Source: Blastopirellula retiformator
GTDB lineage: Bacteria > Planctomycetota > Planctomycetia > Pirellulales > Pirellulaceae
Length of the DNA: 64,000 bases
Assembly (NCBI RefSeq): GCF_007859755.1
Contig: NZ_SJPF01000003.1
Location: forward strand, 248,001 to 312,000
Direction of reading: 5' to 3'
Position 1 is the stretch's first letter, and each line of letters opens with the position of its first letter. The notes beneath the pieces are model-generated. The model saw only the letters and a program-made list of their open reading frames with translations. It had not been told where the DNA came from and ran no database searches. Shown here in pieces: positions 1-64,000 of this stretch. The position numbers and the translations under genes are program-made.

Positions 1-1262
1 GGGAGTTCGATCCAAAGGACCTGGCCTCCTTGCGGGGCGGTGGCTCGCGTTTCTTCGGGGAAGTGCTCGTAGACGCTTGAAGCCACTATGCGGGTTCGTT
101 CGTGCAGCGTCCGCCGCAAACGGCGCAGATGGAGATCGTAACCGGCCGTTTCCAGGTACTTGGCCGCGGCAGCTTGCATGGCGATCGAACCGGCTGGGTT
201 GATCGCAATTTTCGCTTGAACGAATGCGTCTTGATAGATGCCAGGGGCGCACCAACCAACCCGCAGACCGGGCGAAATCGTTTTGCTGAACGAACTGCAG
301 TAGAGCACAAAACCATCGCGGTCGAACGCTTTGAGCGCCTTGGGCCGCACGCCGGTATCAAAATGCAGTTCGCCAAAAATGTCATCTTCGATCAGCGGCA
401 GTTGATGCTGACACATCACATCGACCAGTCGCTTTTTGGCGTCGTCCGGCATGCGGCAGCCGAGCGGATTGTTGAAGTTGGCGACGACCACGGCGCCTTG
501 GATGCGACCTTCCTGGGCAAGCCGCTCGATCGCATCGACATCGACGCCCACTTCAGGATCGCAAGCGACTTCAATCACGCGAATGCCGGTCGTCTCCAGC
601 TTTTCCAAAATGCCAAAGTAGGAAGGGGATTCGACCGCAACCGTATCGCCAGGGCGCAATGCCGCATGCAGCGCCAGGTAAACCGCTTCGCTGGCCCCGG
701 TGGTGGTGACGATCTCGTCGGGCGAGACTTCGGCCCCGGCGTCGATCATTCGCCGGGCGATCTCGTGCCGCAGCGGCGCGTGCCCGATCGGCACGTCATA
801 GCGATGTCCCATCTCGGGAAATCGCTGCAGCGTTTGCATCAGCAAGCGGTTGATCCGCTGCATCGGCAAGAGCTCGACGTCGGGCACCACGGCGCCCAGT
901 TTGATCACCTCCGGCGATGCGAGGACATCATGCAGGCGCCGCGATAGCCGCGAGACGTTGACCCGCAAAGGGCGGATGTTCGAGCGGGACGCTTTGGGGG
1001 GCGGCGGAACGCGGAAAGCCGTATCGCGAACAAAGTAGCCCGATTTGGGTCGTGCTTCTATCAGTCCGCGACTTTCGAGCAAGCGATACGCATGCGTGAC
1101 CGTTGATAGCGAGACCGACATTTGCCCTCGCATGCGGCGAACCGAAGGAATGCGATCGCCGGGGCGCAAGGTCCCTTGCTCGATCAGGCGGGCGATATGG
1201 CTAGCAACCTGGTCATAAAGTCGCCTCTGGTCGGCGTTTGACGGAGATGCGTCGTCAGGCAT
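1..1262 (-). CDS. MocR/GntR-type regulator with aminotransferase domain (partial, C-terminus off window)
   Basis: The reading frame starts at ATG 1262 and stays open to base 1, so about 420 residues are present and the end of the aminotransferase domain is missing. Residues about 10-80 form a GntR winged helix-turn-helix (YDQVASHIARLIEQG, LRPGDRIPSVRRM, STVTHAYRLLESRGLIEARPKSGYFV in shorter pieces), followed after a Pro-rich linker by a fold-type I PLP aminotransferase domain. The last residues before the edge, around APQGGQVLWIEL, match the usual C-terminal part of this family. MocR proteins are PLP-sensing transcription factors that often control a divergent gene. Here the divergent gene encodes a small membrane protein at 1413, with two perfect dyads in between. 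The effector and target genes cannot be read from the sequence. Confidence 0.9.
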   Translation of the reverse strand, partial: MPDDASPSNADQRRLYDQVASHIARLIEQGTLRPGDRIPSVRRMRGQMSVSLSTVTHAYRLLESRGLIEARPKSGYFVRDTAFRVPPPPKASRSNIRPLRVNVSRLSRRLHDVLASPEVIKLGAVVPDVELLPMQRINRLLMQTLQRFPEMGHRYDVPIGHAPLRHEIARRMIDAGAEVSPDEIVTTTGASEAVYLALHAALRPGDTVAVESPSYFGILEKLETTGIRVIEVACDPEVGVDVDAIERLAQEGRIQGAVVVANFNNPLGCRMPDDAKKRLVDVMCQHQLPLIEDDIFGELHFDTGVRPKALKAFDRDGFVLYCSSFSKTISPGLRVGWCAPGIYQDAFVQAKIAINPAGSIAMQAAAAKYLETAGYDLHLRRLRRTLHERTRIVASSVYEHFPEETRATAPQGGQVLWIEL

Positions 1263-1282
1263 GACAGTTCCCAGTAAGTCGG

Positions 1283-1334
1283 ACCATGACAGATGAGAAA
1301 ACATCATCTGTCATGGTAACAAAATGCATTTTGT
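1283..1334. promoter_or_regulatory. Two adjacent perfect dyads, probable MocR operator
   Basis: A perfect 14-bp inverted repeat has arms 1283-1296 (ACCATGACAGATGA) and 1304-1317 around a 7-nt spacer. It is followed at once by a perfect 16-bp palindrome, ACAAAATGCATTTTGT, at 1319-1334. Both lie just upstream of the start of the regulator at 1262 and upstream of the divergent small membrane protein at 1413. The placement suggests autoregulation and/or control of the divergent gene. The dyads are seen directly; their use as an operator is inferred. Confidence 0.55.
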
Positions 1335-1412
1335 GCGCCTGTACCCATTGCCAGAAAAGCCGAATACTTAGACATCGTCCCCGAAGTTCCCTTTTGCTGG
1401 AGACCCCAAATC

Positions 1413-1601
1413 ATGTTCTGGACGTCCGTTTGCCTGGTTGTTTTCGGTTTCTATTTGTTAATGTGTCTGGCCACGGTCCTTTATTGGGCGGTATTATCGA
1501 TAAGCGGCGGAGTTCGGCGAAAGCCGGACGCGTCGCTGACGTGTCGCGTTCATAAGGCGTCGCGGCCCGGCGCTCGAGAAGAGACCTGCCAGGCCGAATA
1601 G
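1413..1601 (+). CDS. Small single-pass membrane protein, hypothetical
   Basis: A 62-residue reading frame starts at ATG 1413, with a GGAG sequence about 9 nt upstream. Residues 4-28 are strongly hydrophobic (SVCLVVFGFYLLMCLATVLY), giving one membrane segment, followed by a basic cytoplasmic-type tail rich in Arg and Lys. It is divergent from the MocR regulator and shares its dyad-containing intergenic region, which makes it a candidate target. No family is recognised. A different frame in the same stretch (1286-1555) lacks a ribosome-binding site and starts inside the dyad, so it is less likely. Confidence 0.45.
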   Translation: MFWTSVCLVVFGFYLLMCLATVLYWAVLSISGGVRRKPDASLTCRVHKASRPGAREETCQAE

Positions 1602-1639
1602 CTTGCGGTCGCCTGCGACGCCTAGTTTCCACCCCATGG

Positions 1640-3472
1640 ATGACGATGGCTAAAGGCTTGCTGGCGGCGATCTTCCGAAAGCGACCAGGCGTCCGCCGGA
1701 TGTCGGCGTGGAACCTGCGCGAGACGACGACCCTGGTGGCGGTCATCGCGATTCTGGCTGGCATCGAATGGGTCGGCCGGAACGACTCGACCGAACTAAA
1801 AGACCTGGCCTTTGCGATCTTGCTAGTAACGACGGTCCGCCTGGTCTTCTCGCGTTACTTTTGCCGTCGGGTACGGTGGGCTTCGTCGCTGTCGCGACAG
1901 CTGCGACGGCTGTGGAACCGGATCACTGCGGCCGTGCGGTATGACTGGGGGCTCGACCTACGCCGCTCGCCGGCGATCGATCGCGGGCTGCCGCGACTGT
2001 TTCTGATCGCGCCGCTGTTGGCGGTGCTCGCTCTAGCGGTGGCGACGCTCTTCGCCACTTTAAGCGGAGTCACCTTCCGCGAGACCGTGCCGCTGGTCAG
2101 CTATCTCGCTTACCTGGCGCCGACGGCGGCGGTATGGGGAGCATTGTTATTGCTGGTGTTTGGGGCGGCCTTCTCGCCAGGCTTTGTGTTGTTTGACGCG
2201 CTGCTGGTGTATGGCAAGCGACCAGAGCGGGAGTCGTTTCGCTGGTCGATCGCCTTTGCGTCGGTCGTTGCTGGCGGAGTCTTGGCGCTTACGTTGCTGG
2301 CGCCCACCTGGATCGCGACCGCGATTTGGGGTTTTGCGCTGACGCTTAGCTTGGGCGCCAATTGGTTTACGCCGGCTTGGCGGCCTGATTGTTTGTGGCG
2401 GAAGTCAGGCAGCGACGTGCGCTCGATGCCGATGTATCTGTTCTTGACGGTGACCGACTTGCTGGTCGGCATGGTTCCAGCGATACCGGTGGCGATTGCT
2501 TTGGGAGGCGAAGCGATTGGCCTGCCTTCGCATTTTGAATCGTCGCCGATCAGCACTGGGCTGGGACGCCTGGCGATCTGGTATGGCTCGTTCGCCTATC
2601 TCGCTTCGACGCTGTTGATGGAATCGCATTACTTTCTGGCGCGGGTCAGCGATCCTTCGCGGGAAGCGCCGCTACAGCTACATTTCTCCGGCGTCGATCG
2701 TCCTCGCCAACGCCGCGAACTGCGACAAGTGGCGCGGCGCAATCGGTGGAAGGTCCGTTTCGCCCCGACGACGCCTGATCGCTTGGACGTGCGACTGCAG
2801 ATCGCTGAGTCGACTTCCGCGGCGAGCGAGTCAAACGTGATTTGCTTGCACCTGGACGACCTGAAGGCGGAAGAGACGATGGTCCGCATCTTGCGTCGCG
2901 ATCAGGTGCAAAAGCGGCGGGTATTGGTAAAAGGGATCGAGTTGATCTTCCGCCGCGCGGCGGCTCGTAAGGATCGTGACGGCAGCGGCTATTGGCTGGC
3001 GCCGCACTATTGGTTCTTCCCGGGACTGACCCGCGATGTGGTCTCGACCGATGACGCCAATTCCCTCGATGTGATCCCGCCGCTGTATCGCGATGTGATG
3101 CCCCGTTCGGTCCGTCATCACTTCTTTGAGATCTGCCAAGCGCTGGGGGTCGACCTGATCTTTGTCGAAGATGGCGTCGACTTCTACGCAGTCCGGCGCG
3201 TATTGCGAGTGATGTTTGAGCGGTACGACATTGATGCCGGGCGACGACCGCTGGAAGAAGTCCATTTCTCGGGCCTGCCGAAGGTGCGGGTCCTGATCCA
3301 CGAGTTCGCGATCGACCAATCGCCGCGCAAGACGAAGTACCCCGAGCCGAGCTACCAGTACCTGGGACGTGCCCGGATCGTGCACATCTACCGCGATCGC
3401 GGCGACGACGAAGAAGAAACGCCGACGCCCGAGACGCCGGAGTTTTTGCTGAGCCCCGTCGGCAGCTTCTAG
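1640..3472 (+). CDS. Polytopic membrane protein with large soluble C-terminal half, hypothetical
   Basis: This 610-residue protein starts at ATG 1640; ATG 1646 is an alternative and no clear ribosome-binding site separates them. About eight hydrophobic segments are seen, near residues 28-44, 54-70, 118-142, 152-178, 202-222, 225-240, 262-290 and 310-325. The remaining 280 residues are soluble, rich in Arg, Asp and Glu, and end in an acidic stretch (DDEEETPTPETPE). No catalytic motif or known family is recognised. It converges with the DUF1501 gene and only 18 bp separate the two stops, so it is not part of that operon. Confidence 0.8.
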   Translation: MTMAKGLLAAIFRKRPGVRRMSAWNLRETTTLVAVIAILAGIEWVGRNDSTELKDLAFAILLVTTVRLVFSRYFCRRVRWASSLSRQLRRLWNRITAAVRYDWGLDLRRSPAIDRGLPRLFLIAPLLAVLALAVATLFATLSGVTFRETVPLVSYLAYLAPTAAVWGALLLLVFGAAFSPGFVLFDALLVYGKRPERESFRWSIAFASVVAGGVLALTLLAPTWIATAIWGFALTLSLGANWFTPAWRPDCLWRKSGSDVRSMPMYLFLTVTDLLVGMVPAIPVAIALGGEAIGLPSHFESSPISTGLGRLAIWYGSFAYLASTLLMESHYFLARVSDPSREAPLQLHFSGVDRPRQRRELRQVARRNRWKVRFAPTTPDRLDVRLQIAESTSAASESNVICLHLDDLKAEETMVRILRRDQVQKRRVLVKGIELIFRRAAARKDRDGSGYWLAPHYWFFPGLTRDVVSTDDANSLDVIPPLYRDVMPRSVRHHFFEICQALGVDLIFVEDGVDFYAVRRVLRVMFERYDIDAGRRPLEEVHFSGLPKVRVLIHEFAIDQSPRKTKYPEPSYQYLGRARIVHIYRDRGDDEEETPTPETPEFLLSPVGSF

Positions 3473-3490
3473 CGACCAAAGCGTAGGGTC

Positions 3491-4933
3491 CTACGCCAAG
3501 ACCTCTTTCACCACGCGGGCTGGCTCGACGCCGGTTAGCTTCATGTCGAGCCCTTGGAACTTGACGCTGAAGCGGTGGTGGTCGATGCCGAGCAAGTGGA
3601 GCATCGTGGCGTGCAGGTCGCGGACGTGGACGACGTTTTCGACGGCGTTGTAGCCGAGTTCATCGGTCGCGCCGTAGGTGGTTCCCCCTTTGACGGGACC
3701 GCCAGCCATCCACATGCTGAAGCCTTTGATGTGGTGGTCGCGGCCGACGCCTCCTTTGCCTTGGAACATCGGCGTCCGGCCAAACTCTCCGCCCCAGACG
3801 ATCAGCGTATCTTTCAGCATGCCCCGCTGTTTCAGGTCTTGTACCAGAGCATAGGTCGGCTGATCGGTCAGGCCGCAGCAGACGCCCATGAACTTCTTCA
3901 GGTCGCCATGGTGGTCCCAGCCGCGGTGATAGAGATGGATGAAGCGAACGCCCCGCTCGGCCAACCGACGGGCGAGCAAGCAGTTTGACGCGAACGAACC
4001 ATCGCCCGGCGTGGCGCCATACATGTCGAGTACGCTCTGCGGCTCATCCGACATGTCGGTCAGATCCGGCACCGACATTTGCATGCGGTACGCCATTTCG
4101 TAGGCCGAAATCCGGGTCGCGATTTCGGGATCTTGCAGTTGATCAAGCCGTTGGCGATTGAGTTGGCCGACGGCGTCGACGATCTGTCGCTGTTGGCCGG
4201 CATTGACGCCAGGCGGATTGCGGACATAGCTGACCGGGTCGCCGGTCGAGCTGAACTCGACCCCTTGATAGCGGCTGGGCAAAAAGCCGGCGCCCCATTG
4301 TCGCGAGGCGATCGGTTGCGGGTTGCGACCGCCGACGCTACTCAAGACGACGAAGCCTGGCAACTCGTTCGTTTCGCTCCCCAGGCCGTAGTTGATCCAC
4401 GATCCCATCGAAGGCCGGCCGCTGATTACCGAACCGGTGTTCATGAAGGTGTGGGCCGGGTCGTGATTGATTTGCTCGGTTACCATCGAGCGGACGACGC
4501 AGATGTCATCCGCCATCTTGGCGTGCCACGGCAGGAAATCGCTGATCTCGACGCCGCCCTGGCCATACTTCTTGAACTTGGTCATCGCGCCGAGGCATTT
4601 CAGCTCTTTGCCTTGTAGCTGAGCGATCGGCTGGCCGGCGGTGTACGATTCGGGCATCGCTTGGCCATCCAAGCGGGTCAGTTCCGGCTTGTTGTCGAAG
4701 GTTTCAAACTGCGACGGGCCGCCAGACATGCAGAGAAAGATCACCCGCTTGATCTTCGGCTGAAAGTGGGGCAAACCTGGTTGCCCCGGGATTCCGGCGG
4801 CCGGCGCGCTGCCAGCGGCCAGCGAATCGCCAGCGATCAGCGAAGCGAGCGCGGTAGAGCCGAGCCCAAATCCGACGTTGGACAAAAAGGTGCGGCGCGA
4901 AACGGCGGCGTCAGCGTAGTGGTCTAGGTTCAT
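3491..4933 (-). CDS. DUF1501 domain-containing secreted protein
   Basis: The 480-residue protein begins MNLDHYADAAVSRRTFLSNV, a twin-arginine-type signal (SRRTFL), so export by Tat is likely. The start chosen, ATG 4933, is 5 bp after the stop of the upstream gene; an in-frame start at 4996 would overlap that gene by 58 bp and put extra residues before the signal. Family landmarks include GGPSQFETFDNKPEL near residues 70-85 and, in the C-terminal half, WGGEFGRTP and GVGRDHHIKGF, which are typical of the alkaline-phosphatase-like fold of DUF1501. In planctomycetes this family is almost always coupled to a DUF1549/DUF1553 cytochrome, as here. Substrate unknown. Confidence 0.93.
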   Translation of the reverse strand: MNLDHYADAAVSRRTFLSNVGFGLGSTALASLIAGDSLAAGSAPAAGIPGQPGLPHFQPKIKRVIFLCMSGGPSQFETFDNKPELTRLDGQAMPESYTAGQPIAQLQGKELKCLGAMTKFKKYGQGGVEISDFLPWHAKMADDICVVRSMVTEQINHDPAHTFMNTGSVISGRPSMGSWINYGLGSETNELPGFVVLSSVGGRNPQPIASRQWGAGFLPSRYQGVEFSSTGDPVSYVRNPPGVNAGQQRQIVDAVGQLNRQRLDQLQDPEIATRISAYEMAYRMQMSVPDLTDMSDEPQSVLDMYGATPGDGSFASNCLLARRLAERGVRFIHLYHRGWDHHGDLKKFMGVCCGLTDQPTYALVQDLKQRGMLKDTLIVWGGEFGRTPMFQGKGGVGRDHHIKGFSMWMAGGPVKGGTTYGATDELGYNAVENVVHVRDLHATMLHLLGIDHHRFSVKFQGLDMKLTGVEPARVVKEVLA

Positions 4934-4938
4934 GCGAC

Positions 4939-7353
4939 TTAGTTCCGGGTAAGCGTTTCGTCCAGGTTCAAGATCACGCGGGCAACCTGCGTCCACGCGG
5001 CAAGTTCGGCGGCGTCCGCCTGCTTGTCGGTCGGCTGCAGTCCGACGTTCAACAGCTCAGCGGCCGCCTTGGGATCGGCCTGGTAGATGTTGCGATTATC
5101 GGCAAGCACCTTGGTCAGCACCTCTTGCTCGAGCGGCTGAGCGTCGCGCGACAGAGCGAGCCGGAAGGCGAAGTTGATGCGCTGCGCGTCTTCGTTCGGG
5201 CCTTCGGTCAGAATTCGCGTGGCGAAAGCCCGAGCCGCTTCGACAAAGGTCGGATCGTTCAGCAGTACCAACGCGGCCAGGGGCGTATTCGACCGCGGCC
5301 GCTGCGCGGTGCATTCTTCACGACTCGGCGCGTCAAACGCTTTGAGCATCGGGTGCAAGAACTGTCGCTGCCAATGGACGTAGACGCCGCGGCGCCATTG
5401 TTGGTCGTTGGCGTCGGCGCCGTACTTCCGCTTCGGGAAGTTCAGGTGGCGATAGTAGCCGGCCGGCTGGTACGGTTTGACGCTCGGTCCGCCATATTCC
5501 AGGTTCAGCAATTCGCTGACCGCCAGGATGTTATCGCGGACCATTTCGGCCGGCAGGCGATGTCGCGACTGATGGCTGTAATAGCGATTGTACGGATCGG
5601 CGCGCCGCACCTCGGCGGTCGTTTGCGACGACTGCTGATACGCGGCGGTCATCACCATCCGTTTGACGATTCGCTTGACGTCCCAGTCGGTCGCAAAGTC
5701 GATCGCCAGGTTGTCGAGAAGTTCGGGATGAACCGGGGGCTCCCCCTGACCGCCGAAATCGTCCAGGCTCTTCGACAGACCGACGCCGTAGAACAAGTAC
5801 CAAAGCCGATTGACCATCACGCGAGCGGTGAGCCCGCCGGCGCCGTTCTCGACGTCGACCAGCCAGTTGGCCAGATCCAGCCGCGTGGCGCGATCGCCGC
5901 TGGCACTGACCTCGCCCAGAAACTCCGGAATCGCCGGGGTCACAATCTCGCCGCTGTCGTCCAGCCAGTTGCCGCGGGGAAGCACCCGCATCTCACGCGG
6001 TGCGATCGACTCGGTCACCATCGTCAGTCGGGCGGCGTCGTTGAGCCGCTTGATCGCGTCGACCAGCTTCTTTTCTGCGGGCGACATGGGCGGCTTTTTC
6101 GCCGCTTCCTGCTCTTTTTTCTCGTCCGATTTCACGGCGACTTCGGTTGTCGTTTCGTTGTCTCGCTTGCGGCGCAGCTCGGATAGTTCCGCTTCCAGGC
6201 GAGCCAGTTCGGCCCGCTCGCGGCGGGTGTTGACCTTGATCTCTGGCGGCCGCTTGGTCGGCAGGGCGTTGGTTCCTTGGGTAAAGTGCCGCGCTTCGTC
6301 GACGTCGGCGAAGAAGGCGCCCAGGGCGTAGAAGTCTTTGATCGAGTAGGGATCGTACTTGTGGTCGTGGCACTGCGCACAGCCGACCGTGGCGCCCATC
6401 CAGACCAACGAAACGTTGCGGACGCGGTCGGCGGCGTAGATCGCCAGGTATTCCTTCTGCTGCAGGCCCCCTTCGTGCGTCGTTTGCAACAGGCGGTTAT
6501 AGCCGGTCGCAATTTTCTGATCGATCGTGCTGCCGGGCAACAAATCGCCGGCCAGTTGTTCGCGGGTGAACTGGTCAAACGGCAGATTGTCGTTCAGCGC
6601 GTCGAGCACATAGTCGCGATAGGGCGAAATGTTGTGATCCTGATCGCCGTGATAGCCGACCGTATCGGCGTAGCGGACCAGGTCGAGCCAATAGGCCGCC
6701 ATTCGTTCGCCGTAGTGCTGCGAAGCGAGAAGCCGGTCCACGACCTTTTCAAAGGCGTCCGGCGAGTCGTCGGCGAGAAACGCGTCGACGTCCTGGGGCG
6801 TGGGCGGCAGACCAGTCAAGTCGAACGTTACGCGGCGGAGCAGGGTCACCTTGTCCGCAGCGGCAGCAGGCGAGAGGTCGACCGACTTCATCTTGTCGAG
6901 TAGAAAGCGATCGATCTCGGTTTGCGACCAGGCGTCGTTGTCAACCGTCGGCGCGGCGTGCGGCTGCGGCGTCACATAGGCCCAGTAAGGCGCATACTCG
7001 GCGCCTTCTTCAATCCACCGCTTCAGCAGCGCTACTTCCGCGGGCTTCAGCTTTTTGCCGGACTCATGCGGCGGCATTTGCAGATCGGCGTCGTCGCTGA
7101 TGATCCGCTGATAGAAATCGCTGCCGTCGAGATCGCCGGGGATGAGGGCATATTCTTTGGCCGACGCTTCTTCGTCCAGCCGCAGATCGGCCTGGCGATG
7201 GGCCGAGTCGGGACCATGGCAGTAGAAGCAATTCTCCGAGAGAATCGGCCGCACGTCTTGGTTGTAGTCGAGCTTTTTCTGCGCTGCGGCCGGCGCTGCG
7301 ATCAGCAGCGGCAAGGCAAGGCACGCGAATGTCGAAAGGGATTTCATGGGCAT
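4939..7353 (-). CDS. PSCyt1/DUF1549/DUF1553 planctomycete cytochrome c protein
   Basis: The 804-residue protein has a Sec signal (residues 1-24, ending PAAAQ). A cytochrome-type CFYCH haem motif follows at residues 42-46 (PSCyt1). A DUF1549 region spans roughly residues 145-350 and contains a second CAQCH motif followed by DHKYDPY. A charged, probably coiled segment lies near 375-430, and DUF1553 covers roughly 480-760. The order is the classical planctomycete three-part architecture. Start ATG 7353; ATG 7347 is also possible. It lies 15 bp after the LamG gene and 5 bp before the DUF1501 gene, so the three are probably cotranscribed behind the ECF sigma gene. A periplasmic redox role coupled to the DUF1501 partner is likely, but the reaction is unknown. 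Confidence 0.94.
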   Translation of the reverse strand: MPMKSLSTFACLALPLLIAAPAAAQKKLDYNQDVRPILSENCFYCHGPDSAHRQADLRLDEEASAKEYALIPGDLDGSDFYQRIISDDADLQMPPHESGKKLKPAEVALLKRWIEEGAEYAPYWAYVTPQPHAAPTVDNDAWSQTEIDRFLLDKMKSVDLSPAAAADKVTLLRRVTFDLTGLPPTPQDVDAFLADDSPDAFEKVVDRLLASQHYGERMAAYWLDLVRYADTVGYHGDQDHNISPYRDYVLDALNDNLPFDQFTREQLAGDLLPGSTIDQKIATGYNRLLQTTHEGGLQQKEYLAIYAADRVRNVSLVWMGATVGCAQCHDHKYDPYSIKDFYALGAFFADVDEARHFTQGTNALPTKRPPEIKVNTRRERAELARLEAELSELRRKRDNETTTEVAVKSDEKKEQEAAKKPPMSPAEKKLVDAIKRLNDAARLTMVTESIAPREMRVLPRGNWLDDSGEIVTPAIPEFLGEVSASGDRATRLDLANWLVDVENGAGGLTARVMVNRLWYLFYGVGLSKSLDDFGGQGEPPVHPELLDNLAIDFATDWDVKRIVKRMVMTAAYQQSSQTTAEVRRADPYNRYYSHQSRHRLPAEMVRDNILAVSELLNLEYGGPSVKPYQPAGYYRHLNFPKRKYGADANDQQWRRGVYVHWQRQFLHPMLKAFDAPSREECTAQRPRSNTPLAALVLLNDPTFVEAARAFATRILTEGPNEDAQRINFAFRLALSRDAQPLEQEVLTKVLADNRNIYQADPKAAAELLNVGLQPTDKQADAAELAAWTQVARVILNLDETLTRN

Positions 7354-7368
7354 GGCGGGAAAGGAGGA

Positions 7369-9006
7369 TTAGCGAGGGGATGGGCCGGTCATGATTTGGT
7401 AGTGGCGCTCTACGTCTTTGTCCGACAACGCGTGCGAGTAAATCGCAACTTCATCGACATTTCCGTCAAATTGGCGTTCGGCTCGAATCGTATCGAGTTG
7501 ACCTAGAACTGCGGTGTAAGCTCCCTCGTCCTCAAATTCAAGCACGTCGAGAACCTGGCGCCGCTTTCCGTTAAGATAGAAGGAGATCCCCGTCTTCGAT
7601 TTCACCGCCACCACGTGATGCCATAAGCCGGGGGTGCAGCTGTCGGCGCTAAAAATGTTCATGCCGCCATCGAACGTGGTGGAGGGATAACGATATAGAA
7701 AACGCATCGTCGCCGGACGATGAACGAGGTTCGTTTGGTTTGCGAATTCCAGAACCGTCAGGTGAAGCTCCCTTTTCTCGTCGGTTTGCGTCGATGGCAA
7801 GAGCCCGAGGATCGTTCCCCAACGCATGCGGTTAGGACGGACCCACATCTCAATGGAGAATTCGCCAGAGTTGAGACCAGGAATCGGTTCGGTAAGTTTG
7901 AAATACCGGGAACGCTCGCTGGGCTTGAATTGGAGAGAGCCCTGTTCGATTCTTACCGAATCATCGTCGCTGTGGATCAGACCTGCGTAGCGCTGCGAAA
8001 TGGTGTTGCGGATCAGATCGCCTTGTTGCTGCTCTGGGTCGAAACGCCAGTAAACGAGTGGATTGTCGGCCTGAATCGCGGCGGCGTACTGATCACTCGA
8101 GCTGAGTTGCACGTCATCAATGGGCAAAACGCGAATGCGATCCGTATCGGCGAACGTTGCGTCGACCAATTCAATCGACTTGCCCTGGAAGCGAGCCGAT
8201 TGTTCGGAACGGGCCATTTCGTTCCAGAGCGTATCTCCACTTTCCCCTAAAAGCGACGTCATCACCTCACCTTCGTAGACGTCGATTTGCGCTTGGTTGG
8301 AAGACATGGTGGAGTAAACGAATTCGCTCGCTCCAGACGCGATCGCCGAGATGGGACCGTTCAGCGTAAAGTTGCTGACGTTGGGCGGAACAATTGCCGC
8401 GGCATGCCCATGAACCAGCGTTGCGCTGTCTTGCGCCAGGAGATGGATTTCGGTTGGTCCGCTCAAGCGGATCGCGACGCCAGAAAGGAACTCCAGCTGC
8501 AATTCTCCTCCGTTGATGCGAAGCGAGCCCGGCTTGACCCGATCGCCAATCTGAATTGACTTGTCGTCGAGAGGAAAGTCTTCTGAAACTTGCGTCACGA
8601 TAGCGACTGGTTTTAGACCGCGAAGCTGCGCCTCGACGTATTCCAGTCTGAGCGGAGCGGATGCGACCGGAGAGTCGCGCAGCAGCACCAATGCGAGCAT
8701 CGCTGCGAGCAGTAGTAACGACGCGGCGAGCGCCAGCGTCGCCGGCAGAAAATAAGGAGTCGGGTGCACCGTCGCCGTTGCGACCTGAGGCGTGCAAAGT
8801 TGGTTTTCGATCTCGGCGTCAAGCTCTACTTGCTCGACATAGGCCTGGCGAAATTCAGGATCGTTCAGCAGGCGCCGCTCTAACGAAACGAAGTCGGTCG
8901 AAGACATTTCGCCGGTCGCCAGTTGAGCGAACAGGCGAGCCGCTTCTCGATCAAGTTGGTGAGCTGGCTGAGGCATCGATTTTGATTTGTTAGGCGAGAT
9001 ATCCAA
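7369..9006 (-). CDS. FecR/LamG-domain membrane protein, probable anti-sigma factor
   Basis: The protein is about 545 residues. The N-terminal cytoplasmic part (about residues 15-75, REAARLFAQLATGEMSSTDF and LLNDPEFRQAYVEQVELD) resembles the short N-terminal domain of planctomycete anti-sigma proteins. One membrane helix lies near residues 88-112. A FecR-like beta region follows (about 130-280, GDRVKPGSLRINGGELQLEF and VYEGEVMTSLLGESG), then a LamG/concanavalin-like domain (about 330-540). The listed start is TTG 9006, directly abutting the TAG of the sigma gene with GAAGAG just upstream, which suggests translational coupling; ATG 8976 is the alternative. The protein probably holds the adjacent ECF sigma factor at the membrane; this is inferred from order and architecture. 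Confidence 0.88.
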   Translation of the reverse strand: MDISPNKSKSMPQPAHQLDREAARLFAQLATGEMSSTDFVSLERRLLNDPEFRQAYVEQVELDAEIENQLCTPQVATATVHPTPYFLPATLALAASLLLLAAMLALVLLRDSPVASAPLRLEYVEAQLRGLKPVAIVTQVSEDFPLDDKSIQIGDRVKPGSLRINGGELQLEFLSGVAIRLSGPTEIHLLAQDSATLVHGHAAAIVPPNVSNFTLNGPISAIASGASEFVYSTMSSNQAQIDVYEGEVMTSLLGESGDTLWNEMARSEQSARFQGKSIELVDATFADTDRIRVLPIDDVQLSSSDQYAAAIQADNPLVYWRFDPEQQQGDLIRNTISQRYAGLIHSDDDSVRIEQGSLQFKPSERSRYFKLTEPIPGLNSGEFSIEMWVRPNRMRWGTILGLLPSTQTDEKRELHLTVLEFANQTNLVHRPATMRFLYRYPSTTFDGGMNIFSADSCTPGLWHHVVAVKSKTGISFYLNGKRRQVLDVLEFEDEGAYTAVLGQLDTIRAERQFDGNVDEVAIYSHALSDKDVERHYQIMTGPSPR

Positions 9007-9546
9007 CTACTCTTCTAGCAGCTTCGCATGATGCCGGACGCACTGCGACAACTTCTCACGAATCCGATCCAAGCGGCGGTACAAGGACTTTGCCGTGATT
9101 TTCAACTCTTCGGCCACAGCGCCAATCGTCTCACGCGATTCGTAACGACTTCGCAACAAATTGCGTTCGCCGGGCGGCAGTTTCTGCAGGCATGCCTGTA
9201 AGGCCCGATTGCGACGCTCAAGCGTCGTGCTCGACGCGGAATGCGTATCGGCAATCGCCTGAAGCGTCTCTTCGCTAAATATCATTCGGCGACGAGCCGC
9301 GTTGCGACGAAACTTGAGGATCTCGAAGTAGGCGAAACGCTGAGCCCACGGGAGGAAGTCGCGCTGTGGATCGTATTCTGCAAACTTTTCCCATAACAAG
9401 ATTGCCGTCGATTGGTAAATCTCCTCCGCATCCGCCAGATGTGGAATCATACAGCGGATATAACGCATCAGCGGCCGTTCATGCTTGACGATTAACTCAA
9501 CAAAGGTCGTTGGATCGGCGTTGTTAACGGGAAGATTCTTTGACAT
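9007..9546 (-). CDS. ECF RNA polymerase sigma factor, Rhodopirellula/Verrucomicrobium type
   Basis: The 179-residue sigma-70-family factor has region 2 near residues 10-85 (MRYIRCMIPHLADAEEIYQ, DFLPWAQRFAYFEILKFRR) and region 4 near 115-170 (LPPGERNLLRSRYESRETIG, TAKSLYRRLDRIREKL). The sequence fits the planctomycete/verrucomicrobial ECF subfamily. Start ATG 9546 (MSKNLPVNN) was chosen because an upstream in-frame ATG at 9639 adds 31 residues that do not resemble the family; neither has a clear Shine-Dalgarno sequence. It is the first gene of a four-gene operon (sigma, LamG anti-sigma-like, PSCyt, DUF1501). Autoregulation is expected for such factors, but no promoter motif could be identified. 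Confidence 0.92.
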   Translation of the reverse strand: MSKNLPVNNADPTTFVELIVKHERPLMRYIRCMIPHLADAEEIYQSTAILLWEKFAEYDPQRDFLPWAQRFAYFEILKFRRNAARRRMIFSEETLQAIADTHSASSTTLERRNRALQACLQKLPPGERNLLRSRYESRETIGAVAEELKITAKSLYRRLDRIREKLSQCVRHHAKLLEE

Positions 9547-9809
9547 CGCGTTGCTGGCGACTGGGGTGGGAAGAGCCGGATGCCGCTCCTCTTTGTATTC
9601 TCCCCGAATGATCGGGTTTCCCCGGCATAAAACTGCCATCGCCGCGAAAAGATCCCGAATTCCTCAGGATAACGGTCTCCACGAGATGTGAGTAATATTT
9701 TAAATTTTTTAGGGGAATTGTGTCCCTGCCGGCGGAATAGAAGTATCGACACGGGAGTTTGGTCCTGTGGCGGCTCTCCTCTCTTCATCTTTTCGTTCGG
9801 AGATTCTCG

Positions 9810-10841
<1,032 letters not shown>

Positions 10842-10883
10842 GCTCCGTTCCGCTGAATTCACTTCTTGTAGGCGAATCCTCCT

Positions 10884-11327
10884 ATGAATTTCAAGAGTTT
10901 CTTAATCGTGGCGATCGCCCTGATGACGTTGGGGTGCAATAGCGCGAAGGATATGGGGCCAACAGGTCGAGTTAGCGGCGTGTTGAAGAACAACGGGCGG
11001 ATTTTGTCGCCCGCAACGCAGGTTGTCTTCTTGCATTCGTTAAACGGTACCGCCGCCTATGGCGGTACCGACGAGCAAGGCGCCTTCTCGATCGACTCGC
11101 TGAATGACGGCGATCTTCCGATTGGCGTCTATCGCGTCATGATTCAGCCCCCTGAATCGCAACTTGGCATGGAAGACGAACTGTCCGCCGAGGAGATGCT
11201 GGAGAATTCGGCGAAGCCGAAAAAACAGGTCGCGGAGTTTCCCTTCAAGTATCGCCAGCTTTCGACGAGCGGATTGGAATTTGACGTGAAGGAGGGCGAC
11301 AATCAGTTTTTGATCGACCTGAAGTGA
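10884..11327 (+). CDS. Small secreted lipoprotein partner of DUF1559
   Basis: The 147-residue protein has a lipoprotein signal peptide with lipobox TLGC (Cys18). The mature part reads like one carboxypeptidase-regulatory-like/transthyretin-like beta domain: GRVSGVLKNNGRILSPATQVVF, GGTDEQGAFSIDSL, GVYRVMI and a final DNQFLIDLK strand. It directly follows the DUF1559 gene and is probably cotranscribed with it; the second DUF1559 gene in the window has an equivalent partner. An exact 10-bp hairpin lies within the coding sequence at 11045-11070. No enzymatic motif is visible. Confidence 0.85.
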   Translation: MNFKSFLIVAIALMTLGCNSAKDMGPTGRVSGVLKNNGRILSPATQVVFLHSLNGTAAYGGTDEQGAFSIDSLNDGDLPIGVYRVMIQPPESQLGMEDELSAEEMLENSAKPKKQVAEFPFKYRQLSTSGLEFDVKEGDNQFLIDLK

Positions 11328-11395
11328 CAAGCGTCTCCGCTGGCAGTTTGATGGGCAGGCCCAACCGAACGCCAAGAAGGGGACCTGCACGACTC

Positions 11396-11407
11396 GCTTG
11401 CGCAAGC
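11396..11407. repeat. 12-bp palindrome behind mutY, possible decayed copy of the 3'-end repeat
   Basis: GCTTGCGCAAGC is a perfect palindrome 4 bp from the stop of the MutY-like gene. Read on the minus strand it contains GCGCAAGCGAG, the core of the repeat found at 15819, 36029/36148 and 55047. The rest of that repeat is not preserved here, so the relation is tentative. Confidence 0.3.
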
Positions 11408-11411
11408 CTAA

Positions 11412-12515
11412 CTATTTCGCCAACAGCCGGGCAATTTTCCGCCCGGTCGTGCTCAGGGCGAAGTCGTGCAGCTGATCGACCGCCGCCCAGACCAGCGGGG
11501 CGGTTTCGTCTTTGCGCAGACGGCCGGACGCTCTTTCCGCTTCGTGACAGTGGAGCGTGATCCGGTAGCGGGTTACGCCATGTTTGATGGTCGTTAGCCG
11601 AGAACCGATAGCGGCTGACAGGCCGGTGCGTTCTTGCAGTTGCGACGCCAATTGGCCGCTGACCAGATCGGCCTCACTGGCGACCTGAAAGCGGGGGAAG
11701 TCCCACAGCCCGGCCCAGCGCTCGCCTTCGCCACATTGGCGGAGTAGGACTTCTTTCTTCCGCCGTACGACGATCGCCACCTCGACGCGGTCTTCGTACT
11801 GCATCTTCTTTTTGGGGGCCGGGATCTGGGCGACGGCGTTTTCCTGGCGGGCTTGGCAGAGCGTCGCCACCGGACAGGCGTCGCACTGCGGATTGCGGGG
11901 CGTGCAGATCTCGCTCCCCAGTTCCATCAGCGCTTGGTTAAAGCTGCTGACGTCGGAAGTGGGCAGGATATGCTCGGCAAATTGCCACAGCAGCCGCTGG
12001 CCGGGGGTCTTGGTCGGATCTTCGCGATAGGCGAGCAGCCGCGCGTGCAGGCGAATGGTGTTCGCTTCGAGGATCGGCGCCTGGGCGTCGTAGGCGATCG
12101 AGCAAATGGCGCCGGCCGTGTAGCGCCCGATGCCTGGCAGCGCGAGGACATCGTCAAAGTCGCGGGGGAACTGGCCGTCATGCTCGGCGACAATCTCTTG
12201 CGCGGCGGCGTGCAGTTGGCGAGCGCGGCGATAGTAGCCGAGCCCTTCCCACAGCCGCAGCACTTCGGCCTCGTCGGCGGCGGCCAGATCGGCGACCATG
12301 GGGAAGGCGGCGATGAACCGCTGGAAGTACCCCCGGACCGTAGCGACCTGCGTTTGCTGCAGCATGATCTCGCTGATCCAGATGCGATACGGATCGCGAT
12401 TTTCGCGCCAGGGAAGATGGCGGGCTGCGCCGGCGTACCAGGCGAGAATCTGTCGCTGAAACTTCCGCCGCCAGGGGGCGTCGGGTAACGGGGAAGAAGA
12501 TGCGGAAGCGTCCAT
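11412..12515 (-). CDS. mutY: A/G-specific adenine glycosylase (MutY-like), atypical active site
   Basis: The 367-residue protein starts at ATG 12515 (MDASASS). It has the MutY layout: catalytic Glu49 in ISEIMLQQTQV, the helix-hairpin-helix LPGIGRYTAGAI (residues 126-137, with Tyr132), and a [4Fe-4S] loop Cys204-x6-Cys211-x2-Cys214-x5-Cys220. A NUDIX-like C-terminal domain covers about 235-360. The reaction is removal of adenine mispaired with 8-oxoguanine. Two departures are visible: the aspartate of the E. coli PILDGNVKR segment (Asp138) is Glu150 in PILEANTIR, and the C-terminal Phe-Ser-His loop that reads 8-oxoG is not recognisable (the segment reads HGVTRYRI). It diverges from the DUF4870 gene. 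Confidence 0.9.
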   Translation of the reverse strand: MDASASSSPLPDAPWRRKFQRQILAWYAGAARHLPWRENRDPYRIWISEIMLQQTQVATVRGYFQRFIAAFPMVADLAAADEAEVLRLWEGLGYYRRARQLHAAAQEIVAEHDGQFPRDFDDVLALPGIGRYTAGAICSIAYDAQAPILEANTIRLHARLLAYREDPTKTPGQRLLWQFAEHILPTSDVSSFNQALMELGSEICTPRNPQCDACPVATLCQARQENAVAQIPAPKKKMQYEDRVEVAIVVRRKKEVLLRQCGEGERWAGLWDFPRFQVASEADLVSGQLASQLQERTGLSAAIGSRLTTIKHGVTRYRITLHCHEAERASGRLRKDETAPLVWAAVDQLHDFALSTTGRKIARLLAK

Positions 12516-12657
12516 GCGTAGTGAGCGAGCGTTTTGATTTCGGAGGCGGTTTACGGGTAAAGTATAGCGGAAGTCGCGAACATTTTTTCGGCAAGATTTC
12601 GCCTGCGGGGGCGAATCTCTTTCCGATCGACGAAATCCCCCCCACTGAAGAGATCCG

Positions 12658-13017
12658 ATGGAACCGGAAATCCCTGAATCTGAACAACGCACGCTGGCGA
12701 TGCTCTGCCATCTCCTCTCGTTTTCCGGCTATGTCGTCCCGATTCCGCTGGTCAACGTGATCGCGCCGCTGGTGATGTGGATGATGAAAAAGGATGAATC
12801 GCCGTTCATCGATCATCACGGCAAAGAGTCGATCAATTTCCAGCTGACGATACTCATTTATGCGATCATCGGCGTCGTTTTGACCTGTGCCTTTGGCGTG
12901 GGAATTGTGGTGTTGATCCTGGTGGGGGCCTTTGCCATCGTCGCTCCGATCATCGCCGCGGTCAAAGCGAATGAGGGGGTGTGGTACCAATATCCGTTGT
13001 GCATTCGGTTCTTCTAG
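12658..13017 (+). CDS. DUF4870 small membrane protein
   Basis: The 119-residue protein starts at ATG 12658 with GAAGAGA just upstream. Sequence landmarks are LAMLCHLLSFSGYVVPIPLVN, the conserved FIDHHGKESINFQLT segment, and three hydrophobic segments near residues 15-48, 61-82 and 84-106. This matches DUF4870 (Tic20-like fold), a family of unknown role in bacteria. The gene is divergent from the MutY-like gene; the 142-bp gap between them must hold both promoters. A chain of hairpins follows the stop codon directly. Confidence 0.88.
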   Translation: MEPEIPESEQRTLAMLCHLLSFSGYVVPIPLVNVIAPLVMWMMKKDESPFIDHHGKESINFQLTILIYAIIGVVLTCAFGVGIVVLILVGAFAIVAPIIAAVKANEGVWYQYPLCIRFF

Positions 13018-13026
13018 CTGCCTGTT

Positions 13027-13168
13027 GAAAAATGCCATCGTGGCATTTTCCAACCTCGCCAGGCTCAGAGCATAGCCTCTTCGCGGCTCGCAAAATAACG
13101 ACTTGCGTCGCTATTTTTGGATCGCATCCGTGCGATCACGCAGTCCGTCGAGAAAATCAACGGACTGC
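13027..13168. repeat. Chain of four to five inverted repeats, MITE/REP-like element
   Basis: Consecutive dyads fill the gap behind the DUF4870 gene: AAAATGCCA/TGGCATTTT (13029-13037, 13041-13049), AGGCT/AGCCT (13061-13065, 13074-13078), an 11-bp dyad with one mismatch (13092-13102, 13107-13117), GATCGCA/TGCGATC (13120-13126, 13131-13137) and GCAGTCCGT/ACGGACTGC (13140-13148, 13160-13168). No reading frame explains them. The density suggests a folded RNA or a small non-autonomous mobile element. Confidence 0.55.
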
Positions 13169-13265
13169 TAGGACACGCTCTATTGAGGGGGCTTACGTCG
13201 TTGGCCATAATCTTCGCTAGAACTCAACGCCGTTATCAGCACGAATTCAGGGCAAAGGTGACTAG

Positions 13266-13676
13266 ATGTTCGAACGCGATTTCTTTCTCTCCACCTCGAT
13301 TCATAGCCAGCGAGCTCCCGCCGAGATTATGCCTGCGGTGGTAAATGCATTTCGGCGCGTTGGTGGTCAGCTCAATGAAAACGGCACTACATTAACAATT
13401 CACGAAGGCTTCGCCGGAGTTCAGTTCGACTTTATCTTCGAAGGAAATAGCGTAGTTGAGGTTCGAAAACGCAACGAGAATCAGTATGAAGTTGAAGTGA
13501 AAATTGAGATCAAGCCAAATCAACTTTTTTGGATTTGTGCGATCGTTGGTTTCTTTTGCTTGTGGTTCGTTTGGGTTGCGAATGTATTTTATTTCCTTGT
13601 CGATCCGCAGAGACCGTACCAGCAGGCGCTCGACAATCTAAGACGCGAGCTTGAACCAGCGCCACAAGGCTTTTAG
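13266..13676 (+). CDS. Hypothetical protein with membrane segment
   Basis: This 136-residue protein starts at ATG 13266 and has no recognised family. Residues 1-80 look like a small alpha/beta domain ([39 protein letters not shown]). Residues 85-112 are strongly hydrophobic ([17 protein letters not shown] and FYFLV), and the last 24 residues look like an amphipathic helix ([13 protein letters not shown]). Base composition is visibly more A+T-rich than in neighbouring genes, and the gene lies between a hairpin chain and bcp, which hints at an acquired gene. Confidence 0.6.
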
Positions 13677-13792
13677 GGGCGAAAACTGAGCCTCTTCTTT
13701 ATTTACTCGCCCAGCGTGGGTGTGCATTTCGCGCGCGACGGCTACCATATCTCCTATCGTTGGTTGTCGTTTTAGAATCAGGAGAATGCACC

Positions 13793-14272
13793 ATGGCGGA
13801 TTGGGTTGAAGAAGGCAAGAAAGCTCCGGCGTTTACGCTCGCCGCGGATGACGGCTCGAAGGTCAAGCTGTCGGAACTGGCCGGCTCGCCGGTCGTCCTC
13901 TACTTCTATCCAAAGGACGACACCCCGGGCTGCACCAAAGAAGCGTGCGCCTTCCGCGATCAAAAGAAAGAGCTGACTAAGCGCGGCGCCAAGGTCTTTG
14001 GCGTCAGCCCCGACGACGTCGACAGCCACGTCAAGTTTCGGGACAAGTACAAGCTCAACTTCCCGCTGCTGGCCGACGTCGGACACAAGGTGGCCGAAAA
14101 GTATGGCGCCTGGCGTGAGAAGAACATGTACGGCAAGGTCTCGATGGGGATCCAGCGCAGCACCTTCTTGATCGACGCCGACGGCAAAGTCGCCAAGGTC
14201 TGGAAACGGGTCCAGGTTGACGGGCACGATCAGAAAGTGATCGAAGCGCTGGATGAGCTGTTGAAGAAGTAA
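13793..14272 (+). CDS. bcp: Thioredoxin-dependent peroxiredoxin, Bcp/PrxQ type
   Basis: The 159-residue protein is full length for the Bcp/PrxQ family. Start ATG 13793 has AGGAGA about 8 nt upstream. The peroxidatic Cys47 lies in [18 protein letters not shown] and the PrxQ resolving Cys52 five residues later, so it should reduce hydroperoxides through an intramolecular disulfide recycled by thioredoxin in the cytoplasm. Other family marks are [18 protein letters not shown] and [11 protein letters not shown]. The gene stands alone; a 14-bp palindrome (CCGCCAATTGGCGG, 14273-14286) follows the stop immediately. Confidence 0.96.
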
Positions 14273-14344
14273 CCGCCAATTGGCGGCACGCTCTGATCGC
14301 GTCTGCGTGAGAAGAGCATGTCTTCTAGGCGCTTGCAAACGCAT

Positions 14345-14374
14345 GGTTGGGCCAGCGTTTCGCTGCACCCAACC
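14345..14374. repeat. Hairpin repeat between convergent bcp and membrane gene
   Basis: GGTTGGG (14345-14351) pairs with CCCAACC (14368-14374) and CAGCG (14353-14357) pairs with CGCTG (14361-14365) around a TTT loop. It is the strongest fold in the 130-bp gap between two convergent genes, with no U-tract on either side, so it is more likely a REP-type element than a classical terminator. Confidence 0.5.
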
Positions 14375-14402
14375 CACAGCACGTTGGCGCCATAGCCGAG
14401 AT

Positions 14403-14720
14403 CTACTCCCCGGCTCTCTTTCTTTGCCGGGCTTGTTCGGCGTCGGCGATCGCCGCTGCTTTCTTTTGGGCCATCTCTTTCCGGGCGCGGATCACCTGGC
14501 CGGTGACGAAGGGAATGCGGAGCACGACATAAGCCGCCAGGCTGCCGAAGTAGAGGAGGTAGGCCCACAAATGTTCTTCGCGAAACGGGAGCAGCCGCAA
14601 CCAGGCCGCAATCACGCTGACGACCAGCGTCAGCGCCAGGATCTGCCAAAGGCCGAACTGAAACTTCCGCGGGGTAGACTTGCTAGCAGCGGGGGGCGGA
14701 TCTTCAAAGGAATCGTCCAT
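14403..14720 (-). CDS. Small two-pass membrane protein, hypothetical
   Basis: The 105-residue protein starts at ATG 14720. After a polar Pro-rich N-terminus there are two hydrophobic segments, near residues 24-42 (LWQILALTLVVSVIAAWL) and 52-68 (WAYLLYFGSLAAYVVL). A basic, probably helical tail follows (residues 76-105, rich in Arg, Lys and Ala). This layout is common in planctomycete genomes, but no named family is recognised. It is divergent from the FliN-like gene and convergent with bcp. Confidence 0.65.
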   Translation of the reverse strand: MDDSFEDPPPAASKSTPRKFQFGLWQILALTLVVSVIAAWLRLLPFREEHLWAYLLYFGSLAAYVVLRIPFVTGQVIRARKEMAQKKAAAIADAEQARQRKRAGE

Positions 14721-14854
14721 GGGAGTGATCAGCTGCTAGTGGATTTTGCTGACTTTGCGGATTGGGTAAAGTTTACCGCGGCCGCGGTCGATGAAAGGAA
14801 GACGAGCTATTGTTGTACCGCGCCGCCGCCCATCGATCGAATTTTTGGAAACGC

Positions 14855-15769
14855 ATGGCTGATTTCACCGCGAAAATCCAGGACCAAGTCGTCGCCGCTT
14901 GTCAGGAAGGCAAAGACGAAGCGAGCGAAGCGCTGAGCCGCGCGCTCGGATCGACCATGACGCTGGGAGTCGGCGAAGCCGGCGCCTACTCGTCGGCCGT
15001 CGCCCCAGAAGAGCCGGGTCTGGCGATCTTGCTGAAGGTCGACCTGGAAGCGGCGGTCGTCCTGATTCCGGAAAGCACGGGGCTGCTGCCTGATTGGTAT
15101 GCCGAGCCTGACGCGACCGGCGAAAGCAAGCTGGCGACCCTGGCCCAAGAGCTGGGGATGCTGCTGCTGCCCGAAGAGTTCATGCCGCTTGACTTCAAAG
15201 CGGGCAAGATCGGCAACATCCAGGCCGGCCTGAAAAAAGGGGGCTGCGCCGACGCTTCGGCCTGCGTCAGTCTGCCGCTGTCGGGCGAAAAGGGAGCGGG
15301 CGAAGCGCTGCTGGTTTGGCCGGCGCCGCAGGGAGACGCGATCTTCAAGTCGAACGCCGCGCCGCAGCAACCGACCGACACGCCCAAGAACGATCCGCAG
15401 CTGAACGTCGAAGAAAAGCCGCAGCCAGCGGCGCCAGCGACTCCGCCGCCGCAACCGCAACCAGCTGGATCATCCAGCTACGGCCGCTTGCCGCATTACG
15501 CCAAGAGCCTGCTGAAGATCGCCGTCGAAGTGCACGTGACGCTGGCGGCCAAGAGGATGCGGGTCAGCGAGATCACCGAGCTGGGGATCGGCTCAATCAT
15601 TCAATTCGACAAGTCGTGCGAAGAGTCAATCGACCTGGAAGTAGGCGAGCATCGCATCGCTCAAGGCGAAGCGGTCAAGATCGGCGACAAGTTTGGCATG
15701 CGCGTCACCAACGTCCTGCTGCCGGAAGAACGTTTTATTTCGATCAAAGGCAAACGCCGCGTACGATAA
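14855..15769 (+). CDS. FliN/FliM C-terminal (SpoA) domain protein
   Basis: The 304-residue protein starts at ATG 14855 (MADFTAKIQ). The last 85 residues form a clear SpoA/FliMN_C domain: LLKIAVEVHVTLAAKRMRV, TELGIGSIIQFDKSCEE, IAQGEAVKIGDKFGMRVTNV. This domain builds the flagellar switch C-ring, or the sorting platform of a type III system. Residues 1-180 form a separate domain of unknown type, joined by a Pro/Gln/Ala-rich linker (about 185-215). It is much longer than a usual FliN and no flagellar genes adjoin it, so the exact role (switch protein or diverged regulator) is open. Confidence 0.85.
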   Translation: MADFTAKIQDQVVAACQEGKDEASEALSRALGSTMTLGVGEAGAYSSAVAPEEPGLAILLKVDLEAAVVLIPESTGLLPDWYAEPDATGESKLATLAQELGMLLLPEEFMPLDFKAGKIGNIQAGLKKGGCADASACVSLPLSGEKGAGEALLVWPAPQGDAIFKSNAAPQQPTDTPKNDPQLNVEEKPQPAAPATPPPQPQPAGSSSYGRLPHYAKSLLKIAVEVHVTLAAKRMRVSEITELGIGSIIQFDKSCEESIDLEVGEHRIAQGEAVKIGDKFGMRVTNVLLPEERFISIKGKRRVR

Positions 15770-15818
15770 CGAGGCGTTTTCGTCATTCTGGTTTCGACAA
15801 TCGTCATTGCGCGGAACG

Positions 15819-15847
15819 CATTCCCTCGGCTCGCGCCTCGGGTTAGT
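15819..15847 (-). repeat. Dispersed 3'-end repeat, copy 1
   Basis: The plus strand reads CATTCCCTCGGCTCGCGC followed by CTCGGGTTAGT. It ends 11 bp from the stop of the MMPL gene, between convergent genes. Closely related copies lie at 36148-36175 (and inverted at 36029-36049) and 55047-55075. In every copy the GAGGGAATG end points away from the gene it follows. Confidence 0.6.
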
Positions 15848-15858
15848 ATTCCGAGTTC

Positions 15859-18800
15859 TTATCCGCTCTTTCCGCTGCGGTAGTGCGAATCGGTTCGCTT
15901 GCCGGAGTCGCCGTGGCCGTTTTCGTTGTGGTTTTCTTCACTCCGATGGATGGCGACCGGAATGACGCTCGGCGAGTCATGATCCTCTTCCGAATCATGG
16001 CGAGCTTCGTCATCGCTGGGATCGTGTCCCAAGTGCGCCTTTCTCGCGGGGCGGAACATCGAGCCGAGCGGACCCGCCAATAGCGCCGGCAAGAAGACAA
16101 GGTCTCCTAATAGCGCCGCTGCAAGCAGCGAAACCATCAGGTAGCCAAAACGTTGCGTCGGCGTAAACGAACTGACTGCGAAGACCGACAGGCCGACGCC
16201 GCCGATGATGGTGGTTTGCATCATCGCCACAGCGCAGCGGCGGTACGCTTCGCGAATTGAGTCGGGACGGCTGAGTCCCTTGTCCAGGCCCCAGCGGAAC
16301 CAAGTCAGGAAGTGAATCGTATCGTCGACCGCGATCCCCATCGCGACGCTGGCGGTCATCATCGTACCGATGTCGACTTCGATGCCAGTCATCCCCATGA
16401 AGCCGAAGATCAGCACCACCGGGAAGACGTTGGGCAACATCGACACGATGCCGGCTCGGGCGCTCTTCAGCACCCATGCCATCACCAGCGCGATCAGACC
16501 AAAGGCCCACAGCGTGCTTTCGACCAAGCTCGACAACAGCGTCCGGGCCGCCTTGTAGACGACCGGCACGACGCCGGTGTAGACGATCGTCAGTTCGGGC
16601 AAATCGGGATCGGTCACCGCGAACATCGGCGAGGTGGGATCGTATTTGTAGTGGGTCGCGTCGATGACCGTCTTGCCGGCCGACTCGATCGCGGCGAGGT
16701 CGTACTTGGGCGAATCGGCGACCACGACGAAGTACTGGTCGCGATCCATCAACAGGTCGAGCCGACCTTGCGAGTTCCCTTCAGGATGCAGGCTATCGCC
16801 GATTGGATCGAAGTAGTGGACTTCTAGTCGGGCGTTGGCCAGCAGGTCGAAGAGGGTTTCGGCATAGATTTTTTGCGGGTCGAGCTTGTAGACGACCTGT
16901 TCGCCAGCTTCGGCCTTGTCGGCTTGCTCTTTGTAGGCCATGAAGTTGGCGCCCAGCAGGGTAACGCCAGCCTTGGCGAAACCTTGGCCAGCGTTGTCCT
17001 TGTCGATCGTGCGGAGGATCTCGTCCCGTTTGCGATAGGCGGCGATCACCGGTTCGGCGATTTCGCGCAGGTCGGCGACGAACCGGCCATATTCGATGTC
17101 TTGCAAAGCGCCCAGACGCAGGCTGACCCGCCAGAGTTCGGCGCCAGACTCTTCTTCGGTCCGCAGGTAGTCGGTCTTCAGGAACTCTTCGCGGTGCTCT
17201 TCCAAGCGGCGGTTGTAGGCGCCCCGGATAGCGACGTCGCGGAACGAACCGCCTGACTCCGGCAGTACCGGCGCAAAGGTGGCGACGCTCATGCCGTTAC
17301 CGACCAGGTCGCGACCTTGCGGGCCCAGGACCTGCTCGACCGCGTTCTGCACGCGCTCGGCCATTTCCATCCGTTCCAGGAAGGTGTATTTGAATTTCTC
17401 TTCGGCCGCTTCCTCGGGATCGGAGGGTTGCTCGTCGCCGGTGTGACCCTGCAGGCTCGGTTCGACGCGAACGACCAGTTCCATCGGCACGAGCTTGCCG
17501 ATGTTCTCTTCCAGCCAGGCGTAGTCCTGGATGATTTCCGATCCGCTGTCGAACATCTTCAGCAACTGAACCGACGTGTTAATCCGCGTCAGTCCATAAC
17601 CGAAGATCAGGAAGGCGATGAAGCAAGCGGTGGCGACCACGGTGCTGCGGGCGATGATAAAGTCGGCGACGCGAAGGCTGAATTTCTCCATCCAGATCGT
17701 CATCGGCGACTTGGCTTGCAAGGCGCCATCCTTCGCTTTCTTCACCTTCGGCGGCCATTGCTGCAGGGCGGCCGGCAAGTAAGTGAACAACAGCAGCAAG
17801 GTCGCCATCACGCCCAGCGCTGAGAAGATGCCGAACTTTTTGATCGGGGCGATGTTGCTGGTCGCCAGCGAGCCGAGGCCGAGCGCCGTGGTGACCGCGG
17901 CGATCAAGCAGGGACGCCAACCATGCGAGACCGCCATCTCGGCGGCGCCATGGATGCCGTTTTCTTCGACCGCATCTTTGTAGTAGTTGATGATGTGGAT
18001 CGCGCCGGCCAAGCCCAACACATAAACCACCGCCGGCATCGACATCAGCACCGCATCGGGAGCGCTGCCGAGCCAGTAGACGAGCGACATGCTGGTGATC
18101 GCGCTGACGCCGCCGACGAAAAAGACCATGATCGTCAGCTTGACGCTGCGCAAGCAGAGGTACGACAGGAAGACGCCGACCCCAACCGCAAACAGCACTA
18201 AGCGGGCCAGCGTGATTTCACCTTCTTCGTCGATGGCGACGTTGTCGACCGGCGGACCGCCCAAGTGCAATTCCTCTTGCGGAATGCCGGCTTCGATCGC
18301 CAGTTGCCGCAACCGACCAAGCGGACGGCCCATAAAGCCGCGGCCTAACGTACGCCGCAAATCGACCTTGCCGGCGTCGCTGAGGGTGGCGATCAAACAG
18401 GTTTGTTCGCCATCGGGGCCAAACAGGACCCCTTCGAGTCGTTGGTGCGCGATCCGATCGGCATCGGCCAGATCGGCGCTGTTGGCGTTCTCTTCGTCAC
18501 GCAACAGCGAACCGCCGGGCTCGGCCAGTTGGGCCAGCACTTGCGGACCGGTGACAACTGATTTGAAGAGATGCGCCTGCAAGGTTGCCGGGCGTTTGTA
18601 ATAGATGGGATCGACGGTGGCGGCGTACTCGCCAGAGAGTTTATGACCGCCGGTCAGCGCCTGTTCGCCAATGCGATACATGGCGCCCAGCATGGTGCTG
18701 CCGCCATTCCAGCGGCGCAGCTCACCGTCGGGCAGCAGGTAGTACCATTTCTCCCCTGTTCCCTTGAACCACTTCTCGTTCTCTCCTCCCCAGTTCTCGT

Positions 18801-19185
18801 AAAGTTCGCCGGTCAGGTAGAGTCCGTAGCGATCGCCGGCGAAGTTCTCGTCGTGTCCGGCGACTTGGGCGCCAAACTTTTTATCGCCCCCTTCGCCGGC
18901 GGTGGGAACCAGCTTTTCGGAGAGGAGTTGCAGCCGCTGATCGTCGGCCGTGCATCCTTCCCAACTGATCAAGACGAACTGCTCACCCAGAAAGTGATCG
19001 CGGAACCAGGCCAGGTCTTTCGTTTCCGTAAAGTCGTCTGGAAGCCAGTCTTTGACGTCGTTCTTCATCTTCTCCAGAGACAGTCGCGCACCGCGTAGCG
19101 CAAACGGTATCAGGAAGAAGACCGCCATCAAAATGAGGAGAGAGTAACGTTGGAAAAACGTAGGACGGCGATCTTGCATGGACAT
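15859..19185 (-). CDS. MMPL/RND family transporter with large periplasmic loops
   Basis: The protein is 1108 residues from ATG 19185; a TTG at 19203 would add six. It has the RND/MMPL pattern: a first membrane helix (about residues 12-32), a large periplasmic loop (about 35-310), six clustered helices (about 325-500), another helix near 525, a second large loop (about 550-880), and a second cluster near 885-1050. Features include GIAVDDTIHFLTWF in the second cluster, typical of MMPL proteins. These export lipids or hydrophobic compounds by proton exchange; the substrate here is unknown. The last 55 residues are unusually rich in His, Asp and Glu. It diverges from uppP; a small dyad CTGATC-ttaac-GATCAG lies between them at 19235-19251. 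Confidence 0.92.
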   Translation of the reverse strand: MSMQDRRPTFFQRYSLLILMAVFFLIPFALRGARLSLEKMKNDVKDWLPDDFTETKDLAWFRDHFLGEQFVLISWEGCTADDQRLQLLSEKLVPTAGEGGDKKFGAQVAGHDENFAGDRYGLYLTGELYENWGGENEKWFKGTGEKWYYLLPDGELRRWNGGSTMLGAMYRIGEQALTGGHKLSGEYAATVDPIYYKRPATLQAHLFKSVVTGPQVLAQLAEPGGSLLRDEENANSADLADADRIAHQRLEGVLFGPDGEQTCLIATLSDAGKVDLRRTLGRGFMGRPLGRLRQLAIEAGIPQEELHLGGPPVDNVAIDEEGEITLARLVLFAVGVGVFLSYLCLRSVKLTIMVFFVGGVSAITSMSLVYWLGSAPDAVLMSMPAVVYVLGLAGAIHIINYYKDAVEENGIHGAAEMAVSHGWRPCLIAAVTTALGLGSLATSNIAPIKKFGIFSALGVMATLLLLFTYLPAALQQWPPKVKKAKDGALQAKSPMTIWMEKFSLRVADFIIARSTVVATACFIAFLIFGYGLTRINTSVQLLKMFDSGSEIIQDYAWLEENIGKLVPMELVVRVEPSLQGHTGDEQPSDPEEAAEEKFKYTFLERMEMAERVQNAVEQVLGPQGRDLVGNGMSVATFAPVLPESGGSFRDVAIRGAYNRRLEEHREEFLKTDYLRTEEESGAELWRVSLRLGALQDIEYGRFVADLREIAEPVIAAYRKRDEILRTIDKDNAGQGFAKAGVTLLGANFMAYKEQADKAEAGEQVVYKLDPQKIYAETLFDLLANARLEVHYFDPIGDSLHPEGNSQGRLDLLMDRDQYFVVVADSPKYDLAAIESAGKTVIDATHYKYDPTSPMFAVTDPDLPELTIVYTGVVPVVYKAARTLLSSLVESTLWAFGLIALVMAWVLKSARAGIVSMLPNVFPVVLIFGFMGMTGIEVDIGTMMTASVAMGIAVDDTIHFLTWFRWGLDKGLSRPDSIREAYRRCAVAMMQTTIIGGVGLSVFAVSSFTPTQRFGYLMVSLLAAALLGDLVFLPALLAGPLGSMFRPARKAHLGHDPSDDEARHDSEEDHDSPSVIPVAIHRSEENHNENGHGDSGKRTDSHYRSGKSG

Positions 19186-19432
19186 CAGCGCCAAAGGAAT
19201 CAATGTGGCGGTGCGGGGGCGGCTACGAATTGCACTGATCTTAACGATCAGCGCACTAACAGCACATTTGACTCTAAAAGCGTGCGACTTCCCACCACAA
19301 TCAGACGATCCAGACTAATGTTTCGAAGGGGGTTGGTAAATGCCAATCGCTAGCTCGGCAGTTGCCTGCCCCACGTTCCGGTGGATGCTATGATTTCCTA
19401 TTTTTCCTAACCAGAAGACTCGATAAAAGATT

Positions 19433-20227
19433 GTGCATACGTCTTTTTGGCAAATCGTCGTTTTGGCGATCGTGCAGGGGATCGCCGAGTTCCTGCCGAT
19501 CAGTTCTTCCGGCCATGTCGTCATCCTGGCGACCCTACTGGGGGTGACTGCCGAGCAGTTCGATGTGGTGGAACTGAATATATTTCTGCACTTAGGAACA
19601 TTCGCGTCGATCGTCGCCTACTACTGGCGCGAAATTTTGCGGCTCCTCTCTGAGGATCGCCGCGTCGTCGCGCTGCTGGTCTTGGGGACGATTCCCGCGG
19701 TCGCGGCGGCGCTGATACTGAAAGCGACCGACTTGGACCAAATACTCGAGAGCCCGCTGGTCGCGGCAATCTGTTTGTTGGCTACCGGGGGGCTGCTGCT
19801 GTGGACCAGTTGCCAGGCTGGCGGCGACGCGGATTACCGTAAACTCCCCTGGCTCCAGGCCTTGGGGATCGGCATCGCCCAAGCGATCGCGATCTTGCCC
19901 GGCATTTCACGCAGCGGCATGACGATCGCCGCGGGGCTGAAAACCGAGTTGAAACCGCAACAAGCGGCGACCTTTTCCTTCCTACTGGCGCTGCCGGCGA
20001 TCTTAGGAGCGACCACCTGGGAAGTGCTACAGCGCATGCGCGACGCCGAGGTGGGCCCGCAACTTCCGCTGTCGCAATTGTTGGGAGGCGCGTTGATTGC
20101 CGCGGTGGTCGGATACGTTTCGATCGCGCTGTTGGTGCGCGTGCTAGAGAAGAAGCGCCTGCACTACTTTGCGTGGTGGTGCTTTTTGGTCGGCGGCGGA
20201 ATGTTGATCTACCTAGCGGTCCGCTAG
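19433..20227 (+). CDS. uppP: Undecaprenyl-diphosphatase UppP (BacA family)
   Basis: The 264-residue membrane protein is full length for BacA/UppP. It dephosphorylates undecaprenyl pyrophosphate to recycle the lipid carrier for cell-wall and O-antigen synthesis. The two family motifs are present: AEFLPISSSGH (residues 18-28) and PGISRSG (156-162). Seven to eight hydrophobic segments are visible. The start is a GTG at 19433 (reads MHTSFWQIVV), placing the first motif at the normal distance. The stop overlaps the stop of the convergent SHD1 gene: both use parts of the same CTAG at 20224-20227. Confidence 0.95.
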   Translation: MHTSFWQIVVLAIVQGIAEFLPISSSGHVVILATLLGVTAEQFDVVELNIFLHLGTFASIVAYYWREILRLLSEDRRVVALLVLGTIPAVAAALILKATDLDQILESPLVAAICLLATGGLLLWTSCQAGGDADYRKLPWLQALGIGIAQAIAILPGISRSGMTIAAGLKTELKPQQAATFSFLLALPAILGATTWEVLQRMRDAEVGPQLPLSQLLGGALIAAVVGYVSIALLVRVLEKKRLHYFAWWCFLVGGGMLIYLAVR

Positions 20228-21585
20228 CGCGGGTCGTAGTTGATGTAGCCTGCGGTGTCGGTAAAGCCGAAGGCGACCGTGGGTGAGAGAAAGCGAACCG
20301 GGCCGGTGATCGTGACGCCGGTCGGCCAGACGAACTCTTGCATGCTGCCTACCGGATCGGCGTAGATCATGACGCCGCGACCGACGAAAATCGGCCCCTG
20401 CGAGTCAGGCCACTGCAGGCAACGGCCGAGCGGTTCGCGCATCGAATTGGGAGCGGAGCCTGACGCCTTGGTCAGTTCGCGGCGCTGCGTCTCGAGGTTG
20501 CACTTGGCCAAGATAAAGCCGGAGCCCGTTTTTGTGTCGAGCGTCGCAAAGAATTTGTCGTCGGCCGAGAAAACGCCCAGGTCGCGTGTCTGAGGGGTCT
20601 TGAGCAGACGAACTTGTTTGCCGGTCTGGCAATCGTAGACCGGGATGTCGCCTTTTTGCGCCAGCGGCACGAACCATTTGCCGGACGGACTGACGACCAG
20701 CGTTTCAAACTCGGCCTTCATCCTCCACTTGATGAACATGCCATGCGGGTCGATGGCGATGATCTCCTTGGGAGTTTGGCCGCCATCGACCAGCAACAAG
20801 CGATCGTCGCCCGCGAAGACCAACTGATCGATTCGCCCTAGCCGGGTGATATTCAGCTTGTTTTTTAGAGGCACTCTGGCAAGTTCCGCAATGAAGAAGC
20901 CGCTGTTATCGCTGGCGGCTGCTGCGACCCACTTGCCGCTGGTGCTGATCGCGCCCAGGTAGCTTGGCCCATCGAACAGAAAATCGCGAACCGGCGCCTC
21001 CGGCGTTCGCAGGTCAAACACCTTGACCTGCCGCTGTTGTAGTTGCATCAGCCAGGGGCTGACGGCTTCGGACGCGAACAACTGACGCCCCGCGATCGGC
21101 AAGGTTTTCCAAGGCCGCGCTGCGGGAGGCGTCATGGCCGGAGTTTGGGCTGGCGGAAACTGGGATAATGGGACCTTGGACGTCGGCGGCTTGAATGGGA
21201 TCGACGGCTCTGGCTGCAGCGTTGGCGTTGGACTTGGCGAGGGCTGCGGCATGGCCGGCGTCATCGGCGGCCGTGACGGACGGCGAGGCGGCGCGAAACC
21301 GCCCGAGGTGGGCGCGGCCGGCTTGGCTGGCTGGGGGAGCACGCCGTTTTTCCAATCCGAGGCGTAGGCCAGATCGGCGAGGCTGAGTTGGCCAAACCCG
21401 ACGCGAATTTCTCGCCCGTCGTCAGCTTGGATCACGCACTCCCCTTTCTCGACGCGCAAGAGCTTGCCATCGATCGAAAACTTACCGTCGGCCGAATCCC
21501 AGTGATGCGACTGGGCGGCGGCTGAGGTGACGCCTGCCAGGTTTAAGCCGCCGGCCAACGCGAACAGGACAAGAAGTCGGGTCAT
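20224..21585 (-). CDS. SHD1-domain protein with propeller-like C-terminal region
   Basis: The 453-residue protein has a Sec signal (residues 1-25, ending SAAAQ). A short SLA1-homology-1-like domain follows (about 27-80: WDSADGKFSIDGKLLRVEKG, REIRVGFGQLSLADLAYASDW), then a long Pro-rich linker (about 85-165) and a WD40-like propeller (about 170-450). The start ATG 21585 overlaps the upstream gene's stop by 4 bp (ATGA), so the two are translationally coupled. SHD1 domains are frequent in planctomycete secreted proteins; a protein-binding role is assumed but not shown. Confidence 0.82.
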   Translation of the reverse strand: MTRLLVLFALAGGLNLAGVTSAAAQSHHWDSADGKFSIDGKLLRVEKGECVIQADDGREIRVGFGQLSLADLAYASDWKNGVLPQPAKPAAPTSGGFAPPRRPSRPPMTPAMPQPSPSPTPTLQPEPSIPFKPPTSKVPLSQFPPAQTPAMTPPAARPWKTLPIAGRQLFASEAVSPWLMQLQQRQVKVFDLRTPEAPVRDFLFDGPSYLGAISTSGKWVAAAASDNSGFFIAELARVPLKNKLNITRLGRIDQLVFAGDDRLLLVDGGQTPKEIIAIDPHGMFIKWRMKAEFETLVVSPSGKWFVPLAQKGDIPVYDCQTGKQVRLLKTPQTRDLGVFSADDKFFATLDTKTGSGFILAKCNLETQRRELTKASGSAPNSMREPLGRCLQWPDSQGPIFVGRGVMIYADPVGSMQEFVWPTGVTITGPVRFLSPTVAFGFTDTAGYINYDPR

Positions 21586-24083
21586 CGCGATCCTCCGGCA
21601 GCTAGCGTCGGGATTGGCAGCGGAAACAAGCGACCGTCATCCAGGTACCAAATCTTGCGACCAGCGATGACGAACTCTGGCGACGAGCCGCGGGAGGTCG
21701 AAGGTTGAATCGCTTGCGGCGCGCCGAGCGATCCATTCTGGAACAGGACCGCGTTGCTTCGGTACCCGTCGCGAACGATCGCCAGCAGGTCTCCTTGATC
21801 GGAATAGGCGAGCCGCTGGACCATTAGCTCGCTTTTCACATGCTTGATGGCCAGGCCGGCTTCTAAGTCCCAGGTCGAAAAAAGCGGGTCGCCGGCCGCT
21901 TCGTAGGCGACCGACAGCTTCTTGCCATCGCGCGTAAAGGCGGCCGCCGCCATTTTCCCCTCAAAGCCGCCGAGCGTGTTGTCTCTCAGGCCTCCAATCG
22001 CATCACCGCTCGCCGAGTCAAGGATCGCGATGCCGTCGCTCGGGGCGCCCGAAATGAAGATGCGTTCGCGCTGTGGACTGAGCACGGCGCTCGTTGGTAG
22101 GAATGGCAGTTGGACGCTGTAGACCTGATGGCAGCTCGGAATCGTCCAGCAGGTCAGCACGCCCCCTTGGGTCACCGCCGCCATGTGCTGGTCATCGATC
22201 AGCCCGCCCCAGACGACCTCGTTTTTGCGATCGAACAGCTTACTGCTGGTCCGGATCGAAGCGTACGGTTTCATCGTCGCGGCGTCGAAGACGTCGAGCC
22301 GATACCTGCTCCCCAGCGAAAGCAGAGCATAGCGGCCGCTGGCCGAGACGTCATGCACGTCGGCGTTGGTCAATTCTGGCGGGACATAGCGAGCCCGCAG
22401 CCCCGTCTTCATATCGAAGCTGGTCACGCCCTTGTCGCGGTCCCGGACGACGATTCGCCCGCTGTCGGTGGCGCAGGCCTCTTTCCACCGCGGCTGCGGC
22501 ACATTGTCGCTGAATTTGGCCGATTGCGGCGGGGCGACGACGGTCGCTGGCGCCACGGTCAAGGGAGCGGCCGCTTTGACCTGCCATGGCTTCGGCGCCG
22601 ACGGATTAGGCGACGCGGTCAGGATCGGCAGGTCGGCGTCGTCGTCGGTCGCGCCGGCGGCGTACCCCTGGGTCCGTTTCTCCATCTCCCATTGGCTTAT
22701 GCGAACCACGTGCAGTCCCTCGCGATCGACATACGCCAATTTGTCGACGTCGACGAAGCGGGCCGATTCGTACATCTCACCCGGCGGCCGAGTTCGCTCG
22801 TAGCAGATCTCGCAGCTCTTGCGGTCGACGAACGTCTTGCCGTCCAACACGCAGCCCCGGTTTTCGCCGTACCATGTGATCGCGTCTGGATTCTGGTCGT
22901 CTCCAAGATCTTGGTGACCGACGATGGCGCCGCGCTCCACGTCGTAGCAGACCGCTTCTCCGCTGTAGTGGCGTTCCAGAAAAAACATCAAGTAGCGTCC
23001 ATCTGGCGAAACCGACATGCCGTCGGCCGAGTCGATCCAGAGTCGTGCGCGGCGATATTGGTTCAGACCGATCGCCGTGTTGATGTGCGCGATCGTCTTT
23101 TCGACCGGGCCTTGCGGATGAGGTGGGATCATCAGGTGGCCATGCGGTTTGCTGGTGATCAGATCGTACACCAGCAGCTTGTCCGATTCGCCCATGTCGG
23201 GATAGAAGAAGAGGAACTGCCCGCCAGGGCTGAGCACAAAGCCGCCGTCGGTGGCCGAACTGCCGTCGCACGGCAGCTTTTTGATCAGTCCGTCGCTGAG
23301 CGTGATGTTGAGAATATGCTTGGCCGAAAATTCTTTGGCGACGATGCGGCCGGCTCCGGCGAAGTCGAACAGGTCGAAGCGAGGATTGTTGTCGTCGAGC
23401 GTCGGCAACGTGATGGTGCGAACCTGCGCGTCGAGGGCGACATCCCAGATCACCACGCTGATCTCAAGGGCGCCGACGGCCCGCGTCAACAAGAACGCCA
23501 GCTGCGTGCCGTCGGGCGAAATCGCCGACGCAGCAAATTGCGCCGGCGCTTTTCTCAGCGAGAGATATTCGCCGTTACGCAGATCGCAGACGGTTCGCGT
23601 CGGCGCGTGAAAGACGAAGGGACTAGGGCTCGATGCGTAGACGAAAGTTTCGTCGGAATCGGGATGCTTGTCGGACGGACTGATTTTGAACGGAATGTGG
23701 ACGTCGGCCGGGATGGCGAATTGCACCAGCGACGGATCGGCCGCCGAACGCCATTTGCCGTTGGGGATTTCGTCGCTGCGCTCAATCGTTCGCAGCAACA
23801 AGTGCGACTGGTTGTAGGCCAGGGCCCGCATCGCATCGGTCTTGGCGAGCGCGGCGTCGATAAATTCGCGATCGGCGCGGCTGAGGGAGGCCAGCGGCTG
23901 CGTGACGACGCTTTGATCAGGCAGCTTCAGCGTGGCCCGCTCGGAATCGACCGACAGTAATTTGGCCTCGCCGCGCAAGGTTCCATCGGTGGAGTTCCAC
24001 TGGTGCGCAGCAGCGGACGGCAAGCCGAGAAAAATTGACGCGACAAACGCTAGCATCCAGCGGTAGCGGAATTGGTCGAACAT
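21582..24083 (-). CDS. SHD1-domain protein with long WD40-like region
   Basis: The 833-residue protein has a Sec signal (residues 1-27, ending SAAAH). An SHD1-like domain follows (about 28-80: WNSTDGTLRGEAKLLSVDSE, VTQPLASLSRADREFIDAAL). Most of the rest looks like WD40/YVTN-type beta-propeller blades in two groups (about 130-480 and 540-800), split by a Pro/Ala-rich segment near 495-535. It is the longer paralogue of the gene that overlaps its 3' end by 4 bp. Both probably act in the periplasm or on the surface; the partner is unknown. The leader upstream (24084-24320) contains a candidate RNA hairpin with a U9 tract. Confidence 0.82.
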   Translation of the reverse strand: MFDQFRYRWMLAFVASIFLGLPSAAAHQWNSTDGTLRGEAKLLSVDSERATLKLPDQSVVTQPLASLSRADREFIDAALAKTDAMRALAYNQSHLLLRTIERSDEIPNGKWRSAADPSLVQFAIPADVHIPFKISPSDKHPDSDETFVYASSPSPFVFHAPTRTVCDLRNGEYLSLRKAPAQFAASAISPDGTQLAFLLTRAVGALEISVVIWDVALDAQVRTITLPTLDDNNPRFDLFDFAGAGRIVAKEFSAKHILNITLSDGLIKKLPCDGSSATDGGFVLSPGGQFLFFYPDMGESDKLLVYDLITSKPHGHLMIPPHPQGPVEKTIAHINTAIGLNQYRRARLWIDSADGMSVSPDGRYLMFFLERHYSGEAVCYDVERGAIVGHQDLGDDQNPDAITWYGENRGCVLDGKTFVDRKSCEICYERTRPPGEMYESARFVDVDKLAYVDREGLHVVRISQWEMEKRTQGYAAGATDDDADLPILTASPNPSAPKPWQVKAAAPLTVAPATVVAPPQSAKFSDNVPQPRWKEACATDSGRIVVRDRDKGVTSFDMKTGLRARYVPPELTNADVHDVSASGRYALLSLGSRYRLDVFDAATMKPYASIRTSSKLFDRKNEVVWGGLIDDQHMAAVTQGGVLTCWTIPSCHQVYSVQLPFLPTSAVLSPQRERIFISGAPSDGIAILDSASGDAIGGLRDNTLGGFEGKMAAAAFTRDGKKLSVAYEAAGDPLFSTWDLEAGLAIKHVKSELMVQRLAYSDQGDLLAIVRDGYRSNAVLFQNGSLGAPQAIQPSTSRGSSPEFVIAGRKIWYLDDGRLFPLPIPTLAAGGSR

Positions 24084-24213
24084 GGCGAACGGCGATTTTG
24101 GAACAAGGAGCGGGGGCGTCGCCGACAGGGCTGGCCCTTATTATGTTCGCGGCGGCGGCTGCGCTCAAGAGAAACGGCGCGGCGCCGGGTCGCCAGAAAA
24201 ATTAGGGAGAGCG

Positions 24214-24320
24214 CAAAAAAAAAGGCTCCCGGAAAGTCTCGGTATCCCAGGGGGGCTTAGGATCCGTTGCTCTTCCGGGAGCGATTGGATGCTACTGTGT
24301 CCGCGTCATCCTTGACGCGG
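24214..24320 (-). ncRNA. Candidate small RNA or leader attenuator ending in a U9 tract
   Basis: On the minus strand a 7-bp hairpin (24320-24314 with 24307-24301) is followed by a second, perfect 10-bp stem (GCTCCCGGAA, 24282-24273, with 24234-24225) closing a 38-nt loop, and then nine consecutive T residues (24223-24215). The GGDEF gene already has its own terminator at 24579-24612, so this second terminator-like fold needs a separate transcript. It is either a free small RNA or the 5' leader of the SHD1 gene starting at 24083. No known riboswitch consensus is recognised. The interval 24084-24646 holds nothing else. Confidence 0.4.
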
Positions 24321-24578
24321 CCAAGCGGCGGGTCTTTATTCACAAGCCACACGCATTGAGCCGATTTCAAATCTCGCCATTCGCATCCGTGCAAACAGGT
24401 CTGACTTGCGATCCGCAGAAAACTACCAGGTAGAATTCCGGTGCAGGACTCCATCTTTTCAAGCGTGGTGAGCGAAAGTCGAAGGCTGTTCTGAGAACAT
24501 TTTTCGACTGCCTCTCGCGTCGTGAGGCGGCAAGATATGCCATCTCCGAAAACGGGTCAAGGGCGATTTTCGCCCAAG

Positions 24579-24612
24579 AAAAAAAGAAGTCGCATGCGGC
24601 CTGCATACGACT
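24579..24612 (-). terminator. Rho-independent terminator of the GGDEF gene
   Basis: On the minus strand a 10-bp stem (24612-24603 with 24597-24588, one G-U pair, loop of five) is followed by a T-rich tract ending in seven T (24585-24579). It lies 35 bp after the stop at 24647. Confidence 0.8.
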
Positions 24613-24646
24613 TTCGCTAGCGTGATTTTCTGCGTGACGAAAACGC

Positions 24647-26293
24647 CTATCGCGCCGTCGCCGTCGAGCCTGGTTCGCTACGGTCGGCCGCCGAAGAGGT
24701 GCGAATGAGAATCGGAGAATCGATTTCCATTTCGCTGCCGCACAGCGCGACTCGGTTGCCGTGCACTTCGATCGCTTTGCCCAGCGCCGCTTCGGCACGC
24801 AGGAAAATGTGATCCAGGCCGTCGCCGGCGAGCGCTTCGGTAACGCCGCACGAGATCGTGAATTGACGAACCTCGTCATCCTTACGAATCTTGAATCGCT
24901 CGACCGCTTTTCGCAGACGACCCGAAACGGCGGCCGCGCGGTTGATGCTGGCCGAGGGAAGCAAGATTCCGTAACGTCCGTCCGAGACGCGACCGACGTG
25001 ATCCATGTCTCGCATGGCGGCGATCAGCATCCGTTCCAGCGTGTCGTTGAACGCTTTAATGACTCCTTGGCCGTTGTTCTGGAGGAACTCGTCATAGCGA
25101 TCGACTTCCAAGAGAACCAGGGAGATCGGCAACGAGTCTCGTTTGAATTGGTGCAAGCGGCGGTTGACGTCGGCCCGAAATTGGTTCGCGTCCGACACGG
25201 TCGCCCGTTTCGGTTCGGCCGGCGGAGATTCGGCAACCGGCGCCGCTTCCGGCTTTTGCGAATCGCTCAGCACCGGACGCGACTTTTCGCCATCATTCCA
25301 GTAGGCCCGATTGCGGCCGGCGTTCTTGGCGGCGTACAAGGCCGAGTCGGCTCGTTTGAGCAGGCTCGCTTCGTCGTCGCTGCGGCTGAATTCGGCCACG
25401 CCGACGCTGGTGGTGACCTGCAGCAGTTTTTCTTCAAACACAATTTCCATCGACGCAACGGCTCGTACGACGCGAGCGGCGGCGATTTGCGAATCGAAGA
25501 TGTTGGAGCCCGGCAGGATGATGGCGAACTCTTCGCCGCCGAAACGAATCGCGGCGCCGCCGATCGTGGCGGCGACTCGCTCTAAGGTGCGGGCCGCGTT
25601 CTTCAGAACCTCGTCCCCCGCCATGTGCCCGTAGGTGTCGTTGAATTTTTTGAAATGATCGATGTCGAGCATGATCAGCGACGTAGGACGTCGCGATTGC
25701 TGGAAGTCTTGCATGCGGCGCGACATCTCATGATCGAAGACGCGCCGGTTGGGGAGCCCGGTCAACGGGTCGGTGCGCGCTTCGACCGTCTGCGATTGGA
25801 TGATTTGGGATTGTTCGAGCAGCCGCATCTCGGCTTGATTCAAACGGTCGCCGAGCGACTTGTTGGCGTCGATCAGGTTGCTGATGGCGTCGGTCACCGA
25901 ACTGGCGTCGGTCGTGCGAGACGCCAGGCCTTCGTTGATGCGGGCCATGCGATCGGTATGCTCGCCGACATCGCTGCGAACCGACTCGGTCAACGCATGC
26001 ACTTGTTCCAGCAATTTGCTCAGTTCGTCCTGCGTGATGTTGGCCAGGGCGTCGCCGCCGGTTTTCGGTTCGTGGTCGGGGGCTGTTTTCTGCGATTCTT
26101 CCGCGGCGACGACAACTTGCTTCGCAGTGGTCGCTTGCGGCTGTCCACGCAGGTAGTCGAGCAGCGCGGTTACGGCATTGGCAAGTTGTCGAATTGGCGA
26201 CGATGGATGATTTCCAAATAGGAACCATCCGCACGCCATTCCAATGGCGGTGCAGCCGATGCTCAATAGGATGTCGATAGTTAAGACGCTCAT
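24647..26293 (-). CDS. Membrane diguanylate cyclase with tandem GGDEF domains
   Basis: The 548-residue protein has one N-terminal membrane helix (about residues 5-26), a variable linker, and a probable coiled coil (about 85-165, ending in the SQIIQSQTVEARTD stalk). The first GGDEF domain follows (about 170-335) with an intact RFGGEEF signature, and LTGLPNRR and DIDHFKKFNDTYGH motifs for metal and substrate binding. The I-site RxxD is absent (TIGG at that position). A second, degenerate copy follows (about 365-530) in which the signature is SDGRY, so only the first copy should make c-di-GMP. Divergent from a LuxR-type response regulator, which may share its control region. Confidence 0.9.
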   Translation of the reverse strand: MSVLTIDILLSIGCTAIGMACGWFLFGNHPSSPIRQLANAVTALLDYLRGQPQATTAKQVVVAAEESQKTAPDHEPKTGGDALANITQDELSKLLEQVHALTESVRSDVGEHTDRMARINEGLASRTTDASSVTDAISNLIDANKSLGDRLNQAEMRLLEQSQIIQSQTVEARTDPLTGLPNRRVFDHEMSRRMQDFQQSRRPTSLIMLDIDHFKKFNDTYGHMAGDEVLKNAARTLERVAATIGGAAIRFGGEEFAIILPGSNIFDSQIAAARVVRAVASMEIVFEEKLLQVTTSVGVAEFSRSDDEASLLKRADSALYAAKNAGRNRAYWNDGEKSRPVLSDSQKPEAAPVAESPPAEPKRATVSDANQFRADVNRRLHQFKRDSLPISLVLLEVDRYDEFLQNNGQGVIKAFNDTLERMLIAAMRDMDHVGRVSDGRYGILLPSASINRAAAVSGRLRKAVERFKIRKDDEVRQFTISCGVTEALAGDGLDHIFLRAEAALGKAIEVHGNRVALCGSEMEIDSPILIRTSSAADRSEPGSTATAR

Positions 26294-26628
26294 GCGATCT
26301 TCCGAGTGCAGTTCTGGCGGGGCGTCCAGCGCGTCTCACGGGGACGCGAAGTTGACTCTACTTATTTAGTTCACTACCGGCGACAGTCAATTTTGCTTGT
26401 ATTAGGAAACGTTTATTGCACGCCAGTCTTCCGGGGTTCGCCACACGTGGTCGGCGTAGTCGCTACCTTCGTTACGATCGCGCGGCCGGGGGCCCGCGAT
26501 ACGAGTCTCCGCAAACGCTCATTGATGCGGCGATTGCGAACTACGGTTGCATAGACGCGACATCACGCCTTCTGCGCGACCTGCCGTGGGGGCAACTTTC
26601 TATCGATGTGTTCTAGGGGCCGGAGAAG
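26294..26628. other. Intergenic promoter region between divergent signalling genes
   Basis: This 335-bp gap separates the minus-strand GGDEF gene from the plus-strand response regulator and must hold both promoters. A TTGACT followed 16 nt later by TAAATA on the minus strand (about 26385-26357) is a weak promoter candidate for the GGDEF gene. I see no strong dyad, repeat or coding frame. Confidence 0.35.
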
Positions 26629-27330
26629 ATGAATCCGAAAGAGACGCAGCTGCCTGGGCTGCCGCGCGGACCGCGCGTCGTCCTGGTAGACGACGATGAA
26701 GCGATCATGCGCTGCGTGGGACGCGTGCTGGAAATGGACGAAGGGATCGAAATTGTCGGTCAGACCGATCATGCCCAGGCCGGCGTTCTGATGGTCTATG
26801 ATCTGCGTCCCGACGTCGTCCTGATGGATATTCATATGCCCGGCGCCGATCCGTTTCTCGCCTGCCGCGAGATTCAGGCGAAGCTGGACGGGGCCTGCCA
26901 GGTGTTGTACTACACGGCGTTCCCCCGCGACAAATACCTCGATCGCTGCATCGCCGCCGGAGCGGCCGGCGTGGTGTCGAAGCATTCCGAATCGATTCGC
27001 AATGTCGCTCTGGCGATTCGCCATGTGGCGGCCGGCAACACCTACTTCTCGCCAGAGCTGGCCCAGCGGTTGATTGAACTGGAAGCGGGTCAGCCGATGT
27101 CGCGAATCGCCACGCTCACTCATCGCGAGATTCTGGTGCTGCGCGAGTTGGCGTCCGGCAAGACGCAGGCCGAGATCGCGCAAGCGCTCGACCTGAGCGA
27201 ACGGACCGTCAACAAGGAAGTGGGCGACCTAAAAGAGAAGCTCTCGCTACGATCTTTGAACGAGCTGTTGATCTTTGCGGTAAACGAAGGACTCGCTCAT
27301 CCCGAGCTGATTCACCAGTACGGTTCTTGA
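26629..27330 (+). CDS. NarL/FixJ-type response regulator with LuxR HTH
   Basis: The 233-residue protein has a receiver domain (about residues 15-135). Acidic residues are Asp21-Asp23 (VLVDDDEA), phosphoacceptor Asp67 is in VVLMDIHMPG, Thr96 in YYTAF, and Lys118 in GVVSKHS, so it should be phosphorylatable. A C-terminal LuxR-type helix-turn-helix covers about 160-222 (LTHREILVLRELASGKTQAE, LSERTVNKEVGDLKEKL). The start ATG 26629 has GGAGAAG just upstream. No histidine kinase is adjacent. Divergence from the c-di-GMP synthase is the only hint of its pathway. Confidence 0.93.
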   Translation: MNPKETQLPGLPRGPRVVLVDDDEAIMRCVGRVLEMDEGIEIVGQTDHAQAGVLMVYDLRPDVVLMDIHMPGADPFLACREIQAKLDGACQVLYYTAFPRDKYLDRCIAAGAAGVVSKHSESIRNVALAIRHVAAGNTYFSPELAQRLIELEAGQPMSRIATLTHREILVLRELASGKTQAEIAQALDLSERTVNKEVGDLKEKLSLRSLNELLIFAVNEGLAHPELIHQYGS

Positions 27331-27413
27331 CCTTCATTGTCCGCAATTCGCGTAAAAAGCGCAGCTAGATCGACCTCTTTTCCGCGTCATGCGATTGGTA
27401 AACTGGGAAAAAT

Positions 27414-27567
27414 AGGGGCAGCCGGCATTTTTTGCACCGAAAATGTCGCCAAGGCGAAGGGTGGAGTTGCGGAGAGTCGATTCATACCCTAAATCACTAT
27501 CAACTCGGGTGTGCTGCCCCTCATCCGAGCGAAGCCGCGTCGAACCTGCTGAAGACGCGGCTTCTTT
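27414..27567 (+). ncRNA. Candidate structured non-coding RNA
   Basis: A 9-bp closing stem joins AGGGGCAGC (27414-27422) and GCTGCCCCT (27513-27521). It encloses a 9-bp hairpin (27423-27431 with 27440-27448, one G-U pair) and a 6-bp hairpin GAGTTG/CAACTC (27464-27469 with 27501-27506). A strong terminator follows 9 nt downstream. A TAAACT at 27399-27404 is in the right place for a -10 element. The nested order is what a ~150-nt structural RNA would show. I could not match it to 6S, SRP, RNase P or a known riboswitch by eye. Confidence 0.45.
27531..27567 (+). terminator. Rho-independent terminator, plus strand
   Basis: GAAGCCGCGTC (27531-27541) pairs perfectly with GACGCGGCTTC (27554-27564) around a 12-nt loop, followed by TTTCATTTCTT. 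The 11-bp GC-rich stem and trailing T residues mark plus-strand termination, either of the response regulator transcript or of the candidate RNA just upstream. Confidence 0.75.
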
Positions 27568-27591
27568 CATTTCTTGACGCCGCTTTCGCGC

Positions 27592-27625
27592 AAAAAAATC
27601 GCCGCGCGTTGTTAACGCACGGCGA
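27592..27625 (-). terminator. Rho-independent terminator of the glutathione peroxidase gene
   Basis: On the minus strand a 12-bp stem with one mismatch (27625-27614 with 27610-27599) and a 3-nt loop is followed by seven T (27598-27592). It lies 32 bp after the stop at 27658. Confidence 0.82.
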
Positions 27626-27657
27626 CAAGCGGTTGGCTGGCGAGAGGGACGCCGCCG

Positions 27658-28212
27658 TTAGTCTTTCTTCAATTCGGTTTCGATCTTCTTCACGACGTCG
27701 GCCGAATCAGGTTCGACCGGCGAGCGGAAACGTTCGACCACTGCGCCGTCACGACCGATCAGGAACTTTTCAAAGTTCCATTTCACGTCGCCCGGATCGC
27801 GGGGGAAACTTTTCAGCTTCTTGTAGATCGTGGCGGTTTCGGGACCGTTGACGTCGATCTTTTCCATCATGTCGAAGGTGACGTTGTACTTGTCGGTGCA
27901 GAACTCCCGAATCTCCAGCAGGGTGCCCGGCTCCTGGCCGCCGAACTGGTTGCAGGGGAAGCCGACGACTTCCAGGCCTTGGTCATGATACTTTTCGTAC
28001 AGCGCTTGCAGGGGCTTGTACTGCGGGGTCTTGCCGCACTTGCTGGCGACGTTGACGACCAGCACGACCTTGCCTTTGTATTTCGAGAGATCGACCTTCT
28101 CGCCTTCCAGCGATTTCACTTCGCCTTCGAGCAACGCGTCCGACGCCGAAGCGATCGAAGCCAGGGCGAAGACCGCCGCAAAGACGCCGCCGCTGAACAA
28201 GACTCGCATCAT
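27658..28212 (-). CDS. Glutathione peroxidase family protein, exported
   Basis: The 184-residue protein starts at ATG 28212 with AAGGAG 7 nt upstream. A much longer in-frame extension to 28668 is rejected because it would bury the signal peptide (residues 1-24, FALASIASASD). The catalytic Cys59 lies in NVASKCGKTPQY, with the family motifs FPCNQFGGQEPG (residues 85-96) and KWNFEKFLI. Cys rather than selenocysteine means it probably works as a thioredoxin-type hydroperoxide reductase, here in the periplasm. It has its own terminator and belongs to the oxidative-stress group in this window (Bcp, MsrA, MutY-like). Confidence 0.95.
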   Translation of the reverse strand: MMRVLFSGGVFAAVFALASIASASDALLEGEVKSLEGEKVDLSKYKGKVVLVVNVASKCGKTPQYKPLQALYEKYHDQGLEVVGFPCNQFGGQEPGTLLEIREFCTDKYNVTFDMMEKIDVNGPETATIYKKLKSFPRDPGDVKWNFEKFLIGRDGAVVERFRSPVEPDSADVVKKIETELKKD

Positions 28213-28554
28213 CGCAAACTCCTTGGGTGGGAATGGCCAGACGCGAGCAACGCTTAGCGCCGGCGATACGGGGTGGTTTTGAATTCCGGTAGGCTCGCGG
28301 CCCAAACGGCTCGCGATCCTCCTGATTCTACCCGGGGGAAATAGGGTTACAAGTTTTTGTCGCCCCCCGCCAGGGTCGTCGGAGGCGACGACTCCCCTGC
28401 CGGATGAGCGACTATCCCCCCAGTATCTGCAGAAGAGTGGGGCCTGGTCTGTCAAACCGGTCACAGTTGTTCTCCGCCATTGGGGTGTTCTCGCGCAGGC
28501 CGTCGGCAGGTAGAACGAAGGTTTCCCGATTCCTGGTTCCAAAAACGGAAACGT
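28213..28554. other. Intergenic region with one strong hairpin
   Basis: This 342-bp gap lies between divergent genes. It contains a 7-bp perfect hairpin GTCGTCG/CGACGAC (28375-28381 with 28386-28392, loop GAGG), extended after a 3-nt bulge by CAGG/CCTG pairs (28371-28374, 28396-28399). No T-tract follows, so it is not a terminator. It sits 155 bp upstream of the next start and could be part of a leader. Nothing else is supported. Confidence 0.3.
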
Positions 28555-29208
28555 ATGTCGACCGTCCTTTCCCCGCCGTTCCTGTTTCGTTTTGCGACGC
28601 CGATCCGCTATCGCTCGAAAATCTGGAGCGATCGGTCGTTGGCGTTTGGCGAAGAGTTTCGGCTGCAATCGTTTGGGCTCCTCGAGGGAAAGCGGCAGTT
28701 TGCCGACGTGCGGGCCGCCTGGAACGAGCGCGGCATCGCCTTTTCGATCAACGTGACCGGCAAACGGCAGGCCGCCTGGTGTCGCGAAAGCCGCGCGGTC
28801 GAAAGCGACGGCCTACAGGTCTGGATCGACACTCGCGCCACCAACAACGTGCACCGCGCCACCAAGTTTTGCCACCGATACGTCTTCTTGCCGACCGGCG
28901 GGGGACATTCGCTGCGCGAGCCGGCCGCCGACCAGTTGCTGATCAATCGGGCGCGTGAGAACGCCAAACCGATCCGCCCCGGCGAACTCCGAATTCGCAG
29001 CCTGATGAAAGCGGACGGCTACACGCTGGAGTGCTGCGTTCCGGCGACGGCGCTGACCGGATACGATCCGAGCGAATACGATCGGATCGGTTTCTACTAC
29101 GCGGTGATGGATCGTGAACTGGGCTGGCAGAACTTCAGCGTTGGCACGCAGTTTCCGTTTGACGAAGACCCCAGCACCTGGGGCGTCTGCGAACTGGTTC
29201 GCGACTAG
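28555..29208 (+). CDS. CBM9-like carbohydrate-binding domain protein
   Basis: The 217-residue protein starts at ATG 28555 (MSTVLSPPFLFRFATPI). It resembles the stand-alone family 9 carbohydrate-binding (DOMON-like) proteins of planctomycetes: VRAAWNERGIAFSINVTGK, VESDGLQVWIDTRATNNVHR, a FCHRYVFLP strand, and a final YTLECCVPATALTGYDPSEYDRIGFYYAV region with a WQNFSVG end. No signal peptide is visible, which is unusual for a sugar-binding protein. The family assignment is from strand pattern and short motifs, not a full alignment. No enzymatic residues are evident. Confidence 0.65.
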   Translation: MSTVLSPPFLFRFATPIRYRSKIWSDRSLAFGEEFRLQSFGLLEGKRQFADVRAAWNERGIAFSINVTGKRQAAWCRESRAVESDGLQVWIDTRATNNVHRATKFCHRYVFLPTGGGHSLREPAADQLLINRARENAKPIRPGELRIRSLMKADGYTLECCVPATALTGYDPSEYDRIGFYYAVMDRELGWQNFSVGTQFPFDEDPSTWGVCELVRD

Positions 29209-29218
29209 CGCAAGAAAA

Positions 29219-29246
29219 GAGGGAGCCCGGTGAACCCGACTCCCTC
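29219..29246 (-). terminator. Rho-independent terminator between convergent genes
   Basis: GAGGGAG (29219-29225) pairs perfectly with CTCCCTC (29240-29246) around 14 nt. On the minus strand the hairpin is followed by TTTTCTT, which fits termination of the lipoprotein/DUF1559 transcript ending at 29278. The plus strand lacks a T-tract. Confidence 0.65.
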
Positions 29247-29277
29247 GTCAGTCGCCTGAGCCTTCGATCGCGCTGTT

Positions 29278-29664
29278 CTATTTGAGATCGAAGTTGAACT
29301 CGTCGTTGTTCCCGTCGGCCACTTTGGCGTTCAGGGTCGTTTGCGTGTTGTACTTCGCCGGGATGTACGACACGTAGTTGGGCAGTCCGTCTGGGGCGAT
29401 GCCTTGTTCTTTGGTCGCGGTGATCTTCACCGATTTGTCCCCTGGTTGGCACTCCATCGAGAACGATCCGTTGACGATCGGTCCGGCGGCGACCACCCCT
29501 TTGCCATCGGTCGGCAGGAACATGATTTCGCCTTGCTCGACTGGGGTTCCGTTCATCGTGACGGAGCCGGAGACGATGTTGGGGGCTGGTTTTCCGCAGC
29601 CGATCAGGAAGATCGCCAAGGCGCTAAGCAGCACCGCCCAGCTAGGCGAGTTGGTCGCTTTCAT
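29278..29664 (-). CDS. Small secreted lipoprotein partner of DUF1559
   Basis: The 128-residue protein has a lipoprotein signal with lipobox LIGC (Cys23). The mature domain is a single carboxypeptidase-regulatory-like beta fold: VSGSVTMNGTPVEQGEIMFL, AAGPIVNGSFSM, SVKITATKE, IPAKYNTQTTLNAKV, and a final FNFDLK strand. It lies 63 bp downstream of a DUF1559 gene on the same strand and ends before a terminator. It is the same kind of partner as the protein at 10884, although that pair is on the other strand and the sequences are only distantly alike. Confidence 0.87.
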   Translation of the reverse strand: MKATNSPSWAVLLSALAIFLIGCGKPAPNIVSGSVTMNGTPVEQGEIMFLPTDGKGVVAAGPIVNGSFSMECQPGDKSVKITATKEQGIAPDGLPNYVSYIPAKYNTQTTLNAKVADGNNDEFNFDLK

Positions 29665-29727
29665 CGTTGATTAAGTCCGTTTACGTGGCTCGTGAAATCT
29701 TTGGCTAGGCGGGCGTTCTCGCAGGCT

Positions 29728-30681
29728 TTAGAAGTCGGTGACTTCGCCGCCGGCGCGCGTTCCGAGCCGGTTCCAGGTGATCGTGTCGATCGTTTCCGGA
29801 ACAAAACGGACGCTGGCGTCGCCAAACATCGTCATCGCGCCGCCAGGATGCTGGCTGCGAGCATAGATCACCTGGGTGTTGGTGCTCTGCGTGCAAGGAG
29901 CGTAGATCGGGTTGGCCGGAGCGCCTTCGCAGGTTCGCATCTTGTCCGAGGCGGTCGTGTTGGGGGGCAACAGCGTGCTGAGGATGCTGCTGAGATGTTC
30001 GGCCCGATAGTAACGTCCCCGCCAATCGCGTTTGCCGGCGATGTTGGAGGGCGCCAGCAAGATCTCGGCGGCGAAGACCGTATTGGAGGTGCCGTCGGTC
30101 ACGCTGCTGAAGTCGTGCTTCGAGAGGTAATAGAACATCCCGCTCGCCGCATTGTCGGTCGTGGTCGTGATCTCTTCGCTACCGTGACAAAGCAGGTAGT
30201 TGCCATGGAAACCGTCGTCGTAATCCGGCGGCGGATCGGCATTGCCGGAGTTATGCACTTCGCCGGTTTGCCCCCGGTTGGGGTCGGAGGGACACATCAG
30301 CGTTTCGATCGGCGTGTCGAATAGCGCTGTCGGAAAGCTGGAAGAGGAGCGCGTTTTCATGTACGGCGAGAGTTGGTCGTGCAGCGGACCTTGCTCAATA
30401 AACGGCAAGATCATCGGCATCCACGACATGTTGGTCGGGAACGAGTTCAGGCCATCATTCAGCCCATCGGCGAGAACGCCGGGAGGAAAAACCAGGTTGG
30501 TGTCGTGGTAGTTGTGCAGCGCCAATCCAAGTTGCTTCATGTGATTGGAGCAGGTCATTCGGCGTGCCGCTTCGCGCGCTTGCTGAACGGCGGGGAGTAA
30601 CAAGGCGATGAGTACGCCAATAATGGCGATCACCACCAGCAACTCAACGAGCGTAAAGCCCTTGGGTGTTGATGTTTTCAT
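29728..30681 (-). CDS. DUF1559 prepilin-like protein
   Basis: The 317-residue protein starts at ATG 30681 with AGGATC upstream. Residues 6-30 give the prepilin-type signal ([19 protein letters not shown]), here with Lys-Gly at the cleavage site. The [20 protein letters not shown] stretch of DUF1559 follows. The C-terminal H-x9-DG motif is HPGGAMTMFGDA, so the last Gly is replaced by Ala. The first 60 residues are nearly identical to the protein at 9810, while the rest diverges strongly, as is usual in this expanded family. A good sigma-70-type promoter lies upstream and the lipoprotein gene follows. Confidence 0.94.
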   Translation of the reverse strand: MKTSTPKGFTLVELLVVIAIIGVLIALLLPAVQQAREAARRMTCSNHMKQLGLALHNYHDTNLVFPPGVLADGLNDGLNSFPTNMSWMPMILPFIEQGPLHDQLSPYMKTRSSSSFPTALFDTPIETLMCPSDPNRGQTGEVHNSGNADPPPDYDDGFHGNYLLCHGSEEITTTTDNAASGMFYYLSKHDFSSVTDGTSNTVFAAEILLAPSNIAGKRDWRGRYYRAEHLSSILSTLLPPNTTASDKMRTCEGAPANPIYAPCTQSTNTQVIYARSQHPGGAMTMFGDASVRFVPETIDTITWNRLGTRAGGEVTDF

Positions 30682-30763
30682 GGGATCCTGGCCAATGGAA
30701 AAAAGATGCAAAGAAATGGCTTTTATGCGAGAAGATTACCGCATTAGCCGGAATAGCCCTCTG

Positions 30764-30793
30764 ATTCTAAGCTCCTGTATCAAGCGGTGTCAA
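30764..30793 (-). promoter_or_regulatory. Sigma-70-type promoter of the DUF1559/lipoprotein pair
   Basis: On the minus strand a perfect TTGACA (30793-30788) is followed after 18 nt by TAGAAT (30769-30764), one mismatch from consensus. Transcription would start near 30757, giving a leader of about 75 nt before ATG 30681. The stretch just upstream (30794-30836) is A+T-rich, as in an UP element. Confidence 0.65.
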
Positions 30794-30984
30794 TAAAGAA
30801 AATAAAATAACGCAAATATAATTACTATCTTGTTGGTCGTAGATACGGGTTAACGAGTAGCTTTTCCAATCGATCTTCTTGGCCCGCCGGAAGCGGTCAG
30901 GGCGGCTACGCACTTTGCGATCCGCGATATAAAGGAAGGGAGCGAGTTAACTTTTCTGGCCCCAGCGCAAGCGAGCGGAAATCT

Positions 30985-31524
30985 ATGGCGGAAGCGACTT
31001 TTGGCGGCGGCTGTTTTTGGTGTACCGAGGCGATTTTCCAGCGGCTGGTCGGCGTTTCGCACGTCGAGCCAGGTTACAGCGGCGGAACGACCGACAACCC
31101 GACCTACGAAGCGGTCTGTCAGGGGACGACTGGCCATGCGGAAGTGATCCGCATCGAATACGATCCGGAAGTGATCGACTTTACGTCGCTGCTGGAGATC
31201 TTTTTCCAGACGCATGATCCGACCACGCTCAATCGCCAGGGGGCGGATGTCGGCACGCAGTACCGGTCGGTAATCTTCTATCACGACGAAGCTCAGCAGG
31301 CGGCGGCCGAGTCGTTTGTGAAGCAGTTGGACGAAGCGAAGGAGTTCAGCGCGCCGATCATCACCGAGATCTCGCCGCTGGGCAATTATTTTCCGGCCGA
31401 GAACTATCACCAGAACTATTTCGCCGCCCATCCCAATCAGTCGTACTGTGCGGCGGTTATCGCCCCCAAGGTCGACAAATTTCGGCGGAAATTCGCCGCC
31501 AGGCTGAAAGAGGGGGGCGGCTAA
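30985..31524 (+). CDS. msrA: Peptide-methionine (S)-S-oxide reductase MsrA
   Basis: The 179-residue protein is full length for MsrA. The catalytic GCFWC motif is at residues 9-13 (nucleophile Cys10), followed by family motifs GYSGG, GHAEVIRIEYDP, FFQTHDPTTLNRQG and GTQYRSVIFY, and a NYHQNYF segment near the C-terminus. It reduces methionine-S-sulfoxide in proteins at the expense of thioredoxin. There is no signal peptide, so the enzyme should be cytoplasmic. A second Cys in SYCAAV near residue 153 could serve as a resolving residue. It stands alone, divergent from the DUF1559 promoter region. Confidence 0.97.
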   Translation: MAEATFGGGCFWCTEAIFQRLVGVSHVEPGYSGGTTDNPTYEAVCQGTTGHAEVIRIEYDPEVIDFTSLLEIFFQTHDPTTLNRQGADVGTQYRSVIFYHDEAQQAAAESFVKQLDEAKEFSAPIITEISPLGNYFPAENYHQNYFAAHPNQSYCAAVIAPKVDKFRRKFAARLKEGGG

Positions 31525-31636
31525 CGCCCTGCGGTCCGCTGCTCGCCAGCGAGCGCAAGGTGTGTTAGCATTTCGGGTTTAGAACGTCGCTTTGAGCGCC
31601 GACCGGAACGAGCTTAGATCCACACGTGGAGTCGTC

Positions 31637-33796
31637 ATGTCGATTGATCCCTATTCGAACTCCCCTTGCGGAACGGATAAAAAAATCAAGTTTTACTGCG
31701 CCGAGATGATTCCCGATCTGGAGAAGATCGAGCGAATGGTCGCCGGCGATCAGCGCGTGGCGGCGCTGGAAGTCGCGCAGAAGTTGCTTGAGCGCTATCC
31801 CGATCACTCGGTTCCCCTCTTCTACGTTGCGGTCCTGCAGATGCAGGTCGGTACCGAAGAGAAGATCGTCGAGGCGCTGGCCGCGTTCCTCTCGAAGCAT
31901 CCCGACAACCCCGCGGCCCACGCCCTGAATGCGTCGTATCTGGCCGCTGGCGGTCAAGCCAGCGAAGCGGTCGAAGAACTGCAGACCGCGCTCGAGCTGT
32001 CGCCGCAGCAGCTGCACTTTACCGTCTACGAAGCGATGGGCGCTGTCGGCCAGGCGCTGCTCATGGACAGCAAGATCCCGGCCGCCCGGGCGCATCTGAT
32101 GTTGCAAAGCAGCATCGCGCCGGAAGATGACGACATGGCGATGCAGCTGTTGATGCGGATTAACTCGTCGCGCGAATTGCCGTCGCTGCTGAAGACCGAT
32201 CCGACGTTGGCCGAGTGCCCCAGCGACTTCCCGAAGAAGGAAGAGTTTGAAGCGGCGTTGGTTGAAGCGGGCGGCGGTCGCTGGCGGAAAGCGGTCAGCC
32301 TGTTTGAACAGCTGAAATCGGCCGCCCCGCGAAACGCGGCGCTGCTGGAGAACCTGGCGGTTCTGTCGTCGACGCTGGGGCGCAACGAAGCGGCGATCGG
32401 CTATCTCCACTCGTACGCCGCCGCCGCCGAGCGAGGCGATTTTGAAGCGGCGGTCGAAGCGGAAGCGCTCGCCCAACTGCTGTCGGAAGATCCCGGCCCG
32501 CAGTACGACATGGTCAACGTGCCGTTGGCGGTCGCCGACCTCGAAGCGCTGCTGGAGAAACTGCGAGTCGACGATCGCGCCAACCTGCTGCCGATCGACT
32601 TGTCGCAGCTGGCCGATGGCGACAACCCGCCGCCAAAGATCGCCTATTGGCTGCTCGATCGGACGGTGCCCGAATCAGCCGAAGGTTTGACGGTCGAAAA
32701 CGCTCCCAACGTCTTGGGCGAAATGTTGGTCTTCGGCAAAGAGACCGATCGCGACGCGCGGCTCGAGCTGTCGACCATAAAGAACGACAAGTTCGACGAA
32801 GCGATCGCTACGGTGCGCGACATCTGCGGCGATATGGTCGGCGCCGCCGGCGAAGAAAAGAAGTTGGGCGAAATTCCGATGGCGGAGTCTTCGCTGACCT
32901 GGAGCTGGCGCCTGCCTGACTCGATTTCGGCCGCCCAAAAGCAGGCGTTAACCAACGAGCGTCGCCGTCAGGCGCTACTTGAGTCGTGGACCGCCCAGCC
33001 GCAACCGGCGCTCGATGGCAAGACCGCTCAAGAAGCGGCCGGCGATACTTCCATGCGAGTCAAACTGGCCGCCGCCGTGTTGGTGCTGGAGAAAGCCGGC
33101 CAGGCGCAGCAGTGGAAGTTCGACTTCAACGAACTGCGTCAGAAGCTGCAGCTGCCGACGCTCGATCGTCTGGATGGAACGCAGGTCGACATCGATTCGC
33201 TTCCCAGCATTCGCCTGTCGCGGGTCGATCCGGCGACGCTGGATGACGCCGTCCTGGTCAAAGTGTACGGCCGCTCGGTCATCTCGGCCGAACGGGGCGC
33301 GATTCGCGTCTTCGCCGAAGCGCTGCTGGCTCGCGAGTCGCTGGCCGGTCAGATCGACAAGGGCGAGCTATATGGCCAACTGGCCCGCAACTGCGGCGAC
33401 TCGGACAGAGCGATCGAGTATCTCCAGCAGGCGCAAGTCGCCGCGGTCTCGGAAGGCAAGTCGCCCGGCATGTGGAAGCTGGCCGAGCTTGGACTACGGT
33501 TGGAACGCCGCGACGCGGTCGAGTCGCAGGCCTTGCTCAACGACCTGACCCGCAACCACATGCAAGAACCGGAAGTGGCCCGGCCGCTGATGCAACTACT
33601 GTATCAGTTCGGCATTATCGGCGCCGATGGGCGTCCGACCAACATGCCGCCGGGCGGAGCGCCGGCGCCTGGCCCGGCCGCAGCGCCGCCAGCGGGCGGT
33701 GGCGGAGGGCTCTGGACGCCTGACAATCCGTCGGCGGGTCCGGCTCCGGCCGGCGAAGAGCCGAAGTCGAAGCTCTGGATGCCCGGCATGGACTAA
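31637..33796 (+). CDS. TPR-repeat protein with N-terminal SEC-C-like motif
   Basis: The 719-residue protein starts at ATG 31637 with GGAG 7 nt upstream (MSIDPYSNSPCG). Residues 9-20 (SPCGTDKKIKFYC) resemble a SEC-C-type metal-binding motif, although only two Cys are present. TPR-like helical pairs follow (about 25-260 and 560-650). Between them is an acidic region of unknown fold (about 270-520). The last 65 residues are low complexity, rich in Pro, Gly and Ala, ending KLWMPGMD. No signal peptide is visible, so it is probably a cytoplasmic scaffold. It is followed 21 bp downstream by ribD, so the two may be cotranscribed. Confidence 0.8.
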   Translation: MSIDPYSNSPCGTDKKIKFYCAEMIPDLEKIERMVAGDQRVAALEVAQKLLERYPDHSVPLFYVAVLQMQVGTEEKIVEALAAFLSKHPDNPAAHALNASYLAAGGQASEAVEELQTALELSPQQLHFTVYEAMGAVGQALLMDSKIPAARAHLMLQSSIAPEDDDMAMQLLMRINSSRELPSLLKTDPTLAECPSDFPKKEEFEAALVEAGGGRWRKAVSLFEQLKSAAPRNAALLENLAVLSSTLGRNEAAIGYLHSYAAAAERGDFEAAVEAEALAQLLSEDPGPQYDMVNVPLAVADLEALLEKLRVDDRANLLPIDLSQLADGDNPPPKIAYWLLDRTVPESAEGLTVENAPNVLGEMLVFGKETDRDARLELSTIKNDKFDEAIATVRDICGDMVGAAGEEKKLGEIPMAESSLTWSWRLPDSISAAQKQALTNERRRQALLESWTAQPQPALDGKTAQEAAGDTSMRVKLAAAVLVLEKAGQAQQWKFDFNELRQKLQLPTLDRLDGTQVDIDSLPSIRLSRVDPATLDDAVLVKVYGRSVISAERGAIRVFAEALLARESLAGQIDKGELYGQLARNCGDSDRAIEYLQQAQVAAVSEGKSPGMWKLAELGLRLERRDAVESQALLNDLTRNHMQEPEVARPLMQLLYQFGIIGADGRPTNMPPGGAPAPGPAAAPPAGGGGGLWTPDNPSAGPAPAGEEPKSKLWMPGMD

Positions 33797-33817
33797 CCGC
33801 AACTGCGGCGAAACGAT

Positions 33818-34939
33818 ATGCAATTTTCCGCCGAAGACGAGCGATACATGCGCGAGGCCCTGCAGTTGGCCGCGCAAGGCCAAGGCGCCGCCGAACCCAA
33901 TCCAATGGTCGGCTGCGTGCTTGTGCAAGCTGGCCAGGTGATCGGCCGCGGCTATCACGCCAAGTATGGCGGGCCGCATGCCGAGCGAGCGGCGCTGGCC
34001 GATTCTAGTGGCCAGCCGACCCGCGGCGCAACCGCCTATGTGACGCTCGAGCCTTGCTGCCATCATGGGAAGACCCCCCCCTGCACCGACGCTTTGATCG
34101 CCGCGGAGGTTGCCCGGGTCGTGATCGCGCAGCAAGATCCGTTTGGCCTGGTCGATGGCGGCGGGATTGATCTATTGAAGCAGGCAGGCATCACTGTCGA
34201 AGTCGGCCTGCTGGAAGCAGAGGCGAAACGGCTGAACGCGCCGTATCGCAAGTTGCTCGCAACCGGGCGGCCGTGGGTGATCGCCAAGTGGGCGATGACG
34301 CTCGATGGCAAGCTGGCGACGCATACCGGGCATAGCCGCTGGATCTCGAACGAGCTGGCCCGCGAGCGAGTTCATCGCTTGCGAGGACGGATGGACGCGA
34401 TCGTCGTCGGCAGTCGTACGGCGCAGCTCGACGATCCGCAACTTACCGTACGTCCGCCGGGCATGCGTACTCCGCTGCGTGTAGTGGTCGACGGCGAAGC
34501 GACGCTCTCCCCGACTAGCCAACTGGTGCAGACGGCCCACCAGACGCCGGTCTTGGTGGCGGTCAAAAAAGGCGCCGACGCCCAGCGCTGCCGCGTGCTG
34601 AGCGACGCCGGGTGCGAGGTTTTCGTCTGCGGTGGCGAGGGGCACGCGGCGCGGCTCGACGCGCTGTTGGCCGAGCTGGGCAAGCGCCGTTTGACCAACA
34701 TCCTGGTCGAAGGGGGCGCCGGCCTATTGGGCGAATTCCTGAAGCTGGGGCAAATCGACGAAGTCTACGCGTTCGTCGCGCCGAAGCTGATCGGCGGCAG
34801 CGGAGCCCCCAGCCCGATTGGCGGAACCGGCTGGGCCGACATGAGCGAGGCGCTCCAGCTGACCGACGTCACCATCGAGCCGCTGGGAGACAACGTGCTG
34901 ATGCACGGCTTGGCGGGCGGCAACTTCACCAAACAATAA
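33818..34939 (+). CDS. ribD: Riboflavin biosynthesis deaminase/reductase RibD
   Basis: The 373-residue bifunctional enzyme has an N-terminal cytidine-deaminase-like domain (about residues 5-145) with zinc ligands His54 and catalytic Glu56 in PHAERAAL, and Cys80 and Cys89 in EPCCHHGKTPPC. A C-terminal reductase domain follows (about 150-370) with WAMTLDGKLAT, HSRWISNE, DAIVVGSRTAQLDDPQLTVR and NILVEGGAGLLGEFL. It converts diaminohydroxyphosphoribosylaminopyrimidine to the 5-amino-6-ribitylaminouracil phosphate in two steps. The length is normal and no key residue is missing. Other rib genes are not in the window. Confidence 0.97.
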   Translation: MQFSAEDERYMREALQLAAQGQGAAEPNPMVGCVLVQAGQVIGRGYHAKYGGPHAERAALADSSGQPTRGATAYVTLEPCCHHGKTPPCTDALIAAEVARVVIAQQDPFGLVDGGGIDLLKQAGITVEVGLLEAEAKRLNAPYRKLLATGRPWVIAKWAMTLDGKLATHTGHSRWISNELARERVHRLRGRMDAIVVGSRTAQLDDPQLTVRPPGMRTPLRVVVDGEATLSPTSQLVQTAHQTPVLVAVKKGADAQRCRVLSDAGCEVFVCGGEGHAARLDALLAELGKRRLTNILVEGGAGLLGEFLKLGQIDEVYAFVAPKLIGGSGAPSPIGGTGWADMSEALQLTDVTIEPLGDNVLMHGLAGGNFTKQ

Positions 34940-35021
34940 CGGTTTCGCCCCGGCGATCGGGCCGCCGCCCGAGTAAGATGCGAGGTTGCTCCTAGAACTT
35001 CTTCCTCCGCCGGCCCTCTGT

Positions 35022-36020
35022 GTGAAAGTCTCGATCGGCATCATCGTGCGAAACGAAGCGGAGGCCATCGGCCCGCTGCTGGAAAGCGTTGCGCAGCTGA
35101 AGTTCGCCGAGCCCTGGGAATTGATTATCGTCGATGGTCATTCGACCGACGGCACGCAGGAAGTGATCGCCCAATTTCAAGCAGCGCACCCTGAACTGAC
35201 GATCCGTCTGGTCGCAGAAACAGGCCCCGGCAGTCATGGCAATGCCCGCAACAATGTGATCGACGCCGCGGCCGGCGAGTTGATCGCCTTTACCGACGCC
35301 GATTGCGTCGTGGCGACCGATTGGCTGTCGGCCCTGGTCGAAAGCCTAGAGAGAGAGCGGGCCGCTGATCCGGCGGTGGTCGCCGTCGGTGGCATTCGGA
35401 CTCCGATTGAGTCGGACGAGTGGAAAGAGCGAACGCTCAACGCGCTGTTGGCGACCAAGCTTGGCTCTGGCGGCAGCGCCGGTTTTGTGGCGCAGGCCAG
35501 TCGCTTCGTCGATAGCGTCGGCAATTACAACGCGATCTACGTGGGCGAGGCGCTTCGCGAGCAGCGATATTTGCCGCTCCGGTTTGGCGAAGACTTTGAG
35601 TTGAACCGGCGCCTGAACCAAGCTGGTTACAAGATCGTCTTGTCGCCGCGCCCCGTGGTGTGGCACCGGCAAGAGGGAAGCTTCGCGGCGTTCGCCAAGC
35701 AGCTCTATTGGTACGGCCGCGGGCAAGCGAACGTCTATCGCCAAACGGGACATGTCCGCTGGTTCGCCCCGGTGGTGAGTCTGTTCTGGCTGGGCGTGTT
35801 GTTGGGTTGGCTGGCCGCGTTTGCTTGGTGGCCGCTGGTGGTTGTCTATCTCGGCGTGATCGCCATCTACTTGTTGGCGGTGGTCGCCAGCGTCCTGCAA
35901 GTTTACCGCGCCACCCGCGATTGGCGCTCGCTCGTTTCGCTGGCGATTTATCCGCTGGCCCACTTCTGCTATGGATATGGATTCTTGCGCGGCCTATTCG
36001 CCTTCACCAAGAAACCGTGA
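35022..36020 (+). CDS. Family 2 glycosyltransferase, membrane associated
   Basis: The 332-residue protein is taken from GTG 35022 (MKVSIGIIVRNEAEAIGPLL), where GT2 proteins usually begin; a TTG at 34986 would add 12 Pro/Leu-rich residues. The GT-A domain covers about residues 1-230 with EPWELIIVDGHSTDGTQEV, the metal-binding FTDADC and an acidic FGEDFELNRRL before GYKIVLSPRPVVWH. Two hydrophobic segments lie near 250-285 and 290-300, consistent with membrane anchoring. It should transfer sugar from a nucleotide donor to a lipid or polysaccharide; donor and acceptor are unknown. Confidence 0.9.
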   Translation: MKVSIGIIVRNEAEAIGPLLESVAQLKFAEPWELIIVDGHSTDGTQEVIAQFQAAHPELTIRLVAETGPGSHGNARNNVIDAAAGELIAFTDADCVVATDWLSALVESLERERAADPAVVAVGGIRTPIESDEWKERTLNALLATKLGSGGSAGFVAQASRFVDSVGNYNAIYVGEALREQRYLPLRFGEDFELNRRLNQAGYKIVLSPRPVVWHRQEGSFAAFAKQLYWYGRGQANVYRQTGHVRWFAPVVSLFWLGVLLGWLAAFAWWPLVVVYLGVIAIYLLAVVASVLQVYRATRDWRSLVSLAIYPLAHFCYGYGFLRGLFAFTKKP

Positions 36021-36028
36021 CGCTCGCT

Positions 36029-36175
36029 CGCAGCGCAAGCGAGGGAATGCGGTGGGGAGAAAAGCGGAAAGCGTAGAGCGAAGGGAAGAAAACCAAAAAG
36101 CCCGCAGGGCGAGTCGTGGGTTAGCGGCCGCTTTGACTTGGCGGCCACATTCCCTCGCTTGCGCTGCGGGTTAGC
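36029..36175. repeat. Inverted pair of the dispersed 3'-end repeat (copies 2 and 3)
   Basis: The sequence 36029-36049 (begins CGCAGCGCAAGCGAGGG) and its exact reverse complement at 36148-36168 form a perfect 21-bp inverted pair with 98 bp between. One copy begins 8 bp after the glycosyltransferase stop, the other ends 27 bp from the stop of the convergent PVC gene. Each is thus oriented in the same way relative to the gene it follows. Related single copies occur at 15819 and 55047. Confidence 0.7.
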
Positions 36176-36201
36176 GTTTGAGGTGGCGGTTAGTCGCCTG
36201 T

Positions 36202-39200
36202 TTACTTCTTCTTCAGCGTTTCGAGGTACGAGACGACGTCGACCAGTTCCTGGACGGTCATCAGCTTTTGCAGGTCGGCCGGCATCAGCGACGTCGGCAG
36301 CTTGCGCATTTCTTCGATCTCGTCTTGCGAAAAGCTGCGAACCAGGCCTTCCTGGTTTTTGATGGTGACCGCTTCGTCGGTTTCGCTGACCAACAGCCCG
36401 GTAATCGCCGTGCCGTTTTCGAGCAGAATCGCGAAGTTCTCGTAGTTGTGGCTGATGCCGGCGCTGGGATAGAGAATCGATTCGAACATCGCCTCGCGGC
36501 TCAGCTTCGAGCCGATCTCGCTCAGGTTCGGACCCACCTCTTTCCCTGCGTTGTTGACGACATGGCACTTGGCGCAAGTCGCTTCGCCGGCGAACGCCTG
36601 TTTGCCGTTCGCGACGATGCCAGGGATTTTGACCAGTTCGGCCAGCGGCGGCAGCGGCTTGTTGTCTTTGCTCGGCGGAGCGGGGAAGATCTTTGCCGCC
36701 TGGTCGCGCACCTCGTTCCAGGTGGACGACGTCAGCGGAGCGGCCGCCGCGTCCATCAGGGCCGGATCGAGCTTGCCCGACTTGGCGAGCGCCACCAGCT
36801 TGTTGGCGCTGCCGCGGTTGGCGGCGAGCGCCTTGACCGCGATCCGCCGCAACGCGATATCCTTCGAACTGTCGTCGACCAGCTTTTGCATGATGCCAAT
36901 CGCCGGACCGGCGGCCGAATTGCCGACCGCCGTCGTGGTGGCGATCGCTTTCTCGAGATCGTCGCCGTTGATCGCGTTCATGACCGGTGCGCGCTGGTTC
37001 TTCTCCAGCAGCACCTTCATGGCGGCGACGCCGGTCGACTCGTTCGGTTGGGCCTGGGCGATCGCCAGCAGGTCAGCGTAGCGATCTTGCACGTTGAACT
37101 TGTCGACCAGGTCGACGAAGATCTGCGTGCCGGCCAACTTGGTAAGCGCGGTCTTCAGGGCCGCGGCGTGCTGCGGGTTCTTCGCAACGTCATAGCCGCC
37201 GATCCGGCTGATCGATTCGCTGAGGATGAACTGCTGCGCGTCGGGATCGGCGCCAGCGCCAGAGAAGGCGAGATCGGCGATCACCCGGCTCTTGGCGTCC
37301 CCTTTTGCTTGGAAGTCAAATGCCCGGAAGTACCGCGGCAGGTCGTTGTATGGCGTCGCCGGATCTTGGATGATCGCCGCCAACAGGCCTGGGGTCTTCG
37401 CGGCGCGGCTCCGCCAGACGATGTCGCGACCGCCGGGCGTGTTCCATTTGTCGCCAACCTGGGCCAGGTAAGCGTCGAGACAGGCGTCCCACTTCAAGTC
37501 GGCGCCAATGCCGAGCGCCTCGAGGTACCAGCGATCTTGGCCGTCATGCTGGTCGGCAAGTTGCGACCACAGCTTGACCGCCTCGGGACTGTCGGTCCAA
37601 CGCAGCGCGATCGCCGCTTCGCGACGGACTTGCGGCGAAGGGTCGCTGACCAACTTGGCGACGAGCGGCTCGATCGGCAGTTGCAATTGCTTCGCCAGAC
37701 GCAGCCCGGTGATCCGGATATCGGCGTCCTTGTCAGCCAAAGCGGCCGCCACGTAGTCGGCGCCGCGGCCTTCGATCTTGCCCAGCAGCCAGAGCGCCCG
37801 GGCACGGACCCGCGGGTTGGGGTTCGACTCGAACATTCGCTTCAGGCCCGCTTCCGCCTTCGCGCCCTGGTTGTGCAGCGACGTCCAGGCCAGGTAGCGA
37901 ACCGACATGTTCGGGTTTTCGAGCGCCGCCAAGGCGCCGTCGATCGTGTCGAAGTCGAACTTCGGCGCCGTGTACTTGGCGCCTGGCGGAGCGACGCGGA
38001 ACAGGCGACCCCGATCAAGATCGCGTTGGCCGTGTCCGCCGACGCCGGGATCGTACCAGTCAGAGACGAACAGCGATCCGTCTGGAGCGACGCAGACGTC
38101 GGCCGGGCGGAACCAGTTGTCGCGGGCGCCATGCAGGATGTTGACCATCTCGCCCTGGTAGCCGGCGCCCTCTTTCTGAGCCGGGTAAGCGCGGACGACG
38201 TTCGGTCCGGCGTCGCAGTGGATCACTTGATCCCAGAAGACTTCCGGCAACAGGCGACCTTCGTAAACGCAGATGCCGGTCGGCGAACCGGCGCCGGTTT
38301 GAACAAAGTTGGGGACGACGCCGGGGTCGTTCAGGTGCCAGTGACGCAGCGGGATTTCTTCACTCATGCCGGTCCGCGGATCGCGCCAGCCGGCGCCGGT
38401 CATCTCGTCGCGATAGCCGAAGTTGCCTTGCTCCATCACGTAGTTGATCCGCACGCCGCGGTTACCGTCGTCGTCGTTATCGCTTTGCCACAGCGTACCG
38501 AACGAGTCGACCGTCACTTCGTAGTTGTTGCGGAAGTTGTGAGCCAGGACCTCGAACTCGCTGCCGTCCAGGTTGCAGCGGAACGGCATGCCGCCGAAAA
38601 GTGGATTGCCGTTGTCGACCACCGTGCGACCATGAATGTCGACGACCGGCTTGCCATCTTTGTCGAAGACCTGCTTGCCGGTATTGCCGAAGTTCCAGTA
38701 GAGCTTGCCGTCGGGGCCGAACAGAAACGAGTGGCACGAGTGATCATGCTGCGGCTGCCCGGTTTTGGTGAAGAGGAGCTCTTTTTGATCGGGCTTGTCA
38801 TCGCCGTCGGTATCGGTGAAGACGATGATGTTCGGGGTCGCCGAAACGATCACCTTGTTCCCCAGCACGCAGATCCCCATCGCGGTGTCGACGTCATGCC
38901 CTTGGTAGTAGACCTTCGACTTTTCGCAAACGCCGTCGCCATCTTCGTCTTCCAGGATCAGAATGCGATCCCCTTCTGCACGCGAGCCGGCGTTGCGGCG
39001 ATAGTTCATCACGTCGCAGACCCAGACGCGGCCGAGATGATCGACGTCCAGATTGGTCAGGCTCTTGAGCATCGGTTCGGAAGCGGCCAGGGTCGCTTCT
39101 AGGTCTTCATGAACGTCGATGCCTTCCAGGGCGCTATCGGGCTCTCGCGACACGGCGTCTTCGCCGGTGACGATGTTGGCGAATGACGGCGGGTTCTCGG

Positions 39201-39708
39201 TATAGACGGCGAAGACGACGCTGGTCGCGGCGCCTCCTTGCTGATTGCTGCCGCCGTTATCGAGGGCGCCTTTCGCGTGAAACTTGGTGAACCCTTCCGG
39301 CAGATCGTAGGCGATGATCGAGTTGGCGTGCGTGCCGATGCCGCTGTTGAACAACTCGCCCTGGACGCGAAGCGGGGCGCAGTCGACGTTGCGGTTTTTA
39401 TTGACCGAACGCCACTGGGTGACGGCCGACTTCCAGTTCAAGTCGGTCAGGGGCTTTTCGCCGCTGGGGCCGATCAACTTTGGTTCGATCCAGTCGGCCC
39501 AGTCGCAAGAGTAACCGTCGCCGCCGTCGGTCACGACCAGGTAGAGATGCTTGGCGCCGGTGATGTCGACGTCGATGTTGACCGCGTGACCCGCGGTGCG
39601 CGTGGTCACGACTTTGCTCTTGAACTTCGGCTTGCCCGCCTTGGCCGTTTGCACGGCGGGCTTCTTCGCTGCGGCCTCAGTTACTTTTTTTTTTCGGGTT
39701 GGGACCAA
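36202..39708 (-). CDS. PVC-type haem-binding dehydrogenase with NPCBM, propeller, HEAT and cytochrome c; no good start
   Basis: This 1168-codon frame opens only at a TTG at 39708; no ATG or signal peptide is found. Order: Lys/Ala-rich N-terminus; NPCBM-like carbohydrate-binding domain (about residues 30-170; LFNSGIGTHANSIIAYDLP); PVC-type propeller dehydrogenase (about 210-620; NRRVWVCDVMNYRR-type and LFVSDWYDPGVGGHG motifs); HEAT repeats (about 625-1010); cytochrome c with CAKCH at about residue 1045. A cytochrome needs export, which this frame alone does not provide. It overlaps the DUF1080-ThuA frame by 32 bp across an A10 run. Loss of one A fuses both into one 1665-residue protein carrying the upstream signal peptide. 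Confidence 0.85.
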   Translation of the reverse strand: MVPTRKKKVTEAAAKKPAVQTAKAGKPKFKSKVVTTRTAGHAVNIDVDITGAKHLYLVVTDGGDGYSCDWADWIEPKLIGPSGEKPLTDLNWKSAVTQWRSVNKNRNVDCAPLRVQGELFNSGIGTHANSIIAYDLPEGFTKFHAKGALDNGGSNQQGGAATSVVFAVYTENPPSFANIVTGEDAVSREPDSALEGIDVHEDLEATLAASEPMLKSLTNLDVDHLGRVWVCDVMNYRRNAGSRAEGDRILILEDEDGDGVCEKSKVYYQGHDVDTAMGICVLGNKVIVSATPNIIVFTDTDGDDKPDQKELLFTKTGQPQHDHSCHSFLFGPDGKLYWNFGNTGKQVFDKDGKPVVDIHGRTVVDNGNPLFGGMPFRCNLDGSEFEVLAHNFRNNYEVTVDSFGTLWQSDNDDDGNRGVRINYVMEQGNFGYRDEMTGAGWRDPRTGMSEEIPLRHWHLNDPGVVPNFVQTGAGSPTGICVYEGRLLPEVFWDQVIHCDAGPNVVRAYPAQKEGAGYQGEMVNILHGARDNWFRPADVCVAPDGSLFVSDWYDPGVGGHGQRDLDRGRLFRVAPPGAKYTAPKFDFDTIDGALAALENPNMSVRYLAWTSLHNQGAKAEAGLKRMFESNPNPRVRARALWLLGKIEGRGADYVAAALADKDADIRITGLRLAKQLQLPIEPLVAKLVSDPSPQVRREAAIALRWTDSPEAVKLWSQLADQHDGQDRWYLEALGIGADLKWDACLDAYLAQVGDKWNTPGGRDIVWRSRAAKTPGLLAAIIQDPATPYNDLPRYFRAFDFQAKGDAKSRVIADLAFSGAGADPDAQQFILSESISRIGGYDVAKNPQHAAALKTALTKLAGTQIFVDLVDKFNVQDRYADLLAIAQAQPNESTGVAAMKVLLEKNQRAPVMNAINGDDLEKAIATTTAVGNSAAGPAIGIMQKLVDDSSKDIALRRIAVKALAANRGSANKLVALAKSGKLDPALMDAAAAPLTSSTWNEVRDQAAKIFPAPPSKDNKPLPPLAELVKIPGIVANGKQAFAGEATCAKCHVVNNAGKEVGPNLSEIGSKLSREAMFESILYPSAGISHNYENFAILLENGTAITGLLVSETDEAVTIKNQEGLVRSFSQDEIEEMRKLPTSLMPADLQKLMTVQELVDVVSYLETLKKK

Positions 39709-41200
39709 GCAAGCCTTCCAGGTCGTCCTTGGTCAGCGACTTCGACGCGACGCCGCCAGCGGGAACTTCATCGCCAGCGACCCAGACGATCGCATTGAGC
39801 ACGACTTTGCGGAAGTTGTCTTCACCCCAGTTGCTGTGAAAGTGACCGCCGGTGAAGCCAAAGCCGCGTCCGCCATCGGGGCGCTCGGCGACCCAAGCGA
39901 CATGTTGCGGCTGGCCAATCATTGCGCGAACGTGAGGATTGCCGCTGTGCGGGCCATCGGGGCGATCGAGGGTCGACTTGGGGGGAATCGCCGACAAGAT
40001 CGGGGTGACCCCTTCCATGTCTTCGCGAAACCGCATGTTGTAGTACCACTCGTCGTTGATCGAGAACGGCTTGACGCCATTGGCGACCGGGTGATCGGGC
40101 AGCGCCTTGAAGTCAGCGGTCCAGTGCGGATTGACGCTGTAGTCGGTTTCAAAGTAGCCGCCGATCCAGTCGACGAACTTGTCGCCTGGCTCCCCTTTCG
40201 GAGTCTCGACGCCGTAGTGAATGCACGCCAGGCCGACTCCCTCTTTCATCAGCTTGTCAAACTGATCGAGATGCGGGTTGAGCAGGTGACGTGGGCCGCC
40301 ATCGCAGTAGACGACGACCGCATCGGCGTTATCGAAGGCGGTCGGATCGGCCGGCCAGCCGCCGGGATAGATCGACGCTTCGATATTGGGAACGTTTTCC
40401 ATCAGCGCGATCATCAGCAGGTGGCAACCGCCCGAGTGCTCGTGCTGGCCCCAACCATGGCTCGGCATGCCGGGCACAAAGACGACCTTCTTCTTGTCAC
40501 CTTCCAGCTTGGTGCGCTTCAGCTCGATGTCTTTGAACTGAACGGTCATCGGCGGGCCGGCGTGCAGTTGCAGCGCCAAGATGCCGCTGGTGCGACTGTC
40601 CTTTTCGCCTTCGTCGATCACTTCCGAGGTCTTCACGCCGTTGATGTAATGGGTGAGGTGGTTCCCCTTGGCGACGATGTGGTATTCGTTCCAGTCTTCC
40701 TTCTTGACTTTCTTTTGGATCTCGGCCGAATCGGCGAAGCGCTCTTCCTTGCGACCGTCTTTGCCATCCTGAATGGTCGCCGTGATGCCGCGATTGGCGA
40801 TGATGCCGCGGCCGCGCTCTTCGTAGTTGATGCCGCTGTAGGTGTCGCCGCTGTCGATGTCGGCCTGGTACCCTTTGACGACGAAATCGCCCAGGTCAGT
40901 CGAGCGATATTGAATGCCGGAGTTGCCGCCGACGATCTTGTATTTCAGCTTCAGCTCGAAATCGTCGACCGTCCCCTGATCCCAGATCAAGAAGGTGTTG
41001 CCTTTGGTCGGATTGTCCGAGGTAGTCTGGCCAGTGATCGCGCCATCTTGGACGCTCCAGAACTGCTCTTTGCCGCGCCAGCCGTTCAGCGTTTTGCCGT
41101 CAAAGATCGGCTTGAACCCGTCCTCGGCGGCGGCGACCGAAAGCATTGAGGTCGTCGCAAAGATGGCGACAAGCAAAAGAAGACCAGGCGATTTCTTCAT
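39677..41200 (-). CDS. DUF1080 (3-keto-disaccharide hydrolase) plus ThuA-like protein, ends at A10 tract
   Basis: The 507-residue protein starts at ATG 41200. It has a Sec signal (about residues 1-24, ending SVAAAED), a DUF1080/LamG-like domain (about 25-230; WRGKEQFWSVQDGAITGQT, GNSGIQYRS, GIIANRGI, WNEYHIVAKG), and a ThuA-like domain (about 238-490; VVFVPGMPSHGWGQHEHSGG, ADAVVVYCDGG, GLACIHYG, GRGFGFTGGHFHSNW). The frame ends right after LLGPNPKKKSN, where KKK is encoded by the A10 tract. DUF1080 proteins act on disaccharides and ThuA is linked to trehalose use. Read without the tract's tenth A, translation continues into the PVC cytochrome frame. Confidence 0.9.
   Translation of the reverse strand: MKKSPGLLLLVAIFATTSMLSVAAAEDGFKPIFDGKTLNGWRGKEQFWSVQDGAITGQTTSDNPTKGNTFLIWDQGTVDDFELKLKYKIVGGNSGIQYRSTDLGDFVVKGYQADIDSGDTYSGINYEERGRGIIANRGITATIQDGKDGRKEERFADSAEIQKKVKKEDWNEYHIVAKGNHLTHYINGVKTSEVIDEGEKDSRTSGILALQLHAGPPMTVQFKDIELKRTKLEGDKKKVVFVPGMPSHGWGQHEHSGGCHLLMIALMENVPNIEASIYPGGWPADPTAFDNADAVVVYCDGGPRHLLNPHLDQFDKLMKEGVGLACIHYGVETPKGEPGDKFVDWIGGYFETDYSVNPHWTADFKALPDHPVANGVKPFSINDEWYYNMRFREDMEGVTPILSAIPPKSTLDRPDGPHSGNPHVRAMIGQPQHVAWVAERPDGGRGFGFTGGHFHSNWGEDNFRKVVLNAIVWVAGDEVPAGGVASKSLTKDDLEGLLGPNPKKKSN
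39685..39694 (-). other. A10 tract at the overlap of two frames: candidate slippage site or frameshift
   Basis: On the coding (minus) strand ten consecutive A residues lie 9 nt before the TGA of the DUF1080-ThuA frame and inside the overlap with the PVC frame. Reading CCG-AAA-AAA-AAA-AGT-AAC-TGA stops; with nine A it reads CCG-AAA-AAA-AAA-GTA-ACT-GAG and stays open to 36202. It is either a transcriptional or translational slippage site, a true recent mutation, or a homopolymer sequencing error. Confidence 0.7.
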
Positions 41201-41421
41201 GGGGTCTTTCTCGCGATGTTGATTGGAATAGGGGGGGAAGCGGGCGGCGTGGGGTGTGAATAGCGCCGTCCGACGCAGCATATTGGTAGGCATCCGCCGC
41301 TGCAGGCGTACTGCTAAGTCTAGCCTAAACCGATTCTGATAACCAGAAACGGCCTCGCCAACACCCGATATTTCCCGCGCGAGAGAGAGATTTGCTGCAA
41401 GATTCTATGTAGCGCGCAAAG

Positions 41422-41449
41422 AAAAAGGGGCGTCGACTGGCGACGCCCC
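41422..41449 (-). terminator. Rho-independent terminator of the Asn-rich protein gene
   Basis: On the minus strand GGGGCGTCG (41449-41441) pairs perfectly with CGACGCCCC (41435-41427) around five nt, followed by TTTTTCTTT. It lies about 32 bp beyond the stop at 41481. Confidence 0.85.
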
Positions 41450-41480
41450 CGCGAAATTTGCAACCAGACTCAATGCCGCC

Positions 41481-43157
41481 TTAATTGCCAAACAGGTCGA
41501 TTCCGCCGCTGGGGTGATCGGCCAGGATCGCCGTACCCTCGGCCGAGTAGAGATCCCACCGGTTATCGCCTGGGCTGACGGCGACTTGGAACGTGCCGCC
41601 ATCAAGCACTTTTCGCTCTTCCCCTTTGCCGTCTCCCGGATCAAAGCGAACTTCGAGCGGGTACTTGCTGTTGTGGGTTTTCGTCCCGTGCGCGTCGACC
41701 TTGGCGGCGACGTTGTTGACGACGTAGTGGAACTCGTTCGGGTTGCCCGAGTTGTCGATCGTGACGTCGTACTTCTTCGAGAAGAGGGCCCAGCCGTTGT
41801 CGCTGGGGGTGAACTCGTAGGTTCCTTCGCTGAGCGTGTACTTCGCTTCGCCGTGCGAACCACCCTTGTCGTAGCGAACGACCCATTTGCCTTCGCCGAG
41901 CGACTGGATGTGCCCTGCCTTCATGGTGTACTCGTACTTGTCGTTGATGACGTACGAGATCGTCGCCTCGTTATCGGCGCCGTTGCGTAAGACGACCCCG
42001 CTGGTCGGAATGGTAGCGTCCGATTCGGGTACCGGCTGCGAGTTGGCGACCGGCAGGCCCATCGCTTCGGCCAAAGACGAAGTGCCGACGTTCAGGTCTC
42101 CCTGGCCGCCGGTACCGACCATCACCGAACCATTGCCGAGGTTGATGACCGTGCCATTGGGAAGATTCGGGTTGTGGATCACGGTGACCGTACCGCCCCC
42201 CAGGCCGTTCATGCCGGGATTGGGCGTAGCGCCCCCCAGCAACTGCTGCACCTCGGCGGTTTGGGTCATGTCATCCATGTGATCAAAGAATTGATCGCGA
42301 TCGGGCCCCGGCGGAAACAGGTTCTTGTTTTGATTGGCGAATCGTTCAATATCGCGCGGGCGGAGATCGCCATCTTTGTTGCGCTGCCGCAGATCGTTCA
42401 GATCGTTTTGCAGATTGATCTTGTTCGCCAGGTCGGCGGCGCCGGCGGCGTTGGGAGGCATCGAGTTATTGGCGAACAAAATCTGCACGGTGCCTGCGTC
42501 CCCCCGGTTCTTGGCGTCCAGAATTTGTTGCTGGGTAGCGGGATCGATGCCGGCGTTTTGCATCTGGGTGATCAGATCGGTATCGCTGGGAGGAAGTTTG
42601 TCCTGCAAGTCGGCCTCGATCTCATCAATCGATTTCTCTTGCTGGTCTTGTAGCTTCTCGTTGGCGCGCTGGATGTCTTGGTTGGTTAGCGCCAGAAAAT
42701 TGGCCGAGCTCACCACGGTGTTGCGCTTGGCGGCGACCTTCTTCACCGGCGCTTTGTTCTTCTTCGGCTCGACGTTTTTGGGCGTCGGAGTTGGTTTTGG
42801 AGCAGGCGTCGGCGTGGGGTAATAACGTTGTTGCTGCTGCGGATAGTAGCGCTGCTGGGGATAGTTGTCGTAGTAGCGCTGACGTGGGTAGTCGTTTTGG
42901 CGGTTGTTATTGTTGCTGGCCCGGATCCCTTCTTCGATCGCGCCGAAGATGCCGCCGACGATCGCCTTCTCTAGTCCGTTATTGTTGTTGTTGCTGTTGT
43001 TGCTGCTTGGCGGGTGATAGTCGTATTCGCCCCAGGAATTGCTGCGTCCGGAAGGTGGGGCGAACAGGCCGCCAAAACCTTGTCCAAACAGCGGCAGAGC
43101 GGTCAGCATCGTGAGAGAAAAGAAAACGCTGACGAAGACAAGCCTCTGAAATCGCAT
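41481..43157 (-). CDS. Secreted Asn/Gln-rich protein with two repeated C-terminal beta domains, hypothetical
   Basis: About 558 residues. Three ATG codons in a row (43163, 43160, 43157) follow an AAGGAGG directly; only the third has normal spacing (6 nt), so 43157 is preferred. A Sec signal ends near LPLFGQ. Residues about 25-125 are low complexity with a run of Asn broken by Ser, then Tyr/Pro/Gln-rich YPQQRYYPQQQQRYY-type repeats and a Lys/Pro-rich linker. A charged helical region follows (about 160-300). The C-terminal 170 residues look like two copies of one beta domain (ISYVINDKYEYTMKAGHIQS and FHYVVNNVAAKVDA). No family known; an extracellular structural or adhesive role is possible. Confidence 0.75.
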   Translation of the reverse strand: MRFQRLVFVSVFFSLTMLTALPLFGQGFGGLFAPPSGRSNSWGEYDYHPPSSNNSNNNNNGLEKAIVGGIFGAIEEGIRASNNNNRQNDYPRQRYYDNYPQQRYYPQQQQRYYPTPTPAPKPTPTPKNVEPKKNKAPVKKVAAKRNTVVSSANFLALTNQDIQRANEKLQDQQEKSIDEIEADLQDKLPPSDTDLITQMQNAGIDPATQQQILDAKNRGDAGTVQILFANNSMPPNAAGAADLANKINLQNDLNDLRQRNKDGDLRPRDIERFANQNKNLFPPGPDRDQFFDHMDDMTQTAEVQQLLGGATPNPGMNGLGGGTVTVIHNPNLPNGTVINLGNGSVMVGTGGQGDLNVGTSSLAEAMGLPVANSQPVPESDATIPTSGVVLRNGADNEATISYVINDKYEYTMKAGHIQSLGEGKWVVRYDKGGSHGEAKYTLSEGTYEFTPSDNGWALFSKKYDVTIDNSGNPNEFHYVVNNVAAKVDAHGTKTHNSKYPLEVRFDPGDGKGEERKVLDGGTFQVAVSPGDNRWDLYSAEGTAILADHPSGGIDLFGN

Positions 43158-43163
43158 CATCAT

Positions 43164-43563
43164 CCTCCTTGCCCGGAATGACAGACGTCTGTCGAAATGT
43201 AAGTAGGTGCAAACATTTGCAAGCGTCAATCTAGGACGCTTGAAATGCAGAATCAAGTTAGCAACCAATTGATTGCTTAAAGGGGAGCGGCGCGTTACTC
43301 GCGCGCTTGCGGAGAGATTGATCGGCAGGCCGAGCCAATGGATGCGCAGGGAATGGTCGAGAAGAGCCTGCGATCGTTACGCTGTCCGTTTTTCGCTTCG
43401 CAGTCTTACCCAGGTTCGCAGTCTTGCCGCCGGCTGCGATTCGCTAACGAAATCTTCGTTGTTGCAAAGCGCCTGTCCGCCTACCTAATAAAACGCAAAG
43501 CGGGCCTGGGGCCGGACAACTTTCTGAAAAAGAAGTGAAAAAAATCACCGCTGGCGACATCCT
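43164..43563. other. Intergenic region without recognisable features
   Basis: This 400-bp stretch holds the promoter of the Asn-rich protein gene next to its start and otherwise nothing I can support: no hairpin with T-tract, no convincing reading frame and no repeat seen elsewhere in the window. Confidence 0.4.
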
Positions 43564-45351
43564 CTAGAGGGTCTTCAGGTACGCGACTAGATCGCGCATT
43601 TCCTGGTCGCTCAGCTCTTCGCCGGCGATCTCCTCGGGGGCGTGATACTCGGTCAGCAGTTCTTCCAGCGAACTGGCCCGGCCATGATGCAGCAGTCGCG
43701 TCTTCGAGTAAACGCCCAGCAGCGACGGCGTGTTGTAGCCGTCATAGTAATCGCGCTTCGAGTTGGTGCCGACGTCATGCATTTGCCCGTCGGTCAGATG
43801 CTCGCCCGCGTGGCAATCGGCGCAGGCCGCTTTGGCGCTATGAAAGACCGCTTTGCCCCGGGCGACGGCGGTTGCGCTGGCAGCGGAGCTGGCCGCATCG
43901 CGGGCAAACGGATTCGCCGGGGGCTGCAGCTGATCGAAGTAAGCGATCAGCGCGTCGACTTCCTCTTCCTGCAGCTTCTTCCCTTGCATCGTTTCGCGGA
44001 AAGAGGTCTGCATGGCGCTGCGCAGGTTCTCTTGCCAGCCATGCCAGGTCCAGGGGAACGTCTGGCTGACGTTCCAGAGCACTGGCGCCGTCTTGTAGGT
44101 GCCGACGGTGCGATCGTTGCGGGTGTCAAAGATCTCGGCGTTGCTGCCGCCGTCGTAGTGGCAACTGTGGCAGCTGTACCAGCGATCGAAGCTCTTGTCG
44201 CCGTCGTAAAAGAGGGCTTCTCCTTGCCGGGCGAGGGAAACTTCGACCGGCTCGCCCAGCGAGATCGTCCGCGTCACGCGACGGCTTGCCAGATCAATTT
44301 CCTGCACGGCGTCCAGCAAGTAGTTCGCGACGTACGCCCGCTTGCCGTCCGGCGCAATCTGTAGGCCCATCGGTCGTCCGCCAACCGGGATCCGCGCGAA
44401 GCGGGCCGGATCGTCGAGCAGCTCTTGGTCGATATGTTCGGTCGAGCCAACGTCGTACATCTTCAGGTCGCTCAGGCGAAGCAGCAGCAGTTCGTGCGTG
44501 CCGCTGGCCGAGATGACGACATGCGACTGGTCGGGCGTGACGTCGAGACCGAACGCATCGGCGACGGCGTTTCCTTCGGTATCGAGCGAAAGGACCTCGT
44601 CCAGCTTGTCTGCAGTCAGATCAACCCGCCCCAGTCGATTGCCCAGCACCCAGCCGCGGCGAATGTTGTTGGGGGACGGGATGTTCTCGCCGTAGTGGAG
44701 CCAGGGGAAATAGACCTGCTTGCCATCGGCCGAGGTCTTCATATGGCCGACGTTCAGCCCTTTGATGCGCGTCGTGTAGAGGGGCGAATTGCCGACCGTT
44801 TCCATCACCGCCACGCTGCCGTCGCCTGACAGGCCAACCGCCAGCCGCGAATCATCGGGCGTCAGCGCCAGGTAGCGGGGCGACTTGCCGGGATAGGAGA
44901 GCTCGATCAGACGGTTCTGCACTAGATCGACCACCGCCACTGCGTGACCGCTGGGAAGCGCGACAAAGGCCCGCGTGCCATCCTGCATGATCGCGACGCC
45001 ATGGGGATCGAACCCGACGTCGATCGCGGCGACCTGCGAGAGCTTGCCGCGGGCAATGGCGACTTTGACCAGTTGGCCAGCGTCGGTAACGCTGACTAGC
45101 GCCGACTTGCCGTCTGGGCAAAGCTGCACATAGCTGGGCCGGGGGCCAACGGCGATCTCATCGATCGCTTGCCCGCTTTGCAGATCAACCAGCGAAACCG
45201 TCCCGGCAGTCTGATTGGCGGCGAGCAGCCAGTCTGCCGTTGGCGACAGGGCGACGTCGACCGGCGAACGATAGTCGGACAAGGTTTGACTGCTAGCAAC
45301 ATTGGCCGCCAGCAGTAGCAGCAACAAGCCGGTAAGAGATTGTCGAACCAT
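43564..45351 (-). CDS. YVTN beta-propeller protein with dihaem cytochrome c (MauG/CCP-like) domain
   Basis: The 595-residue protein starts at ATG 45351 and has a Sec signal (residues 1-22, ending VASSQ). Residues 25-375 form a YVTN-type propeller with repeated DGKSALVSV, DGTRAFVAL and PDDSRLAVGL strands. The C-terminal part (about 380-595) is a cytochrome c peroxidase-like dihaem region with CHSCHY and CADCHA haem motifs, GYNTPSLLGVYSKTRLLHHG and a final QEMRDLVAYLKTL helix. Such proteins act in the periplasm as haem oxidases or electron carriers; the substrate is unknown. It is divergent from the MORN-type gene. Confidence 0.9.
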   Translation of the reverse strand: MVRQSLTGLLLLLLAANVASSQTLSDYRSPVDVALSPTADWLLAANQTAGTVSLVDLQSGQAIDEIAVGPRPSYVQLCPDGKSALVSVTDAGQLVKVAIARGKLSQVAAIDVGFDPHGVAIMQDGTRAFVALPSGHAVAVVDLVQNRLIELSYPGKSPRYLALTPDDSRLAVGLSGDGSVAVMETVGNSPLYTTRIKGLNVGHMKTSADGKQVYFPWLHYGENIPSPNNIRRGWVLGNRLGRVDLTADKLDEVLSLDTEGNAVADAFGLDVTPDQSHVVISASGTHELLLLRLSDLKMYDVGSTEHIDQELLDDPARFARIPVGGRPMGLQIAPDGKRAYVANYLLDAVQEIDLASRRVTRTISLGEPVEVSLARQGEALFYDGDKSFDRWYSCHSCHYDGGSNAEIFDTRNDRTVGTYKTAPVLWNVSQTFPWTWHGWQENLRSAMQTSFRETMQGKKLQEEEVDALIAYFDQLQPPANPFARDAASSAASATAVARGKAVFHSAKAACADCHAGEHLTDGQMHDVGTNSKRDYYDGYNTPSLLGVYSKTRLLHHGRASSLEELLTEYHAPEEIAGEELSDQEMRDLVAYLKTL

Positions 45352-45728
45352 GGGGGAAAATCGCAGAGGGATCGGGCGGGAAGGATAGCCCTATCGTAAC
45401 AGTTTGCCGCCCAAAACGCATGCGCCGATTTCTCTCCCCCTTTTGGCTGGCGAACTGCAGCGGCTGTGGTAGTTGGTAGCGGTTATTCGGATGGTTGCGT
45501 TTTTGCGGCTAATCCGCCTGGAGACGAAGGAGCTGAAAATTCCTGGCGATCGCGTCGAAACAGAAATCAGGACGAATCTTGATGGGGCGGTTATCCGTGG
45601 ATAGCTGGAGTCAAGAGACGGGCGCCGAGGGGAACGTCTCGTCCGCCGCGTCGGCCAAGTTAGCTGCTGACGCCACCAAAGCGACGATGGATGACCCTCA
45701 CGAACGATCCAATGCAAAGGAGTGCATC
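45352..45728. other. Intergenic region between divergent genes
   Basis: This 377-bp gap holds the promoters of the propeller-cytochrome gene (minus) and the MORN-type gene (plus). A reading frame runs through part of it in frame with the MORN-type gene (from 45579), but it lacks a ribosome-binding site and precedes the signal peptide, so it is treated as non-coding. No strong dyad was seen. Confidence 0.35.
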
Positions 45729-46937
45729 ATGCGACGAACCATGAACGCGACTGCGTGGGCCCTGTTGGGCTGCGTCGCGCTTTGCTCGCCGGCGCAAGCC
45801 GCGACGGGCGACGTCGAACTCATCCAAGAGCGCTACCCCAACGCCTCGATCAAGATCGAACGTGAAGTGACGCAGGATGACGAAGGCAACTACGTTAATC
45901 ACGGCTACTGGAAGCATCTTGACGAAAACGGCACGATGCTGGCCGAAGGCCAATACGTCAGCAACCAGCGCGACGGCGTCTGGTCGCGGTGGTATCGCGG
46001 CAACGAGTCGAACCTGTTTCGCTCGGCGCCGTTCAACCAGTTCAAGCCGCCGTTCGTTTCGACCGCCAGCTTCAAAGCAGGCGAACTGCACGGCGTGTGG
46101 GGCATCCACGACGCCAACCAGCGGATCATCATGGAAGTGAGCTTCGTCGAGGGCGATCGCCACGGCCCGGCCAACTTCTACAATGTCGACGGCGCCAAGC
46201 TGCAGGAAGCGAACTACGTCAACGGTTTGCTCGACGGCGAAGTGCTCGAGTACCCGCGCGGCGCCAAACAGCCGAGCCGCTCGATGTTCATCAAAGGACG
46301 TGAGCTGGCCCCCAAAGTCGATCAAGAAAAGAACGGCCGCAAGAAGAGCGAAGGGGTTTACCTGTACGCTCCGCTGGTCGCCAAAACCCGCGACAGCTGG
46401 TGGGACGCCAAACTGGCCGAGTACGCTCCGCAAGGAGAAGACGAACGTCACGGCAAGTGGATCACCTACTATCCCAACGGCCAGATTCAGGTCGAAGGGG
46501 AATACGAATTTGACGTGCCGGTCGGCAAGTTCATCTGGTGGTACTCCAACGGCCAGAAGGCGATCCAAGGCTCGTACGTCGCCGGCAAAGAAGATGGTCG
46601 CTGGCTCTGGTGGCACGAAAACGGCCTGAAGAAGACCGACGGCAGGTACAAAAACGGCGTGCAGGTTGGCCATTGGATGAGCTGGATGCCGAACGGCCGC
46701 GTCGCCAGTTCGCAAGACTACCCAGCCGTGGTCGAAGAAGGCCTCTCCGACATCGACGAACCCCCGATGATCGTCATCACCGACGAAGAAGGGGAGCCGA
46801 TTGAAGAAGAGAAGTCGGACGTCGTGACCAAAGAGCCGAAGCAAGTTGAACTCGAAGCGAAGGAATTGGACGAACCGCTGATGCTTCATCCGCAAGAAGC
46901 TTCGCTGCCGATCTTGAATCCGCTGCCCCGACGTTAG
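45729..46937 (+). CDS. MORN/YwqK-type repeat protein, exported
   Basis: The 402-residue protein starts at ATG 45729 with AAAGGAG 8 nt upstream. A Sec signal covers residues 1-25 (ALLGCVALCSPAQAA). The rest consists of about nine short beta-hairpin repeats of the MORN-variant/YwqK type: GYWKHLDENGTMLAEGQY, DGVWSRWYRG, HGVWGIHD, HGKWITYYPNGQIQVEGEY, VGKFIWWYSNGQKAIQGSY, DGRWLWWHENGLKKTDGRY, VGHWMSWMPNGRVASSQDY. The acidic C-terminal tail (about 350-402) is probably disordered. These repeats bind surfaces or form scaffolds; the precise role is unknown. It ends with a classical terminator. Confidence 0.88.
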   Translation: MRRTMNATAWALLGCVALCSPAQAATGDVELIQERYPNASIKIEREVTQDDEGNYVNHGYWKHLDENGTMLAEGQYVSNQRDGVWSRWYRGNESNLFRSAPFNQFKPPFVSTASFKAGELHGVWGIHDANQRIIMEVSFVEGDRHGPANFYNVDGAKLQEANYVNGLLDGEVLEYPRGAKQPSRSMFIKGRELAPKVDQEKNGRKKSEGVYLYAPLVAKTRDSWWDAKLAEYAPQGEDERHGKWITYYPNGQIQVEGEYEFDVPVGKFIWWYSNGQKAIQGSYVAGKEDGRWLWWHENGLKKTDGRYKNGVQVGHWMSWMPNGRVASSQDYPAVVEEGLSDIDEPPMIVITDEEGEPIEEEKSDVVTKEPKQVELEAKELDEPLMLHPQEASLPILNPLPRR

Positions 46938-46992
46938 TCGAAGGCCAGATCGGCGGCACGGCGATTACGCAATGCCTTTGAATTCATAAAAT

Positions 46993-47029
46993 CCCTCGTT
47001 CGCACGCCATGCCGAACGAGGGGTTTTTT
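46993..47029 (+). terminator. Rho-independent terminator of the MORN-type gene
   Basis: CCCTCGTTCG (46993-47002) pairs perfectly with CGAACGAGGG (47013-47022) around 10 nt, followed by G and six T (47024-47029). It lies 55 bp after the stop. Confidence 0.92.
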
Positions 47030-47100
47030 GTTGCGCGCGACTCCTAGTGTCTACCTATTCTCTTGGGGCAAAGCTTCGGTGGAGAAAACGCTGGTTCGAA

Positions 47101-47162
47101 AATGACGAATGTCTAATACTGGAACTCTGGCATTAGACATTCTGATTTAGTCATTCGTCATT
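47101..47162. repeat. Overlapping alternative inverted repeats at the 3' end of the sulfatase gene
   Basis: An 11-bp perfect dyad GAATGTCTAAT/ATTAGACATTC (47107-47117 with 47132-47142) overlaps a second 11-bp perfect dyad AATGACGAATG/CATTCGTCATT (47101-47111 with 47152-47162). The two share GAATG (47107-47111), so they cannot both form. The element lies between the convergent MORN-type and sulfatase genes, 14 bp from the sulfatase stop, and is A+T-richer than its surroundings. Confidence 0.6.
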
Positions 47163-47176
47163 GGAAGCGAAGCGCC

Positions 47177-48694
47177 CTACCCGGCCTTCACATTCCCCTC
47201 TTTATCAAACTGCACGACGGCGCCGTCGTCTTCGTACTTGTCGCGTAGTCGCTTCAGTTCGCCTTTTAGCTCGTTCTTGATTTGCGAATACTCCGAGTCG
47301 TCGTACACGCTCTTCAATTCGTTTGGATCTTTCTCCAGGTCGAACAACTCCCACTCGTCGGTCTTGTAGAAGTGAATCAACTTGTACCGATCGCTGCGAA
47401 CGCCGTAGTGGGGCGCCACGCGATGCGGTCGCGGGTACTCGTAGTAGTGGTAGTAGACCGTCTTCCGCCAGTCGGGAATCTCCTTCCCTTCCAGCATCGG
47501 CAAAAAGCTGCGCCCTTGCATTTCGTCGGGGATCGCCACGCCGGCCGCGGCGAGGAAGGTCTCGGCGAAGTCCAAGTTCATCACCAGGGCGTCGTTGGTC
47601 GTGCCGGCTTTAATCTTCTCGGGCCAGCGAATCATCAGCGGCGTGCGGAACGATTCTTCGTACATCCACCGCTTGTCGTACCAGCCATGCTCGCCCAGGT
47701 AGAAGCTTTGGTCCGACGTGTAGACGACGATCGTGTTCTCGGCCAGGCCTGACTCATCAAGGTAGTCGAGGACGCGACCGACGTTGTCATCGACCGAAGC
47801 GACGCAGCGGAGATAGTCTTTGATGTACCGCTGGTACTTCCAGCGAACCAGGTCTTCGCCTTTCAGATCGGCCTCTTTAAAAGCTTTGTTTTTCGGCTCG
47901 TAGGCGGCGTTCCACTTGGCCAGTTGCTCTTTGGTCAAACCGCCAGGCGGGGTCAGCTTCAGGTCGCTGGCGTTCATGTGGTTGGCGATCGTCATTTCCT
48001 GATCAGCGGCCGGCGAAGCCCGGTTTTCGTAGTCGTCGAACAGCGTGCCCGGCTCCGGAATCGTTTCGCCGTCGTACATGTCCAGGTACTTCGGCCCCGG
48101 CTGCCAGTTGCGATGGGGCGCCTTGTGTTGATAGACCAGCAGGAACGGCTTGTTGGGGTCGCGCGACTCTTTCAGCCAGTTCAGGGCCAGGTCGGTGATG
48201 ATGTCGGTCGTGTAGCCGGTGTATTTGTGCGGCCCATCTTTCGACAGCATCTTGGGGTTGTAGTAAGGCCCCTGCCCTTGCAGCACTTCCCAATAATCAA
48301 AGCCGGTCGGATCGCTGACCAGGTGCCACTTGCCGACGACGGCGGTTTGGTAGCCTGCCTTTTGCAGCAGCTTGGGATAGGTCAGCTGTTTGCCATTGAA
48401 GCGGCTATGGTTGTCGATGAAGCCATTCTTGTGGCTGAACTTGCCGGTCAGGATCACCGCGCGGCACGGACCGCAGATCGAGTTGGTGACCATGCAGTTT
48501 TCAAACCGCATTCCTTCTTTGGCGATCCGATCGAGATTCGGCGTCTTGTTGATCTTGCTGCCGTAACAACTCAGCGCGTTGTAAGCGTGGTCGTCCGACA
48601 TGATGAACAGGATGTTCGGCTTGTCGGCGGCGGCGGCGACGCCGCACAACAACAAGGCGGCCAGCAGGGCGACGGCAGGGGGGGCATGCTTCAT
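47177..48694 (-). CDS. Sulfatase (S1 family), secreted
   Basis: The 505-residue protein has a Sec signal (residues 1-23, CGVAAAAD). Catalytic residues fit S1 sulfatases: Asp34-Asp35 in [11 protein letters not shown] for calcium, the formylglycine precursor Cys74 in [14 protein letters not shown] (CxPxR minimal motif), [30 protein letters not shown], and [18 protein letters not shown]. The unusual Cys77 at the Ser/Thr/Ala place of the signature occurs in some S1 subfamilies. It hydrolyses sulfate esters, probably on algal or animal polysaccharides, in the periplasm. Start ATG 48694; divergent from the pentahaem gene. Confidence 0.96.
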
Positions 48695-48905
48695 CGGTGG
48701 GCTCTATCTCTGCGAGGATTCCGGGGGTTAAGGCGAACCATCGCTCGATAGTCTAGCTCAAACGGAACCCATTTGCGAATTACCCGATTTTCCGCCGCCG
48801 GCAATAGTTTTTGATGTCGCGAGAGATCACGTGAAATTGGCTGGGGGACATAGTAGACTGGAACCGCCCAAACGCCTCCCTTCCTTCCTGCAACAGCGGT
48901 CTTTC

Positions 48906-51900
48906 ATGCCCACCTATCGCCCTCTCGCCGCCGGTCTGCTGGTACTTTGCTTGACGTCGCTCGCCACGGCTCAATTCGAAGACGAGTTCGCTTCGGGCCT
49001 GATCGCCGACTATGTTTCGGCCGACGGATCGAAGTGCCGCCGCATCGATTCGCAGATCGCGTTTCGCTATGGTCAGGCCCCGCCGGACTCGCGGCTGACC
49101 GGCGACAAGTTCACCGTCCGCTGGGATGGCTTGCTGTTGTCGAAGACCCCTGGCCCTTACACGCTGCATGTTTACGCCCAAGGAAAGGTCCGCATCCAGA
49201 TCGAAGGCGAGGTGGTGCTCGACGCCGAGGCGAAGACCCCCGGCTGGCTGACCGCCAAGCCGATCGACCTGAAGTTCGACTGGCATCCCTTCACGGTTGA
49301 TTTTGAAAAGACCGCCGCCGGGCAGATTGCGATCTACTGGACCGGGCCCGACTTCGGCCTGGAGCCAATCACGCCCGAGTGGTACTTCCACGAGATCGAC
49401 GACACCTTCGACCAGCCGTTCGACGTCGGCCGCGATCTGGTCCGCGCCCATCGCTGCGCCGCCTGCCACGAGGGCGATCGCCAGACCGAGCTGCCGGCGC
49501 CTGCCTTGGATCGCGTCGCCGGCAACCTGTCGCAGCCTTGGATCGTCGATCGATTGACGTCGGCGCCAGAGGCGGACGACAAGTCGACCCGCAAGATGCC
49601 GCACTACAATCTCCATCAGGAAGACGCCGAGGCGATCGCCGCCTATCTGATCGCCGAGTCGGCGACAGTGGGCGAAAAAGGGGAGCCCGTGAAGAAGGCC
49701 AGCGCCGGAATCGGCAAGCGGATGTTTCGCTCGCTGGGCTGCCTGGCCTGTCATCAAGTTGACAAGCTCGGCGCCGCTGGGCCCTTCAGCGGCGGCGACC
49801 TCAGCGACATCGCGGCGAAGCGTCCCCCGCATTTCTTCGCCAAATGGCTGGAAGACCCCGCCGCGCTGAACGCCGATCATCGGATGCCGGTCTATCAGCT
49901 CGACGGCGCGACCCGCAATCACTTGGCGGCCTACCTGTCGACGCTGACTAAGTCGGGGAAGCTTGCCTCGACGCCGCAAGCCAAGCAGAATGAGCAGCAA
50001 GTGAAGCGGGGCCGCGAGCTGGTCCAGGCCAATCGCTGCGACGCTTGTCACCGCTTGCCAGGCGACTTGAAAAGCAGCGAGCAAAAGCCGCTCTCTCCGC
50101 TGACCGGCGGCAGTTTGTGGCGCGACGCCTGCCTGGTGAAACCGGAAGTCGAGAAGCATCCTGGCTACGCTTTCTCGGCCGAAGAGCAGGCGGCGATCAA
50201 GACCTATCTGCAGCAAAAGGCGCCGGCGCGCAAGGTCGCTGCGCACGACATCCCTGGCGCCCAGATCGTCCGCGAGCGGAACTGCCTGGCGTGTCATCCT
50301 CGCGGCATCGGCAAAGGCCTGGCCCCGACAGCGGCCCAAGCGGCGGCCGGCGACTCGGCCCTTGCCGCGGTGCTGCCGACGCTGCTGCCCCCTTCGCTCA
50401 ACAGCGTCGGCGACAAACTGCATGACCAGGCCCTGGTCGACGTCATTCTTCGCAAAGACCCGGTTCATCGCCCTTGGCTGAAAGTGCAGATGCCCCGGTT
50501 CCGGCTTAGCGAAGAAGAGCTGACCGCGGTGAAGGATTACTTGGTCGAGCAAGATCGCATTCCCGAGCATCCCCTGGTCGGCCGTCCGTCGGACCTGGAG
50601 CCGGCCGCACTGGCCGTTGCTGGCCGGCGCCTGGTCGGCGGCGATGGCTTCAACTGCACCAGCTGTCATCAGGTAGGCGATTGGATCCCGTCCGACGCGC
50701 CGCTCAATGCGAAGGGGCCGACCCTCTCGATGTTGGGCGATCGGATCCGCCGCGATTGGTTTGACCGCTGGGTGCGCAAGCCGGCGCGGATTGTGCCGCA
50801 GATGGAAATGCCCAGCGTCACCGTGCCGGTCAGCGGCGTGTTGCATGACGAGATCGACGATCAGCTGGCGGCCGTCTGGCTGGCGCTGAACACGCCTGGC
50901 TTTCAGCCGCCGAAGCCGAACCCGGTGCGCGTCGCCCGTCGCAGCGGGATCGCCGCCGACAATCAATCGGCCTTGGTCCTGACCGACGTCCTCCGCGATG
51001 TCGATCAGAACAAACAGTTCATCAAGCCGCTGCTGGTCGGTCTGCCGAACCGCCACAACCTGCAGTTCGATCTGGAGACCGGTCGCCTGGCGCATTGGAC
51101 GCTGGGGGACGCCGCCTATCAGCGCAGTGAAGGGAAGATCTGGTTCTGGGAACTGGCTGGCGCGGGGCTGTTGTCGCTGCAGGACGACGCCCCAGAGCTG
51201 TCGCTGGTTGGACCCGATGGCAAGACCTTGGCGCCGCAGAAGACGGGGCAGTTTGTCACCAGGTTCGACCAATGGCGGCGCAGCAGCGATGGCGGCGTCA
51301 CCGTTGAGTATCGCTTGCAGTTCGGCAAAGACGATCCGCACCTGTTGACGATGCGGCAAACGATCACGCCGGTTTGGGACGCCCAGGGCCAGCATGGCTT
51401 TGTCCGCAGCTTTCAGGCGAAAGGTTTGCCCGCCGGTTATCAGCTGGCGCTGCGGCTGGTCGACTCGCAGCAAGCGGCGGCCGCCGAAATCAAAGACGAT
51501 ACCTTGACCCTGCCGGGCAAGCGGATGTCGATCTCGGTCGGCGGAGACGCCAAGCTGCTTCCTTCCGGCATCGTGCAGATCACGCCGCCGCAGAGCGAAG
51601 CGAACTTCACGGCCACTTATCTCTCCGGCTTACCGGCCGATCGCTATCTGCCCCGGCCCGAAGTCGATCCGACCGTCGCCACCGAGTCGGAGCTGCCGAT
51701 CACGCCTGGTTGGTCGGCCGACCGTTTGCCGCTGACCGTCGAACTGATGCCGACCGCAATCGCCTTCAGTCCCAACGGCGATATGCTGGTCGCCTCGCTG
51801 AAAGGTCGCGTCTGGCTGGTTCGCGACGCCGATGGCGACGGCAAGCGAGAGACGCTGATTCCGCTGGATGTCGAACTGGCGGCGCCCTTTGGCCTGGCCG

Positions 51901-53093
51901 CGTATGACGGTTATTTCGACGTCACCACGAAGTACGCGCTGCTGCGGGTCTACTACGACGACGCTGGCGGCGTCAGTCGCGTCGAGACCCTGGCCGACGG
52001 CTGGGGGCACACCGCCGACTATCACGACTGGACGCTCGGCCTGCCGCGCGACGCGGACGGCAACTACTACATTGCGACCGCCTGTCAGCAAGATGGCCGC
52101 TCGCTGATTGCCGCCAAGTGGCGCGGCGTCGTGATGAAGCTGACCCCGCGCGAGCCGACCGCCGACGATCCGCGCCATTTCGCCATCGAGCAACTCACCG
52201 CCGGGCACCGCTTCCCGATCGGCATTGCCCGCAACCAAGCCGGCGAGCTGTTCGTCACCGACAACCAAGGGAACTACAATCCGTTCAACGAACTGAATCA
52301 CATTGTGCCGGGCAAGCGATACGGCTTTTTGAATCGTGTTGAACGGAAGCCTGGCTTCAACCCCGAAGAGACGCCGCCGGCGATTGCGATTCCGCATCCG
52401 TGGACTCGCAGCGTCAACGGCATTTGCTTTCTGGAAACGCCCGCCGCGCTGCAAGAGAAGCTCGGCGGCTCCGCCTTTGGGCCGTTCGAGGGAGACCTGA
52501 TCGGCTGCGAGTACGACACGCGGCGGCTTGTGCGGATGAGTCTGGATCATGTTGACGGTCATATCCAAGGCGCCATCTATCCCTTCACCTTCGACCCCGG
52601 CGACGAGGTGAAGAACGCCCTGCTGGGGCCGATTGCCTGTGCGGTCTCGCCCAGCGGCGAACTGGTGATCGGCAACATGCGCGACGGCGGCTGGGGAGGA
52701 GGCGCTAACGTCGGTTCGCTGGTGACGATGCGACTGCTCGATCAACCGCCGCCAAGCGGCGTCGATGAGGTCCGCGCAGTGAGCGACGGCTTTCTCGTTC
52801 GTTTCACCCAACCGATCGACGCCGCCAAGGCCGCCGCGAAGAGCAACTACACGCTCCACTCGTACCGCCGCGAGTCGACCCCAGCCTACGGCGGCGACGA
52901 CATCGACTCGCGTCCCGAGATCATCGACGCGATCCAGGTCAGCGCCGACCGAAAGCAAGTCCGGCTACGGCTGCCCGAATTGCGTGCCGGCTTCGTCTAC
53001 CAGCTGCACATCGATCCCACGGTTGCCGGCGCCGGGAAAAAGCTCTTCCCGGCCGAAGCGCATTACACGCTTGGCGTCATTCCGAAAGAGTAA
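48906..53093 (+). CDS. PA14 pentahaem cytochrome c with propeller domain, secreted
   Basis: The 1395-residue protein starts at ATG 48906 (MPTYRPLAAGLL) with a Sec signal ending SLATAQ; a longer frame from 48831 is rejected because it precedes the signal. A PA14-like carbohydrate-binding domain covers about residues 25-165. Five CxxCH haem motifs follow with first Cys at residues 184, 279, 378, 460 and 584. A beta-rich DUF6797-like part lies near 690-920, then a propeller dehydrogenase region (about 940-1290; GDGKRETLIPLDVELAAPFG, DNQGNYNPFNELNHI) and a small beta domain at the end. Typical of planctomycete giant c-type cytochromes, probably oxidising sugars or their derivatives. A 24-bp hairpin follows. 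Confidence 0.92.
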   Translation: MPTYRPLAAGLLVLCLTSLATAQFEDEFASGLIADYVSADGSKCRRIDSQIAFRYGQAPPDSRLTGDKFTVRWDGLLLSKTPGPYTLHVYAQGKVRIQIEGEVVLDAEAKTPGWLTAKPIDLKFDWHPFTVDFEKTAAGQIAIYWTGPDFGLEPITPEWYFHEIDDTFDQPFDVGRDLVRAHRCAACHEGDRQTELPAPALDRVAGNLSQPWIVDRLTSAPEADDKSTRKMPHYNLHQEDAEAIAAYLIAESATVGEKGEPVKKASAGIGKRMFRSLGCLACHQVDKLGAAGPFSGGDLSDIAAKRPPHFFAKWLEDPAALNADHRMPVYQLDGATRNHLAAYLSTLTKSGKLASTPQAKQNEQQVKRGRELVQANRCDACHRLPGDLKSSEQKPLSPLTGGSLWRDACLVKPEVEKHPGYAFSAEEQAAIKTYLQQKAPARKVAAHDIPGAQIVRERNCLACHPRGIGKGLAPTAAQAAAGDSALAAVLPTLLPPSLNSVGDKLHDQALVDVILRKDPVHRPWLKVQMPRFRLSEEELTAVKDYLVEQDRIPEHPLVGRPSDLEPAALAVAGRRLVGGDGFNCTSCHQVGDWIPSDAPLNAKGPTLSMLGDRIRRDWFDRWVRKPARIVPQMEMPSVTVPVSGVLHDEIDDQLAAVWLALNTPGFQPPKPNPVRVARRSGIAADNQSALVLTDVLRDVDQNKQFIKPLLVGLPNRHNLQFDLETGRLAHWTLGDAAYQRSEGKIWFWELAGAGLLSLQDDAPELSLVGPDGKTLAPQKTGQFVTRFDQWRRSSDGGVTVEYRLQFGKDDPHLLTMRQTITPVWDAQGQHGFVRSFQAKGLPAGYQLALRLVDSQQAAAAEIKDDTLTLPGKRMSISVGGDAKLLPSGIVQITPPQSEANFTATYLSGLPADRYLPRPEVDPTVATESELPITPGWSADRLPLTVELMPTAIAFSPNGDMLVASLKGRVWLVRDADGDGKRETLIPLDVELAAPFGLAAYDGYFDVTTKYALLRVYYDDAGGVSRVETLADGWGHTADYHDWTLGLPRDADGNYYIATACQQDGRSLIAAKWRGVVMKLTPREPTADDPRHFAIEQLTAGHRFPIGIARNQAGELFVTDNQGNYNPFNELNHIVPGKRYGFLNRVERKPGFNPEETPPAIAIPHPWTRSVNGICFLETPAALQEKLGGSAFGPFEGDLIGCEYDTRRLVRMSLDHVDGHIQGAIYPFTFDPGDEVKNALLGPIACAVSPSGELVIGNMRDGGWGGGANVGSLVTMRLLDQPPPSGVDEVRAVSDGFLVRFTQPIDAAKAAAKSNYTLHSYRRESTPAYGGDDIDSRPEIIDAIQVSADRKQVRLRLPELRAGFVYQLHIDPTVAGAGKKLFPAEAHYTLGVIPKE

Positions 53094-53119
53094 ACGCGAG
53101 TGGGCGCCGCAAGGGAAAT

Positions 53120-53184
53120 CGTAGGGCAGGCCGTGCCTGCCGACTTGCGGGCGTTTGCATTCGGCAGGCACGGCCTGCCCTACG
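53120..53184. repeat. Perfect 24-bp inverted repeat between convergent genes
   Basis: The arm 53120-53143 (begins CGTAGGGCAGGCCGTGCC) is the exact reverse complement of 53161-53184; the loop is 17 nt. The element begins 26 bp after the pentahaem gene and ends 3 bp before the stop of the convergent ATPase. No T-tract follows on either strand. Confidence 0.85.
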
Positions 53185-53187
53185 CCC

Positions 53188-54564
53188 TCATCGTCGCCGT
53201 TTCTTTTTCTTCGGAAGCTGCCGGGGTCTCTGGCGCGGCGTAGGGACTGGACTCGGCGGCGCTTTTTTTTGCTCCGCCTCGTCCAAGGCGAGTAACTCGG
53301 CGCACGTTAGCGTCACGAAGCCTGGCTCGTCGGACGGCAGTGGACTCCGCGGTTCGTTTTTTTCTGGCCGGTCTTGGAGTTCGTCATTGTCATCGGCCAG
53401 AGGGGAGTGGACTCGACTCGCTTCTTTTTTTTCGGCTCCATCCGCCAGGCGATAACAGGGTTCGCCGAACTGCGCCGCCGCCGCGTAACGCGGGCGAATT
53501 GGGACGATCTCGCCGTCGGCGACCATGCGGTCCCACGTCGCGGCGAACTTGCCGCCGTTCATGCCCGACAGCTCGCGGATTTTCAGCTTTGTGGCGAGTA
53601 GCGGATCGACCCGCTTTAGGACGGCCCGCAACTTCCACCGCAGATGTTCGGCCTGATCAGCGGCGATTTGATCGGCCTCTTCTGCGCGGATCGACGCCAA
53701 GTCGCGCGGGGTCACCTGCCAAGCGTCGCCGGCCGCTCCTTCGTCGATGTCGACCCCCAATTGATCACCGACGGCGCCGCTGCCGCCATAGGTGAGCCAG
53801 AGCCGATGCGCGCCGCTCCCCGGCACAAACGCTTCGCGGCGGTTGACCAAGATCCATTGCCGGGCAATCGCATCGCATGGATCGCCGGCCAGGTCGGCCG
53901 TGCCCAAGGGGCGCGGCTTTGGCTCTTTGCGCAAAGGGCAACAGAAGATCGGCGTCGCCCCGGCGTTTTGAATGCAGCGGACCAGATCGCGCAGCTGGGC
54001 CGCGGCTCCCCGCCGCGTCGGCGCCAGAAGATCGGCCGCGTCGATCAGCACCACCTCTAATTTGTGCCGCTCGATCCAATCGCTTAGCCGACGCAAGTTG
54101 GCCGGCCCGTCCAGGCTCGCCAGGTCGAAGCTCCAGGTCAAACGCTCGAGCGACTCCAGCTCGGTTCCGTTCGCACTGGCCCACCGCACGGTCAGGTCAA
54201 CCGCCACGTCGCGAGTCGCCTCGCCGGCGACAAACCCAACGCGAAAAGCCCGCTCGGCGGCGAACTGCCCCAGAAACGTACCGCCGGTCGCCAGCGCGCC
54301 GGCCAGGTCGATGGCGATCGAGCTTTTCAGACAACGACTCGGCCCCAAGAGAACGGCCGCTTGATGCTGCCGCAACATCCCCGGCAAGAGCCAAGCCGGC
54401 GGCCGCCGCCGCGCGAACATCTGTGCCGTCGTCACACTTGTTAGCGGAGAATCGGACGGCGCTGTCTCTGGTTGGCTGGTTCGAGACGGGGCCGCTTCAA
54501 CGCAGCTCTGATTTTCAAAACTCGGCTGCTGCAGTTCGCAACTTTCTAACATCGCGATCGACAT
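53188..54564 (-). CDS. RepA/RecA-like AAA ATPase (AAA_25 type)
   Basis: The 458-residue protein starts at ATG 54564 with GGGAGAAG upstream. Residues about 45-260 form a RecA-like ATPase: a variant Walker A, GPSRCLKSS, in which the usual second Gly is Leu; FVAGEATRDVAVDL; Walker B EVVLIDAADLL; and IFCCPLRKEP. A winged-helix-like segment (about 320-385; LATKLKIRELSGMNGGKFAA, WDRMVADGEIVPI) follows, then an acidic Ser/Pro-rich linker and a very basic tail (PKKKKRRR) suited to nucleic acid binding. Such proteins resemble plasmid or phage RepA helicases, but no replication genes adjoin it. A strong promoter is seen about 220 bp upstream. Confidence 0.8.
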   Translation of the reverse strand: MSIAMLESCELQQPSFENQSCVEAAPSRTSQPETAPSDSPLTSVTTAQMFARRRPPAWLLPGMLRQHQAAVLLGPSRCLKSSIAIDLAGALATGGTFLGQFAAERAFRVGFVAGEATRDVAVDLTVRWASANGTELESLERLTWSFDLASLDGPANLRRLSDWIERHKLEVVLIDAADLLAPTRRGAAAQLRDLVRCIQNAGATPIFCCPLRKEPKPRPLGTADLAGDPCDAIARQWILVNRREAFVPGSGAHRLWLTYGGSGAVGDQLGVDIDEGAAGDAWQVTPRDLASIRAEEADQIAADQAEHLRWKLRAVLKRVDPLLATKLKIRELSGMNGGKFAATWDRMVADGEIVPIRPRYAAAAQFGEPCYRLADGAEKKEASRVHSPLADDNDELQDRPEKNEPRSPLPSDEPGFVTLTCAELLALDEAEQKKAPPSPVPTPRQRPRQLPKKKKRRR

Positions 54565-54784
54565 GACCAACTTCTCCCTTGGCTGTAGGAGCGCGCGTAC
54601 GGAGAGCGCCACCGGAGTCGGCGTTTTCCGAAAACAACACTGCCCAAACCACCACGCGCGGCCTGATCCTGCGGGCCGAGCGCGCTATGAAAAAGAGAAC
54701 CCAACGCATCCTGCAGGCGCCGGGAAAGGAGAGGAATCGCTCGCCGATCTGGGACGAATGCCGAGATCTGCGTGCCTGTACAAG

Positions 54785-54814
54785 TTTATACTAAAAGTGG
54801 GGGTGGTGGGTCAA
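54785..54814 (-). promoter_or_regulatory. Sigma-70-type promoter upstream of the RepA-like ATPase
   Basis: On the minus strand TTGACC (54814-54809) is followed after 18 nt by TATAAA (54790-54785), each one mismatch from consensus. Transcription would start near 54778, leaving a leader of about 210 nt before ATG 54564. A 64-codon frame (54709-54515) lies in that leader and overlaps the ATPase start; it has no clear ribosome-binding site. Confidence 0.6.
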
Positions 54815-54887
54815 GCATTTTTGGGGGATGCGGCGAGGCCGACTCAACCCGTTGGGCTCGAGCAAGACAGACAAGACATTTTCTGTA

Positions 54888-54972
54888 ATCTGCGACCATC
54901 TGCGCACATCTGCGGTTCCATCCTTCGCCAGCAGAGTTTTTGAACCGCAGATTTACGCAGATGATCGCAGAT
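54888..54972. repeat. Three-unit ATCTGCG repeat with mirror inverted copy
   Basis: Three ATCTGCG units, 10 nt apart (54888, 54898, 54908), end in GGTTC (54918). After 23 nt come GAACCGCAGAT (54942-54952) and two CGCAGAT units (54956, 54966), again 10 nt apart. The conserved units pair, and the 3-nt spacers do not. This type of AACCGCAGAT/ATCTGCGGTT element is known to be widely scattered in bacterial genomes. The interval 54565-55096 otherwise holds the promoter above and the repeat at 55047. Confidence 0.75.
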
Positions 54973-55046
54973 GGAGAAGGGATTGCGGCCTAGTGTTGGA
55001 CGTGACTGGACTTGCGACTGTATGCTTTCTGCTGAACCTGCGGGCG

Positions 55047-55080
55047 CATTCCCTCGGCTTGCGCCTCGGGTTAGTGTTTT
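55047..55080 (-). repeat. Dispersed 3'-end repeat, copy 4
   Basis: The plus strand reads CATTCCCTCGGCTTGCGC, then CTCGGGTTAGTG. It differs from copy 1 at 15819 by one base over the first 29. It ends 17 bp from the stop of the DHDPS-like gene at 55097, oriented as the other copies are relative to the gene they follow. Confidence 0.6.
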
Positions 55081-55096
55081 GGGCTAGTGTTAGTTC

Positions 55097-56164
55097 TTAC
55101 GTCGCGTCGGCCAGCGCTACCAGGCGTTCATGATACGGGCCGTCTTCCATCAGGTCTAAGCTCCAGGCTAGCCGGCGGCGGTCTTCGCCGCGGGGGAGGC
55201 TTTCTAGGGCTTCGAAGATGCGGGTGATTTGGGCGTCGGTGACTTCGCCAGTGAGCGGTTGGCCGAGGCCCATGATTGCTTTGGCTCGCTGCAGATCGGC
55301 GAACTTGGTCGGGTCATCTTGCATCGCGGCGAAGATCGCCGAGACGGCGGCCTGCGATTGGGCGACTTCGTTCCACTTGCCTGCTTCGGCCGCTTGCAGC
55401 AGGTAGTTGTATTGGTAGACGGCCAGCGACATCGGTCCCGAAGTGACGCCGACCCGTTGGCGGCCATCTTCGTCGTACTTGGGGCCGTCTTGCAGTGCCC
55501 GGGCGAGATGGGGATCCCAGCCTTGCACAATTTTCAGACGCGACAGTCGCGGGTTCTCCAGGTACTGCAGCGTGCTTGCTTCGTAGTCGGCCTCGGTCAC
55601 CTTGGCGGCGACGATCCGGTCTCCGCCTGGTTTGTCGAGCAACTGCTCGACGGCGGCGGCGGTCAGCGGAACGCCGCTGACGTCGGAGATCGAGTAGACG
55701 CCAATCGCCAGGCCCGCGTCGGCCGCTTGCCCCAGCAGCGGCGCCATGTTTTCGACGACGTCGACGTCGGTCGCGCCAGGCGGCAAGTTGGCGCCGGGAC
55801 GGAGGAAGACGACCGGGATCGCTTGTTCGACCAACACCTCAAGCAGCCGGGCGTTCGCCTCCTGGCCATCTTCGGGACGCAGCAGCGCCATTTTGACCAG
55901 CGGACCAACGTCGGCTTGGCCGGCGGCGGTGAACCACTCGGCCAATTCGTCGACAGTGCGCAGGTGGCCTTGGCCGGTCGATGCGGCCAGTAGCGCGGCC
56001 GGGGCGCCGGCGTGCGAAAGGTTGGCGAGATAGGCGGCCAGCCGTTTGGTATCAAGCTGGCGGCGCGGCAAGTCGCCGCAGGTCGGATCAAAACAGGCGA
56101 CCGTCGCGGCCGGGTAATTGCCAATGGGGTCGGCGATCAGCGATTCGATGTACTTGGTCGTCAT
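55097..56164 (-). CDS. Dihydrodipicolinate synthase/N-acetylneuraminate lyase family aldolase
   Basis: The 355-residue protein starts at ATG 56164 (MTTKYIESLI). It has the TIM-barrel pattern of the DHDPS/NAL family: STGQGHLRTVDELAEW replacing the usual GxxGE segment, LRPGANLPPG, GVYSISDVSGVPLT near the Tyr position, and IVAAKVTEADY with the probable Schiff-base Lys near residue 195. It is about 50 residues longer than DapA and the C-terminal part is helical, so a different 2-oxoacid aldolase substrate is more likely than lysine synthesis. Divergent from a sulfatase, it may act in sugar-acid catabolism (inference). Confidence 0.85.
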   Translation of the reverse strand: MTTKYIESLIADPIGNYPAATVACFDPTCGDLPRRQLDTKRLAAYLANLSHAGAPAALLAASTGQGHLRTVDELAEWFTAAGQADVGPLVKMALLRPEDGQEANARLLEVLVEQAIPVVFLRPGANLPPGATDVDVVENMAPLLGQAADAGLAIGVYSISDVSGVPLTAAAVEQLLDKPGGDRIVAAKVTEADYEASTLQYLENPRLSRLKIVQGWDPHLARALQDGPKYDEDGRQRVGVTSGPMSLAVYQYNYLLQAAEAGKWNEVAQSQAAVSAIFAAMQDDPTKFADLQRAKAIMGLGQPLTGEVTDAQITRIFEALESLPRGEDRRRLAWSLDLMEDGPYHERLVALADAT

Positions 56165-56329
56165 AGCGTCTACTTGAGCGGCAGGAAATACAAAACGCCG
56201 CTCAACTCTACGCCCTGGGGTCGGTTCCGACAAGCGTTTCCCCGACGATCCCCCCGGCGCCGGGACATTCGCTGACAATTTGACTAAAATAGCGGAACCC
56301 TTTCGTCCCACCTGACCGCGGAGCCTCGC

Positions 56330-57799
56330 ATGTTTGCACGCCGATTTCTGACGCCGCTCGTCCTGACGCTACTGCTCGCCACGTCGCTATGGGGGGAAGA
56401 GAAGCAGCCGAATGTTCTGTTGATCGCGGTCGACGATCTGCGGACCGAGTTGGGCTGTTATGGATTGCCGTATGTCGAGAGCCCGCACTTGGACAAGTTG
56501 GCGGCTGAGGGGCTGCTGTTCCGCAATCACTACGTGCAGGCGCCAACCTGCGGGGCGTCGCGGTTTGCGCTGCTGACCGGCCGCAGCCCCTCGAAAACGA
56601 ATGCCCTGCAGAACACGGCGTTCTATAGCGGCAACAACAAACTATCGGCCGAGCAACTGCCAAGCGCCCAGTCGATGCCCGAGCTGTTCCGCCGCAGCGG
56701 TTATCACACGGTTTGTATTGGGAAGATCTCGCACACCGCCGACGGCAAGGTGTTTGAGTACAACGGCAAGGGAGATGGTCGCGACGAAGTCCCCAACGCC
56801 TGGGACGAGTTGCCGACGCCGTATGGTCCGTGGAAGCGGGGCTGGGGCCTCTTCTTTGGTTACGAAGGGGGCAGCCATCGCGAAGATGGCACGGGCCGCA
56901 AAGACCTGATGGAGTTCACTGCGACCCGCGACGAAGACTTGCCTGACGGGATGCTCGCCGATGCGGCGATCGAGTCGCTCAAGGAATTGAAGGAGCGCAA
57001 GGAGCCGTTCTTCCTCGGCGTCGGTTTTATCAAGCCGCACCTGCCGTTTGTGGCGACCAAGCAAGACTGGGAAGCGGTCAGCAAGTTGGACGTGCCGCCG
57101 CCAACCGCGCCCGAGAAACCGGAGTCGTCCTTCTGGCACAAGAGCGGCGAGTTCTACAAGTACGACGCACCGTATGAAAAGTCGAATCCGCTGGCGACCG
57201 ACGACGCGCTGACCGCCAAGCGGGCCTACCTGGCGTGCGTGCGCTATGTCGATCGGCAGATCGGCAAAGTGCTGGACGAGCTGAAGCGGCTGGATTTGGA
57301 AGAGGATACGATCGTGATCGTGTGGGGCGATCATGGTTGGCACTTGGGCGAGTCGGCGCTGTGGGGCAAGCATGCTCCGTACGAACGAACGCTCAAGAGC
57401 ACGCTGATCATCCGCGTGCCGGGCGTTACCGAGCCGGGCGTGGTGAGCGACGCGCTGGTCGACTCGATCGATCTTTATCCGACGCTAGTCGATCTTTGCC
57501 AGCCGAGCTTCATGCAGACGACGCATCCGCTCGACGGCGTCAGCTTGCGGCCGATCTTGAGCGGCGACGCCGATCAGGTGCATGACGTCTCGCTCAGTTA
57601 TTGGCGCGGAGCGACCTCGATCCGTTCGCCGACGCATCGTTTGATTGTGAAGGAAAGAAAAGGAAAGCCGCCGATCACCGAGTTGTATGACCTGCAAAGC
57701 TCGGCCGATCCGACCGAGAATCTGGCGGCGAGCGAGCCGGAGCGGGTGGCCGATCTGATCGCCAAGAAACAGGCTCGCGAAAAAAGTGCAAAACCGTAA
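56330..57799 (+). CDS. Sulfatase (iduronate-2-sulfatase-like), secreted
   Basis: The 489-residue protein starts at ATG 56330 with a Sec signal (residues 1-22, ending SLWGE). Key residues: Asp35-Asp36 in LIAVDDLRTELGCYG, formylglycine precursor Cys74 in APTCGASRFALLTGRSP, GVGFIKPHLPFV, VIVWGDHGWHLGESALWGKH and a final DLYPTLVDLC region. The signature is CxAxR rather than CxPxR, a variant common in iduronate-sulfatase-like bacterial enzymes. It should remove sulfate from polysaccharides in the periplasm. A divergent aldolase-type gene next to it suggests a catabolic pair. Confidence 0.96.
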   Translation: MFARRFLTPLVLTLLLATSLWGEEKQPNVLLIAVDDLRTELGCYGLPYVESPHLDKLAAEGLLFRNHYVQAPTCGASRFALLTGRSPSKTNALQNTAFYSGNNKLSAEQLPSAQSMPELFRRSGYHTVCIGKISHTADGKVFEYNGKGDGRDEVPNAWDELPTPYGPWKRGWGLFFGYEGGSHREDGTGRKDLMEFTATRDEDLPDGMLADAAIESLKELKERKEPFFLGVGFIKPHLPFVATKQDWEAVSKLDVPPPTAPEKPESSFWHKSGEFYKYDAPYEKSNPLATDDALTAKRAYLACVRYVDRQIGKVLDELKRLDLEEDTIVIVWGDHGWHLGESALWGKHAPYERTLKSTLIIRVPGVTEPGVVSDALVDSIDLYPTLVDLCQPSFMQTTHPLDGVSLRPILSGDADQVHDVSLSYWRGATSIRSPTHRLIVKERKGKPPITELYDLQSSADPTENLAASEPERVADLIAKKQAREKSAKP

Positions 57800-57897
57800 C
57801 GGGGGATCTCTCGTCTAGCTGGTTGAACCAACGACAATCCTCTGCCCGCGCTGGAGTGTGGCGGCGGCGCAGCCAGCTAATCTTGAGGGAGAATCCG

Positions 57898-59715
57898 ATG
57901 CGCGTCTCGAAGTTTGTACTGTTATTGACGGTTGCTGCGCTCTGCGGCTGTCGCGACAAGACGGCCGAAAACCGGGTCCAATATCACGCGACCGATGATG
58001 TGGCGATCACGGAGGTCGAAAACGTCTCTGGTACGAAAGAGGCGGAAGAAGTGGACGAGATGCTGGTGACCGATTTCGCGACGGTCCCTGGCGCCGTCAA
58101 TGGGAAACAGGAAGCGAAGAAGGCGATGGATCGGCCTGTCGTCTACCCATCGACGCCGGCGCCGATGGATGCGGCAAAGGACCAGATGAAGCTGGCGCGC
58201 AGTCGCGCGACAACCGCCTCGCCATCGTTTGCGGCGGCGGGCGAGATGCCGCAGATTGTCGACGGCAGCGCCGGGCATGGCGAAGGACCCGGCGTCGGCG
58301 GCGACAAGTTTGAGCATGTCGAAGCGAATCCGTTCCGCACGGTCGCCGATGAGCCGCTATCGACCTTCTCGATCGACGTCGATACCGCGTCGTATTCCAA
58401 GATTCGCTCGTACCTGGTCAACCACAACCAGCTGCCGCCGCAAGGGGCGGTTCGGGTAGAAGAGTTGGTCAACTACTTCACGTACGATTATGCCGCCCCC
58501 ACGGACCAGCATCCGTTCGCCGCCAATGTCGAAGCGGCCGCCTGCCCTTGGAACCCCGATCATCGCCTGGTGCGGATCGGCATCAAAGGGAAAGAGATCG
58601 AAAACGAGGATCGCCCGGCCAGTAACCTGGTCTTTTTGCTCGACGTGTCGGGCTCGATGAACAACACCAACAAGCTGCCGCTGCTGAAGCAAGGAATGAA
58701 GCTGCTGGTCGATCAGTTGGGCGAGAATGACAAGGTGGCGATTGTGGTTTACGCCGGGGCGAGCGGGCTAGTGCTGGGGAGCACCAGCGGCGACGACAAG
58801 TCGACCATTATGGAGGCGCTTGATCGGCTGCAGGCTGGGGGCTCGACCAACGGCGCCGCCGGGATCGAACTGGCCTATCAAACGGCGGTCGAAAACTACA
58901 TCAAAGGGGGCGTCAATCGAGTCATCCTGTGCACCGATGGCGACTTCAACGTCGGCGTCACCAGCACCAGCGATCTGGTTACGATGGCATCAGAAAAAGC
59001 GAAGTCCGGCGTCTATCTCAGCGTGATGGGCTTTGGCATCGGCAACCACAACGACGCGATGATGGAAGAACTGTCGGGCAAGGCGAACGGCAACTACGCG
59101 TTCATCGACACGATCCAGGAAGCGAAGAAGGTGCTGGTCGAGCAGATGAGCGGCACGCTGACGACGATCGCCAAGGACGTGAAGATCCAGATCGAGTTCA
59201 ACCCGAACCAGGTCGCCGCTTATCGCTTGGTGGGTTATGAGAACCGGATCCTCGCCAATCAAGACTTCAACGACGACAAGAAGGACGCCGGGGAAATCGG
59301 CGCCGGGCATTGCGTCACCGCCTTCTACGAAGTGGTTCCCGCTTCGGCCGATACGCCGGTCTCGACCGCCAAGGTAGACGACCTGAAGTACCAGACGACC
59401 CGCGAAAAGACCGAAGCGGCCGACAGCGACGAATTGCTGACGCTGAAGATTCGGTACAAGCAACCGGACGAAGACGAAAGCACGTTGATGTTGGTCGGCG
59501 TGAAAGACTCGGGCCATCGCTTCGGCCAGGCGACCGGCGACTTTCAGTTTGCGGCCGGCGTGGCGATGTTCGGCATGCTGCTGCGGGGCGACGAGCAAGA
59601 CGCCGAGGTGAACCTGGACGAGATCACCGAACTGGTCAGCCACAACGTCGGCGACGACAGCTATCGGGGCGAGTTCCTGAAGCTGGTGCAAACCGCCAAG
59701 ACGCTGCGGAAATAA
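57898..59715 (+). CDS. VWA-domain lipoprotein, YfbK type
   Basis: The 605-residue protein starts at ATG 57898 with GGGAG about 8 nt upstream. A lipoprotein signal with LCGC (Cys17) begins it, and a low-complexity linker follows to about residue 140. The family N-terminal region (about 145-240; TFSIDVDTASYSKIRSYL, VRVEELVNYFTYDY) precedes a von Willebrand A domain (about 240-420) with the metal-site DVSGSM motif near residue 249 and CTDGDFNVG. A C-terminal DUF3520-like domain ends the protein. These proteins are anchored in the envelope and bind partners through metal-dependent contacts. A terminator follows. Confidence 0.94.
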   Translation: MRVSKFVLLLTVAALCGCRDKTAENRVQYHATDDVAITEVENVSGTKEAEEVDEMLVTDFATVPGAVNGKQEAKKAMDRPVVYPSTPAPMDAAKDQMKLARSRATTASPSFAAAGEMPQIVDGSAGHGEGPGVGGDKFEHVEANPFRTVADEPLSTFSIDVDTASYSKIRSYLVNHNQLPPQGAVRVEELVNYFTYDYAAPTDQHPFAANVEAAACPWNPDHRLVRIGIKGKEIENEDRPASNLVFLLDVSGSMNNTNKLPLLKQGMKLLVDQLGENDKVAIVVYAGASGLVLGSTSGDDKSTIMEALDRLQAGGSTNGAAGIELAYQTAVENYIKGGVNRVILCTDGDFNVGVTSTSDLVTMASEKAKSGVYLSVMGFGIGNHNDAMMEELSGKANGNYAFIDTIQEAKKVLVEQMSGTLTTIAKDVKIQIEFNPNQVAAYRLVGYENRILANQDFNDDKKDAGEIGAGHCVTAFYEVVPASADTPVSTAKVDDLKYQTTREKTEAADSDELLTLKIRYKQPDEDESTLMLVGVKDSGHRFGQATGDFQFAAGVAMFGMLLRGDEQDAEVNLDEITELVSHNVGDDSYRGEFLKLVQTAKTLRK

Positions 59716-59740
59716 CCTACCGTCGGTGAAAACAGGGTGA

Positions 59741-59785
59741 GAAAACGGGCGACGGTCGCCACACCGCTCGCCCGTTTTCATTTTC
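59741..59785 (+). terminator. Rho-independent terminator of the VWA gene
   Basis: A 12-bp perfect stem (59741-59752 with 59768-59779), extended inward by CGGT/ACCG, is followed by ATTTTCTT. It lies 25 bp after the stop. The AAAA on the other side could also allow weak minus-strand termination. The rest of 59786-59947 shows nothing. Confidence 0.85.
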
Positions 59786-59947
59786 TTGATGCGGTGAGGC
59801 GCATGCGCTTTCTTTCGCGCCCTTTGCGCCTCGGCATCCGGTGGTCATTGCAGCGCGCGATTCAGGGCGCGTCAAATTTGCTGTGGTGAGAAAACGACCA
59901 TTTTCGCCGGCTCGCGTTCAGGTCATAGCAGTTGGCTCGGTTTTGCC

Positions 59948-60124
59948 ATGCGCTTTACCACATCGGCCGGTTGGTTGTCGGTAGCGATTGCGTGGGGCTT
60001 GGCGCTGGCGCCGATTCAGTTGGACGGAGCGAACAGGCGGGAGCGAATCAAGTTTGACGTACAACTTGGGCGCTCCGTAAATCACAGTGTTGAGAATCAC
60101 TTTATGGGGGCAGCGGAAGGATGA
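59948..60124 (+). CDS. 58-residue hydrophobic small protein overlapping the porin start
   Basis: A short frame from ATG 59948 encodes MRFTTSAGWLSVAIAWGLAL followed by a polar 38-residue part. It ends with the TGA at 60122-60124, which overlaps the ATG of the porin gene (ATGA at 60121-60124). The N-terminus looks like a signal peptide or single membrane helix. The 4-bp overlap and the GGAAGG inside its last codons, serving the porin, suggest translational coupling. No Shine-Dalgarno sequence is visible before ATG 59948, so expression is uncertain. Confidence 0.4.
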   Translation: MRFTTSAGWLSVAIAWGLALAPIQLDGANRRERIKFDVQLGRSVNHSVENHFMGAAEG

Positions 60125-61503
60125 TGCGTGCATGGATAAGGGGGATGGTCTGCGCGGCGGTAATCGCTTGTCGTCTCTGGGCTGGTCAGGCGACGGCGGT
60201 AGCGCAGGTTGAGCTGGAATCGAACGCCTCGCTGCAGGTGATCGACAATGATTTAAGCGCCGACATCGAGGTGCTCTATCGTCGTATCGCCGAGTTGGAA
60301 GCGAAAGTCGCCCAGTCGCAGGAAGCGTTGTTTCCGGCCGAGCCGACCGAGTTTCTGCCGTGCCCGTCGCCCGAGCCGCAGGGTTGTTTCTTCTCGAAAT
60401 GCGTCGGCTACGACAATGGCTTTTATGTGCGAACCTGCGACCAGGACTTCACGCTGAAGGTCAACGGCTTGTTGCAGGTGCGGCAATATTCGGACTGGCG
60501 GAATGTGACGACCGGCGACGACTTCGAGGCGGGCTTCGTCGTCGAGCGGGCGCCGATCATCTTCTCCGGCAACGTCCTCTCGCCCAAGCTGAAGTACTGG
60601 TTCATCCTGCAGGCGAGTCGCGCCAGCGGGACGAACTTTCTGGAAGAGGGAAAGATCATTTACGCGTTTGATAACGGTATGGTCTTTCAGGCGGGGCGGT
60701 TCCGCGATCCCGCGTTTCTGCGGGAGATGGAAGTGAGCTACACGCGGCAATTGCCGGTCGAACGCTCGTATTACAACGCGGTTTTCTCTTCGGGCGTGAT
60801 TGAAGGAATATCGCTAAGCAAGCAATACGACTGCTTTCGTTGGATGACCACGCTGAACGACGGCGCCAACTCTGGATCGGTCTCCAATAGCAAGGACTTT
60901 TATCAAGACTACACCGACATCGCTTGTTCGGCGGGCGTCGACTTCAAGTTGTTTGGCGAGTGGGTCCAGTATGGCGACTTTACCTCGTGGCCCGACGAAG
61001 AGCCGGCGATGTTTCTGCGGTCATCGCTCTTCTGGCAAAACGAAGAGCATGCCGACGCGCTGCCGCTGAGCGAACGGGCGAGCTACATCTCCTACTCGGG
61101 CGAAATGACCTACGAGAGTCATGGCTTTGCGGCGTTTGGTTCGCTGGTTGGTCGGCACTCGCAGCACGACGGCCCCGACATCAACCAATATGGCGGGCTC
61201 GGGCAGATTTCGTACCAGGTGATTCCCAATCACTGGGAGCCGTTCGTACGGTACGAGCATATCTGGTACGACGGCTACGCCGACATCAGCGCGACCGGCA
61301 CGCCTTTGAACGACAGCACGCTCGACATCGTGTCGGTCGGTTTCAACTGGTACTTCCATCGCCAGGCGTTCAAGTTCACGATCGAAGCGATGCACGCGCT
61401 GGACGAAGTGCCGGTCTCGGTCCCCAACACCGGTTTCCTGCAAGACGAGGCGGGGCAAAGCGGGCAAACGGTGTTGCGTTCGCAGATCCAACTCTTCTTC
61501 TAG
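60121..61503 (+). CDS. Outer-membrane porin, phosphate-selective-porin (OprO/P)-like
   Basis: The 460-residue protein starts at ATG 60121 (60124 is equally possible), behind GGAAGG. A Sec signal ends near TAVAQ. A short coiled coil follows (about residues 45-70; IEVLYRRIAELEAKVAQSQE) and then a Cys-containing segment (CPSPEPQGCFFSKC and a fourth Cys) typical of planctomycete porins. The barrel, about residues 100-460, begins FTLKVNGLLQVRQYSDW and ends in Phe (QIQLFF), as expected for Bam-dependent insertion. Solute specificity cannot be read. Its TAG stop coincides with the first bases of an inverted-repeat element. Confidence 0.88.
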   Translation: MMRAWIRGMVCAAVIACRLWAGQATAVAQVELESNASLQVIDNDLSADIEVLYRRIAELEAKVAQSQEALFPAEPTEFLPCPSPEPQGCFFSKCVGYDNGFYVRTCDQDFTLKVNGLLQVRQYSDWRNVTTGDDFEAGFVVERAPIIFSGNVLSPKLKYWFILQASRASGTNFLEEGKIIYAFDNGMVFQAGRFRDPAFLREMEVSYTRQLPVERSYYNAVFSSGVIEGISLSKQYDCFRWMTTLNDGANSGSVSNSKDFYQDYTDIACSAGVDFKLFGEWVQYGDFTSWPDEEPAMFLRSSLFWQNEEHADALPLSERASYISYSGEMTYESHGFAAFGSLVGRHSQHDGPDINQYGGLGQISYQVIPNHWEPFVRYEHIWYDGYADISATGTPLNDSTLDIVSVGFNWYFHRQAFKFTIEAMHALDEVPVSVPNTGFLQDEAGQSGQTVLRSQIQLFF

Positions 61504-61661
61504 AGCGGTTTTCTTCAATCTTTAGCGTTGTGGCTGGTTGCGGCCGCGCTGGTCGGCGTTGACCCGCATCGACGAATCTTGAGGATTCGCCTGCTTCGGT
61601 CGCCTTGACCAGCTTGCCGCACCAACGCCAGAAACGCTACAGCGATCAGAAAAACGCTCTA
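61501..61661. mobile_element. MITE-like foldback element with terminal inverted repeats
   Basis: The ends TAGAGCGGTTTTCT (61501-61514) and AGAAAAACGCTCTA (61648-61661) are inverted repeats matching at 13 of 14 positions. Further paired segments continue inward in order: TAGCGTT/AACGCTA (61523-61529, 61633-61639), GCTGGTC/GACCAGC (61548-61554, 61607-61613) and CGAATC/GATTCG (61573-61578, 61584-61589). The 161-bp element has no reading frame, and its first three bases are the stop codon of the porin gene. No target-site duplication is evident. The stretch 61662-61813 shows nothing. Confidence 0.6.
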
Positions 61662-61813
61662 GAAATGCCCGAGGCGGACTGGTTCTAGGGGTTGTAGCGG
61701 TAGCGGCGGTCGTAATGGCCGCCGCTTGGGAGCGGTTTCGAGTTGAACGCCGCGCCTCTCGAATTAGAGTGAAAGTTGACTTTTTCGCTTTCTTCTATTT
61801 CAGAGGCAGTTCT

Positions 61814-62032
61814 ATGAATTTTCGTCGCGTAGCCGTTTTGTTGATCGCCGCCATTGCGGTCGTCGCCAGTTCCGTTTCGCTTCAAGCGGGTCAGCGAGGC
61901 TTTTTTCGTCGCCACGCTCGGCCCTATTACTCGACGCCGACGCCCCGTTATGCGACGCCCGGCTACGAATATCAAACGCATCGCTACGAAGCTCGGACCA
62001 CGGTCGGCTATACGATGCTGTTTGGCATCTAG
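61814..62032 (+). CDS. Small secreted Tyr/Arg-rich protein, hypothetical
   Basis: The 72-residue protein starts at ATG 61814 with AGAGGCAG upstream. A Sec signal covers residues 1-25 (VAVLLIAAIAVVASSVSLQAG). The mature part of about 47 residues is rich in Arg, Tyr, Thr and Pro (PYYSTPTPRYATPGYEY) and basic, ending TVGYTMLFGI. A longer frame from 61715 would put 33 charged residues before the signal and is rejected. Similar tiny secreted proteins are common in Planctomycetes, with no known function. It converges with the chemotaxis receptor, 21 bp away. Confidence 0.7.
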   Translation: MNFRRVAVLLIAAIAVVASSVSLQAGQRGFFRRHARPYYSTPTPRYATPGYEYQTHRYEARTTVGYTMLFGI

Positions 62033-62053
62033 CGCTGTTGCGAGCGCGGTCGC

Positions 62054-64000
62054 TTAGACCTTAAAGCCGCCGACCAGGCTGTCGATCTCTTTGGCGTATC
62101 GCGCCAAGCTGTCGCCGTAGCTGCGCGTGGTCGAAGCGTTTTCGGCGGTGCGCTTGGTCGCCTTGTCGACGCCAATGACGTTTTCGGTGATCTCGCGACT
62201 GGCGAGCGCCGAGTCATGCACGCCTGACGAAATCGCTGAGGCGGTATTGTTGGTCTGATTCAGGCTGGTCGAAATCTGCTTCGTCGTCAAGCTTTGCTCT
62301 TCGATCGCCGAGGCGATCGAGATGCTGGCTTCCCGAATTTGCGAGATGACGTCGGTGATTTCGCTGATCGATTTCACGGCGTCAGCGCTCGAGTCATTAA
62401 TGCCGGCGACGGTCTGGCGAATGTCGTCGATCGCCTTGGTGGTCTGTTGGGCGAGTTGCTTGACCTCGGTCGCCACCACCGAGAAGCCTTTGCCTGCTTC
62501 TCCGGCTCGCGCCGCTTCGATGGTCGCGTTCAGCGCCAGCAGATTGGTCTGCTCGGCGATGTCCTCGATCACGCTGACGATCTTGCCGATCGCCACGGCC
62601 GAATCGTTGAGCCGGGTGATTTTTTCATTGCTGTGCTGCGCCAGGTTAGACGCATTGCGAGCGACCGTCGACGCCGTCTCGGTGTTTCTCGAGATTTCGG
62701 TGATCGAGTTGGTCAGTTCGGTGATCGCGGTGCTGACCGAGCCGAGATTGCCGGTCATGTTCTGCAGCGAAGAGGACATCTCGGTCATCGTGGTCGCCAT
62801 TTCTTCCGAAGCGGCCGCCACGCTGGTGCTGCGTCCCTTCGCTTCTTCGGCTCCGCTGGAGAGATCCTCGGCGGTGCCGAGCATGTCGCCGGAGGTCTTC
62901 GACAACGACGAAGAGCAGTTGGCGACCTGGCTGATGATCGTCTGCAGTTTGTCCATGAAGACGTTGAACCAATTGGCCAACTCGCCGATTTCGTCATGGG
63001 AAGCGATCTCTAGCCGCTTGGTCAGATCTCCCTCTCCCTGGGCGATATCGCGGAGCGAATCGGTCATCGTTTTTATCGGTTTAACCAGCAGTCGCGAGCC
63101 GAACACCGCCAAGATCGAGATGACCGCCACCACCGCCAACGCGCCGGCGATCACGTAAAACGCCATCCAGTTGAGGGCGTTACGAGTGCTGAGCGCCGAA
63201 TCGCGATAGTCGTCTTTGTAGATGCTGATGCCGACGACCCAGTCCCACGGCTCGTAGTAGAACAGCATCGCCAGCTTTTCGCGGGCTTCCTGATCCCCCT
63301 CGTTCTTCCAGTAGTACTCGTGCGAGACGATCTCGCCGTCGTCGGCGGCCTGCGCCTTGTCGATCATCTCGCGAATGCAGGGCTTCCCTTGCGCGTCGAT
63401 CGTGTCGAGGATGTTCTCGCCATTGCGAGCGCCATTCTTGGAGACGAGATAGGTTCCTTTGTCTTTGCCGGACCCTTGCACGACGAACACGTAGCCGCTG
63501 TCGCCCAGGTTCTGGCTCTCTAGACGCTTCGGCAGGTCGGCCGCGTCCTCTTGCAGCAGACCGACGTAAAGAGCGCCGATCAATTCGCCGGAATCGTCGG
63601 TCACCGGATGATAGGCGGTCGAATACCAACGATTGACGACGAACGCGCGGCCGTAGTAAGGTTCGCCGTGCAGCAGCTTGTCGACGACGGGGTTGGGCTC
63701 GCCGTTGGGATTGACGGCCGGAATGTAAGAGCCGATCGCCCGCTTGCCGTCCGAGCCTTCGACGCTGGTCGCGACGCGCAGCATGTCTCCCTGGTCGTTC
63801 ATCTTCTGAAAGATCGTGCAGGTGCCGCCTGACCACTTGGTGACGTCATCGACAAAGGCGACCTGTTGATCGAGGTCATCCACCTGACCAAGCGGCGCGT
63901 CGCCGATCGCGACGCCGGGCAACTGCAGGTCGGTGATCTCGCCGGTGTATTGATTGCGGCATTTCCAATTCAGGCGTTCGTCTTGAACGACAAGCTTGCC
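62054..64000 (-). CDS. Methyl-accepting chemotaxis protein with Cache sensor (partial, N-terminus off window)
   Basis: The frame is open to the right edge, so about 648 residues are present and the first membrane segment is missing. A periplasmic Cache_3-Cache_2-type sensor domain covers the first 280 residues visible ([53 protein letters not shown]). A membrane helix ([20 protein letters not shown]), a HAMP domain ([20 protein letters not shown]) and a cytoplasmic signalling domain follow, with the hairpin tip [20 protein letters not shown]. It should sense a small molecule and control CheA. No che gene is in the window. Confidence 0.96.

Follow-up and report, generated by a model that had tools for sequence, protein, structure and literature searches.

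The window, that is, the whole stretch of 64,000 nucleotides that was analysed (GC content 60%), contains on its minus strand a run of ten A's, A10, at positions 39694-39685, located between two long open frames. This run is probably, with a chance of about three in four, a programmed transcriptional-slippage site of the Thermus dnaX type, predicted to yield from one gene both a DUF1080-ThuA protein alone and its fusion with a PVC-type cytochrome. The arrangement is retained in all four genomes of the genus that were compared, and similar tracts with adjacent stops occur at other domain boundaries in related genomes.

The upstream frame starts with the ATG at 41200 and ends as GPNP-KKK-SN-stop, with the TGA at 39679-39677. 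As written, it encodes 507 residues (39677..41200, minus strand) with a signal peptide, MKKSPGLLLLVAIFATTSMLSVAAAED, recognized by eye, a PF06439 3keto-disac_hyd domain (DUF1080, 3-keto-disaccharide hydrolase-like; 40517..41119, E 3.4e-40) and a PF06283 ThuA domain (39779..40330, E 7.2e-18). In the mechanical ORF list the first ATG of this frame is at 41293, and the ATG at 41200 begins the signal-like sequence. The downstream frame is one base out relative to the DUF1080-ThuA frame and is open from before the tract through to 36202, also on the minus strand. Its part beyond the tract (36202..39684; 1,160 codons and a stop) encodes an NPCBM domain (PF08305, 39157..39456), a PVC propeller covered by the TIGR02604 PVC-type heme-binding N-terminal domain (37987..39105), which overlaps PF23500 (DUF7133), HEAT repeats (PF13646, 37531..37749) and a TIGR02603 CxxCH haem-binding domain (36217..36615). 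Scores of TIGR02604 (310.7 bits, cut-off 122.2) and TIGR02603 (109.5 bits, cut-off 68.15) are both above the curated cut-offs, which assigns the protein to the PVC-type haem-binding CxxCH group. By eye, the downstream frame has no visible signal peptide and no ATG ahead of the NPCBM domain. The two mechanical ORFs share 32 bp (39677-39708).

If one A is removed from the tract, or two are added, a single frame is open to 36202. The segment 41200-36202 minus one base has 4,998 nt, that is, 1,665 residues and the stop. By computed frames, an mRNA must have 9 or 12 A's for the upstream frame to be joined to 36202..39684. Transcripts with ten A's, as in the genome, reach the TGA (39677..39679) and end the protein in SN, whereas those with 8 or 11 A's reach a TAA at 39681..39683, the protein from eleven A's ending in K. 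The initial annotation had described this layout, namely the termination of the DUF1080-ThuA frame just past ten A's, the 32-bp overlap, the domain content, the signal peptide present on the upstream half only and the 1,665-residue protein obtained by dropping one A, and in all these points it holds. It offered three explanations, a slippage site, a recent mutation or a sequencing error; comparison with other genomes backs the first, and the other two are unlikely.

The genus (group g1) was covered by four genomes, one per species: the window's 6.2-Mb genome (G000), G001, G002 and G003. Alignment of homologues had been suggested as a check, and the A-run is indeed kept in all four genomes compared, being A10 in G000, G001 and G002 and A9 in G003. 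In the Blastopirellula marina DSM 3645 record NZ_CH672377.1 (L161) the tract reads as in G001. The two halves are in frame in G001 and G003, where the open fused lengths are 1,710 aa and 1,705 aa, respectively, and out of frame in G000, which requires one A fewer (or two more), and G002, which requires one more (or two fewer). Both wrong frames are closed within three codons from the tract in all four congeners. Thus, across the four species, the tract takes all three phases, its length hardly varies and the stops stay in place. The comparison of the unfused species G000 and G002 indicates constraint on both halves, with dN 0.057, dS 0.53 and dN/dS 0.107 in the upstream half and dN 0.093, dS 0.55 and dN/dS 0.17 in the downstream half. 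The ratio of downstream to upstream dN/dS is about 1.6, both for this unfused pair and for the fused genomes G001 and G003.

Among the 241 genomes of the family, 231 had a match in a ThuA search. The junctions were read in 103 of these, mostly from the top of the list, some being skipped (e.g. G150, G151, G152, G162, G174), and in two genomes of other families taken from a search with the downstream half, 105 in total. Each genome is represented by its best ThuA locus, loci L002-L031 being used only for genomes not yet covered. There was no measurable junction in 13 of the 105 genomes; the remaining 92 gave 147 junctions, those wider than 200 nt being excluded. The distribution of run lengths is bimodal, with A8 or less at 118 junctions (A8 itself at one) and A9-A11 at the other 29. 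All 118 junctions of the first group are in frame. In the second group 15 of the 29 are out of frame, 13 of them needing one A more and two needing one A fewer, and 14 are in frame. The case of two separate genes, each with its own start and signal peptide, which would have contradicted the initial annotation, was not encountered, all 147 junctions being either in one frame or broken at nine or more A's.

The long runs are accompanied by stops. Both wrong-frame stops lie within four codons at 11 of the 29 junctions with nine or more A's, against 0.31 expected from shuffling, in which downstream codons were exchanged for synonyms drawn by local usage; where no long run is present, this is the case at 1 of 118 junctions, against 0.73 expected. 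At long runs the farther of the two wrong-frame stops is a median of 7 codons away for DUF1080/ThuA and 6 codons for ThuA/PVC, compared to 41 and 45.5 codons, respectively, at the other junctions (Mann-Whitney P 7e-15, P values overstating independence because the surveyed genomes are related). Both stops are found within 12 codons in 26 of the 29 cases, the exceptions being G193, G016 and G036. In-frame sites with nine or more A's likewise carry stops in both other frames.

The tract recurs at homologous junctions of many other genera, with wrong-frame stops close to it. Its occurrence in the family is patchy (29 of 147 junctions), and it was gained or lost repeatedly. On a tree of the 92 ThuA domains, obtained by a quick search and having many weak forks, the run state changes at least ten times at the ThuA/PVC boundary and at least eight times at the DUF1080/ThuA boundary. 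A single origin of the tract was also considered and is unsupported by this tree, in which 26 of 89 inner branches are drawn open. In a neighbouring genus (g62, nine genomes) the gene is fused and has no tract, and therefore the short product is not required everywhere. At loci L142, L144, L146, L147 and L150 DUF1080-ThuA is terminated by a stop codon, and the approximately 1.5 kb beyond it contain no downstream part. Since DUF1080-ThuA thus occurs as a gene without a nearby downstream part, it is plausible that the predicted short form is a finished protein. Two A10 tracts in one gene were observed in G022 (L084 / L006), out of frame at DUF1080/ThuA and in frame at ThuA/PVC; by its frames, such a gene could allow three products.

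A second gene of the window's genome (L045 / L245, G000:C2:552669) encodes a phosphonate-binding-like domain (PF12974) and then a PQQ propeller (PF13360), with an out-of-frame A9 at the junction. In total, 61 loci of this type were read, 50 from the 56 matching family genomes and 11 further ones, L373 and L374 being left out due to weak matches. Eight of the 61 have no propeller in reach (L346 and L357 of these are cut off by a contig end), and the other 53 were used. The propeller is out of frame in 36 of them, with A9 in 33, A10 in two and A8 in one, all needing one more A. The in-frame loci comprise three with A8-A10 and 12 lacking a run, and two loci have other spacing. An out-of-frame A9 or A10 at this junction is found in 35 genomes, including that of the window, and the A9 state occurs also in another family of the class (G487, G414, G526, G350). 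Of the 35 out-of-frame sites with nine or more A's, 31 have the nearer wrong-frame stop no more than two codons away, and 17 have both stops within four codons. When the two main families are combined, 48 of 50 out-of-frame sites with nine or more A's need the same net shift (one A more, or a ribosomal shift of -1), the opposite shift being needed only by the window's gene and by G178. Such a bias fits an insertion-biased polymerase and, equally, -1 ribosomal frameshifting.

The main alternative, which is possible but unlikely, is that programmed frameshifting by the ribosome at the A-run (A_AAA_AAG or A_AAA_AAA) joins the frames. A net shift of -1 joins the frames in G002 and at most out-of-frame sites. 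Moreover, 24 of the 33 phosphonate-binding/PQQ A9 sites have the form xxA AAA AAA AAN, and in 19 of these 24 the next codon is a stop. The evidence from downstream RNA structure is mixed. The RNA from the tract onward (window positions 39575-39700) folds better than its shuffles in G000 (z -3.0) and G002 (z -5.1); however, folding is weaker in G001 (z -1.7), and at the phosphonate-binding/PQQ site of G000 it is no better than that of shuffles (z -0.6). On the other hand, the window's gene and G178 need +1 or -2, and a -1 shift cannot join the frames there. Further, seven A's would be enough for the ribosome, yet there are nine in 33 of the 36 out-of-frame phosphonate-binding/PQQ cases, across all three codon phases (24, 6 and 3). 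That the run keeps a length of nine in every codon phase speaks for the polymerase and not for the ribosome. A further argument against ribosomal frameshifting is that in-frame sites, too, have stops in both other frames.

Another possibility, considerably doubtful, is phase variation, in which replication would alter the tract length and the long product would be switched on and off between cells. The phase does differ among close relatives, both the four congeners and G009, G198 and G199. However, the two parts of the phosphonate-binding/PQQ gene are in different frames in 36 genomes and share one frame with A8-A10 in three; if so regulated, it would be nearly always "off". The close relatives G016 (A10) and G178 (A9) are both out of frame, and tracts of 9-10 nucleotides are short for hypermutable loci.

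A recent frameshift mutation, decay or a sequencing error in a simply fused gene is very improbable. Homopolymers are error-prone, and G001 and G003 are plainly fused, but the tract is present in all four congeners, the frame is broken in different directions in two species while the downstream half is still constrained, the wrong-frame stops are independent of the A count, and none of the 118 junctions with A8 or less is broken. A miscount in the G000 assembly would alter the phase of the window's gene, not its design. Finally, it is most implausible that there are two genes and that the second has a start of its own: a TTG at 39708 mechanically opens the second frame and, by eye, an in-frame GTG at 39609-39607 precedes the NPCBM domain, but no signal peptide is visible for this c-type cytochrome, the homologues in G001 and G003 are fused, and in the second family 34 of the 36 out-of-frame loci have no ATG, GTG or TTG between the tract and the propeller match (a TTG occurs in L351 and L353).

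Runs of nine or more A's are rare in the window's genome: 27 distinct ones on the two strands, A10 or longer in three, so that the explanation by chance A-runs was rejected. The longest run found in G000 is an A13 (L038, G000:C1:1019405). Four runs were judged by eye, from open-frame lengths and three translations, to be within genes: those in the ThuA/PVC gene, the PF12974/PQQ gene, a transposase-like gene and a UvrA-like gene. The A9 of the third (L035, G000:C1:792035) joins frames which, from the translation, we take to be an IS3-like transposase, and junctions of this type are a known kind of recoding site. The fourth (L033, G000:C1:120672) is an A9, in frame, within a charged segment of a protein that, from its translation, is presumably UvrA; the other-frame stops are not close, at 15 and 40 codons, and it serves as a contrast case. 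Among 91 further distinct runs of nine or more A's in the three congeners, whose own ThuA/PVC tracts were excluded, 16 are flanked by long open frames, 12 out of frame and four in frame (L232, L241, L284, L308). By eye, most of the 16 look like spurious GC-rich frames, and the clear out-of-frame case is the phosphonate-binding/PQQ site of G002 (L222).

Tracts were also seen at two other types of boundaries. Genes with DUF1080 followed by a GH2-like domain have A9 out of frame in L069 (G005) and L070 (G258) and A10 in frame in L213 (G255); a wrong-frame stop is one codon past the tract, and the GH2-N match is below its cut-off. A protein with TPR and DUF6797/DUF7133 (L065, G022:C80:17116) has an in-frame A9, then stops in both other frames. 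The pattern AAAAAAAAAGTARYTRAG, drawn from sites already seen, has nine matches in 241 genomes versus one for the reversed control. Four of these are the source sites (G000, G002, G004, G030) and five are new, all between long open frames; seven of the nine are out of frame and two in frame. The pattern AAAAAAAAAAGTAR (A10-GTAR) is not enriched in the 241 genomes, with 13 matches versus 10 for the reversed controls; there is no coding frame before the tract in L204, L207, L208 and L209, and there is one in the other nine. One fixed cassette sequence was rejected, as AAAAAAAAAGTARYTRAG was written from known sites and bare A10-GTAR is barely commoner than the control.

The tract, its phases, the adjacent stops, the constraint on both halves and the recurrence in other genes are observations, whereas we infer that RNA polymerase slips at the A10 tract of the window's gene and that both products are made. 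The polymerase would produce mRNAs that differ in their A count. Counts of 9 or 12 would give the full secreted DUF1080-ThuA-NPCBM-PVC cytochrome, whereas other counts would lead to a stop within three codons and to a secreted enzyme of two domains, DUF1080 and ThuA, carrying a short tail of lysines. A mixture of the short and long products would be made at any genomic A count, and because of this the count and phase could drift between species while the tract and flanking stops are kept. Judging from the domain names, the tract may set the ratio of the free sugar enzyme to that tethered to a cytochrome and thus linked to electron transport.

The initial annotation, whose reading is supported in part, had only the window in view; the wider pattern, with the DUF1080/ThuA boundary and other genes, lay outside it. 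There is an even chance that A9/A10 slip-and-stop tracts are a device in general use among Planctomycetes, gained repeatedly at domain boundaries (DUF1080/ThuA, ThuA/PVC cytochrome, phosphonate-binding/PQQ propeller, DUF1080/GH2-like, TPR/DUF6797) and setting the ratio of free to extended protein. Such genes look broken or split in genomes, though both halves are constrained. If this is true, polymerase slippage provides many planctomycetes with a short and a long version of a protein, and the repeated gains of the tract at domain boundaries are natural replicates for studying the evolution of slippage and the setting of the ratio. The bacteria concerned are harmless, and B. marina DSM 3645 among them is a named strain. 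This would be a bacterial counterpart of alternative splicing for modular, mostly exported enzymes, with one gene giving a set ratio of products.

No report of slippage or frameshifting for Planctomycetes, Planctomycetota, Rhodopirellula or Blastopirellula was found in the open-licence literature. In the available parts of the GeneTack paper (PMC3711429) Planctomycetes are named once, in a table with two species. According to two other papers (PMC1088944, PMC5009743), slippage of bacterial RNA polymerase is documented at nine or more A's, and there is selection against in-gene A-runs at nine A's in a large share of bacterial genomes. The same papers describe Thermus thermophilus dnaX (tau/gamma), where A9 with nearby stops in both non-zero frames gives a short and a long product. 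The window's gene has the same features, a conserved run of about nine or more A's in a coding region and close other-frame stops; from this layout a short and a long product are predicted. Unlike dnaX, the planctomycete genes encode secreted multidomain sugar/cytochrome proteins, the tracts are at boundaries of whole domains, and the genomic phase drifts.

In Shigella mxiE and spa13 (PMC1088944, PMC5009743) a longer product also arises from slippage, but the genes and taxon are different, and in Blastopirellula in-frame and out-of-frame versions coexist within the genus. Recoding of orfA/orfB in IS elements similarly involves an A-run between two frames; the window's gene, however, is constrained, chromosomal and not mobile, and consists of two multidomain halves. 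In the endosymbionts Buchnera and Blochmannia, slippage at poly-A mends broken frames (PMC5009743), whereas the genome of the window is GC-rich, A-runs in it are rare, and stops flank the tract. Thus the mechanism is already known; what appears to be new are these gene families and this taxon, together with a phase that drifts and tracts gained repeatedly at boundaries between domains.
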